From: Flavobacteriaceae bacterium
GTDB lineage: Bacteria; Bacteroidota; Bacteroidia; Flavobacteriales; Flavobacteriaceae
DNA length: 41,468 nt
Assembly: GCA_002721175.1 (NCBI GenBank)
Contig: PBJR01000012.1
Span: 1 to 41,468 of the forward strand
Direction of reading: 5' to 3'
In this document: in pieces, positions 1 to 41,468 of the stretch
Numbering within the stretch: the first letter of the stretch is position 1
How the letters are laid out: each line of letters starts with the position of its first letter
Translations under genes and position numbers: made by a program
The notes under the pieces: model-generated
The model's input: the letters and a program-made list of their open reading frames with translations, nothing else
The model's database searches: none
What the model was told of the DNA's origin: nothing

Positions 1-1
1 C

Positions 2-1348
2 CCATATTCCCGCCCATCTGAAAATGATAGGATAACTTGGAAGTTTAAAATTGAAAACTCAAGAGATGTTGCCTGGTCGTCTTCTACATCATTTATTTTA
101 GATGCAGCCAGAATTAATCTACCGAGTGGAAAAAAATCGATAGCTATGTCCGTTTATCCAGTAGAAAGTAATTCTATGGATTCCTGGGCTAGATCTACTG
201 AATATACCAAAGCCTCTATTGAACATTATTCAAATAAATGGACAGAGTATCCCTACCCAGCCGCAATAAATGTGGCGGGGAATCAAGGCGGAATGGAATA
301 CCCTGGAATAGTATTTTGTGATTGGGAAAGGAAAAATGAATCATTATGGGGAGTAACTGATCACGAATTTGGACATATTTGGTTTCCAATGATAGTTGGT
401 TCCAATGAGCGACTTCACGCATGGATGGATGAAGGTTTCAACACATTTATTAATGAACTGAGTACTGACGAATTCAACGATGGGGAGTATAAAGAACCAA
501 AACGAAATATGCACAGATTTTCAAGCTATCTTTTGAGAGAAAAAGCAGAGCCTATAGCAACCCCGCCTGACAATATGAAAGAAATAAATCTAGGTCTTCT
601 GGCATACTACAAGCCAAGTGAAGGTCTCATTTTACTTAGAGAACAAGTCCTAGGTGAAAAAAGATTTGATGAAGCTTTCAAAGAATACATCAAACGTTGG
701 TCCTATAAACACCCGACCCCTGACGATTTTTACAGAACAATTGAAAACGTAGCAGGGGAAGAGCTTAATTGGTTTTGGAGAGGTTGGTTTATTAACAATT
801 GGAAACTTGATCAAGCAATTACACGTGTTAAATATGTGAACGGAGATCCATCGCAGGGCTCAATTGTTACTATTGAAAATATGCAACAAATGCCAATGCC
901 TGTAATTATAGAATTTACAACTGAAAGTGGAGCTAAAAGTAGGCATAAACTACCAGTAGAAATTTGGAAAAGAAACAAAAAATGGACCTTTAAATACGAT
1001 TCAGATGAACCTTTGAAAAGGGTCAAAATAGATCCTGATTTCGTTCTTCCTGATGTGAACTCGTCAAATAACACCTGGACTCCTGAAATAGGTGCTACAA
1101 ACGCTGAAAATCTCTCTGCATACGTTGGAGAATACTCTTCATCTATGATACCAGTTGTAATAAAAATGGTTGTTGAAAATAACGAACTTGTAGCTGTCGT
1201 TGATGGTCAGCCAAATTTATATTTAACAAATGATGGGGACGGAAAATTTCTTTTTGAAGAAGCTGATTTAGAAATACAATTTAGTGAAGAAAAATCATCA
1301 TTTGAGATGAGTGTCAGTGGACAAATTTTTGAATTTAAAAGAAAATAA
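2..1348 (+). CDS. M1 family zinc metallopeptidase, C-terminal part (5' truncated by window edge)
   Basis: The reading frame is open from base 2, so the gene begins before the window; about 448 codons are present. It carries the M1 gluzincin signature: HEFGH near base 363 followed 18 residues later by the third zinc ligand, E, in WMDEG. Just upstream is GGMEYPG, the equivalent of the substrate-binding GAMEN loop. M1 enzymes remove N-terminal residues from peptides; Bacteroidota members are usually exported, but the signal region is missing here. After the catalytic and helical domains the last ~80 residues (from SAYVGEY) form a small beta-rich domain resembling the DUF3471 domain appended to some periplasmic hydrolases. 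The stop is one base before the start of the histidine phosphatase gene, so the two are probably cotranscribed. Family assignment is secure; substrate is unknown. Confidence 0.9.
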
Positions 1349-1349
1349 A

Positions 1350-1877
1350 ATGGAAAAAATTTTTGTAATATTTATTTTTCTTATTTCATCTTGTTCTATC
1401 TCAGACAATCTACATGGACAGGATCAGAACGAAAAATTTACAATTTACCTAATTAGACATTCAGAAAAAGATTTAAAATTTAGCGACCAATCCGATCCTC
1501 CGCTGAGCAAGTGTGGTCTCAAGAGATCAAAAAATTTGAAAAAGTTTTTTAAAAATAAAAATCTAGATGTGATCTATACCACTGATTTTGACAGAACAAG
1601 ATCTACTGCTGCTTGGATTTCTAACTCAAAAGATAATGCGATTGTTTATTACAATCCTGATGATCTTGAAAAACTATCAAAGTTATTGATTGCAAAAAAA
1701 CAAAATGCTCTTGTTGTTGGTCACAGCAATACAACCGGAGTACTTTCTGGACTTCTTGCAGACCAAAGTATTGGTTCATATAGTTCAGATATTTATAATC
1801 GCATTTACAGAGTGGTCATTTACAATGATAATAAGTTTTTAGAATTAATAGAGTCAAATTTTGTTTGTTTACAATAA
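1350..1877 (+). CDS. Histidine phosphatase superfamily lipoprotein (SixA-like)
   Basis: A 175-residue protein starting at the ATG one base after the peptidase stop. An in-frame upstream start at 1311 would overlap the peptidase and hide the signal peptide, so 1350 is preferred. The N-terminus MEKIFVIFIFLISSCS is a lipoprotein signal with lipobox ISSC (Cys15), placing the enzyme in the cell envelope. The catalytic RHG-type motif is IRHSEKD (Arg36, His37, the phospho-acceptor); further conserved parts are an Arg in DFDRTRST and the second catalytic His in VVGHSNTT. Its size after signal removal (about 160 residues) matches SixA, the phosphohistidine phosphatase, better than cofactor-dependent phosphoglycerate mutases. 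It precedes a secreted phosphohistidine-domain protein by 18 bases. A generic sugar-phosphate phosphatase role is the main alternative. Confidence 0.85.
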   Translation: MEKIFVIFIFLISSCSISDNLHGQDQNEKFTIYLIRHSEKDLKFSDQSDPPLSKCGLKRSKNLKKFFKNKNLDVIYTTDFDRTRSTAAWISNSKDNAIVYYNPDDLEKLSKLLIAKKQNALVVGHSNTTGVLSGLLADQSIGSYSSDIYNRIYRVVIYNDNKFLELIESNFVCLQ

Positions 1878-1895
1878 ATTGAAAATATTTGCTAC

Positions 1896-4800
1896 ATGAA
1901 ATGTATATTTAATAAGGATAATATTTTAAAAAATATACTACCTGTTTTTTTTGTGGTTTGTTTATGCGATTTTGTTTTCGCCCAGCCGGTTAATATTGAT
2001 AATTATTCTGCCAATACATTTGGCCAGGTTCAATTATCAATTCAAGGTCAAGCTGATAAATACTATATTTTGCATGCACAACACAGTCCAACGTTCAATT
2101 GGGCTACCTCTTTGACCATTGGCGTTGATGGAACCATGATAATTTCAGAACCAGCTGCTGCTTACCCTTTGGAACAATATACCATTACGGCACATGATAT
2201 AGCCACCCCTGATGACTATGACGGTGATGGAATAGATGACCTTACTGAGTTTTATAATATGCCTACAGACTCACCTTTTAACTTTGCACCGCCAATCAAT
2301 TTAGTTGATGGCACAACATCTATCCCAAACGCAGAAACATTTAATCAATTAGCAACTGTTAACAATGTCGGTTGGGCACCATTTCTAGACGACCAACTTT
2401 ATGTAAAGTTTGGAATATTAAATAGAGATACAGATGAACCACAAGTCTACTTCATTAACAGTAACACCTATGTAATTCACGCAAGTTTTTGGAACGGAAT
2501 TGGTGCCTCTGTGAGTGGAGATGACGGCTCTGGAGAAATCGTTTTTAATCCAAATGACATATTGCCCTCTGGTGTAATAGGTAGTTATTCTTTCAATTTT
2601 TCTTTTGGAAATGCATACAACTTTGAGGAAACGCAAAGAACATATGAATTGCTCGTTGCCAGTATGCCATTTTTACAAAATAATATGAATCATTTTATTG
2701 GACAAGCTGATGAAAATGATCATATTAATAATTACGCTGATCAATTTACAGACTCCAGATTTGATGTCGTGTTAGAGACGGATGTTTTCGCTGAAGTTAA
2801 CTATATTCCTTTTCATGAAGCAGAGGGTTATGGATTCTTCAAACACATGCAAGATTTGAACGAAACACCAGGCAGTCGAGATATTGTTTTATATGATGCC
2901 TTACCTAACTCACTTCCCCGTGTAGGTGGGATCATTACTTCTGTGATACAAACCCCTTTATCACATGTAAATTTGAGAGCGATCCAAGACAATGTACCAA
3001 ATGCATACATAGCTAATCCACTCTCTAACAGCGAAATATCTAGTTTACTTAATGGATACATTTATTACAGGGTTGAAAGTGACCAATATGAAATAAGAGA
3101 GGCAACACTATCCGAAGTTAACGATTGGTATGAGGACTTAAGACCAACAGAGCCTCAAACTCCCATACGGGATCTGAGTATCACAGAAATAAAACCTCTT
3201 GATGACATCACTTTTGAAATGTCCAGTTCATTTGGTGCAAAATGCGCTAACTTAGGAACTATGAGGACATTTGAACTTCCTGATGGAACTATTCCAAATG
3301 GTTTTGGAATACCCTTCTACTTCTACGACCAGTTCATGTTATACAACAATTTTTACGAAGAAGTACAAACCATTATTGATAATCCTGCCTTTCAGAATGA
3401 TATTATTTTTAGAAATCAACGCCTTGATGATTTTAGAAGAGCTATTAGAGACGCTCCCATGCCGCAATGGATGTTAGAGGATTTACAAACTATGCAAGAC
3501 GCATTTCCCATTGACACTCCAATTAGAGTTAGATCTAGTACAAATAACGAGGACTTACCAGGATTTAGTGGTGCTGGACTATATACTTCAAAGACGCAAT
3601 ACCCAGATGAAGGACACATTTCAAAATCTGTAAAGCAAGTTTATGCAAGCATGTGGAACTTTAGAGCCTACGAAGAGAGAGATTTTTATAGAATTGACCA
3701 TTTCATGGCAGCCATGGGTTTGCTTTGCCATCCAAACTTCCAAGGAGAACAATCTAACGGAGTTGGTATTAGCATAGATCCAATTTACGAAACTGAAGAC
3801 ACTTTTTACCTAAACACACAAATTGGAGAGTCGCTCATAACAAATCCTGATCCAAACTCAGTGCCTGAAGAGATTTTATTATACAGAGATCCTACTCAAG
3901 GAGGGGGCTATTTAGTTTTAAGATTATCAAATTTAGTAAATCCTGGTGAGCTTGTCATGGATCAAATTTATCTTGACCAAATGAGAGATTATCTGACAGT
4001 GATTCATGACGAATTTTCAATATTATATGATGTGGTTGGTGCAGAAGGATTTGGTATGGATATTGAATATAAAGTAACTGCCCAAGAGCAATTAGCAATC
4101 AAACAAGCTAGACCCTGGGTTTCATTTTGGGCGGAAATTAATGGAGATTTTGATCTTGGGGTTGAGGCACTAATTAGTCCGCAATCCTCATCCAGCTTGA
4201 CAGACAATGAAATCGTAACAGTTAAGATTGCAAATCATGGTTTAAACAGTATGTCAGATTTTAACATTGAGTTAATAGTTAATAACCAATCAATTGAAAT
4301 CATCACTATAAATGAAACTCTGGAGCCATTTAGTGAATCAAACTACCAATTTTCCATTCCACAAAATTTTTCAAATATCGAAGATTATAACATCGCTGTT
4401 AATGTAAGTCATCCACTCGATGAATATGAAAACAATGATTCTTTGACTGTAGTAATAAGTAATGTACCAGAATTTGATGGATTAATTTCAATCGAAAATT
4501 TAACGGTATTATGCGACGAAATAATAGAACTTGATGTCAAAATTAGCAATAGTGGTGGAACGACCATAAATGAATTAGGAATTGAAACAATAGTGAATGG
4601 ATCTTCAATCAGTACAACGGATTACAATATTGATATTCCATTTGGAGAAGAAAATATAATTGAACTAATTGTTGATAACAACCTTCAGGAATTTAATGAA
4701 ATATCTTTAAATCTAGTAACTATAAATAATCAAACCAATGGAAACTCTATCTTTGATTCCGTTGACACAACTACATCGCTAGATTCAACATATGATATCA

Positions 4801-6608
4801 TTACTCTGATTATTAATGCCGACAATTACCCACAGGAAACTTCGTGGAAATTGTATGACAATAGCACCAACGAAATTGTAGCCACAGGCGCTCTAAGTTC
4901 AGGAACTGAAGTTTACACAGAAAATATTTGTGTAAATTATAATTCATGCTACACTCTTGATGTTTTCGACTCGTATGGAGATGGAATATGCTGTGGATAT
5001 GGGGAAGGAAACTTTTTAGTTCAAGACTCTAGTGGAAATATAATTTTGACAAACGATGGTGAGTTTGATAACTTTACTCAAGAAGTTTTCTGCCTAGATA
5101 ATGCAGGATGTGAAATAACAGCAGATTTTAATGTTACTAATGCAACTTCCACCAACTCGAATGATGGTGCAATCTCAATTATTGTTCAAACAGGCTTAAG
5201 CCCATTTCAATTTAGCATTGATGGGGGTATGACATTTTATGATACCAATTCATTTACTGATTTATCCCCCGGTATGTACGAAATCGTTATCCAAGGTGCT
5301 CTTGGAATCTGTTCATATAGCGAATCAATTTCAGTTGAAGCATGTGAATTGATTTCTGTTGATATTGTTTCTTCAGGCGTACCCTCGGTTGTCTCAAATG
5401 ATGGTACTATATCAATCTCTCCAAGTTCGGGAATCGCTCCCTATCAATATAGTATAGATGGAGGCCAAAATTTTTCAGAAAATAACCTTTTTGAAAATCT
5501 TCCAAGTGGGCTATACAATGTAGTTGTGAAGGATGCTTTAGAAGTTTGCCTTTATGAAGAGAGTATTCGTGTTGAAATCGAATCAATAATAATTAACGAG
5601 TTTAATTATCGATCAAGTGAAGAATTCGATCCAGAAGATTGGATTGAATTATATAATCCAAAATCATCATCTGTTGATCTCTCAAATTGGCAAATTAGGG
5701 ACGAAAACCCAAACCACATTTTTATGATACCTGAAGGAACAGTAATTGATGGCAACGGATTTTTAATAATTGTTAAAGATGAAAATAAGTTCTTGACCGC
5801 ATTTCCAGAAATAACATTTATTGGAGAACTTGGATTTGGTTTAGGTAGATCAGACGCAATAAGGTTATTCAATTCAGCCAATAAACTTATGGATGAGGTC
5901 TATTATGATGTGGAAAACCCTACTCCAAACTGCTCGCATACATTAAACATGTTTGATTCTTATGGTGATGGTTGGCAAGGGAATGCAGTCGATATTATTG
6001 CCAACGGACAAACTATTTACAATCAAGCAACTTTTGAAGATGGATTTTCAGCCAGCATAGAATTTGAAATTACACATGGAGAAATAATAGAGCTTAGCTG
6101 GACTGACGGATCTTGGTCTTCAGAAGTTTCATGGGAAATTGTCGATACTACAGGAGCAGTTCTTATCTCAGGTGAATATGGTGACACCTTGGTTGGACTA
6201 AATATTCAGGCTAATTGTCTGGTGGAAGACTCGGAATGGCCCACTTGTGCAGATGGAACCGGAAATACTTTAGAACTAATTGCACCTGATTTAGACAACT
6301 ATTTATCTGAATCATGGAGTTGTTTGAATGAAAATGGAAGTCCGAACGAAGTAAACAGTGATGCATTGTCAACTTTGAATAATACTACAGACTCATTAGT
6401 AATATATCCTAACCCTGTCATAAATATATTACACATAGTAAGCAATTACAATACTCAAAGTATTAAAATTCGCAATCTGCTTGGACAGCTGATCCTAGTT
6501 TCAGAAAATAAAAACTTCATTGACTTAAGCTCCCTTGAAACAGGCATATACTTAATTGAAATCGAGAATACAAATTCACTAGTTACTAAACGTATTATTA
6601 AGAAATAA
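1896..6608 (+). CDS. Large secreted protein: phosphohistidine-like + ATP-grasp (PPDK/GWD-like) core, SprB repeats, lamin-tail domain, T9SS tail
   Basis: 1570 residues. A Sec signal peptide (residues 1-30, ending VFA-Q) is followed by a beta-rich N-terminal region with a calcium-binding-type DYDGDGIDD segment (~107-116). Residues ~320-400 resemble the swivelling phosphohistidine domain of dikinases (GGIITS..QTPLSHVNLRA, candidate His357). Residues ~440-742 resemble the PEP-synthase/PPDK/glucan-water-dikinase ATP-grasp domain: GAKCANLG near 446, RVRSSTNNEDLPGFSGAG at 544-561, KQARPW near 738. His domain before ATP-grasp is the order seen in glucan water dikinases. Then follow CARDB-like segments (~755-975), a DSYGDG module (~985-1065), two SprB-type repeats (~1070-1230), a lamin-tail domain (~1230-1345), a second DSYGDGW module (~1347-1445) and a T9SS type A sorting domain from ~1499 (YPNP...KRIIKK). 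It should be exported and anchored or released at the surface. Catalytic activity is unproven; it may be a surface-binding protein with a repurposed fold. Confidence 0.85.
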   Translation: MKCIFNKDNILKNILPVFFVVCLCDFVFAQPVNIDNYSANTFGQVQLSIQGQADKYYILHAQHSPTFNWATSLTIGVDGTMIISEPAAAYPLEQYTITAHDIATPDDYDGDGIDDLTEFYNMPTDSPFNFAPPINLVDGTTSIPNAETFNQLATVNNVGWAPFLDDQLYVKFGILNRDTDEPQVYFINSNTYVIHASFWNGIGASVSGDDGSGEIVFNPNDILPSGVIGSYSFNFSFGNAYNFEETQRTYELLVASMPFLQNNMNHFIGQADENDHINNYADQFTDSRFDVVLETDVFAEVNYIPFHEAEGYGFFKHMQDLNETPGSRDIVLYDALPNSLPRVGGIITSVIQTPLSHVNLRAIQDNVPNAYIANPLSNSEISSLLNGYIYYRVESDQYEIREATLSEVNDWYEDLRPTEPQTPIRDLSITEIKPLDDITFEMSSSFGAKCANLGTMRTFELPDGTIPNGFGIPFYFYDQFMLYNNFYEEVQTIIDNPAFQNDIIFRNQRLDDFRRAIRDAPMPQWMLEDLQTMQDAFPIDTPIRVRSSTNNEDLPGFSGAGLYTSKTQYPDEGHISKSVKQVYASMWNFRAYEERDFYRIDHFMAAMGLLCHPNFQGEQSNGVGISIDPIYETEDTFYLNTQIGESLITNPDPNSVPEEILLYRDPTQGGGYLVLRLSNLVNPGELVMDQIYLDQMRDYLTVIHDEFSILYDVVGAEGFGMDIEYKVTAQEQLAIKQARPWVSFWAEINGDFDLGVEALISPQSSSSLTDNEIVTVKIANHGLNSMSDFNIELIVNNQSIEIITINETLEPFSESNYQFSIPQNFSNIEDYNIAVNVSHPLDEYENNDSLTVVISNVPEFDGLISIENLTVLCDEIIELDVKISNSGGTTINELGIETIVNGSSISTTDYNIDIPFGEENIIELIVDNNLQEFNEISLNLVTINNQTNGNSIFDSVDTTTSLDSTYDIITLIINADNYPQETSWKLYDNSTNEIVATGALSSGTEVYTENICVNYNSCYTLDVFDSYGDGICCGYGEGNFLVQDSSGNIILTNDGEFDNFTQEVFCLDNAGCEITADFNVTNATSTNSNDGAISIIVQTGLSPFQFSIDGGMTFYDTNSFTDLSPGMYEIVIQGALGICSYSESISVEACELISVDIVSSGVPSVVSNDGTISISPSSGIAPYQYSIDGGQNFSENNLFENLPSGLYNVVVKDALEVCLYEESIRVEIESIIINEFNYRSSEEFDPEDWIELYNPKSSSVDLSNWQIRDENPNHIFMIPEGTVIDGNGFLIIVKDENKFLTAFPEITFIGELGFGLGRSDAIRLFNSANKLMDEVYYDVENPTPNCSHTLNMFDSYGDGWQGNAVDIIANGQTIYNQATFEDGFSASIEFEITHGEIIELSWTDGSWSSEVSWEIVDTTGAVLISGEYGDTLVGLNIQANCLVEDSEWPTCADGTGNTLELIAPDLDNYLSESWSCLNENGSPNEVNSDALSTLNNTTDSLVIYPNPVINILHIVSNYNTQSIKIRNLLGQLILVSENKNFIDLSSLETGIYLIEIENTNSLVTKRIIKK

Positions 6609-6690
6609 TATTCATTATTTTTATTTAAAACCCTATCAATTATTTTTATAAATCTATCTTAAAACTTATAATTTAATTTTTTTTGTTTTA

Positions 6691-6698
6691 TAATTTTG
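6691..6698 (+). promoter_or_regulatory. Candidate -7 promoter box for the photolyase gene
   Basis: TAATTTTG matches the Bacteroidota -7 consensus TAnnTTTG and lies 20 bases upstream of the TTG start at 6718. No TTG -33 element is visible at the usual 17-23 base spacing, so support is the -7 box and position only. Confidence 0.45.
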
Positions 6699-6717
6699 TT
6701 TAATACGAATACTTATT

Positions 6718-8181
6718 TTGAGAAAGAAAAAAATTAATATTGTTTGGTTAAAAAGAGATATAAGAACCAAAGATCACGCTCCACTTCAAGCTGCTGAGTC
6801 ACATCAAATTCCGTATATAGTTATTTATATTTATGATAAAGATCTTGCTGAGCATCCCTCTGTAAGCTTACGGCACCAACAATTCATTTATCATTCAATT
6901 AACGATTTTAATAAATCACTTTATTCATTTAATAAAAAGGCTGAAATATTTTACGGAAGTTCAATAGAAATATTTACCTACCTAAAAGACAAATTTAAAG
7001 TTGAAAATGTTTTTAGCTATCAGCAAAATGGTGTTATTAAGTCCTGGAATCGTGATAAAAATGTAACGGTTTTACTAAAAAAAAGTTGTATTAATTGGAT
7101 TGAATTTCAACGAAATGGAGTGATTAGAGGAATAAAAAATAGAGACAATTGGGCAAAACTGTGGAAATCATATGTTTTGAAAAATAATATTGATAATAGT
7201 TTTAAAAAAGGAAATGAAATAAAATTTACACACCCATTTAAAATTCCAAAAAAACTAAGAGACCTGTTTGAAAATTATCCCGCTGAGCTTCAACCTCCAG
7301 GTGAATCAAATGCGTGGAAATACCTAAGATCTTTTGTCTCCGGTAGAGGAGAAAATTATCAGAATTATATATCCAAGCCTAGAGAAAGTAGGCTAAGCTG
7401 TAGCCGAGTTTCACCATACCTAAGCTGGGGTAATTTAAGTACAAGGCAAGTTTTTCAATTTATCAATAAGCATGCGAAAACACAAACTAACAAAAGACCT
7501 TTATATGCCATGCTTTCCAGACTTCATTGGCGCTGCCATTTTGTGCAAAAATTTGAAATGGAATGTACCTATGAAACCAAATGTTTAAACAAAGGGTATG
7601 AAATATTGAAACACTCACATAACTTAGATCATATAAATAGCTGGAAAAATGGAAGAACAGGATACCCATTAATTGATGCCTGTATGAGATCACTACAAAA
7701 AACGGGATGGCTAAATTTTAGAATGCGAGCACTACTAGTGTCTTTTTTTTCTTTTAATTTGGATCAAGACTGGAGAAATGGAGTTTATCATCTAGGAAAC
7801 CTTTTTCTTGATTACGAGCCTGGTATACATTATCCTCAGTTCCAAATGCAGTCAGGAACCACTGGTATAAATACGATTAGATTATATAATCCTGTAAAAA
7901 ACTCAAAAGAACACGACCCTAAAGGAGTATTTATTAAAAAGTGGGTTCCTGAATTAATCAACATCCCCTCTGAACATATTCACGAACCGTGGAAAATGAG
8001 CCAAATGGAACAAAGTTTTTATAATTTTTCTTTGGGAAAAGACTATCCATTCCCCATTGTAAATTTAGAGGAGAGTTCAAGGTTTGCAAGAAAAAAGATT
8101 TGGGGTCACAGAAAACACCCTCTTGTACAAGAAGAAAGAAAGAGAATAATTAAAAAACACATAAAAAAAGGAAATACCTAA
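6718..8181 (+). CDS. Cryptochrome/DNA photolyase family flavoprotein
   Basis: 487 residues. N-terminal Rossmann-like photolyase domain ([18 protein letters not shown]), then the all-helical FAD-binding domain: [88 protein letters not shown]. These enzymes use blue light and reduced FAD to split UV-induced pyrimidine dimers, or act as light sensors. The start is TTG: in frame there is no ATG or GTG between the upstream stop (6691-6693) and 6718, and TTG is immediately followed by the conserved [11 protein letters not shown] strand. By eye, the position equivalent to the E. coli photolyase Asn378 next to FAD N5 appears to be Ile or His instead of Asn, so the subclass (CPD, 6-4, or cryptochrome) should not be assumed. 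It stands alone on this strand between a cargo gene and a tRNA. Confidence 0.88.
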
Positions 8182-8182
8182 T

Positions 8183-8212
8183 AAAAAAGCCTTCCAATTT
8201 AATGGAAAGCTT
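8183..8212 (-). terminator. Rho-independent terminator of the tRNA-Asp transcript
   Basis: On the minus strand AAGCTTTCCA pairs with TGGAAGGCTT (10 bp including one G-T pair) around a short AT loop, followed by a run of six T. It lies about 75 bases past the tRNA-Asp 3' end. On the plus strand the same stem lacks a T run, so it is directional. Confidence 0.75.
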
Positions 8213-8235
8213 ATCAGTGGCTTAAACAAACCCAT

Positions 8236-8254
8236 GGTAATCTTTAAGATTACC
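8236..8254. repeat. Perfect 8-bp inverted repeat between tRNA-Asp and its terminator
   Basis: GGTAATCT-TTA-AGATTACC is a perfect 8-bp stem with a 3-base loop. No T run follows on either strand. In the minus-strand transcript it sits between the mature tRNA 3' end (8286) and the terminator, so it could mark a processing site; function is not shown. Confidence 0.5.
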
Positions 8255-8285
8255 ACAACACAACATTTTTTAATTTTAATTATTG

Positions 8286-8359
8286 CGGTCTGGACGGGAC
8301 TCGAACCCGCGACCCCCTGCGTGACAGGCAGGTATTCTAACCAACTGAACTACCAAACC
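8286..8359 (-). tRNA. tRNA-Asp (anticodon GTC)
   Basis: 74 bases on the minus strand form a complete cloverleaf. The acceptor stem GGTTTGG pairs with CCAGACC, with discriminator G at 8286. The D-loop region is TTCAGTTGGTTAGAA. The anticodon arm CCTGCCTGTCACGCAGG gives anticodon GTC, and the T-arm GCGGGTTCGAGTCCCGT is canonical. CCA is not encoded. It has its own consensus promoter upstream and a terminator downstream, so it is a single-gene transcript. Confidence 0.97.
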
Positions 8360-8377
8360 GTTGCTAAAAAGCGAAAA

Positions 8378-8407
8378 CAAATATACACTGCATTTTTAAT
8401 TCGACAA
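8378..8407 (-). promoter_or_regulatory. Consensus promoter of tRNA-Asp
   Basis: On the minus strand a -33 TTG (8407-8405) is followed after 19 bases by the -7 box TATATTTG (8385-8378), an exact match to the flavobacterial TTG-N17..23-TAnnTTTG consensus. The predicted start of transcription (~8371) is about 12 bases before the mature tRNA 5' end. Confidence 0.8.
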
Positions 8408-8424
8408 ATCTTTTTATTTCTTTT

Positions 8425-9363
8425 TTAAAAAAACTTCATACGCTTTTCAAAAAAAGTCTTCATGATAATATCGAAATTTTGATGTATATCAACATCTACA
8501 TAATTTATTTTATATCGTGCACATTTCAAACGAAAAATATTAAAATAATCATTAATCATTTTATTGTATTTAAATTGATAACTTTTGGTAAAAACATCAA
8601 CAAATTCCTTTGTTTCAACATCAACAAGCCTCTTTGGATCCTTACCAAAATTCAAATTATGTTCTGTTTTTTTATCATATACATGAAATAGTGTTAAATC
8701 ATGTTTGTTGTGCTTCAAATGTCTTAAAGCATCAAAAAGTTCTTTGTTCTGAACATTGTACTGAAGTAAATCTGTAAATAAAAAAATCATTGTTCGGCGT
8801 TTAAATTTTTCAGCAATTTGATGTAATATTTCGTGAATTCGTGTTTTACTAGTTGTAGATTTGTTTTCTAATAATGACTCTAAATTATTTTTTAATAACT
8901 GGTAGTGACTCTTAGACCCCCTTTCAGGGGCATAAAAATTATATTTATCTGAAAATAAACTCAAACCAGTAGAGTCACGTTGCCTTTCTAAAATATTTAA
9001 TAAAACTGCCGATGCAAGGGCTGAAAATTGTATTTTGTTGAAATTTAAATCAGGTCTTAAGTCATATTCTGGGTAAAACATCGAAGAACTAATATCTAAA
9101 ATTATGTGACAAAGCACATTTGTTTCTTCTTCAAAACATTTAGTGAATAATTTATTTGTTTTGGCATATAATTTCCAGTCAACGTGTCTTACACTATCTC
9201 CGTTTATGTAACTTTTGTGTTCTTTAAACTCAGCTGAATAGCCATTGAAAGGACTTTTATGAGATCCTGAAATATAACCCTCAGCAATTGTCTTAGAAAT
9301 TAAATCGAATCTTGAAAGGTTTGAATTACTTTGAAATTTATTTTTAATCATTCTAAGTTTCAT
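8425..9363 (-). CDS. DUF58 domain protein (VWA-like, MoxR-associated type)
   Basis: 312 residues, cytoplasmic. The DUF58 signature occupies residues ~45-90: SPFNGYSAEFKEHKSY, then NGDSVRHVDWKLYAKTNKLF, followed by a von Willebrand A-like fold with a DxSxS metal site (ILDISSSM). DUF58 proteins are usually encoded beside MoxR AAA+ ATPases and are thought to act with them in folding or assembly of envelope or metal proteins. No MoxR gene is visible here; the neighbours are trxA and dnaE, an order I recall as common in flavobacteria. Start at 9363 gives MKLRMIKNK; Met5 is an alternative. A hairpin followed by a T run lies 3 bases upstream of the start codon (see terminator entry), so read-through from trxA may be limited. 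Confidence 0.9.
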   Translation of the reverse strand: MKLRMIKNKFQSNSNLSRFDLISKTIAEGYISGSHKSPFNGYSAEFKEHKSYINGDSVRHVDWKLYAKTNKLFTKCFEEETNVLCHIILDISSSMFYPEYDLRPDLNFNKIQFSALASAVLLNILERQRDSTGLSLFSDKYNFYAPERGSKSHYQLLKNNLESLLENKSTTSKTRIHEILHQIAEKFKRRTMIFLFTDLLQYNVQNKELFDALRHLKHNKHDLTLFHVYDKKTEHNLNFGKDPKRLVDVETKEFVDVFTKSYQFKYNKMINDYFNIFRLKCARYKINYVDVDIHQNFDIIMKTFFEKRMKFF

Positions 9364-9365
9364 AT

Positions 9366-9384
9366 AAAAAAACCTTCAGCAAGG
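9366..9384 (-). terminator. Short hairpin plus T run between trxA and DUF58 gene
   Basis: On the minus strand CCTT-GCTG-AAGG (4-bp stem) is followed by seven T, ending 3 bases before the DUF58 start codon. It looks like a weak terminator or attenuator after trxA. The AAGG could alternatively be read as a ribosome-binding element, although flavobacterial genes rarely depend on one. The stem is short, so confidence is low. Confidence 0.35.
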
Positions 9385-9414
9385 ATTAGATTTATAATAT
9401 GATAATAGATTCAA

Positions 9415-9732
9415 CTAAAGTAAACTATCTATTGCTTCTGCGTATGTTTCTTTTGTAGCAACCCCAACTTGACGTTTAACAACCTCTCCATTTTTAAACA
9501 CTAGTACGGTTGGAATATTTCTAACTCCGTATTTAGCAGCGTATTCTTGATTTTTATCGACATCAACTTTTCCAATTACAGCTTTGTCTGCGTATTCATT
9601 ACTTAATTCATCAATTATCGGTCCAACCATGCGACAAGGTCCACACCAAGCAGCCCAAAAATCAACCATTACTGGTTTATCACTTTTTAAAACTGTTTCT
9701 TCAAAATTAGAATCTGAAATTTCTATGGCCAT
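9415..9732 (-). CDS. trxA: Thioredoxin
   Basis: 105 residues, the usual size of a single-domain thioredoxin, with no signal peptide, hence cytoplasmic. The redox-active site is WCGPC with the two cysteines at 30 and 33, in the context VDFWAAWCGPCRMVGP. The cis-proline loop is NIPT, and GVRNIPTVLVFKNGE matches the canonical fold. It reduces protein disulfides using electrons from thioredoxin reductase. It has a probable promoter of its own at 9762-9769. It lies between dnaE and the DUF58 gene on the same strand. No oddities. Confidence 0.97.
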   Translation of the reverse strand: MAIEISDSNFEETVLKSDKPVMVDFWAAWCGPCRMVGPIIDELSNEYADKAVIGKVDVDKNQEYAAKYGVRNIPTVLVFKNGEVVKRQVGVATKETYAEAIDSLL

Positions 9733-9761
9733 ATTTTATTTTTTTGTAGAGATATTTATAT

Positions 9762-9769
9762 CAAATTTA
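9762..9769 (-). promoter_or_regulatory. Candidate -7 box for trxA
   Basis: TAAATTTG on the minus strand matches TAnnTTTG exactly and ends 29 bases before the trxA ATG. No clear TTG is seen at the -33 position. Confidence 0.5.
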
Positions 9770-9828
9770 AACTATTATAAATAAACATGAAATAGTTTTT
9801 ATTAATTTATAATTAATATATTAAAAAA

Positions 9829-12800
9829 TCAGTTTAGTTTATAAAAAACCTTTTCTCTATCCAAATCATTCAAAAGATCTTGAGAAATTTTAATCTTCTT
9901 TTTGCGACTTTTAAAGTCTACTTTATAACTTTCATCATTATCATAAACAACAAAACTCAAATTATGATTACCATTGTGACCCTTTAACAAATTATCTATT
10001 TTTGAAATCATTTGATCATCAAGATCACTAATGTTTAGTTGGATTGAAAGTCTTTTTGCGTATGAATCTAGAACATCATGTAATAATTGGAAACTATTAA
10101 ATTGAATTCTTGCATTTCCTTTTTTTCCCGTCTCTTTGTTGACCCACCCGTCACGAACTAATACACGTACAAATAAGAAATTATTTAACATCAAAAAATG
10201 TCTGAAGCGAAGATACTCTTCGCCAAAAATCTTAAAATTAAAATTGCCAGTATAATCCTCAATGGTGAAACTTGCCCATCCCTTACCCTGACGACTAACT
10301 CGGTGCTGAACATCTGTCAGCACTCCACCAAAAATTAATTCTTTATTTAACAAAGACCCAAGATTATTAAATAACTCCACTTTTGCATTACAAAAATTTT
10401 GCATTTCAATTTTGAAATCATCTAGTGGGTGACCAGAAATATATATTCCTACAACCTCCCGCTCTCTTGCTAATTTTTTCATAGTATCCCATGGGTCACA
10501 GGGAGGAATATCAGGTTCAGTAAAGTGATTTTCATTTGAATCTCCAAATAAGCTAATTTGAGATGAGTTTTGGCTATCTTGGAACCTGTGTGCAAATTTT
10601 AATATTTTTTCAATGAATGTTATATCATTACCCAAGTGATGAAAATATTGCGCTCTGTGGGTGTTTGAAAAACAATCAAATCCACCTGCATTAGCTAAAT
10701 TTTCAAAAGCCTTTTTGTTCGCTGATCTTAGATCAATTCTCTTAGCAAGATCAAAAATAGATCTATAAAGGCCATTATTTTTTCTCTCATCAACAATTGT
10801 TTTTACAGCAGCCTGGCCAACTCCTTTGATTGCTCCCATGCCGAAACGGATCGCATTATCTTTATTAACCGAAAACTTATAATAGCTTTCATTAATATCA
10901 GGACCAAGAACTTTCAATTTCATGCGTTTGGCTTCCTCCATAAAAAATGAAACTTGTTTTATATCATTCATATTATTCGATAATACTGCAGCCATATATT
11001 CAGCTGGATAATGAGATTTTAGATAAGCTGTTTGGTAAGCTATCCAAGCATAACAAGTTGAATGTGATTTATTAAAGGCGTAACTAGCAAATTTTTCCCA
11101 ATCAGTCCAAATCTTTTCTAATTTTTCCGAATCAAACCCTTTTTCACTAGCCTGATCAATGAACTTAGGCTTCATTTTGTCTAGTACAGGTTTTAATTTC
11201 TTTCCCATTGCTTTACGTAAAACATCTGCCTCACCTTTAGTAAAATCTGCCAATTTTTGGGATAATAGCATAACTTGCTCTTGATAAACAGTTATCCCAT
11301 ATGTCTCTTTTAATATTTCCTCCATTTCAGGTAAATCATATGAAATAATTTCATCTCCTTTTTTTCTTCTTATAAAACTAGGAATGTATTCAAGTGGACC
11401 AGGTCTATACAAAGCATTCATTGCAATCAAATCTGCAAAAACAGATGGTTTTAAATCGCGCATGTACTTTTGCATACCGGCGGATTCGTACTGAAAAATA
11501 CCAATTGTTTCACCACGTTGAAATAGTTCGTAAGTTTGTTTATCATCCAAAGGGAATTCCTCTGGATTTAGTGATATACCATGCTTTGCTTTAATTATTT
11601 TTACAGTATCCTTTATTAACGTTAGTGTTTTCAGACCTAAAAAGTCCATTTTTAATAATCCAGCGTCCTCAACAACAGCGTTATCAAATTGTGTAACAAA
11701 TAAATCTGAGTCCTTAGCAGTTGCGATTGGTACATAATTGGTTATGTCACTAGGTGTAATGATTACTCCGCAAGCGTGAATACCAGTATTGCGCAAAGAA
11801 CCTTCAAGAACTTTAGCCTGATTAATGGTCTCTGCTTCAAGATCATCACCCTCTGAAATTGTTAATAGTTGATTAATTAGCTCCATATCTTCAGCACGAA
11901 ACTTCTGCCTCAAACTATTTTCATCACTATTGAAAATATTGTTTAGCTTAGCCATGTTAGGCACTAATTTTGCAATCCTATCCGCATCATTCAATGGTAA
12001 GTCTAAAACTCTGGCCGTGTCACGTATCGACGATTTTGCAGCCATTGTACCATAAGTCATAATTTGAGCTACCTGGTTGGATCCGTATTTCTTGATAACA
12101 TAATCAATAACTTTTTGACGGCCCTCATCGTCAAAATCAATATCAATATCTGGCATACTTATTCTATCGGGATTTAAAAATCTCTCAAAGAGTAAATCAT
12201 ATTTGATTGGATCTATATTTGTAATCCATAAACAATAGGCTACAACTGATCCAGCAACTGAGCCTCTTCCAGGTCCAACAGAAACCCCCAGGTTTCGTGC
12301 TTCCTTTATAAAATCTTCAACAATTAAAAAATAGCCTGGATAGCCTGTCTTCTGTATTGTATTTAATTCAAATTCAATTCGATCTTTTAAGTCATCTGAA
12401 ATAATGCCATAGCGCTTTTCTGCGCCCAAGTAAGTTAAATGGCGTAGATATAAATTTTCTGCTTTTTTTTCATTCCCATTACTACTTCCAATGTCAACAA
12501 ATTTTTTTGGAATATTAAATTTTGGCAATAATACTTCACGCGTTAACTCGAATTCTTCAATTTTATCATAAATGATTTGCATGTTGAGTATAGCTTCAGG
12601 AATTTCTCTAAATAATTTCTTCATTGACATGGAATCTTTAAAATAATATTCTTGATTCGGTAAACCATAACGGTATCCCCTTCCATGACCAATAGGAGTA
12701 GATTGTTTTTCGCCCTCTTTTACACACAACAAAATATCATGAGCATTAGCTTCACTTTTTGTAGAATAATAAATATTATTTGTTGCAACTAATGAAGTAT

Positions 12801-14211
12801 CATGTTTTTTTGAAAACTCAATCAAGACTGGTGTCACCCTGTCCTCATCATCCTGTCCATGCCTCATTACCTCAAGAAAAAAATCTTTTCCAAACTCTTT
12901 TTTCCACCACATCAATGACTGCTCAGCTTGTTCCTTGCCAACATTTAAAATCTTCGATGATATCTCACCTTTTAAATTGCCTGACAAAACAATAATATCA
13001 CTCTTATATTTTTTTACAATTTCTTTGTCAATACGTGGAACATAGTAGAACCCTTCAGTGTAGGCTAAAGATGCCATTTTTATAAGATTTTGATATCCTG
13101 TCTTATTTTTTGCTAGAAAAACAGCCTGATATCCGTTATCTTTATGAGATTTGTTTTTATGGTCTTCACAAATAAAAAATTCACAACCTAAAATTGGCTT
13201 AATTGGTTTCAGATCAATTACTTCATCATTTTCATTAGATTGAGCTTTTTTTGATAAAAGATTTTTATTGTAATTTTTTATTTCCTTAACAAAATGAAAA
13301 GAACCCATCATGTTGCCAAGATCAGTCAATGCTACTGCAATCATTTTGTTCTGCGATGTCATTTTAACCAATTTTTTTATGCTTATAGTAGATTGAAGCA
13401 CAGAGAATTGGGAATGATTATGTAAATGAATTACTTCTGCATCTGCCATAACCTGAGGTAAATCGCCATCGTTATCAATTTTATTGTTCTTCAATGATTG
13501 TTTTTCAGCTTCCTGAAGTTTAAATGCTTGTTTCTTTAAATTTTCATGGCGAAGACCCAATAATTGTATTGGCAGTGAATTTTTATTTTTAAAAATTTTA
13601 ATATATTCAATTTCGCAATCTAATTCATCAATTGAAAAAATTTCTCTCCTTAAAAGCTCGAAAAAACAGCGTGCTGTTGCTTCAACGTCAGCAGTTGCAT
13701 TATGTGCTTCAATAAATTTTTCATCAAATAAAAAATAATGCAATTCGGTTAGAGTTGGTAACTTATACTTTCCGCCACGGCCACCTGGAAGTTTACAAAG
13801 ATTTGCCGTAACTTCAGTACATGTATCCAAAACTTTTAAATCTTTTAGATTGGTTTCTAATTGAACCCTGTAAAACTCACAAGAAATTATTTTGATATCA
13901 AAACCAACGTTTTGACCAACAATAAACTTTGATTTTGAAATCACCTCATTAAATTTTTCTAAAACACCAGCTAATGAATCTCCCTTCAAAGTTGCTAAGG
14001 CAGTTGAAATTCCATGAATTTTTTCCGCATCATATGGAATATTAAATCCGTCAGGATGTATCATATACGCCTGGTGATCAATACAAACTCCCATATCATC
14101 ATGTAGTTGCCAAGCGATTTGTACACAGCGGGGCCAATTATTTACATCGCTTGTTGGAGAATCCCACTTTTTTGGAAGTCCTGTAGTTTCTGTGTCAAAT
14201 ATTAAATACAT
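9829..14211 (-). CDS. dnaE: DNA polymerase III alpha subunit with fused N-terminal 3'-5' exonuclease
   Basis: 1460 residues, about 300 more than E. coli DnaE, because a DEDDh exonuclease is fused at the N-terminus (residues ~1-195): ExoI FDTETTG with Asp6/Glu8, ExoII GQNVGFD with Asp105, ExoIII HNATADVEA with His170/Asp175. A PHP domain follows (HLHNHSQFSVLQ from ~262), then the polymerase III palm and fingers with GPGRGSVAGS and the catalytic PDIDIDFDD near residue 690, an HhH region (FGMGAIKGVG) and an OB fold (~1285-1365). It is the replicative polymerase, with proofreading apparently built into the same chain. The fused form is, as far as I recall, normal for flavobacteria. All expected catalytic acids are visible. 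ATG at 14211 directly starts the exonuclease first strand, so the start is firm. Confidence 0.97.
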   Translation of the reverse strand: MYLIFDTETTGLPKKWDSPTSDVNNWPRCVQIAWQLHDDMGVCIDHQAYMIHPDGFNIPYDAEKIHGISTALATLKGDSLAGVLEKFNEVISKSKFIVGQNVGFDIKIISCEFYRVQLETNLKDLKVLDTCTEVTANLCKLPGGRGGKYKLPTLTELHYFLFDEKFIEAHNATADVEATARCFFELLRREIFSIDELDCEIEYIKIFKNKNSLPIQLLGLRHENLKKQAFKLQEAEKQSLKNNKIDNDGDLPQVMADAEVIHLHNHSQFSVLQSTISIKKLVKMTSQNKMIAVALTDLGNMMGSFHFVKEIKNYNKNLLSKKAQSNENDEVIDLKPIKPILGCEFFICEDHKNKSHKDNGYQAVFLAKNKTGYQNLIKMASLAYTEGFYYVPRIDKEIVKKYKSDIIVLSGNLKGEISSKILNVGKEQAEQSLMWWKKEFGKDFFLEVMRHGQDDEDRVTPVLIEFSKKHDTSLVATNNIYYSTKSEANAHDILLCVKEGEKQSTPIGHGRGYRYGLPNQEYYFKDSMSMKKLFREIPEAILNMQIIYDKIEEFELTREVLLPKFNIPKKFVDIGSSNGNEKKAENLYLRHLTYLGAEKRYGIISDDLKDRIEFELNTIQKTGYPGYFLIVEDFIKEARNLGVSVGPGRGSVAGSVVAYCLWITNIDPIKYDLLFERFLNPDRISMPDIDIDFDDEGRQKVIDYVIKKYGSNQVAQIMTYGTMAAKSSIRDTARVLDLPLNDADRIAKLVPNMAKLNNIFNSDENSLRQKFRAEDMELINQLLTISEGDDLEAETINQAKVLEGSLRNTGIHACGVIITPSDITNYVPIATAKDSDLFVTQFDNAVVEDAGLLKMDFLGLKTLTLIKDTVKIIKAKHGISLNPEEFPLDDKQTYELFQRGETIGIFQYESAGMQKYMRDLKPSVFADLIAMNALYRPGPLEYIPSFIRRKKGDEIISYDLPEMEEILKETYGITVYQEQVMLLSQKLADFTKGEADVLRKAMGKKLKPVLDKMKPKFIDQASEKGFDSEKLEKIWTDWEKFASYAFNKSHSTCYAWIAYQTAYLKSHYPAEYMAAVLSNNMNDIKQVSFFMEEAKRMKLKVLGPDINESYYKFSVNKDNAIRFGMGAIKGVGQAAVKTIVDERKNNGLYRSIFDLAKRIDLRSANKKAFENLANAGGFDCFSNTHRAQYFHHLGNDITFIEKILKFAHRFQDSQNSSQISLFGDSNENHFTEPDIPPCDPWDTMKKLAREREVVGIYISGHPLDDFKIEMQNFCNAKVELFNNLGSLLNKELIFGGVLTDVQHRVSRQGKGWASFTIEDYTGNFNFKIFGEEYLRFRHFLMLNNFLFVRVLVRDGWVNKETGKKGNARIQFNSFQLLHDVLDSYAKRLSIQLNISDLDDQMISKIDNLLKGHNGNHNLSFVVYDNDESYKVDFKSRKKKIKISQDLLNDLDREKVFYKLN

Positions 14212-14246
14212 ATAAGGATCAAGCTAAATAATGAAGTATATAAATA

Positions 14247-14278
14247 TAAAATTATTTTAAATTAAATTCTTTTGTCAA
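14247..14278 (-). promoter_or_regulatory. Possible dnaE promoter (imperfect)
   Basis: On the minus strand TTG (14278-14276), a 21-base spacer, then TAATTTTA (14254-14247), one base off the TAnnTTTG consensus. It lies about 35 bases upstream of the dnaE ATG. This is suggestive only, in a very AT-rich gap. Confidence 0.3.
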
Positions 14279-14345
14279 GTTTTATATTTATGAACAAAAT
14301 TTTTCTTACTAAACAATTTTATAAAAACGATTTTAAAAAAGAAAT

Positions 14346-14819
14346 TTAAAGTTCGATGTAGGGGACTTTAAAAAAAACACCTTCTGAGAAATTCATGTAA
14401 TTAAAACCAGATTCGTCATAGGAGTTAAAGTAAAAAGAACCTGTTATTGTTTTATTTACAACATCAATTGAAACTATCGTTACTTTACCATCACCAACAT
14501 AAACAGGATATTCATTACCTATATTTTGAGTTGAATAAGTAATATTATTTTCTGTGTAAGTTACAGTTGGCGATTTTCCAGGACCCAAGTTAAAAGTTCC
14601 AATACTGAAATCTGGGAGGCTTATTACCATAGTACCATAGCCATCACTGCCAGATATATTAAAAATACCTGTACTTTGCACAGTTGCTGTTCTAGCAGTA
14701 GACTTCCATACATAATCACCATGTCTAAGCCCCTGAAAAGTGGGATTATTAGTTTGAATATCGTCTTGACAAGAAAAAGCTAATAATAATAAAACTTTAA
14801 AATAAAACCTCATAAACAA
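14346..14819 (-). CDS. Small secreted lipoprotein, DUF6252-like
   Basis: 157 residues. The N-terminus MFMRFYFKVLLLLAFSCQ is a lipoprotein signal with lipobox AFSC (Cys17); Met3 (14813) is an equally possible start. The mature part is beta-rich (GDYVWKSTARTATVQ, then a strand-turn repeat ending TITGSFYFNSYDESG) and resembles the DUF6252 lipoproteins of Bacteroidota, in which a fold of this type ends in a 'sGtFsF' strand. I cannot confirm that family by eye. It is divergent from rpsP and has its own candidate -7 box. Function unknown; probably an outer-membrane-anchored protein. Confidence 0.75.
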   Translation of the reverse strand: MFMRFYFKVLLLLAFSCQDDIQTNNPTFQGLRHGDYVWKSTARTATVQSTGIFNISGSDGYGTMVISLPDFSIGTFNLGPGKSPTVTYTENNITYSTQNIGNEYPVYVGDGKVTIVSIDVVNKTITGSFYFNSYDESGFNYMNFSEGVFFKVPYIEL

Positions 14820-14862
14820 ACTTTAATGTAAAAACGCAATGGCACTTTTAATAGTTAATATC

Positions 14863-14870
14863 CAAAAATA
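14863..14870 (-). promoter_or_regulatory. Candidate -7 box for the small lipoprotein gene
   Basis: TATTTTTG on the minus strand matches TAnnTTTG, 43 bases upstream of the start at 14819. No -33 TTG is found at standard spacing. Confidence 0.4.
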
Positions 14871-14906
14871 TAAAAAAAAACAAAAGTTTCATTTAAAAAA
14901 ATATAC

Positions 14907-14914
14907 TATATTTG
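14907..14914 (+). promoter_or_regulatory. -7 box of the rpsP-rimM operon
   Basis: TATATTTG is an exact TAnnTTTG match, 46 bases upstream of the rpsP ATG, giving a leader of about 40 bases that includes the only GC-rich patch of the gap (CCGGGGTCGAG). No TTG -33 element is visible. Confidence 0.6.
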
Positions 14915-14960
14915 CCGACTAATTAATAACCGGGGTCGAGTACCTCACAAATTAATACTT

Positions 14961-15476
14961 ATGCCTGTAAAACTAAGACTACAAAGACACGGAAAAAAAG
15001 GCAAACCATTCTATTGGATTGTCGCAGCGGACACACGTTCTAAGCGAGACGGACGTTTTCTTGAAAAAATTGGAACCTACAATCCAAACGTTAACCCCGC
15101 TGACATCAATCTTAATATTGACAGTGCTGTAAAGTGGTTAAAAAATGGTGCCCAACCAACTGAAACTGCTAGAGCAATTTTATCATATAAAGGAGTTCTG
15201 CTCAAAAAGCATTTAGCCGAGGGAGTTAGAAAGGGTGCAATTACTGAGGATCAAGCAGAAAAAAAATTCCAAGCTTGGGTTAAAGAAAAAGAATCCAAAA
15301 TAGAGTCAAAAAAATCATCTATTCTAAAAGCAGACGAAGAAAAAAAAGCAAAAGCAAAAGCTGCAGAAATAGTTGCTAATGAAGCTAGGACTCAAGCTTC
15401 TAAAAAAACAAATGATGACAACGACTCTGAGGACCAAGTAACTACTGATAAAATTGAGAAGTCTGAAGAAGAGTAG
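14961..15476 (+). CDS. rpsP: 30S ribosomal protein S16 with extended charged tail
   Basis: 171 residues. The first ~85 residues are classical S16: [20 protein letters not shown], then [20 protein letters not shown]. This small-subunit protein binds 16S rRNA early in assembly. S16 in most bacteria is 80-90 residues; the additional ~85 residues here are Lys/Glu/Ala-rich and probably disordered (runs such as [11 protein letters not shown]), an extension usual in Bacteroidota. rimM follows 52 bases downstream on the same strand, the widespread rpsP-rimM pair; trmD and rplS, often next, are not present. Confidence 0.97.
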
Positions 15477-15528
15477 TACTGTTTTTTTGATATTTAAACC
15501 GCAATAACTCTAGGTTTAAAACCAATTT

Positions 15529-16056
15529 ATGAAAAAAAAAGATTGCTATAAGCTTGGTAAAATCATCAAAAAATTCAGCTTCAAAGGCGAAGTTATAGCC
15601 AAAATCGACACTGATCAGCCTAATACTTATGAAAAAATAGAGTTCTTATTTTTGGAAATAGATAACAAACTAGTTCCATACTTTATCGATAACTCAAAAT
15701 TACATAAATCTAATTTGTTAAGAATCAAATTTGAGGATATTGACAGTGAAACTAAAGCCCAAAAAATAATAAATAAAAATATTTTTTTACCCACAGATAC
15801 CTTACCAAAATTAATTGGTAATAAATTTTATTACCATGAGATTATAGGTTTTGGCGTAATTGATTATAACCATGGTAAAATTGGGAATATCGTCGGAGTG
15901 AACGACCAAACAGCACAATCACTCTTTGTAATTGATAGTCGTGGAATTGAAATTTTAATACCCATCACCGACGAATTTATAACAAATGTAGACAGAGCAA
16001 AAAAAGAAATTCACATAAAATCACCTGAAGGCTTGATTAACCTGTTTACAAATTGA
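15529..16056 (+). CDS. rimM: Ribosome maturation factor RimM
   Basis: 175 residues, normal length. The N-terminal beta-barrel domain begins CYKLGKIIKKFSFKGEV (the KxxGxxGEV-type motif), and the C-terminal PRC-barrel domain starts around residue 100 with FYYHEIIGFGVID and continues to ILIPITDEFI. RimM binds the 30S head through S19 and helps process 16S rRNA; its pairing with rpsP supports the call. The ATG at 15529 leads straight into the family N-terminus. Confidence 0.95.
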   Translation: MKKKDCYKLGKIIKKFSFKGEVIAKIDTDQPNTYEKIEFLFLEIDNKLVPYFIDNSKLHKSNLLRIKFEDIDSETKAQKIINKNIFLPTDTLPKLIGNKFYYHEIIGFGVIDYNHGKIGNIVGVNDQTAQSLFVIDSRGIEILIPITDEFITNVDRAKKEIHIKSPEGLINLFTN

Positions 16057-16113
16057 TATAAATTTATTAAAAGAATTTTATCAAAAATCCGATAAATTAA
16101 TTAATATTATAAT

Positions 16114-16121
16114 TAAATTTG
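16114..16121 (+). promoter_or_regulatory. Candidate -7 box for the acyl-CoA dehydrogenase gene
   Basis: TAAATTTG matches TAnnTTTG and would give a leader of roughly 55 bases before the ATG at 16184. No -33 TTG is present at standard distance, and the gap is very AT-rich. Confidence 0.4.
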
Positions 16122-16183
16122 TTTGATATTCTTAATGAATTATCATTTGATATAATACCCCTTAATTAAGTAAAATTCTACTA

Positions 16184-17362
16184 ATGAAAACAGATTTATT
16201 TGAATCACCTGATTATTACAATCTCGATGAGTTACTCAGCGAAGAGCAAAAGCTAGTTAGAGAAGCGGCTAGAGATTGGGTAAAAAAAGATATCTCACCT
16301 ATTATTGAGTCATATTCACAAAAAGCTGAATTTCCAAAGCAGATCATCAAAGGGCTCGCCAATATTGGAGCATTTGGACCTTACATTCCAGAAAACTATG
16401 GAGGTGCAGGACTAGATCAAATATCATACGGACTTATAATGCAAGAAATTGAACGAGGCGATTCGGGAGTTAGAAGTACTGCATCTGTTCAATCCTCCCT
16501 TGTGATGTTCCCAATATGGAAATATGGTAATGAAGAACAGCGCCAAAAATATTTACCAAAGTTGTCAACAGGTGAATACATGGGGGCGTTTGGCCTAACT
16601 GAACCAGATCACGGAAGTAATCCTGGAGGAATGACAACTAACTATAAGGACATGGGAGATCATTTTTTATTAAATGGAGCTAAACTTTGGATTTCAAATG
16701 CACCATTTTGTGATATTGCTATTGTTTGGGCTAAAGACGAAAACGGGAGAATAAATGGTCTTATTGTTGAGAGAGGCATGGAAGGATTTTCAACACCTGA
16801 AACTCACAACAAATGGTCATTGAGAGCTAGCGCCACAGGTGAGCTTATTTTCCAAGATGTTAAAGTACCTAAAGAAAACTTACTACCGAATAAATCAGGT
16901 TTAGGAGCTCCATTGGGCTGTCTGGACTCGGCGCGATATGGAATATCTTGGGGAGCAATTGGAGCCGCAATGGATTGTTACGATACTGCTTTAAGATATG
17001 CTAAAGAGCGTATACAATTTGATAAACCAATCGCTGGATTTCAGCTTCAGCAAAAAAAATTAGCTGAAATGATCACTGAAATTACCAAAGCTCAATTATT
17101 AGCATTTAGATTAGGACAGTTAAAGAATAAAGATAAGGCAAGCTCCGCACAAATATCGATGGCTAAGAGAAATAATGTAGAAATGGCACTTAAGATTGCC
17201 AGAGATGCACGCCAAATACTTGGAGGGATGGGTATTACAGGCGACTATAGTATTATGCGTCATATGATGAACTTAGAAAGTGTAGTAACTTACGAAGGAA
17301 CTCATGACATTCACTTGCTAATAACTGGTCTTGATATTACTGGAATAAATGCATTCAAATAA
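16184..17362 (+). CDS. Glutaryl-CoA dehydrogenase-like acyl-CoA dehydrogenase
   Basis: 392 residues covering the full acyl-CoA dehydrogenase fold. Similarity to glutaryl-CoA dehydrogenase runs along the whole chain: GDSGVRSTASVQSSLVM (with the Arg used to bind the second carboxylate), GLTEPDHGSNPGGM, KWSLRASATGE, ARYGISWGAIGA, QQKKLAEMITEITKA and VTYEGTHDIH, where Glu371 is the expected catalytic base. This enzyme oxidises and decarboxylates glutaryl-CoA to crotonyl-CoA in lysine/tryptophan breakdown, using FAD and electron-transfer flavoprotein. Both the Arg and the Glu are preserved, which favours glutaryl-CoA over plain acyl-CoA. The stop overlaps the next gene by 14 bases, implying translational coupling with an envelope lipoprotein of unrelated family. 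Confidence 0.92.
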   Translation: MKTDLFESPDYYNLDELLSEEQKLVREAARDWVKKDISPIIESYSQKAEFPKQIIKGLANIGAFGPYIPENYGGAGLDQISYGLIMQEIERGDSGVRSTASVQSSLVMFPIWKYGNEEQRQKYLPKLSTGEYMGAFGLTEPDHGSNPGGMTTNYKDMGDHFLLNGAKLWISNAPFCDIAIVWAKDENGRINGLIVERGMEGFSTPETHNKWSLRASATGELIFQDVKVPKENLLPNKSGLGAPLGCLDSARYGISWGAIGAAMDCYDTALRYAKERIQFDKPIAGFQLQQKKLAEMITEITKAQLLAFRLGQLKNKDKASSAQISMAKRNNVEMALKIARDARQILGGMGITGDYSIMRHMMNLESVVTYEGTHDIHLLITGLDITGINAFK

Positions 17363-18107
17363 AAGATTATTTACTCCTTTCCCTTTTTTACTTTTTATTT
17401 CATCATTTCTTGTAAATTCTTGCTACTATGAAACTGATATATCAATAAATTCAACCAGCGATAACAACATACAAGAAATAATTGAAAATAACCCTGCTCA
17501 AAATTTTAAAATTATTTCATTGGGTGATAGTTACACTATTGGTCACAGTGTATGTGAAAGCTGTCGCTTTCCTGAACAACTTAAAGACAGTTTAATTGCA
17601 AATTTCGACTATCAAGATAGCTTTGAATTAGATATTATTGCTCAAACTGGTTGGACAACTACAAATTTAATTTCTGCCATTGAATACAATAGCCCAAGTT
17701 CAGATTATGACCTTGTAACATTGTTAATTGGTGTTAACAATCAATACCAAGGACAACCATTTTCAATTTATGAAACTGAATTTATAGACTTAGTTGAAAT
17801 CGCTTCTGCTCTAGCTGGTCAAGATTCCTCAAAAATAATTGTAATCTCAATTCCAGATTATTCTTACACTCCATATGCCCAAAATTTTGCTGGCGGTTTT
17901 ATCTCAAATCAACTTGACAGCTATAATAATTATGCAGAAAATTATTGTAATGATAATGATATATCTTATGTCTATATAACTGATATAACTAGAGAAGGAC
18001 TTGAAAATCCTGATTTGGTTGCTAACGATGGCTTACATCCATCATCACTGGCCTACACAAAATTTGTAGAAAGAATTTTACCAATTGCAATTCAAAAATT
18101 AAATTAA
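17349..18107 (+). CDS. SGNH/GDSL-family hydrolase lipoprotein
   Basis: 252 residues. The N-terminus is hydrophobic and ends in lipobox LVNSC (Cys25), indicating an envelope lipoprotein. SGNH blocks are complete: GDS with nucleophile Ser61 (IISLGDSYTIGH), the GxN block in LLIGVNNQY, and block V NDGLHPS with Asp227 and His230. Such enzymes hydrolyse esters (lipids, acetylated sugars). The ATG at 17349 overlaps the dehydrogenase 3' end by 14 bases; there is no later Met before the signal core. The 3' end overlaps the convergent ferredoxin gene by 4 bases. Substrate unknown. Confidence 0.9.
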   Translation: MHSNKRLFTPFPFLLFISSFLVNSCYYETDISINSTSDNNIQEIIENNPAQNFKIISLGDSYTIGHSVCESCRFPEQLKDSLIANFDYQDSFELDIIAQTGWTTTNLISAIEYNSPSSDYDLVTLLIGVNNQYQGQPFSIYETEFIDLVEIASALAGQDSSKIIVISIPDYSYTPYAQNFAGGFISNQLDSYNNYAENYCNDNDISYVYITDITREGLENPDLVANDGLHPSSLAYTKFVERILPIAIQKLN

Positions 18108-18451
18108 TCTAATTCCGCAGGTGCGAGTTCAATAGCCAGACCCTCCAACTCAGAATTAATTTGAATTTGACAGGCTAGCCGACTATTTCTTTTAACTTCA
18201 ATTACATCACCTAGCATCGCTTCTTCTTCATCACTTTTATCAAGAAGTTTATGTGAACTTAAAATATAACATTGACATGAAGCACACATTGCAATACCAC
18301 CACAAACCCCAATCGTACCATCAGGTGCAAGATCATACATTCGCACAATATCCATTAAATTTAATCCCATATCAATCGGTGCGTCGACAATGTGGACATT
18401 TCCTTTTCGATCAACAATTTTTAAAGAGATATCTAATTCATTAGATTTCAT
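18104..18451 (-). CDS. 2Fe-2S ferredoxin (adrenodoxin-type)
   Basis: 115 residues with the C-x5-C-x2-C...C ligand pattern of 2Fe-2S ferredoxins: Cys50, Cys56, Cys59 in GVCGGIAMCASC and Cys94 in RLACQI. Spacing and the DEEEAMLGDV acidic stretch match the adrenodoxin/Fdx class. It follows the ferredoxin reductase gene with a 4-base ATGA overlap, so it is very probably the reductase partner, delivering electrons from NADPH to Fe-S assembly or oxygenases. It is last in the minus-strand run and converges with the SGNH gene. Confidence 0.93.
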   Translation of the reverse strand: MKSNELDISLKIVDRKGNVHIVDAPIDMGLNLMDIVRMYDLAPDGTIGVCGGIAMCASCQCYILSSHKLLDKSDEEEAMLGDVIEVKRNSRLACQIQINSELEGLAIELAPAELD

Positions 18452-19503
18452 TGAATTGACTTTACTACATTTTTTGTTGCTTCTTTTCTTGTTCCATCGA
18501 AACCATCAACTCCTGTAACTGTAGTATACTTTAAGACATAACGTTTACCAGGATTAATTATCTTGTATGCCGCATGACACATTAAAGTAGCTTCATGAAA
18601 ACCACACAAAATCAATTTCAATTTTCCTGGATAAGTATTAATATCTCCGATTGCAAAAACCCCTGGAATGTTTGTCTGATAATCCAGAGCATTATTTACC
18701 TTGATAGCATTTCTTTCAATTTCTAGACCCCAATTAGCTATTGGACCTAATTTTGGTGTCAACCCAAAAAGAGGTATAAAAGCTTCAGTAGCCAAACTTT
18801 GTTGTTCGCCGTCTCTAGTAGTATACGTAACTGACTCTAAAAAATTATCCCCTTCAATGGAAGTTACTTCAGCAGGGGTAATAATATTAATTTTTCCTGA
18901 GTTTTTTAGTTCTTGAACCTTTTGAACTGAATCAAGAGCACCTCTGAACTCATTTCGCCGATGAATTAAGGTTACTTTTTTAGCAATTTTGCTTAAAAAA
19001 ATTGTCCAATCTAAAGCGGAATCGCCACCGCCAGCAATTACTACTCTTTTATTTCTATAGACTTCGGGATCTTTTATTATATACGCAACTCCCTTATCCT
19101 CTAACCGTTCAATATCTTTGATATTAGGTTTTCGTGGCTCAAAACAACCAAGACCACCAGCAATTGCCACTACAGGAGCTAAGTGTTTTGTTCCCTTGTT
19201 GGTAGTTACAATGAATTTACCGTCATCTTGGCGAGATATGGTCTCTGCTCTTTCGCCAAGGGTGAATCCAGGATTAAATTGCTTTGATTGCTCTAATAAT
19301 TTTTCTGTTAATTCACCCGCAAGTATTTCTGGATGCGCAGGTATGTCATAAATGGGCTTTTTGGGATAAATTTCTGAGCATTGTCCGCCTGGCTGTGCAA
19401 GTACATCGATTAAATGACAATTCAATTTTAAAAGCCCCGCCTCAAAAACAGCAAATAATGCTGTTGGACCGGCACCTATAATCAAGATATCTGTTTTAAT
19501 CAT
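18448..19503 (-). CDS. Ferredoxin--NADP(+) reductase, thioredoxin-reductase-like type
   Basis: 351 residues. FAD-binding Rossmann motif at the N-terminus (DILIIGAGPTALFA), followed by QPGGQCSEIYPKKPIYDIP, a segment typical of the YumC-like TrxR-type ferredoxin reductases. The NADPH site is VIAGGGDSALDW and the C-terminal FAD segment is FAIGDINTYPGK. Unlike thioredoxin reductase there is no CxxC redox pair. Transfers electrons between NADPH and ferredoxin. The direct coupling to a 2Fe-2S ferredoxin gene strengthens the call. Confidence 0.93.
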   Translation of the reverse strand: MIKTDILIIGAGPTALFAVFEAGLLKLNCHLIDVLAQPGGQCSEIYPKKPIYDIPAHPEILAGELTEKLLEQSKQFNPGFTLGERAETISRQDDGKFIVTTNKGTKHLAPVVAIAGGLGCFEPRKPNIKDIERLEDKGVAYIIKDPEVYRNKRVVIAGGGDSALDWTIFLSKIAKKVTLIHRRNEFRGALDSVQKVQELKNSGKINIITPAEVTSIEGDNFLESVTYTTRDGEQQSLATEAFIPLFGLTPKLGPIANWGLEIERNAIKVNNALDYQTNIPGVFAIGDINTYPGKLKLILCGFHEATLMCHAAYKIINPGKRYVLKYTTVTGVDGFDGTRKEATKNVVKSIQ

Positions 19504-19508
19504 AGTAC

Positions 19509-19751
19509 TCAGTCCTGAATATTAATTACAGATTTAATTTGTGGAGCATGCTTTTTAATTGTCATCTCAACACCTGTTTTAAGTGTCATTTGGTTAACTG
19601 TACATGACGAGCAAGCTCCAACAAGCTGGACTTTTACTATTTCATTATTTATTATTTCCAATAAGTTTATATCCCCCCCATCATTTTGAAGAAAGGGTCT
19701 TATTTCGTCCAAAGCTATTTCTACATGTTTACGAATTTCGTTCGAGCTCAT
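19509..19751 (-). CDS. NifU C-terminal domain (Nfu-type) Fe-S scaffold protein
   Basis: 80 residues consisting only of an Nfu domain: the N-terminal helix with RPFLQNDGGDINLL and the CxxC cluster site GACSSCTVNQMT (Cys47, Cys50). Nfu dimers carry and deliver 4Fe-4S clusters. It sits 8 bases after mrp, another Fe-S carrier, and 5 bases before the ferredoxin reductase, so the operon is dedicated to Fe-S handling. Confidence 0.93.
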   Translation of the reverse strand: MSSNEIRKHVEIALDEIRPFLQNDGGDINLLEIINNEIVKVQLVGACSSCTVNQMTLKTGVEMTIKKHAPQIKSVINIQD

Positions 19752-19759
19752 ACTTTTAT

Positions 19760-20893
19760 TTATTTATTAATTGCATTACAACCTGCCATCGTTGTAATTT
19801 TCACAACTTCGGTAGGAGGTATATTTTTATTACGTTTTACTAGTTCTGTTACCATTTTTTGTGTTAGTTTCACAAATGTATCTTCCAATGCAGTATTTTC
19901 TTGCAAAGCTGCAGGTCTTCCAAAATCACCTGATTCTCTCAAGCTTTGTACTAATGGAACTTCACCTAAAAAAGCTACATCTAAATCAAAGGCTAGATTT
20001 TTTGCGCCTTGTTGTCCAAAGATATAATATTTACTGTTAGGAAGTTCATCTGGGATAAAATATGCCATATTCTCTACAATCCCCAAAACAGGTACATTAA
20101 TACTCTCTTGGTTAAACATTGCCACTCCTTTTCTTGCATCGGCAAGTGCAACGTTTTGAGGAGTACTTACAACGATAGCGCCTGTAATAGGTAAAGCCTG
20201 AACTGTGCTTAGGTGTATGTCTCCTGTTCCGGGAGGTAAATCAACAAGTAAAAAATCTAAAACTCCCCAATCTACATCAAAAATCATCTGACTAAGAGCC
20301 TTTGCTGCCATTGGGCCACGCCAAATTACAGCCTGGTTTGGTTTAGTAAAGAATCCTATAGATAATATTTTTACACCGTAGTTTTCTACTGGCTTCATCT
20401 TGGAAGAATTACCAACCTTTACAGACAAAGGCTTTTGATCTGTAACGTCAAACATAATTGGTATTGACGGCCCATAAATATCAGCATCTAAAACCCCGAC
20501 ATTAAATCCCATTTTTGAGAGTGTTACAGCAATATTTGAGGTAATTGTAGATTTTCCAACCCCACCCTTACCAGATGCAACAGCAATAATATTCTTTACT
20601 CCAGGAATTTTTTTGCCTTTGATTTGAGGCTTTTCTAACTTCGCTTTTTCTAAATTAAAATTCACTTTTATTTTGGCTTTGGAATAAACCAAATTGTGAA
20701 TAGCTTTCTTGATTTCAGCCTCAGTGCGTTTACGAGCCTGAAGAGCTGGGTTGCTTGTGGATATATCAATAATAACCTCATCTCCAAAAATAACAATGTT
20801 TTGAATTGAATTATTTTCAACTATGCTTTTGCTCTCGCCAGCAATTTTAATTGACTCAATGGCTGAAATAATATCGTTTTTTTTAATTTTCAA
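19760..20893 (-). CDS. mrp: Mrp/NBP35-family Fe-S carrier ATPase
   Basis: 377 residues from a TTG start at 20893. N-terminal MIP18/DUF59 domain (residues ~1-90, with TSNPALQARKRTE), then the deviant Walker A P-loop SGKGGVGKST, DADIYGPSIP, and LLVDLPPGTGD. Mrp/ApbC proteins bind and transfer Fe-S clusters in an ATP-dependent way. A longer frame to 20974 exists but would overlap the upstream gene, start with 27 residues unlike the family, and contain the promoter box TATATTTG at 20922-20929; the TTG gives KIKKNDIISAIES, the usual N-terminus of flavobacterial homologues. A CxxC near the C-terminus is not obvious. Confidence 0.93.
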   Translation of the reverse strand: MKIKKNDIISAIESIKIAGESKSIVENNSIQNIVIFGDEVIIDISTSNPALQARKRTEAEIKKAIHNLVYSKAKIKVNFNLEKAKLEKPQIKGKKIPGVKNIIAVASGKGGVGKSTITSNIAVTLSKMGFNVGVLDADIYGPSIPIMFDVTDQKPLSVKVGNSSKMKPVENYGVKILSIGFFTKPNQAVIWRGPMAAKALSQMIFDVDWGVLDFLLVDLPPGTGDIHLSTVQALPITGAIVVSTPQNVALADARKGVAMFNQESINVPVLGIVENMAYFIPDELPNSKYYIFGQQGAKNLAFDLDVAFLGEVPLVQSLRESGDFGRPAALQENTALEDTFVKLTQKMVTELVKRNKNIPPTEVVKITTMAGCNAINK

Positions 20894-20921
20894 TGAATTG
20901 CAATAAACGTTGTACGATTTA

Positions 20922-20929
20922 CAAATATA
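20922..20929 (-). promoter_or_regulatory. -7 box of mrp-nfu(-FNR-fdx)
   Basis: TATATTTG on the minus strand, an exact TAnnTTTG match, 28 bases upstream of the TTG start of mrp. It lies between the end of the alkyltransferase-like gene and mrp, so it can start a separate Fe-S transcript. Confidence 0.6.
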
Positions 20930-20949
20930 CGCTTGATTTAATAAAAAAA

Positions 20950-21270
20950 CTAGATTTCCTTTGAAGGATCCCAAAAAACAGTTTCAAAATTTTGAATCTG
21001 ATCATTTACGATAATTATTCCCTCATTTTCGAGAAGCTGCTGCATTAAGTTACATCCTCCAAAGTGATGCTTTCCTGTTAAATATCCATTACGATTAACA
21101 ACGCGGTGTGATGGAATATTTTTGGTATGAGAAGCTACCATTGCATATCCAACGGTTCTAGCACTTTTAGCTGCGCCCAAATACTTAGCAATACTACCGT
21201 AGGTAGTGACTCTCCCATATGGAATTTGAACTACAATTTGATAACATCTTTCAAAAAAATTTTCTTTCAA
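20950..21270 (-). CDS. Alkyltransferase-like protein (MGMT family, no acceptor Cys)
   Basis: 106 residues forming the O6-alkylguanine-DNA alkyltransferase DNA-binding domain: QIPYGRVTTYGSIAKYLG, the arginine finger in ARTVGYAM (Arg38) and the active-site turn. That turn reads IPSHRVV, so the alkyl-accepting Cys of the PCHRV motif is Ser54. Lack of the Cys defines alkyltransferase-like (ATL) proteins, which bind alkylguanine and hand it to nucleotide excision repair. The codon is TCA, two changes from either Cys codon, so this is not a simple read error. Flavobacterial relatives usually have Ala here by memory. It follows trmB by 3 bases and precedes the mrp promoter. Confidence 0.88.
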   Translation of the reverse strand: MKENFFERCYQIVVQIPYGRVTTYGSIAKYLGAAKSARTVGYAMVASHTKNIPSHRVVNRNGYLTGKHHFGGCNLMQQLLENEGIIIVNDQIQNFETVFWDPSKEI

Positions 21271-21273
21271 AAT

Positions 21274-21948
21274 TTATTTAAATTTAAATTTCAAATATGT
21301 GATTGGTTTACCTTGGTCTAAATAAATTTTTTCATAGAATGTTTTAATATTTGTAACTTCAGATGGACTACCCGCCTGTTTGTAAATATCGTTATTTGAA
21401 TATTGAATTTCATCTTCCAATGCATGTAATATTCCAATGGTATAACCATGTAAAAACCCGCTATCGGTTTTTAAATGCACTACCCCCTGTTTTTTTAAAA
21501 TACACTTGTACTTTTTTAAAAAAGTCATGTTTGTTAGTCTGTGTTTAGTTCTCTTATATTTTATTTGAGGATCCGGAAAAGTAATCCAAATTTCATCTAC
21601 TTCATTTCTTCCAAAAACCTTATCAATAAGTTCGACTTGTGTTCTAATAAACACCACATTATCAAGTTTTTCGTTTTCAACAATCTTAGCGCCTTTCCAA
21701 AAACGAGCCCCTTTAATATCAATTCCTATATAATTTCGATTTGGGTTACTTTTGGCTAAACCAACAGTATACTCACCTTTTCCACAACCAACTTCAACAA
21801 TTATTGGGTTATTATTTTTGAAAAACCTTGAATTCCAATTATATTTTAATGGAAATTTACAATCTATCAATTCCTCTCTGGATGGCTGAAGAACATGTGG
21901 GAATGTTTCATTTTCTTTAAATCTTATTAATTTATTTTTACTACCCAA
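21274..21948 (-). CDS. trmB: tRNA (guanine-N7)-methyltransferase
   Basis: 224 residues, the standard size. SAM-binding motif VEVGCGKGEYTVGLA, followed by NRNYIGIDIKGARFWKGA, the ITFPDPQIKYKRTKHRLT segment and HLKTDS, all characteristic of TrmB, which makes m7G46 in the tRNA variable loop. The start is TTG at 21948: it yields MGSKNKLIRFKENETF, matching the typical flavobacterial N-terminus, and no ATG is available. It precedes the alkyltransferase-like gene with a 3-base gap. Confidence 0.95.
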   Translation of the reverse strand: MGSKNKLIRFKENETFPHVLQPSREELIDCKFPLKYNWNSRFFKNNNPIIVEVGCGKGEYTVGLAKSNPNRNYIGIDIKGARFWKGAKIVENEKLDNVVFIRTQVELIDKVFGRNEVDEIWITFPDPQIKYKRTKHRLTNMTFLKKYKCILKKQGVVHLKTDSGFLHGYTIGILHALEDEIQYSNNDIYKQAGSPSEVTNIKTFYEKIYLDQGKPITYLKFKFK

Positions 21949-21975
21949 TGATATACAGATATTTTAATTAGAATA

Positions 21976-23031
21976 TTAATTTACGATAAATTTTTTCAGA
22001 GTAAATGAAAACTCACTGCCAATTCCGTATTTGCTTTCGACAAATATTTTTTCATCATGAGCATCTATTATGTGTTTAACAATTGAAAGTCCTAAACCAG
22101 ACCCGCCCTCACTTCTAGCTCCACTTTTATCAACCCTGTAAAATCTTTCAAAAATTCTTGGAATATGTTCTTCTTCAATACCTTCTCCGTTGTCTGAAAT
22201 TTTTACTAGTATTTTCTCTTCGCCTGTGTTCACAATATCAACTTCAGTCGTTCCATTTTTATGACCGTATTTAATCGAATTAACAATTAAATTTGTGATA
22301 AGCTGCTGAATTCTCTCTTTATCAGCAAATACCTCAGAAATATTTTCAGACTTTTCCTTAAAAACTAATGATATATTCTTTTTTTTTGCTTTCATATCAA
22401 GATCTTCAAAAATACTTGATATTAATTCAAAAATATCAAAGTTCGATTTATTTAACTTTGACTCTCCAAATTCAATCTTTGTAATCATGTCAAGATCCCT
22501 TACTATATAAATTAATCTATCTACCCCTTTGTCAGCCCTTTTTAAATATTTTTTTAGAACCTCAGGATCACTCAATGCGCCATCCAATAATGTAGAAATA
22601 TAACCTTGAATAGTAAATAATGGAGTCTTTAGCTCGTGTGCAACATTTCCTACAAACTCTTTTCTAAATTCTTCACGGTCTTTTAATGATTGTACTTGTT
22701 TCTTTTTTAGGCTTATATACTTACTTATTTCGTTTGTCAATAAATCCATATCCTCTGAACTAAGTAGCTTGTCTACTGCTGATTTATTTGACTCTAAAGT
22801 CAATATGTCATTATATATTTTTTCTGTTCTTTTGAACATGTATTTCTTTGAGCGAAAATGAAAAATAAAAAAAATAACTAAAAAATTTAGTAAGAAAGAA
22901 AAGATTAACGACTTGGCATCAAGCAAATCAAATAAATACAAAAAAATACTAAAAAATAGCATTAAAACCAGTGAAGTTAATAAGGCTGTTAGTGCGCTAA
23001 AAATATAGGCTTTGTTTTTATAAGAGCTCAT
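21976..23031 (-). CDS. Sensor histidine kinase (PhoR-like)
   Basis: 351 residues. Two membrane helices (residues ~10-35 and ~41-58) with almost no periplasmic loop, then a linker coiled coil, a HisKA domain with phospho-acceptor His132 in NVAHELKTPLFTIQGY, and the HATPase domain with N box NLIVNSIKYG, G1 DNGEGI, F box IFERFYR and G2 GGSGLGLSIV. The tiny extracytoplasmic part suggests it senses a membrane or intracellular signal or another protein. Its ATG overlaps the regulator stop (TAATG), so both are translated from one mRNA. The HELKTPL and YISTLLDGAL wording is like PhoR of the Pho regulon, but phosphate sensing is not shown. Confidence 0.94.
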   Translation of the reverse strand: MSSYKNKAYIFSALTALLTSLVLMLFFSIFLYLFDLLDAKSLIFSFLLNFLVIFFIFHFRSKKYMFKRTEKIYNDILTLESNKSAVDKLLSSEDMDLLTNEISKYISLKKKQVQSLKDREEFRKEFVGNVAHELKTPLFTIQGYISTLLDGALSDPEVLKKYLKRADKGVDRLIYIVRDLDMITKIEFGESKLNKSNFDIFELISSIFEDLDMKAKKKNISLVFKEKSENISEVFADKERIQQLITNLIVNSIKYGHKNGTTEVDIVNTGEEKILVKISDNGEGIEEEHIPRIFERFYRVDKSGARSEGGSGLGLSIVKHIIDAHDEKIFVESKYGIGSEFSFTLKKFIVN

Positions 23032-23717
23032 TAGTCATTAAACTTATACCCCACTCCTTTTAAAGTCGTTAATTTATCATTACCAATTTTACTGCGAAGT
23101 TTTCGAATATGTACATCTATAGTTCGACCACCAACAATAACATCTTCACCCCAAATTTTAGTCAAAATTTCTTTTCTCTTAAAAACTTTACCAGGCTTAG
23201 AAGTCAGTAAACATAACAGTTCAAATTCTTTTCTTGGTAAAATGATGTCTTTACCATGGTGAATTATTTTATATAATTCTTTATCAATTGTGAGTCCTTT
23301 AAGTTGTATTAATTCATCTTTAATTTTCGATTGATCGCTAATTTTGCGCCTTAATAGTGACTTTACTTTACTAATTAAAACCTTAGGTTTAATAGGCTTG
23401 GAGATATAATCATCAGCCCCAGCTTCAAGGCCAGCAACTAATGAATAATCCTCACTGCGTGCAGTCAAGAAAGTTATGATTGTCTCTTCAAGCTCTGGAA
23501 TTTTTCTTATTTTTTCACATGCCTCAATTCCATCCATTTCAGGCATCATGACATCTAAAATTATTAGCTCTGGTTTTTCTTTCTTAGCTTTTTTAATTGC
23601 CTTTTGACCGTTAGTAGCAGTTAATACTGAATAGCCCTCAGATTTTAAGTTGTAACTCAATATTTCAAGAATATCAGGCTCGTCATCAACAATTAGTATC
23701 TTAATATTTTTATTTAT
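23031..23717 (-). CDS. Response regulator, OmpR/PhoB family (start codon uncertain, ATA or other non-canonical)
   Basis: Receiver domain plus winged-helix DNA-binding domain, partner of the adjacent kinase. The frame N-terminal to LSYNLKSEGY continues upstream as NKNIKILIVDDEPDILEIL, which contains the essential acidic pair (Asp11, Asp12); Asp55 in LIILDVMMPEMDG is phosphorylated; the wHTH occupies ~130-228 (RKEFELLCLL, TIDVHIRKLRSKIG). No ATG, GTG or TTG exists in frame between the upstream stop (23745-23747) and the acidic pair. The position where relatives start corresponds to ATA at 23717-23715, giving 228 residues, the normal length. A TTG at 23660 would delete the acidic pocket and is unlikely. 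I place the start at 23717 by homology; ATT codons nearby are alternatives. Confidence 0.88.
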   Translation of the reverse strand: MNKNIKILIVDDEPDILEILSYNLKSEGYSVLTATNGQKAIKKAKKEKPELIILDVMMPEMDGIEACEKIRKIPELEETIITFLTARSEDYSLVAGLEAGADDYISKPIKPKVLISKVKSLLRRKISDQSKIKDELIQLKGLTIDKELYKIIHHGKDIILPRKEFELLCLLTSKPGKVFKRKEILTKIWGEDVIVGGRTIDVHIRKLRSKIGNDKLTTLKGVGYKFND

Positions 23718-23885
23718 AACTAAAATAATTTTGCTACAATAAATTTAGAATTTTAAATTGAGAAAACAATAAATTTTGGAACTGCTTCCTCAAACAAATT
23801 GAAAATTAAAAATTATTTAACTAAAAATTTTCATTTTGTTAAATATTTGAACACAAAAAAAATAAAGATTAAAAATCAAAAAGTC

Positions 23886-23893
23886 TATCTTTG
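23886..23893 (+). promoter_or_regulatory. -7 box for the 693-residue cargo gene
   Basis: TATCTTTG matches TAnnTTTG and lies 24 bases upstream of the ATG at 23918. No TTG is present 17-23 bases further upstream. Confidence 0.55.
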
Positions 23894-23917
23894 ATTAATC
23901 AATAAAAATAATAGCTA

Positions 23918-25999
23918 ATGAAACACTTCTACTCAATTATAATAACAGCCCTTTTCTCCTGCATTGCTTACAGTCAAGTAACTGAACTTTACATTAGTAA
24001 ATATGGTGAGGGAAGTTCTAACCATAAATTCTTAGAAATTTATAATGGGACAAATGCAGATATTGATTTATCTAATTATTCTGTATCATCATGCAGTAAT
24101 GGTTGTAATACAACTGGTGAATTTGATTACCCAGATAATATAATATTTGCCGCAGGTACAATTATACAAAGTGGTGATGTTTATGTTATTACTCACGGGT
24201 CTGCTGATCCATCAATACACTCAGACCAAACCTTCACTTACTTATCAAATGGTGATGATTTTATGGCACTTACACTGGCAGGTGCTACAGCAAGCGACTA
24301 TACAATTATTGATGCCCTTGGTGATATGGGTCCTGATCCTGGTAATGGATGGGAAGTTGCAGGAATTTCGAATGGTACTCAAAATCACACATTGACAAGA
24401 AAATCGACTGTATGTGGCCCAAATCCAACTCCGCTCGCATCATTTGGTACCAATTCTGAGGATTCTGAATGGATAGTAGGAGAGAGCAATTCAGGATGGG
24501 ACACAGTAGGCTCGTATGATGGCTGTGTTTCTGGTCCAATATTGACTATTACTTCCCCATCAAATAATCAAGAATTTGATTCTGGCACAACTTCAGTCAT
24601 TGTTTCTGTTTCTGTAGCAAACTTCAACATAGGTGAATTAAATTCAGGTGCGGATGGACATATCCATTGGACAATAAATAATCAAGAACAGCCGATGAAA
24701 TATGATACTCTTGATGAAACAATCAATGTAGCTGATGGCGAAAGCTACTCCATTTATATGGAATTAGTTGATGATAGCCACCAAGCCATCAGCCCTGCAG
24801 TTAATCAAACTGTTTCTTTTGAAGTAAATTTTCCATGTGATCTTTACATAGATACTATCAATTCGTCATGTGACTCAAATACAGCTGAGAACTCTGACAC
24901 ATACTCCACTTCGCTGAGCTTTACGGGCGGAGGTACTACGTCATATGTAATCGATACTGGAGGTGTGGGAACTATTGAGGGAGATGACCCTTCTGTAACT
25001 CCAGAAGGGGTTATTATAATTAGTGGCGTTCCAGAAAATACAGATTATGTTGTAAGTTTTACTGGGGATCCGAGCAACAGCTCGTGTAATTTTATAAGAT
25101 CAATAAGCAGTCCAAACTGTAATCCATCAATAGCTCTACCTTATAATGATCCATTCGATTACCCTGATGGTTCATTAACCTCTTATCCAAATTGGAATAA
25201 CTTTTCAGGAAATGAGGGAGATCTTTTAGTAACAAATGGTCAAGCGATCGTTCAACACGGAACCCCAAGTGAAGATGCTGGGGTAACTTTTGATCCAGTT
25301 GAGGGCGTCATATATTATGCTTTTGATTTCTCAGTAAATGATCCTGGAAATCCTATATCTGGAAGCGATTTCGAATATTTTGCACTTTTTAAAGACGATG
25401 GCTTTAATTACAGAGCAAGGATAGATATTGTAAGTGCTAATGATGCAGCAAGCGACTTCACTGTGGGTATTTCCACAAAAAATGGTACTGCAGATGTTAT
25501 TTGGCCTGGGGACTTAGACTTTGAAACCACATACAGAGCTACAGTAAAATATGATCAAGCTCAAAATACCACACAGCTATGGATAAATGCTGATGGTGAG
25601 ACAGATCCATCAATTTATGGTAATGATGAGGATGATCCAGGAACTACAATTACCCAATTTGGTCTTAGACAGTCTGACTCTTCAGCAAATGAAGGTATTT
25701 TAATAGACAACTTAACTATCACGCAAACATTCAATGAAACTCTGAATAATAATGAGTTTTCTGATTTAGATTATTCTTTTATTTTATTTCCAAATCCATC
25801 AGTTTCTGGAATAATTTCCATAAAATCAAACAAATTAGGTGAAATAAAATCTCAAGTTTTTGATTTACTTGGGAAAGAACTGATAAATACAAAAATTAAA
25901 AATCAAAAGTTGGATTTATCAGACCTTAGCAGTGGTATTTATATTATAAGGCTTACTCAGGGCAATCTGATATGGTCAAAAAAGTTTATTAAACAATAA
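23918..25999 (+). CDS. Secreted lamin-tail-domain protein with T9SS type A sorting domain
   Basis: 693 residues. Sec signal peptide (1-19, ending CIAYS). Residues ~21-190 form a lamin-tail domain (TELYISKYGEGSSNHKFLEIYNG, then DLSNYSVSS). Next is an Ig-like segment (~205-305, LTITSPSNNQEFDSGT) and a jelly-roll-like region (~400-610) with DPFDYPDGSLTSYPNW, resembling the concanavalin-like modules of extracellular enzymes. The C-terminal ~75 residues are a T9SS type A sorting domain (FPNPSVSGI ... GIYIIRLTQG ... KKFIKQ), cleaved during export. No catalytic motif was recognised; similar proteins often bind surfaces or polymers or accompany extracellular nucleases. It has its own promoter and a strong terminator. 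Confidence 0.88.
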   Translation: MKHFYSIIITALFSCIAYSQVTELYISKYGEGSSNHKFLEIYNGTNADIDLSNYSVSSCSNGCNTTGEFDYPDNIIFAAGTIIQSGDVYVITHGSADPSIHSDQTFTYLSNGDDFMALTLAGATASDYTIIDALGDMGPDPGNGWEVAGISNGTQNHTLTRKSTVCGPNPTPLASFGTNSEDSEWIVGESNSGWDTVGSYDGCVSGPILTITSPSNNQEFDSGTTSVIVSVSVANFNIGELNSGADGHIHWTINNQEQPMKYDTLDETINVADGESYSIYMELVDDSHQAISPAVNQTVSFEVNFPCDLYIDTINSSCDSNTAENSDTYSTSLSFTGGGTTSYVIDTGGVGTIEGDDPSVTPEGVIIISGVPENTDYVVSFTGDPSNSSCNFIRSISSPNCNPSIALPYNDPFDYPDGSLTSYPNWNNFSGNEGDLLVTNGQAIVQHGTPSEDAGVTFDPVEGVIYYAFDFSVNDPGNPISGSDFEYFALFKDDGFNYRARIDIVSANDAASDFTVGISTKNGTADVIWPGDLDFETTYRATVKYDQAQNTTQLWINADGETDPSIYGNDEDDPGTTITQFGLRQSDSSANEGILIDNLTITQTFNETLNNNEFSDLDYSFILFPNPSVSGIISIKSNKLGEIKSQVFDLLGKELINTKIKNQKLDLSDLSSGIYIIRLTQGNLIWSKKFIKQ

Positions 26000-26014
26000 T
26001 TATTTACTCAAAAT

Positions 26015-26052
26015 AAAAAAAAGAGCGTTATTTTGATAATGCTCTTTTTTTT
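26015..26052 (+). terminator. Strong rho-independent terminator after the lamin-tail cargo gene
   Basis: A 17-bp stem (eight A-T pairs, then GAGCGTTAT paired with ATAATGCTC including one G-T) closes on the 4-base loop TTTG and ends in eight T. It starts 15 bases after the stop codon at 25999. The stem and T tract run directly into the promoter of the next gene. Confidence 0.85.
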
Positions 26053-26059
26053 ATTTTTG
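26033..26059 (+). promoter_or_regulatory. Promoter of the LuxE-like gene, overlapping the terminator
   Basis: The -7 box TATTTTTG (26052-26059) matches TAnnTTTG, 17 bases before the ATG at 26077. A TTG at 26033-26035, inside the terminator loop, sits 16 bases upstream, just short of the usual 17-23 spacing. Confidence 0.5.
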
Positions 26060-26076
26060 CAACTGTAATTAGTTCT

Positions 26077-27054
26077 ATGGATTTAAAATCAATATTTAAT
26101 CTTAATTCGGAAAAAAAATTTAGTGATTTAGCTATTGAAATTTTTTATATTCAATTTGAAAATAACCCTGTCTATCGATCCTTTTGTGACTTATTAAATA
26201 TAAATTCAAGTGATGTTCAAAAAATTGAAGACATTCCTTTTCTACCAATTAATTTTTTTAAAACGCATACTGTAAAATCAACAAAAAAGAAAACAAAAAA
26301 AACCTTTCTAAGTAGTGGAACTACAAACAAAAACGCTAGCAAACACTATTTAACGAATCCCAAAATATATAGAAAAAGCTTTAGAAAATGTTTTGAATTT
26401 TTTTATGGTCCAATCAAAGACTATGTTATACTCGCTTTACTTCCCTCATACTTAGAACGCAATGGTTCATCGCTAGTTTATATGGTAAATGATATGATAG
26501 TTAGATCAAAAAAACCACAGAGCGGATTTTATTTAAATAACTTAAAAGAGCTAAAAGACACGATCCAAGAGCTAGATCAGAGTGGGCAAAAAACTATTTT
26601 AATTGGTGTTTCATTTGCTCTCTTAGATCTAATTGAATTTCACCAATTTAACTTAAAAAACACCATAATTATGGAAACTGGTGGTATGAAAGGACAACGA
26701 AAAGAATTGATAAAAAGCGAGCTTCACGAATATTTAAAAAAAGGCTTTGGTGTGCAAGCTATTCACAGTGAGTATGGGATGACAGAAATATTATCGCAAG
26801 CATACTCCAAAAATAACGGACTTTTTAAAACACCGCCTTGGATGAAAATCTTAATTAGAGATACTGAAGACGCATTGTCTATTTTACCGATTGAAAAATC
26901 AGGAGGAATCAACATAATTGATTTAGCAAATATAGACTCCTGTGCTTTTATTGCAACACAAGATTTGGGAATGATTCATAAGAATGGTTATTTTGAGCTA
27001 CTTGGGCGATTTGATCAATCTGAAGTTAGGGGCTGTAATTTAATGGTGGTTTAG
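26077..27054 (+). CDS. LuxE/PaaK-like acyl-adenylate-forming protein
   Basis: 325 residues from the ANL (adenylate-forming) superfamily, LuxE/acyl-protein synthetase branch. Visible motifs: IPFLPINFFKTHTVKS near the N-terminus, the AMP-loop FLSSGTTNKNASKHYL, ETGGMKGQRKEL, the YGMTE motif in HSEYGMTEILSQ, and ATQDLG followed by LGRFDQSEVRG. It is shorter than full acyl-CoA ligases because it lacks most of the mobile C-terminal domain, as LuxE does. It is predicted to activate a carboxylic acid as acyl-AMP and pass it to a thiol or protein. In flavobacteria such genes are annotated simply as acyl transferase. Its end is 2 bases from the convergent tyrS gene. Confidence 0.85.
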   Translation: MDLKSIFNLNSEKKFSDLAIEIFYIQFENNPVYRSFCDLLNINSSDVQKIEDIPFLPINFFKTHTVKSTKKKTKKTFLSSGTTNKNASKHYLTNPKIYRKSFRKCFEFFYGPIKDYVILALLPSYLERNGSSLVYMVNDMIVRSKKPQSGFYLNNLKELKDTIQELDQSGQKTILIGVSFALLDLIEFHQFNLKNTIIMETGGMKGQRKELIKSELHEYLKKGFGVQAIHSEYGMTEILSQAYSKNNGLFKTPPWMKILIRDTEDALSILPIEKSGGINIIDLANIDSCAFIATQDLGMIHKNGYFELLGRFDQSEVRGCNLMVV

Positions 27055-27056
27055 AT

Positions 27057-28352
27057 TTAAATAACCTGAATTATAAAGGTCTTTCGTTTACCACGATTTA
27101 TAACAATATAACTGTCATTAATCAAATCAGAATTAGTCAATCTATAATTTTCGTCAACTTTTTCCTTGTTGATCATAATTGAATTTTCGTTCAAAGCCCG
27201 CCGTGCATCTCCTCTAGAGGACAAGAATTTAGTTTCATCAAATAATACTGAAATCATATCTAGCCCTGCTTTTATTCTATTATTTGGAATTTGTGCAGTT
27301 GGAACTCCTTCAAAAATATCTAAAAATAGTGATTTATCTATGGATTGTATGTCTTTTTTAAAATCTTTACTAAACAAAATTTTAGATGCTTTTTCAGCAT
27401 TAATCAGGTCATTTTTACTATGTACTAAAGCTGTAATTTCTCGTGCAAGACGATTCTGTAATAATCTTAAATGAGGCTCTTTTTTGTGTAAATTAAGGAC
27501 ATTATCAATATCATCTTTTTTTAAAAAAGTAAAGATTCTAATATATTTTTCTGCATCCACATCACTGCTGTTCAACCAGTACTGATAAAATTTATAAGGA
27601 GATGTTCGTTCAGCGCAAAGCCAAATATTTCCTTCCTCAGTCTTGCCAAATTTTGATCCATCAGATTTAGTAATTAATGGACAAGTTATGGCATAGCCTT
27701 TTCCATTCAAGACTCTTCTAACCAATTCAACTCCCGTTGTTATATTTCCCCATTGATCACTTCCACCCATTTGAATAGTGCAATTATTTGATTTAAAAAG
27801 ATGTAAAAAATCATAACCCTGGATAAGCTGGTAAGTAAATTCAGTAAAACTCATTCCGGTTGCATTTTCTGAGGATATTCTATTTTTTACGGAGTCTTTA
27901 GCCATCATATAATTTACAGTTATATGCTTACCAACAGATCTTGTGAAATCTATGAACGAAAAATCTTTCATCCAATTATAATTATTGAGAATTATCGCCG
28001 AATTCTTTTTGCTCTTATCAAAATCTAAAAAACGAGATAATTGATGCTTTATAGCTTTCTGATTCTTCGCAAGAGTATTTCCGTCCAATAAAATACGTTC
28101 AGAATTCTTTCCTGAAGGATCACCAATCATGCCTGTTGCACCTCCAATTAAAACGATTGGTCTGTGCCCACACTTCTGAAAATGAGCTAAAAGCATAATA
28201 GGAACTAGATTGCCAATGTGAAGAGAATCTGAAGTTGGATCGAAGCCAATGTATGCTGAACGCATTTCTACACTTAAGTGATCTGCAAATCCAGGTATAT
28301 GATCTTGTAACATACCTCTCCATTTCAACAAAGAAAGAAAATCATTCTTCAT
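27057..28352 (-). CDS. tyrS: Tyrosyl-tRNA synthetase
   Basis: 431 residues, the usual bacterial TyrRS length. Class I signatures: HIGH-type HIGN (residues 45-48, DSLHIGNLVPIMLL) and the KMSKS-type loop KFGKTEEG (DGSKFGKTEEG). The tyrosine/ATP pocket segment GGSDQWGNITTGVELVRR is present. A C-terminal S4-type RNA-binding domain (SRGDARRALNENSIMINKEKV) ends the chain. Charges tRNA-Tyr. The gene has a clear -7 box upstream and is convergent with the LuxE-like gene, 2 bases apart. Confidence 0.97.
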   Translation of the reverse strand: MKNDFLSLLKWRGMLQDHIPGFADHLSVEMRSAYIGFDPTSDSLHIGNLVPIMLLAHFQKCGHRPIVLIGGATGMIGDPSGKNSERILLDGNTLAKNQKAIKHQLSRFLDFDKSKKNSAIILNNYNWMKDFSFIDFTRSVGKHITVNYMMAKDSVKNRISSENATGMSFTEFTYQLIQGYDFLHLFKSNNCTIQMGGSDQWGNITTGVELVRRVLNGKGYAITCPLITKSDGSKFGKTEEGNIWLCAERTSPYKFYQYWLNSSDVDAEKYIRIFTFLKKDDIDNVLNLHKKEPHLRLLQNRLAREITALVHSKNDLINAEKASKILFSKDFKKDIQSIDKSLFLDIFEGVPTAQIPNNRIKAGLDMISVLFDETKFLSSRGDARRALNENSIMINKEKVDENYRLTNSDLINDSYIVINRGKRKTFIIQVI

Positions 28353-28370
28353 ATATAAAAATTATATCTA

Positions 28371-28378
28371 CAAAGATA
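28371..28378 (-). promoter_or_regulatory. -7 box of tyrS
   Basis: TATCTTTG on the minus strand matches TAnnTTTG, 18 bases upstream of the tyrS ATG. No TTG at the -33 distance. The same 72-base gap holds the upstream region of the divergent epimerase gene. Confidence 0.6.
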
Positions 28379-28424
28379 AATTATTCATTAATGATGAAAA
28401 AAGAAAATTCATTAATTTAGTACA

Positions 28425-29429
28425 ATGATTTTGGTCACGGGTGGAACAGGACTTGTTGGAAGTCATTTATTGTACGAACTAACAAAAACAAATAAAAAAA
28501 TAAGAGCTATTCACAGAAGTAGTTCAAATCTTAATAAAGTTAAGATTATTTTCTCTTATTATACTAAAAAAAGTGATGAGCTTTATAATAGAATAGAATG
28601 GGTTGAAACAGATTTAAATGATTTACCCGGTCTAACAATGGCCTTTGAAGGAGTTGAAATTGTTTATCATTGTGCAGCTATGATTTCTTTCGACTCGTCA
28701 GACTATCAAGTTCTCAGAAATATAAATATTGAAGGTACATCAAATATTGTTAACCTCTGCATACTAAAGAACATAAAAAAATTATGTCATGTGAGCAGTG
28801 TTGCAACTCTTGCATACAATGATGAAATAATTGATGAAAACAATTACTGGGACGGAAATAAAAACCAAAGTCTATATGCTATTACAAAATATGGGGGTGA
28901 AATGGAGGTTTGGCGTGGAATGCAAGAGGGCTTAAACGCAATAATAGTTAACCCGGGTTTTATAATTGGTCCTGGATTTTGGAATTCAGGTAGTGGAATA
29001 TTATTTAAAAAGATATTTAACAGTCAACGTTTGTGCGTAAAAGGATCTTTTGGGTATGTTAGTGTCTTTGACGTCACTCATGCAATGGTTTGTTTAATTA
29101 AATCGAATTTAATTAACGAAAGATTTGTTTTGGTAAACCAAAATTTAACTCATGAAAGGGTCTATAAAATTATTGCAAATTTTTTTGGAATCAAGTCTGC
29201 GCCATTGTTAGCCCCTAAATATCTGTTAAATTTAGGCTCTAAAATTGATTGGATTGTGTCAAAAATGACACGTAGAAAAAGAGTACTTAGCAAAGCCTTG
29301 TGTGTAACTTTATTGAGAAGTCATAATTTTTCATCTGAAAAGATAAAAACTAGATTAAAGGGATTTCAATTTTCTTCAATTATTGACTCTTTTGAACATT
29401 CTTGCGAAGTTTTTTCTCGCGATAAATAG
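28425..29429 (+). CDS. NAD-dependent epimerase/dehydratase (extended SDR)
   Basis: 334 residues, extended short-chain dehydrogenase fold. The nucleotide-binding motif TGGTGLVGSH (GxxGxxG, residues 5-14) is at the N-terminus; further motifs are VYHCAAMISF, SSVATLAY and the catalytic YxxxK in YAITKYGGE, followed by VNPGFIIGPG. Extended SDRs of this kind act on nucleotide sugars, flavonoid-like or steroid-like substrates; the substrate is not evident. It is divergent from tyrS and its 3' end overlaps the convergent DUF4296 gene by 50 bases. Confidence 0.9.
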   Translation: MILVTGGTGLVGSHLLYELTKTNKKIRAIHRSSSNLNKVKIIFSYYTKKSDELYNRIEWVETDLNDLPGLTMAFEGVEIVYHCAAMISFDSSDYQVLRNINIEGTSNIVNLCILKNIKKLCHVSSVATLAYNDEIIDENNYWDGNKNQSLYAITKYGGEMEVWRGMQEGLNAIIVNPGFIIGPGFWNSGSGILFKKIFNSQRLCVKGSFGYVSVFDVTHAMVCLIKSNLINERFVLVNQNLTHERVYKIIANFFGIKSAPLLAPKYLLNLGSKIDWIVSKMTRRKRVLSKALCVTLLRSHNFSSEKIKTRLKGFQFSSIIDSFEHSCEVFSRDK

Positions 29430-29853
29430 GACTTGAGGTAAAGCTATTTTTTTTTAAATTACCAGTATCACTTTTACTAATATTTATTAACGAATCCTGA
29501 CGATTTCTTTTAGCACTAATTTTTTTCTGGATCAAATTTTTTGTAGAATCAAGTTTCTGTTCAACTTCTTGAATTATCGTACTATATTTTAAAATATCGC
29601 TGCTGTAATAAGAAATACTATTTTCAAATTGATCAATCCCAATTTTATATTTATTTTGCAAATAATTATTAACATTGCTGATTTTTTCTTCAATAATTTT
29701 TTTGTTTTCTCCACGTGCAGCATTGATGATTTCCAAATCAAACAAAATTTCAACCATTTTGTCCTCAGAAATTAAATTCTCTGGTTTTTTATTGTTAAAG
29801 TCTTTACAAGATTGAACAATAACCAAAATTATTAAAGTTAATATTATTCTCAT
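29380..29853 (-). CDS. DUF4296 domain lipoprotein
   Basis: 157 residues. The N-terminus MRIILTLIILVIVQSCKD is a lipoprotein signal with lipobox VQSC. The DUF4296 core follows: LISEDKMVEILFDLEIINAARG, then a helix-rich region (KYKIGIDQFENSISYYSSD). The C-terminal ~40 residues are basic and low-complexity. This family is restricted to Bacteroidota and its function is unknown. Its ATG overlaps the pyrC stop by 4 bases, so it is coupled to pyrC; I recall DUF4296 next to dihydroorotase in many flavobacteria. The basic C-terminal tail overlaps the epimerase 3' end by 50 bases on the opposite strand. Confidence 0.9.
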   Translation of the reverse strand: MRIILTLIILVIVQSCKDFNNKKPENLISEDKMVEILFDLEIINAARGENKKIIEEKISNVNNYLQNKYKIGIDQFENSISYYSSDILKYSTIIQEVEQKLDSTKNLIQKKISAKRNRQDSLINISKSDTGNLKKNSFTSSPIYREKKLRKNVQKSQ

Positions 29854-31196
29854 CTGTTGAAAGTTAATTGCATTGCTACACTTTTGTCACACAACTTAGA
29901 ATTTTTATAAACTAGAGTACCGTTTAAGAAGGTATGTGTTATTTTAGATTTAAACTTAAAACCATCAAATGGAGACCAACCGCATTTATATAAAATATTT
30001 TCTGTTTTAACTGTCCACGGACTATTTGGATCGACTATTATTAAGTCGGCAAAATAACCTTCGCGCAAAAAACCTCTTTTTTCAATTTGAAATAAAATCG
30101 CAGGATTATGTGCCATTTTCTCAACCAATTTTTCAATTGTGATTTTTTTATCGTGATATGCTTCTAGCAGAGCAACTACAGCATGTTGAACTAATGGACC
30201 ACCCGAAGGACATTTGTTATATGGCATTGCTTTTTCTTGTAATGTATGTGGGGCGTGGTCAGTGGCTATTACGTCAATCCTGTCATCTTTAATTGCTTCC
30301 CAAAGTGCTTGTTGGTCTTTTACAGTTTTGATGGCCGGATTCCATTTGATAAAAACCCCTTTGTCATCATAGTCATTATCATTGAAAAAGAGGTGGTGCA
30401 CACAAACCTCGGACGTAATTCGTTTGTCTTTCAATGGTAAACTATTTTTAAAAAGGCTCAACTCCTTTGAAGTTGATATGTGAAAAACATGTAATCTAGC
30501 TCCAGTTTTTCTTGCCAATTCAACAGCCTTTGATGATGATATGTAACATGCTTCCTCACTTCGTATCGTTGGATGATATTTAACAGGAATATTATCACCA
30601 TACTTATCTAAGTATGTTTTCATATTTTTTCTTACTGTTAGTTCATCTTCACAGTGTACAGCAATTAATAGGTCGGTATTTAAAAAAATCTGCTCAATAA
30701 CTTTAGGATTATCTACCAACATATTTCCGGTAGACGAGCCTAAAAAAAGTTTAAGAGCAGCTACTTTTTTGGAGTCAACTTTCATTATTTCGTTTAAATT
30801 ATCATTCGTTCCTCCAAACATGAACGAATAATTTGCGAATGACGACTTGGAGGCAATTTTAAATTTTTTATTTAATTGATCTATTGTTGTTGTTTGTGGA
30901 TTTGTATTAGGCATTTCAATAAAAGAAGTTATGCCTCCAGCAATTGCAGCTCTAGATTCAGTAAAAATATCACCCTTGTGAGTTAGTCCTGGTTCTCGAA
31001 AATGAACCTGATCATCAATCATTCCAGGAAGAACAAATTTATTCTTAGCATCAATTACCCTAGTGTTTTGACTCTTTACACTTATTGAGTTTGATATTTG
31101 TGTAATCACTTTGTCAACAATTAATATATCGCGGTCAAGAGTTAAACCCTCGTTAACTAATCTGGCATTTTTAATTAAAGTAGAATTTTTTTGCAT
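29850..31196 (-). CDS. pyrC: Dihydroorotase
   Basis: 448 residues, amidohydrolase superfamily, type I dihydroorotase-like length. It closes N-carbamoyl-aspartate to dihydroorotate in pyrimidine synthesis. Motifs: GMIDDQVHFREPGLTHKG, substrate-binding EMPNTNPQTT, Lys in ALKLFLGSSTGN, metal-site HCEDE and HVFHIST, catalytic Asp in ATDHAPHT. One feature to note is that the HxH metal motif reads QVH: the first His is Gln63, His65 is kept. I believe this is common in Bacteroidota homologues but cannot verify. It starts immediately after the glycosyltransferase stop and overlaps the DUF4296 gene, so three genes form one operon. Confidence 0.93.
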   Translation of the reverse strand: MQKNSTLIKNARLVNEGLTLDRDILIVDKVITQISNSISVKSQNTRVIDAKNKFVLPGMIDDQVHFREPGLTHKGDIFTESRAAIAGGITSFIEMPNTNPQTTTIDQLNKKFKIASKSSFANYSFMFGGTNDNLNEIMKVDSKKVAALKLFLGSSTGNMLVDNPKVIEQIFLNTDLLIAVHCEDELTVRKNMKTYLDKYGDNIPVKYHPTIRSEEACYISSSKAVELARKTGARLHVFHISTSKELSLFKNSLPLKDKRITSEVCVHHLFFNDNDYDDKGVFIKWNPAIKTVKDQQALWEAIKDDRIDVIATDHAPHTLQEKAMPYNKCPSGGPLVQHAVVALLEAYHDKKITIEKLVEKMAHNPAILFQIEKRGFLREGYFADLIIVDPNSPWTVKTENILYKCGWSPFDGFKFKSKITHTFLNGTLVYKNSKLCDKSVAMQLTFNR

Positions 31197-31922
31197 TTAC
31201 AATTTTCCCAATATTTTTTTAAATCGCATCAATAAAACTCCAAAAACAGCCTCAGCAATTATTCCTTTTGTAAGTTTTGAAACCCCTCTAACTCGATCAG
31301 TAAAGATAATAGGTATTTCTTTTATTTTATAGTTTTTATTAAATGCTTTATATTTCATTTCAATCTGAAATGCATATCCGACAAACTTTATTTGATTTAA
31401 ATTTAACGATTCTAAAACAGATCTTTTATAACAAACAAAACCAGAGGTAGGGTCCTTCACTGGCATGTTAGTAATTATTCTAACATAAAAAGATGCAATG
31501 TATGAAAGTAATATTCTTGAAAAAGGCCAATTCACAACATTGATTCCGTTTATGTATCTAGACCCTACAACTATATCATAATCATTATTTTTACAAACTT
31601 TATGTAAATCTATTAGATCTTTAGGATTGTGGGAGTAATCAGCATCCATCTCAATAATAAACTTATAACTCTTCTTTAGTGCCCATTTAAAGCCATCAAT
31701 ATATGCTTTTCCTAAACCGATTTTCGATTTACGAATAAGAAGAAATAATTTACCAATAAATTTATTTTGAAGATCAGTAACTAAACCTGAAGTATTGTCA
31801 GGAGAGTCGTCATCAACCACCAAAATATCTACGTCTTTGGCGATTCTAAAAATATCGTGTATAAGAAGTCCGATATTATCAATTTCATTGTATGTCGGAA
31901 TTACTATAAGTGTATCTTTCAC
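31197..31922 (-). CDS. Polyprenol-phosphate mannosyltransferase-like GT2 glycosyltransferase
   Basis: 241 residues, single-domain GT-A fold like dolichol-phosphate mannose synthase. Motifs: IVIPTYNEIDNIG, VVDDDSPDNT, the metal-binding DAD in EMDADYSHNP, and GSRYINGINV. No membrane segments, as in DPM1 soluble catalytic subunits; it would transfer a sugar from a nucleotide donor to a polyprenyl phosphate for envelope glycan assembly. The start is GTG at 31922 (KDTLIVIPTYNE immediately follows). First gene of the operon with pyrC and DUF4296. Confidence 0.92.
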   Translation of the reverse strand: MKDTLIVIPTYNEIDNIGLLIHDIFRIAKDVDILVVDDDSPDNTSGLVTDLQNKFIGKLFLLIRKSKIGLGKAYIDGFKWALKKSYKFIIEMDADYSHNPKDLIDLHKVCKNNDYDIVVGSRYINGINVVNWPFSRILLSYIASFYVRIITNMPVKDPTSGFVCYKRSVLESLNLNQIKFVGYAFQIEMKYKAFNKNYKIKEIPIIFTDRVRGVSKLTKGIIAEAVFGVLLMRFKKILGKL

Positions 31923-31929
31923 TAAATTT

Positions 31930-31950
31930 ACTTATTTGACAAAAATAAGT
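31930..31950 (-). promoter_or_regulatory. -7 box of the glycosyltransferase-pyrC operon inside an 8-bp inverted repeat
   Basis: A perfect inverted repeat ACTTATTT-gacaa-AAATAAGT spans 31930-31950. Its right half contains, on the minus strand, TATTTTTG (31947-31940), an exact TAnnTTTG box 17 bases before the GTG start at 31922. The arrangement could be an operator covering the promoter, or a chance AT-rich palindrome. Confidence 0.45.
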
Positions 31951-31996
31951 TATTTTGATGGATCTTTAATTACAATTTTTCTTTCTAATTTTGCGT

Positions 31997-32653
31997 ATGC
32001 ACAGGTATTTAATTTCCAATGACTTTTTTGTTTTTTGTTCCTTAGCTAGCCTTTTAATTTTAACACTAATTAAGTTTGTTAATAAGGTACGCTTTTTGGA
32101 CTTTTTAAAATCTTTAATTAGCTCAAAATATCTTAGAATTTACGAAAAAGAGAGAATTATTATTGATAATTTTAACGGTTTTTTGCTTTTTAATTTTTGT
32201 TTAAATAGTTCAGTTTTCGTTTTCATATATTATTCATGTTTTTACGAACCTATTAAAATTAATTTTAAAATTTTTTCAATTGCAATTAGCGTTATTATAT
32301 TGATAATGACTTCAAAGATCTTTCTAAATTATATTATTGGAAAAATATTAAATATGAAACAAATTTTTAGATCGCTAATTTTTCTTCAAATTAATCGCTT
32401 AAATTATATTGGTGTATTACTTTTACCATTAAACTTAACGATTATCTTCGGATTAAATTATAATCCCCAGGCAGTAGTTTTTACATTACTAATTTCTGCT
32501 CTTTTATACCTTACAGGTCTTTTTAAATTTGTTCAACTAAATCTTAACCTTGTGTTGAGTAATTTTCTTTATTTTATTTTATATATTTGCACCCTGGAAA
32601 TTGGTCTATTCATTATTATTTATGATCAGTTAGTTGAGAGAAATTATCTATAG
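31997..32653 (+). CDS. DUF4271 integral membrane protein
   Basis: 218 residues, strongly hydrophobic, with about six membrane segments (for example FCSLASLLILTLIKFV, ISVIILIMTSKIF and ISALLYLTGLFKFV). The N-terminus RYLISNDFFVF matches the DUF4271 family of Bacteroidota. A TTG at 31991 is an alternative start two codons earlier. It is followed after 12 bases by hemD, an adjacency I recall as conserved in flavobacteria. Function unknown. Confidence 0.88.
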   Translation: MHRYLISNDFFVFCSLASLLILTLIKFVNKVRFLDFLKSLISSKYLRIYEKERIIIDNFNGFLLFNFCLNSSVFVFIYYSCFYEPIKINFKIFSIAISVIILIMTSKIFLNYIIGKILNMKQIFRSLIFLQINRLNYIGVLLLPLNLTIIFGLNYNPQAVVFTLLISALLYLTGLFKFVQLNLNLVLSNFLYFILYICTLEIGLFIIIYDQLVERNYL

Positions 32654-32665
32654 ATTAATCTGTCT

Positions 32666-33412
32666 ATGAAAGTAAAAACCATATTAGTTTCGCAGCCTGA
32701 GCCAAAAGTTGAGAATTCCCCCTATTTTGACTTACAATCAAACCAAAAAGTCAAAATCGACTTTCGTCCGTTTATTCATGTCGAAAATGTTTCTACAAAA
32801 GAAATTAGGCTCCAAAAGGTTGAGTTTACAAAATATTCCGCAATAATTTTAACTAGCAGAAATGCTGTTGATCATTTTTTCCGAGTTGCTGAATCCATGC
32901 GCTTTAAAGTACCAGACACCATGAAGTACTTTTGCCAATCTGAAGCTGTCGCGTATTACCTTCAAAAATATGTGGTTTATCGAAAACGTAAAATTTATGT
33001 TGGAAAACGTACGTTTACAGAACTACTAAATGTAATCAGCAAATATAAAAATGAAAACTTCCTCCTTCCCTCCTCTGACAAATTAAAATCAAGTGTTCCA
33101 AAAGCTCTTGATGAACTTGGAGTAAATTGTAAACAAGCTGTTTTTTATAAAACTGTTATTAGTGATTTATCTGATCTTGCTGATGTTTACTATGACATCC
33201 TAGTTTTTTTCAGTCCATCAGGGATAGACTCACTTTTCCATAATTTTCCTGATTTCAAACAGAAAAGTACTAGAATAGCAGTTTTTGGAAATTCTACCAC
33301 TAAAGCAGTTGAGAGTAAGGGGTTACGTGTTGATATTTCTGCTCCATCTAAAGAAAACCCTTCAATGACCATGGCACTCGAAAAGTATATAAAAAAAATG
33401 AATAAAAAATAA
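32666..33412 (+). CDS. hemD: Uroporphyrinogen-III synthase
   Basis: 248 residues, the usual length. Two-lobed HemD fold, visible as alternating strands: the N-terminal MKVKTILVSQPEP, IILTSRNAVDHFFRVAE in the first lobe, a hinge, then ILVFFSPSGIDSLFHNF and IAVFGNSTTKAVES in the second. HemD primary sequence is poorly conserved, so these SxxA/SPSGI-type segments are the main evidence. It closes and inverts ring D of hydroxymethylbilane for heme and siroheme synthesis. It is directly after DUF4271. Confidence 0.9.
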   Translation: MKVKTILVSQPEPKVENSPYFDLQSNQKVKIDFRPFIHVENVSTKEIRLQKVEFTKYSAIILTSRNAVDHFFRVAESMRFKVPDTMKYFCQSEAVAYYLQKYVVYRKRKIYVGKRTFTELLNVISKYKNENFLLPSSDKLKSSVPKALDELGVNCKQAVFYKTVISDLSDLADVYYDILVFFSPSGIDSLFHNFPDFKQKSTRIAVFGNSTTKAVESKGLRVDISAPSKENPSMTMALEKYIKKMNKK

Positions 33413-33478
33413 ATTTTGCCTTTAATTTATAGCTTTTTAAATCAGTTGTTTTTTGTACATTTATAAAAATCTTAACCA

Positions 33479-34333
33479 GTGAGGAACAATCGATTACTAT
33501 TATTCTTGTTAGTAATAATATTTAGTTGTAGTGATGAACCGTATGGTGATACAACCAATGAAAATAATACGAATACAAATACATCTGAAAACTTTTTCCC
33601 TTCAAATGGATATTGGAAATACAGTGTCAACAGTCAAAGTGAAAACTTTGATGAATTGAATTATTTAGCCTCTGACTCTATTTACATTGAAGAAGAATAT
33701 GAAAATCATTTTTCATTGTCGGCAAACGAAGGATCCCCTGTAAATGGAAGTATGAATAGAATATTAACTAATGGATATTTATTTCCTACACCAACAACTT
33801 TAACCTTTGATGGAACTTTAGATACATCAGATTTACCAGTAGATTTTGGATTAAATAATTTCGATCTAGCGAATATTACTATTTTAGACCTTGAGGCAAG
33901 TGAAGGTGAAATTATGTTTGTAGAGTATGGAAATTACTCCAACTCATTCAATATTCAAGAAAATGAGATTCCTATCGATATTAGTTATGAAATTTCCACT
34001 TCAAAGATAAATATGCACGAAAATATTAATATTAATGAAACTAGTTATGAGAATGTTTTTCAAGGTAAGCTTGAAATTTCAATATCAGTTTCTGGAACTT
34101 TCTCAATTTTTGGAATATCACAAAATATTCCCATAATTGAGAACCAAGAAATTATTGTTTCAAATTATTATTTTGCTAAGTCGGTAGGTTTGGTTAAATC
34201 TGAGACTCTGCAAGGATTTGAAATATCAAATGAACTTACAACACTAGTGAATCTAATTGGTGGTACTTTTGACATACCCAATGGCGTTAGTATAATAAAT
34301 GAAGAAATGCTAGTTGAATATATTAGTAATTAA
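33479..34333 (+). CDS. Hypothetical envelope lipoprotein
   Basis: 284 residues, not recognised as a named family. The start is GTG at 33479, giving MRNNRLLLFLLVIIFSCSD, a lipoprotein signal with lipobox IFSC (Cys17). A short Asn/Thr-rich linker (residues ~24-36) follows, then a beta-rich mature domain rich in Ser/Asn/Ile with the start SNGYWKYSVNSQSE, typical of Bacteroidota surface lipoproteins of unknown role. No promoter box beyond an imperfect TACATTTA is seen upstream. Its last 11 bases overlap the convergent antiporter gene. Confidence 0.8.
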   Translation: MRNNRLLLFLLVIIFSCSDEPYGDTTNENNTNTNTSENFFPSNGYWKYSVNSQSENFDELNYLASDSIYIEEEYENHFSLSANEGSPVNGSMNRILTNGYLFPTPTTLTFDGTLDTSDLPVDFGLNNFDLANITILDLEASEGEIMFVEYGNYSNSFNIQENEIPIDISYEISTSKINMHENININETSYENVFQGKLEISISVSGTFSIFGISQNIPIIENQEIIVSNYYFAKSVGLVKSETLQGFEISNELTTLVNLIGGTFDIPNGVSIINEEMLVEYISN

Positions 34334-35273
34334 CTGAAAAAACTGAAATCATAAAAACAGTGTAAAGTACAACAAGACCTAATCCCTCCTTGAAACCTAA
34401 TTTATTTTGTTTTTTAATTACGGCAAGAGGAAGTAAAATTGCTGTAAATACAAGCATCCAAATAATATCTCTGGACAAAATACTTAAATCCTCAACAATT
34501 ATATCATCAACTATTGCTGTGAGCCCAAGAACAGAACCTAAATTAAAAATATTTGAGCCAATTAAATTACCAATTGAAAGTGCATTTTCTTTTTTTATAA
34601 CAGCGATAATAGACGCCGAAAGCTCCGGAATGCTAGTTCCAAATGCAACCACTGAAACTGAAATTACTGCTTCGCTAACCCCAAATCTTTTCGCCAGGTC
34701 AACAGCACCTTCAACTAACCACTCAGCGCCATAATAAAGTAAACAACAACTAATCAGAAGCCATATTACAATCTTGGTATTTGAAGTAAGCAATAAACTT
34801 TCCAAGTTTTGGTCAAATGCTATAGTTGAATTTCCAAAATATTTTATCAAAAAAAATATAAATAAGATTAAAGCAAAAAATAGGATAAAACCTTCTTGCG
34901 AACTTAACCTATTATCGTTTACTAGAAAATAAAAGGTAAGCAGGGAGAAAAAAATCATAGATGGCCAATAAAATTTATAAAATAATTTATCAATGTGAAT
35001 TGTAGCAAAGATGGTAGTGATGCCCAAAACAAGTCCTAAATTGGCAATGTTTGAGCCTAAAACGTTATTAATTGCAATAGATGTAGCTCCCCTTAATGCA
35101 GCATTTAAACTCACCAATAGTTCAGGAAACGAAGTTGTAAAAGATACAACTGTCAATCCAATAATCATTTTAGATAATTTCAATCTAGAAGATAACGCTA
35201 CTGAAACGCGAACTAGATATTCACCTCCAATCAGTAAGAAAATAAAGCCGATTATTAAAAGTAGAATATCCAC
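34323..35273 (-). CDS. Calcium/sodium antiporter (CaCA family, YrbG-like)
   Basis: 316 residues with about ten membrane helices arranged as two inverted halves. Each half carries an alpha repeat: TTSFPELLVSLNAAL with NVLGSNIANLGLVLG in the first, GTSIPELSASIIAV with NLIGSNIFNLGSVLG in the second. The glutamate in each PEL is the ion-coordinating residue. In the inner membrane it would export calcium in exchange for sodium or protons. It overlaps the preceding lipoprotein gene tail to tail. No clear promoter box was found. Confidence 0.93.
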   Translation of the reverse strand: MDILLLIIGFIFLLIGGEYLVRVSVALSSRLKLSKMIIGLTVVSFTTSFPELLVSLNAALRGATSIAINNVLGSNIANLGLVLGITTIFATIHIDKLFYKFYWPSMIFFSLLTFYFLVNDNRLSSQEGFILFFALILFIFFLIKYFGNSTIAFDQNLESLLLTSNTKIVIWLLISCCLLYYGAEWLVEGAVDLAKRFGVSEAVISVSVVAFGTSIPELSASIIAVIKKENALSIGNLIGSNIFNLGSVLGLTAIVDDIIVEDLSILSRDIIWMLVFTAILLPLAVIKKQNKLGFKEGLGLVVLYTVFMISVFSVNY

Positions 35274-35352
35274 AACGATTTTTTTTAACTAATATAAACC
35301 AAGATTTAATAAAAAACTTAAATAATCAAAAAAGAAATTTTATTTTTAAGTT

Positions 35353-35502
35353 ATGAAATCAGTTTTTAAAATCCTTGCCAAACTAAATAAAATTATCCTT
35401 CCAAGTCTAACTAAAAAAAAAATAGATTTAACCAAAGTAAATAAATTTCATATTGCTATTTTAGGCTGGAAAGCATTTGTAACATTAAGATCATTAGATT
35501 AA
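35353..35502 (+). CDS. Small basic conserved-looking protein (49 residues)
   Basis: ATG at 35353, stop at 35500-35502. The product is basic and amphipathic, starting MKSVFKILAKLNKIILPSLT and ending AILGWKAFVTLRSLD. I recall very similar ~50-residue proteins in flavobacterial genomes (same FKILAK.NK..LPS opening and GW..FVT...LD ending), some labelled SsrA-binding protein, although it is far too short to be SmpB. It is alone between two minus-strand genes. No exact -7 box precedes it; TATTTTTA at 35341 differs by one base. Function unknown. Confidence 0.65.
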   Translation: MKSVFKILAKLNKIILPSLTKKKIDLTKVNKFHIAILGWKAFVTLRSLD

Positions 35503-35549
35503 ACATTAAGAAAAGAAAAATTAGAAATAGCTTTATAATTCTAGTCTAA

Positions 35550-37196
35550 TTAGATAGACTTTAAGATTTTAAAACTTTGTATTCTTTGTCTATTTCTAAT
35601 CGTAAGTATATATAATCCAACATTTAAACTTGAGAGTTTTAATCTAGTATGACCCTGAGATAAATTCAAATCACCTTTAAATATTATTTGGCCAAATTGA
35701 TTAGTTACTTCAAAATGATTATTAGTTTGTGGAAAAGTCCTTAACGATTTTATGTTAACAAAGTCTACAAAGGGATTAGGAAAAACAAGCCAATCTTTTA
35801 AAATATGATCAGCGGAAGATAAATTTTGATTTAGGCATGATTCGGGAACTATATATGATGGTTTCAAAAGATCCTGAATTTTAGAGTCCGTAAAACTAGC
35901 ATTGGTAATGTTTTCCATAAATGTATTGTTAATATTTTGATCACTGGCAGAAAGAAAATCTTGCATCAATGTACTTATTGCTTGTCTGTAATCAAACTGA
36001 ACTGTTTCAATTTGATAATTATTAGCAGATGAGGCTTCACTGAAGTCGACATTAACGCCAGAAATACCACTATTGACTGGCTTACCAAAAACAAATACAG
36101 GGGCAACCTCACCGTGGTCAGTACCAAGGCTTCCGTTTTCTTGTGCTTTTCGACCAAACTCAGAAATAGTAATACCAACAATATCATCTCCAATTGAATC
36201 GTGAGTAATGTCTCGCATAAATGCTTCAATAGCAGTAGAAACTTCATCCAATAAATCATAGTGCTTTCCTAAAATATCACCACTACCTTGAACTTGAGCG
36301 TTATGAGTGTCAAAACCTCCAATTCTTACCAGATAAACTTTTGTTTCAATACCGCCTCTAATTAGCCTAGCAACTGTTTTTAATTGATCAGCAAGATCAG
36401 TATCAGGATAATTAGAGCCTGAATAATTACTACCATTATTGAATGAACTTGATACCGCTTGTGCGTATGTGTTAGAAATAGCATCTGTATTAGTTATAAA
36501 TTCAAGCTCATTGCCATAATGAGAATTTGGATAATTTGTTGGATATTGACCAGAAAGACCACTTAAAACAGAATAAAAATTCTCTGAATCTTGTCCACTT
36601 AAATTCATTGCCAATCCATGCTCATTTTCTCCGTGAAAACCAAGTGAAGTGTTTCTTGAACCAATTTGAATACCCATGGGATAAACAGATGGTATTAAAT
36701 CTGAGTAATGATTTTCTATAAAACGACCTATCCAACCGCTTGACTGACCATTATTCCAATTATTGCCATCATTACCAGTATTATAAATATCAATAGAAGC
36801 AAAATGACTTTTATTAGCAGATGGATAACCAACTGATTGTATAACTCTAAGCTGATCTTTTTCAAAAAGATCATACATTCCAGAAAATGCAGGATGAAAG
36901 GCAATATCTTGATTGGTTCCTAGAAGAGAAGAATCAAGGTTACTGAGGGGTAAAGCTAGTGATGAAGGAACATGAACAGTTGGTCGCATATTTACATAAT
37001 CCGAATAAACATTTAATGGAATGACCGTATTCAAGCCGTCATTACCACCCTTGAGATCAATTAAAACAATTTTACGGTTTGAAAAATCACAATTAAAATT
37101 ATTATTCAAGAAGCGATAAGATGCATTTAGCTCTATGGGAAGGAGACCTGCTGCAGATGCAGTACTAGTTAATTTTACGAACTGTCTTCTTTTCAT
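35550..37196 (-). CDS. DUF1501 protein with Tat-like signal and T9SS sorting domain
   Basis: 548 residues. The N-terminus MKRRQFVKLTSTASAAG carries a twin-arginine RRxFVK motif. The DUF1501 domain (sulfatase/alkaline-phosphatase-like fold) shows VLIDLKGGNDGLNTVIPL near residue 45, RIGGFDTHNAQ, ISEFGRKAQENGSLGTDHG and FGKPVNSGISG. The last ~85 residues are a T9SS type A domain (FPNPFVDFVNIKS ... NVGLYILTIRN ... FKILKSI). Predicted to be moved across the inner membrane folded, by Tat, then across the outer membrane by T9SS. Its partner DUF1800 lies 9 bases upstream; the pair recurs across Bacteroidota and Planctomycetota, function unknown. Confidence 0.9.
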   Translation of the reverse strand: MKRRQFVKLTSTASAAGLLPIELNASYRFLNNNFNCDFSNRKIVLIDLKGGNDGLNTVIPLNVYSDYVNMRPTVHVPSSLALPLSNLDSSLLGTNQDIAFHPAFSGMYDLFEKDQLRVIQSVGYPSANKSHFASIDIYNTGNDGNNWNNGQSSGWIGRFIENHYSDLIPSVYPMGIQIGSRNTSLGFHGENEHGLAMNLSGQDSENFYSVLSGLSGQYPTNYPNSHYGNELEFITNTDAISNTYAQAVSSSFNNGSNYSGSNYPDTDLADQLKTVARLIRGGIETKVYLVRIGGFDTHNAQVQGSGDILGKHYDLLDEVSTAIEAFMRDITHDSIGDDIVGITISEFGRKAQENGSLGTDHGEVAPVFVFGKPVNSGISGVNVDFSEASSANNYQIETVQFDYRQAISTLMQDFLSASDQNINNTFMENITNASFTDSKIQDLLKPSYIVPESCLNQNLSSADHILKDWLVFPNPFVDFVNIKSLRTFPQTNNHFEVTNQFGQIIFKGDLNLSQGHTRLKLSSLNVGLYILTIRNRQRIQSFKILKSI

Positions 37197-37205
37197 AATT
37201 AAATT

Positions 37206-38915
37206 TTACATTAGCTGAAATTCAGCTGCATTAATAAGTTTAGTGAAAAGTTCATCTAAACGTGTTTTAACTTGAACATCATTACCAGTAGCCTGAAAGT
37301 CAGCCCATGCAGAGGCCCAGTATCCTGAATTATTATCGTCTAAAATTTCTCGAAAATAATTTATACGATTAGAATCTAAAGTCTCACAAAAAAATAGCTG
37401 CATGAGTTTTACAACAATGCCATATGAATCGAATGGATCCGATATATTGTTAGATATGTAACTAAGAGAGTTAAACTGCACTTTAATGTTTTGATAATAA
37501 TTATTTCCGTTATTATTTGTTAATAATCCAATAACCCTGTTTTGACCAGAAATAAATGATTCCATTGTCTTGTATCTAGCGACGATTGTATTTGAACTGA
37601 ACCAATTGCGATCAAAATCTGGAGCTTGATAGTCTCCAGGATAACCTGCGACTGTATCTGGTGAAAATATACTCATCCCAGTACCTGGAAAAAAACTGTC
37701 ATGACAAAACTTTCGATAAAAATGGAAAAAATCTAATTGATCCGTAGACCAAGTTGCTGGAGGATTTGCACTTGAAGCCTCCGGATTAGGAACTGAAATA
37801 TCAAGAAATGATACTATTTCAGTCAAAAACTGAACTGGAGATTTAATCATACCTCCAATTATTTCATCAGTGGAGTCTGAATTATCTTCATCGAAAAAAT
37901 GCTGAGATTTTAACAACGTTTGAGTAACTGTTAACAAATTGTAACCAGAATTAATAAATTGTTGGGACAAAGGAGTTATGATATCATTTTCAATATCTGG
38001 GGTCCATTCTCTTCTAACAAAAAATCTATATAATTTTCTGCAGTACGACTTTGCAGTTTCATCATTAGAAAATATCATCTCGACAAAATCACTCAACTCG
38101 TCAACAACACCAGCTTCGCTAGTACCGCCTTGAATTGTTTGATTACTAAATGCACTGCTGAATGTTTTTAATCCGGTGTCGTGTTGATTAATATTGACAT
38201 ATCCGCATGGTATACCGGTATCTTGATCAAAAGTGTCTCTATCAGCCTTAACCTTAATTCCAGAGAAAACTTTTGCTGCTTGCTGAATATCAAACTCAGT
38301 ATAATTAGTATAGTTACCTTCAGCAATTTGAGGTCCCTTTAAAATCGTGAAAAGCTCTAAAAATTCTCTCGCATAGTTTTCATTGGGATTATTTTTGTTA
38401 TTAGTAGTGTTATCAAGATATTGAAGCATTGCATTGTCGAAAGTAATCTTTTTTGCCAAGTCTTTTACGCTACCATATGCATAAAAATCTAAGAGCTGCA
38501 AGTAGTCATAAAAGTATGCGGATTTCCCAGCTCCACCGTCTTTTGAAACAGTAAAACAAGTATGTAAAAACCAAATAAGCTTGTGCTTTAAAGTGTTTTG
38601 TTTTAGCATGTTATACCACCACCAGCCAGAAATAATCAACCGCTTTTTATTTTGACCATATGGGTATGAGGAGGGTGGATTTCCACTATGTATCCAGAAG
38701 CCATCATTAGAACCATCCTGTGTATTGGTTGTTGTATCATAAGGGTCAAGCCAAAAGTTTGTAGGTTGCACAGATAACTCGTTGATTGCCTGAGACGGTG
38801 TTAAATTTGCGAAATAATTTAATGTTGACTTTGAATAGTGAAAACATGCACGCCTTAGCAAATGTTTTGCTTTGCGAGTTCCAAGGACTGCAGTGGACTC
38901 ATTTAAAGAGGGCAT
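37206..38915 (-). CDS. DUF1800 domain protein
   Basis: 569 residues from the ATG at 38915. The DUF1800 family is recognised by RKAKHLLRRACFHYSKS near the N-terminus, NYAREFLELFTI in the middle, and FVRREWTPDIENDI later. Start choice: a longer frame reaches 39011 and would add a membrane-like segment, but a full-consensus promoter (38940-38968) lies inside that extension, and MPSLNESTAVLGTRKAKHLLRR is the typical family N-terminus. With this start there is no signal peptide. The next gene, DUF1501, follows after 9 bases, so the two are made together. Catalytic role unknown; the family is functionally uncharacterised. Confidence 0.88.
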   Translation of the reverse strand: MPSLNESTAVLGTRKAKHLLRRACFHYSKSTLNYFANLTPSQAINELSVQPTNFWLDPYDTTTNTQDGSNDGFWIHSGNPPSSYPYGQNKKRLIISGWWWYNMLKQNTLKHKLIWFLHTCFTVSKDGGAGKSAYFYDYLQLLDFYAYGSVKDLAKKITFDNAMLQYLDNTTNNKNNPNENYAREFLELFTILKGPQIAEGNYTNYTEFDIQQAAKVFSGIKVKADRDTFDQDTGIPCGYVNINQHDTGLKTFSSAFSNQTIQGGTSEAGVVDELSDFVEMIFSNDETAKSYCRKLYRFFVRREWTPDIENDIITPLSQQFINSGYNLLTVTQTLLKSQHFFDEDNSDSTDEIIGGMIKSPVQFLTEIVSFLDISVPNPEASSANPPATWSTDQLDFFHFYRKFCHDSFFPGTGMSIFSPDTVAGYPGDYQAPDFDRNWFSSNTIVARYKTMESFISGQNRVIGLLTNNNGNNYYQNIKVQFNSLSYISNNISDPFDSYGIVVKLMQLFFCETLDSNRINYFREILDDNNSGYWASAWADFQATGNDVQVKTRLDELFTKLINAAEFQLM

Positions 38916-38939
38916 AAAATTTTGTTTTCTGTATCTTAT

Positions 38940-38968
38940 CAAAGATAATAAAAATATACCACCCCCAA
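38940..38968 (-). promoter_or_regulatory. Full-consensus promoter of the DUF1800-DUF1501 operon
   Basis: On the minus strand TTG (38968-38966), an 18-base spacer, then TATCTTTG (38947-38940): both elements fit TTG-N17..23-TAnnTTTG. Transcription would begin near 38933, about 18 bases before the ATG at 38915. Confidence 0.75.
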
Positions 38969-39126
38969 TAATAGCATAATACCCAATGCTTCTAATTGTG
39001 GTTATGGTCAAACTGATAAAAAAACTTATAAATCATTTGATAAACCAATCAATTCATCAAAATCAAACAAGATATGTTTTTTCAAAACTGAATCGCAAAA
39101 TATTTTTTATCCTTGAAGATAATTCG

Positions 39127-39200
39127 TGACTGCGACAGGAGTCGAACCTACAACCGCTGGAGCCGAAATCCAGTGCTCTATCCAATTGAGCTACGCAGCC
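39127..39200 (-). tRNA. tRNA-Arg (anticodon TCG)
   Basis: 74 bases on the minus strand. Acceptor stem GGCTGCG pairs with CGCAGTC (one G-U pair), discriminator A at 39127, D-arm TAGCTCAATTGGATAGAGCA. The anticodon arm CTGGA-TTTCGGC-TCCAG gives anticodon TCG (reads CGA). The T-arm is TGTAGGTTCGACTCCTGTC. CCA is not encoded. It lies 7 bases after the yqeY-like stop on the same strand and lacks an obvious promoter box of its own, so it is probably processed from that mRNA. Confidence 0.95.
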
Positions 39201-39207
39201 TTTATAA

Positions 39208-39660
39208 CTAATTATTTAATTGTTTTTTTACAAAGAAAGAAATAGTTTTACCGTCACTTTTCCCAGACAACTTTTTAGTCACAAAGCCCATTACTTTTCC
39301 CATATCTTTCATCCCATCGGCTTTTAAATCACTAATAGCATCAATAACAAACTTTTCAACTTCTGTATCGCTCATCATTTCAGGGAGAAATTGACTAATA
39401 ATTTGCGCTTCCTCAAGCTCAGGAGTTGCCAAGTCAGATCGATTCTGCTTAGAAAATATTTCAGCACTGTCGCGGCGTTGTTTAATAAGCTTTTGTAATA
39501 ATTTTACCTCTTCAATCTCAGAAAGGTTTTCTTTAGAGCCACTTTGTGTTTTTGCTAGTAAAATTGCAGACTTCACAGATCTCAAGGCAGTTAAAGCTGT
39601 TGAATCTTTTAACTTCATTGCGCTTTTCAATGCAATCATAACTCTGTCCTGTAGGTTCAT
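39208..39660 (-). CDS. GatB/YqeY domain protein
   Basis: 150 residues, a free-standing GatB/YqeY-type helical domain: DRVMIALKSAMKLKDSTALT, LRSVKSAILLAKTQSG, KQRRDSAEIFSKQNR and MGKVMGFVTKKLSGKSDGK. The domain is the tRNA-binding tail of the amidotransferase subunit GatB; the stand-alone form has no firmly known role. In flavobacteria it usually sits directly downstream of ftsZ; here a secreted-protein gene on the opposite strand lies between them. tRNA-Arg follows by 7 bases. Confidence 0.93.
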   Translation of the reverse strand: MNLQDRVMIALKSAMKLKDSTALTALRSVKSAILLAKTQSGSKENLSEIEEVKLLQKLIKQRRDSAEIFSKQNRSDLATPELEEAQIISQFLPEMMSDTEVEKFVIDAISDLKADGMKDMGKVMGFVTKKLSGKSDGKTISFFVKKQLNN

Positions 39661-39789
39661 ATTTATAAAAATTTGTTTTGCAATTTAAAAAACTATCTTC
39701 AAACTTTTATAAAAATCTTTTATTTAAGTTAAAATTTTGTTTCAAAGGAAAAACGTAACTAAATTGTAATATAATTAATATATAAGCTT

Positions 39790-41001
39790 ATGAAAAAAAT
39801 TTCACTAACTCTTTTTACTTTTTTATTATTCTTCGCTGAAATAAACTCGCAAGAGGTCCTAAACGAAACTTTTGATAGTGATTTATCTCTTCCCTCAGGT
39901 TGGACAAACGAGTCTTCTGGCGTTGCTCAGTCAGAGCTTTGGACTTTTACAAATGACCCTGACTTTCTGTGGCTATTTACAGCTGGTAATGGCTTTATGG
40001 AGCAATATGCTGGTGGATCTGGAAATAATGCTCTGTTTGACAGCAACAGTTATGCTGGTGCTGAAATGGTTGATTCATCATTAACAAGCCCTGTCTTTGA
40101 TTGTTCAAATTTAACAGAAATAAAGTTGTCTTATGGGTATTTTATTTTGATTTCTGCAATTGGCTATAATGGATCTGGATTTGTCGAGGTCTTCGACGGA
40201 AACACATGGATAACTGTTGCAGAGTACTCAGAAGCTACTGTAGCTGTAGATGCCAATGGTTATTATTGGGATTATGGAGAAGCGCTCATAGATGTTACTG
40301 AGCAGCTCGCAGGTGTCTCTAATGCACAAGTTAGATTTAGATTCAGTGAGGCAACTGCACAAGCTTGGGGATGGAAAATTGATAACGTTATATTACAACA
40401 ACCTCAAGGGAACCCTCCCGAAACTGTCTTAGAAATGATCCCAGTTGATGGTGCAATTGACGTTGAAATAATGCTGAGCGAAAATAATACAAAAATGATT
40501 GATTTTAATTTTACTCCCTCAAATGATGGAGATGCAGCAACATCATTTGACTTTTGGTTTGGTACATCCGCTACAACAGTCAGTGAAGCTGTTGCAGGTG
40601 TATTACCAGATGTAGATATTATTTGGGGAACTACAGCTCAAGAGGGGTGGCAACCAAATACTACATATTATTGGGCCATAGAAGCAAATAACGTCGCAGG
40701 GTCCACTCTTTCCAATATACAAAGTTTCACAACGGGTGCTAATGATCCATTGAGCGTGAGCGATACACAATTAAAAAACTTTAAAGTTTATCCAAACCCA
40801 GTCAAAGACATTTTGTTCATCGAAGGAAATACTCCAATTGAACAAGTTGAAATTATAAATCAGATTGGTCAAAATATATTGGAAATAAAAAATTCTGCTA
40901 CAAATGGTGAGCTAGATTTAACTAAACTCAGCGCTGGAATATACTTTATTAAGCTAACGTCTGATTCAAAAACAGAAATTCACCAAATTATAAAGAAATA
41001 A
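39790..41001 (+). CDS. Secreted choice-of-anchor-J-like protein with T9SS type A sorting domain
   Basis: 403 residues. Sec signal peptide 1-20 (MKKISLTLFTFLLFFAEINS). Residues ~22-205 form a MAM/choice-of-anchor J jelly-roll domain, recognised by NETFDSDLSLPSGWTN, SSLTSPVFDCSNLTEIKLSY and AWGWKIDNVIL. Residues ~210-315 are fibronectin type III-like (VLEMIPVDGAIDVEI ... NTTYYWAIEANN). The T9SS sorting domain starts ~330: VYPNPVKDILFIEG ... AGIYFIKLTSDS ... HQIIKK. No catalytic residues recognised; probably a carbohydrate- or surface-binding protein. It is on the plus strand between yqeY and ftsZ and ends in a strong terminator. Confidence 0.88.
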   Translation: MKKISLTLFTFLLFFAEINSQEVLNETFDSDLSLPSGWTNESSGVAQSELWTFTNDPDFLWLFTAGNGFMEQYAGGSGNNALFDSNSYAGAEMVDSSLTSPVFDCSNLTEIKLSYGYFILISAIGYNGSGFVEVFDGNTWITVAEYSEATVAVDANGYYWDYGEALIDVTEQLAGVSNAQVRFRFSEATAQAWGWKIDNVILQQPQGNPPETVLEMIPVDGAIDVEIMLSENNTKMIDFNFTPSNDGDAATSFDFWFGTSATTVSEAVAGVLPDVDIIWGTTAQEGWQPNTTYYWAIEANNVAGSTLSNIQSFTTGANDPLSVSDTQLKNFKVYPNPVKDILFIEGNTPIEQVEIINQIGQNILEIKNSATNGELDLTKLSAGIYFIKLTSDSKTEIHQIIKK

Positions 41002-41018
41002 TTTTACTTTAACTCATT

Positions 41019-41050
41019 AAAAGGACCTAAAGTTTTAGGTCCTTTTTTTT
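41019..41050 (+). terminator. Strong terminator between the cargo gene and ftsZ
   Basis: An almost perfect 13-bp stem, AAAAGGACCTAAA paired with TTTAGGTCCTTTT around a 2-base loop, ends in eight T. It lies 18 bases after the cargo stop and 9 bases past the convergent ftsZ stop. On the minus strand it has a four-T end, so it may serve both genes. Confidence 0.85.
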
Positions 41051-41058
41051 CACTTTGC

Positions 41059-41468
41059 CTAATCTACGTTATCGTGCAAAAATGAATTATTTGATCGTAC
41101 TTGATCTTCCTCATTCTCATCTGAAGAAATTGAAGTTCTTGATATATTTGTCTCAGATTCTAAACCAGAATCAGTTAATTCAACTCCTTGCCGTTTATAT
41201 GCGGGTTCTTTTTCGTAATCGTCTATTTTTGTAATATTAAACTTATAATTAAATGCTTTCATTTTTTTTCTGCGCTCATCAGCTCGATCTCTTAACGTTT
41301 TAGAAATTGGGTTGTCAAATGGATTGGCAGAAACCTCAGGCTCTGAGGAAACTTTACTTTCCCTAATTTTAATTTTAGTTAACACCATATCTTGTTCTAA
41401 ATCATCTTCAGGTTCAATTTCATCAAAAACAGCGGGTGAATCCATAACAAATTCCTGATCAGTCTCTT
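41059..41468 (-). CDS. ftsZ: Cell division protein FtsZ, C-terminal part (truncated by window edge)
   Basis: The frame is open to the right edge, so the 5' part (the GTPase domain) lies outside. What is present is the C-terminal linker and tail: an acidic linker (FDEIEPEDDLEQD), the block ISKTLRDRADERRKKMKAF, NYKFN, DDYEKEPAYKRQGVEL, and the terminal peptide SNNSFLHDNVD, which is the conserved flavobacterial FtsZ C-terminus that binds FtsA and other partners. FtsZ forms the division ring. Identification rests on recognising this tail and the adjacent yqeY gene, since the GTPase signature is not in view. Confidence 0.85.
   Translation of the reverse strand, partial: ETDQEFVMDSPAVFDEIEPEDDLEQDMVLTKIKIRESKVSSEPEVSANPFDNPISKTLRDRADERRKKMKAFNYKFNITKIDDYEKEPAYKRQGVELTDSGLESETNISRTSISSDENEEDQVRSNNSFLHDNVD

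Follow-up and report, generated by a model that had tools for sequence, protein, structure and literature searches.

A predicted surface-exported dikinase-like protein and its linked histidine phosphatase in Flavobacteriaceae: a candidate extracytoplasmic phosphate writer and eraser

Dikinases are textbook enzymes of the cytoplasm or the plastid, where they are found because they need ATP. What, then, might a dikinase-like protein do outside the cell? This question is raised by a 41,468-nucleotide stretch of contig PBJR01000012.1 (assembly GCA_002721175.1) from a Flavobacteriaceae bacterium, analysed here at its full length and called the window. Its forward strand encodes a dikinase-like protein of 1570 amino acids with export signals (1896–6608); unless stated otherwise, all features given below lie on this strand. 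An earlier note, made from the letters alone, had placed a 1570-residue chain at these positions, which the open reading frame and its translation bear out, and had proposed either a surface phosphotransferase acting on glycans or a repurposed binding fold. The genome assembly comprises 1.67 Mb and is 87% complete; the closest records in genome_contigs are metagenome-assembled genomes titled Formosa sp. and Flavobacteriaceae, and the titles of related records indicate that the host bacterium is probably marine. No exported dikinase is described in the titles or abstract openings of the open-access literature searched, and the word 'dikinase' is absent from the main text of a Formosa proteome paper (PMC6246565). 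Elsewhere in the window, a DNA polymerase III alpha gene (9829–14211, reverse strand) encodes an N-terminal exonuclease on the same chain (RNase_T, residues 3–183).

The dikinase-like chain begins with a Sec signal peptide (residues 1–29; 1896–1982), cut after ...FVFA by inspection, and ends in a T9SS type A sorting tail (Por_Secre_tail, residues 1503–1568; 6402–6599; Pfam E 1.1e-11), on which NCBIfam agrees; both signals had been recognized in the earlier note. With these two signals and the T9SS gene sprA present in the genome, the protein is a predicted T9SS cargo. The N-terminus is hydrophobic in 76 of the 77 relatives with a frame long enough to include it. Thirty-four C-termini (the window protein and 33 of 63 complete ones) were scanned with Pfam at E <= 0.01: the T9SS tail and a CARDB domain were matched in all 34, SprB in 30 and the lamin tail domain (LTD) in 11, so that the LTD is optional and the sorting tail not. 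In the window protein, the CARDB domain (residues 753–837; 4152–4406; E 2.5e-4, slightly under the cut-off) adds to the domains listed previously, and the lamin-tail domain named there is recovered as LTD at residues 1230–1337 (5583–5906; E 5e-15). Of the several SprB repeats that had been claimed, one stretch is significant alone (residues 1167–1192; 5394–5471; E 3.2e-8).

The catalytic core contains an ATP-grasp module (residues 428–744; 3177–4127), delimited by Pfam, alignment and structural model. Pfam PPDK_N matches residues 445–740 (3228–4115) with E 1.2e-21 (77.8 bits; cut-off 27) and is found in all 46 members of the family alignment (A1); the NCBIfam PEP synthase model matches with E 3e-18 (65.3 bits; cut-off 598). 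The ATP-grasp segment singled out earlier, RVRSSTNNEDLPGFSGAG, is located at residues 544–561. A search with the core found 162 relatives. The 80 best were retained, most of them in records titled Flavobacteriales, Crocinitomicaceae or Saprospiraceae; their cores are 65–86% identical to that of the window protein, which is high for a secreted protein. Excluding five loci with frames of <=1000 amino acids leaves 75 relatives, and in all 75 Lys449, Arg546, Asp722, Glu724, Gln737 and Arg739, together with His357, are invariant. These seven residues are also kept in all nine rows of a divergent alignment, which includes a tail-bearing form at 55% identity, periplasmic-type forms at 25–26% and Streptomyces homologues at 23–24%. 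The six ATP-grasp residues, which we take from the pyruvate phosphate dikinase (PPDK) and rifampin phosphotransferase (RPH) literature to constitute the nucleotide site, recur at matching positions in all 15 PEP-synthase ATP-grasp rows aligned (the remainder of 35 once near-copies were removed). The E-value and the conservation in 75 relatives rule out a chance match for the ATP-grasp domain. The dikinase-like core of the earlier note, along with the PPDK_N search and the check for missing residues that it had proposed, is thus upheld with the nucleotide residues and His357 all present, and by its sequence the protein is an intact enzyme.

The module that would carry the phosphate is more difficult to assign. 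The segment QTPLSHVNLRA begins at residue 352, which makes the candidate phospho-acceptor His357 (codon 2964–2966) correctly numbered, and lies in a module of approximately residues 311–410 (2826–3125) delimited by alignments and profile comparisons. Residues 1–445, this segment included, give no Pfam match. The profile GWD1_pHisD was expected to score well here, an expectation not borne out in the genomes searched: it matches 14 of the 46 A1 members weakly at E <= 1 (best E 0.0088), exceeds its cut-off in none of 13 whole genomes and has no match at all in the genome of the window. Eight of nine sub-threshold matches fall inside exported dikinases, yet five of 14 control genomes also give matches. 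Profile comparison relates the window family to an exported type of about 970 residues (the A3 type, described below) with E 3.2e-10, and that type to the His domains of PEP synthases with E 6.7e-5 and a probability of 64%; the direct comparison of the window module with the PEP-synthase His domains is non-significant (E 0.47), in a register that pairs His357 with the catalytic histidine. PEP-synthase His segments were also tried as alignment rows and excluded, MAFFT having missed His357 at all five segment lengths. Based on the homology through an intermediate family, the weak GWD1_pHisD matches and the invariance of His357, residues 311–410 are likely, though not proved, to be a phosphohistidine module. 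The order noted previously, with the histidine ahead of the ATP-grasp residues (449–739) as in glucan water dikinase (GWD), holds.

Two structure predictions complement these assignments. The first AlphaFold model has a poorly predicted core (mean pLDDT 59.5; 24 for the block around His357), the 46 close relatives in its alignment being too little diverse. It gives pLDDT values of 85–96 for residues 28–157, which encompass an N-terminal beta domain (1983–2309) with invariant Asp residues and a DxDGDGxDD motif at residues 107–115 that we presume to be calcium-repeat-like. A second model of residues 295–748, based on 32 rows that include the 15 PEP-synthase rows, reaches a mean pLDDT of 73.5, with residues 428–744 mostly at 63–98 apart from a few lower blocks, residues 295–374 at 27–54 and the block around His357 at 29. 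A Foldseek search with this model places rifampin phosphotransferase first (E 2.4e-15), followed by PEP synthase, HpeI and PPDK. In VIA-align, the modelled residues 428–744 superpose on RPH with AMPPNP with Z 29.9 and an r.m.s.d. of 2.4 over 290 aligned residues, and on PEP synthase, as had been suggested previously, with Z 29.6, a tie; the PEP-synthase rows in the alignment bias the model, so that these scores confirm the fold rather than discover it. Between the beta domain and the His module, the divergent alignment delimits a conserved N-module (residues 139–310; 2310–2825), a candidate acceptor-binding region in which Lys171 and His195 are invariant also in the periplasmic-type and Streptomyces relatives of the nine-row alignment. 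A structure search with the N-module gave no convincing match, and as the query was part of the poor model this is no evidence for a new fold.

Our best clue to function is a gene that the earlier note overlooked. Immediately upstream, at 1350–1877, Pfam and the neighbourhood analysis identify a partner histidine phosphatase with an export signal (PF00300, E 5.9e-11). ATG 1350 is its most plausible start codon and gives the lipoprotein-like leader MEKIFVIFIFLISSC; the listed open reading frame from GTG 1311 runs into the previous gene. Eighteen bases separate its stop codon from the ATG of the dikinase, and the same gap is found in a second copy of the locus on contig C19. Neighbours (open reading frames of >=110 amino acids within four positions of the dikinase) were clustered across 81 loci, namely the 80 relatives kept as the best of 162 and the redundant copy in the window genome (L111). 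No neighbour other than the phosphatase is widely conserved: it is present at 62 of the 81 loci, the next commonest family at ten. It lies directly upstream on the same strand in 58 of 73, three times directly downstream on the opposite strand and once two open reading frames downstream. The peptidase, photolyase and DUF58 neighbours in the window are common to no more than three other loci, all of them close relatives.

Two of the 62 matched loci have a frame broken at the match; the remaining 60 phosphatases show no variation in the catalytic Arg-His, Arg and second His or in two cysteines, and the N-terminus is hydrophobic (60/60), with a lipobox-like motif in 22. By PF00300 and these catalytic residues, which it shares with SixA-like enzymes, the partner is assigned to the branch 1 histidine phosphatase superfamily; the SixA model itself matches with E 4.6e-4, under its cut-off. 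It differs from SixA-type phosphatases in its export signal, in the two invariant cysteines and in the linkage of its gene to a dikinase. At 19 of the 81 loci no phosphatase was found within four open reading frames; seven of these have no upstream open reading frame in the record and 12 have one. Seven of the 12 are Saprospiraceae loci (L101, L103, L104 and L107–L110) with 65–70% identity, and the other two of the nine Saprospiraceae loci in this range (L105 and L106) have no upstream open reading frame in the record. That the phosphatase also neighbours the divergent exported forms was considered and ruled out for the 11 regions read around more distant forms, none of which contained it.

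The second locus L111 (G000:C19:38000-52000) is 99% identical to that in the window. It was considered as a paralogue and rejected; the lengths, strands and order of its neighbours are identical, so it is probably assembly redundancy. A third PPDK_N protein (C24; L112 5851–8166) is of another type, has no signal by eye and ends in a phosphohistidine-like segment; by eye, its gene has those of a glycosyltransferase and a radical-SAM-like protein beside it, and it may be from a different organism.

Across 60 genomes (its own and those of 59 relatives), the window protein has a match at E <= 0.001 in 24, its own included. The match extends over nearly the whole query in 12 of the 59 relative genomes, and nine of ten same-genus genomes carry the protein; phylum-wide, under a strict cut-off, relatives are rare (eight of 296 genomes, including its own). 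Viral contigs contain no relatives of the window protein or of queries A2, A3 and A6; PEP-synthase-like genes do occur on IMG/VR viral contigs (L131–L143 and L150–L174), some longer than 200 kb. On plasmids, two Streptomyces homologues reach into the N-module, and the other matches cover the ATP-grasp part, many being annotated as PEP synthase. The two Streptomyces homologues (L113 3196–8023 and L114 3193–7873) share all three modules, show no signal by eye and lie between a further ATP-grasp gene and an MFS transporter, an arrangement resembling a small-molecule cluster. Exported forms of about 625 residues (L175–L179) have a hydrophobic N-terminus by eye, with no phosphatase in the regions read, and the one scanned (L177) gave no match to the T9SS tail. 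In a tree of ATP-grasp segments, the T9SS and periplasmic-type forms group together (100/98; 13 and two rows); the sampled PEP synthases form a group of their own with 100/100 support, as does the A3 type, also at 100/100. Nine of 58 rows were lost from this tree (seven exported forms in which the segment pattern was unmatched and two RPH-like proteins), leaving only two rows of the 625-residue type; given a program warning about meeting long branches, its deep forks are used solely to tell these groups apart.

Its ATP-grasp domain places the window protein in the dikinase superfamily, where several known systems invite comparison. With PEP synthase and PPDK it shares the ATP-grasp module and the nucleotide residues; unlike them, it has the reversed module order and export signals, and it falls outside the tree group of the sampled PEP synthases. 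Since no Pfam match to a PEP-utilising barrel was obtained in the whole window protein or the A1 members and the order is reversed, the protein is neither a PEP synthase nor a PPDK. RPH is the best structural match of the ATP-grasp module, in the tie with PEP synthase mentioned above; the window protein differs from it in its N-terminal His module and its export signals, and the RPH model scores 35.6 bits against a cut-off of 999. In the plant GWD enzymes the His module precedes the ATP-grasp module. This is the order of the window protein as well, for which, as for GWD and phosphoglucan water dikinase, dikinase chemistry would be expected. The window protein, in contrast to GWD, is bacterial and exported, and the above-cut-off GWD1_pHisD match that would assign it to the GWD family by sequence is absent. 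No carbohydrate-binding family was matched in Pfam scans of the window protein and the A1 members. The partner phosphatase, for its part, belongs to a different superfamily from the plant enzyme SEX4. According to PMC12892837, phosphoglucan phosphatases such as SEX4 act in plants in the same pathway as the dikinases, and the parallel with the pair in the window is suggestive.

On balance, we favour the reading that the window protein is a catalytically active member of the dikinase superfamily that transfers phosphate at the cell surface and, with its phosphatase, would form an extracytoplasmic phosphate writer and eraser. In favour of this reading are the two export signals, the ATP-grasp module with its nucleotide residues, the invariant His357 and the linked, intact phosphatase. 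The ATP-grasp module would use ATP to phosphorylate His357, with release of AMP and Pi, and the His module would then swing over to the N-module (residues 139–310), where the phosphate would pass to an acceptor, which may be a hydroxyl group on an algal or surface polymer; that the acceptor is a glycan is a guess. The phosphatase encoded upstream would strip the phosphate from the product or reset the histidine. PF03219, the family of NTT-type transporters, has no match in the genome of the window (87% complete) or in ten same-genus genomes, for which reason the donor is taken to be extracellular ATP; presumably the enzyme meets ATP outside the cell, or else uses another donor. ATP is scarce outside cells, which counts against this reading, as do the missing NTT-type match, the poorly modelled and, in direct comparison, non-significant His module, the 12 loci that have an upstream open reading frame but no phosphatase within four, and the 11 phosphatase-free regions around more distant forms.

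The same pair of proteins might instead serve phosphate scavenging, the dikinase and the phosphatase together turning dissolved ATP into AMP and two Pi, with hydrolysis of the His357 intermediate by the phosphatase, and so feeding the cell phosphate or adenine nucleotides. Both proteins are intact and linked and have export signals, and the phosphatase belongs to the superfamily of the phosphohistidine phosphatase SixA, all of which this proposal would accommodate. We nevertheless regard it as unlikely, as a plain nucleotidase would be a simpler route to the same end and as an N-module with invariant Lys171 and His195, common to the Streptomyces relatives, suggests an acceptor.

Phosphohistidine may also activate a substrate for bond formation rather than for stable phosphorylation, the mechanism of PigC and RedH, two prodigiosin ligases, and an ATP-driven ligase or condensing enzyme of this sort is a further, rather improbable, alternative. 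The ATP-grasp module is indeed matched by the PigC model (E 5.2e-8) and the RedH model (E 2.2e-4), in both cases far under the cut-off, and the cluster-like surroundings of the Streptomyces relatives would fit; the matches are, however, weaker than that of PEP synthase, and a phosphatase partner suits phosphorylation better. Equally doubtful is that the enzyme acts before or during export, in the periplasm and on cell-envelope material, its surface location being secondary. The related exported dikinases L177 and L182, in which the T9SS tail was not matched, look periplasmic and the lipobox-like start of 22 of the 60 partner phosphatases points the same way, whereas the T9SS tail is present in every clade member scanned. 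A repurposed binding or scaffold fold without catalysis, the other option of the earlier note, might be imagined given how little ATP there is outside cells and the adhesion-type C-terminal domains, but the invariance of His357 and the six ATP-site residues and the linkage to an intact phosphatase gene make such a decayed fold very improbable.

How an extracytoplasmic dikinase might obtain ATP is illustrated differently by a sister family, the A3 type. These exported dikinases of about 970 residues resemble the window family in having a hydrophobic N-terminus, a His module followed by an ATP-grasp module and the same seven residues (hydrophobic N-terminus and all seven residues in each of the 30 members examined of 65); they differ in the N-terminal half and in having a transporter homologue in place of the phosphatase. 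In the one member scanned (L182), PPDK_N is the only Pfam domain, with no match to the T9SS tail. Near the A3-type dikinase lies a membrane protein of about 940 residues, with HEAT repeats in all three copies scanned. Two of the three score above the TLC ATP/ADP transporter family cut-off, as does the copy in a fourth genome, and the third matches MFS only, below the cut-off. Among 299 Flavobacteriaceae genomes, at presence cut-offs of 1e-60 for the dikinase and 1e-30 for the transporter homologue, each is found in 65, and these are the identical 65 (log10 hypergeometric p of -66.7, with shared ancestry ignored). The two genes lie within 20 kb of each other in 60 of the 65, always convergent and with a median gap of 1343 bases; they are on different contigs in four and 2 Mb apart in one. 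In the three loci scanned, a Beta-lactamase2-family gene lies between them (L182 4129–5391, L183 8474–9547 and L184 8094–9353), and the fourth locus of this set (L182–L185; genomes G018, G020, G024 and G034) has a similar intervening gene by eye, plus an additional one. Of 296 genomes across the phylum, ten have the A3 dikinase and 27 the transporter homologue (E <= 1e-15), including all ten, in two of which the homologue is a more distant one (E 9.2e-95 and 3.5e-25); 17 genomes have the homologue without the dikinase. The transporter homologue suggests a possible ATP route to the periplasmic-type A3 dikinases. The function of NTT-HEAT transporters is given as unknown in PMC5381601, and the sister system points to a role for them that can be tested, as well as to a testable source of periplasmic ATP.

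More tentatively, the two families may represent a general strategy of ATP-driven extracytoplasmic phosphotransfer in Bacteroidota, with two solutions to the supply of ATP: in one, an NTT-HEAT transporter would feed a periplasmic dikinase; in the other, a surface dikinase carried by the T9SS would use surrounding ATP and, together with an exported phosphatase, place a reversible phosphate mark on polymers. If the reading of the window pair as writer and eraser is true, a conserved exported dikinase and an exported phosphatase in Bacteroidota would amount to a system for the reversible phosphorylation of extracellular material.
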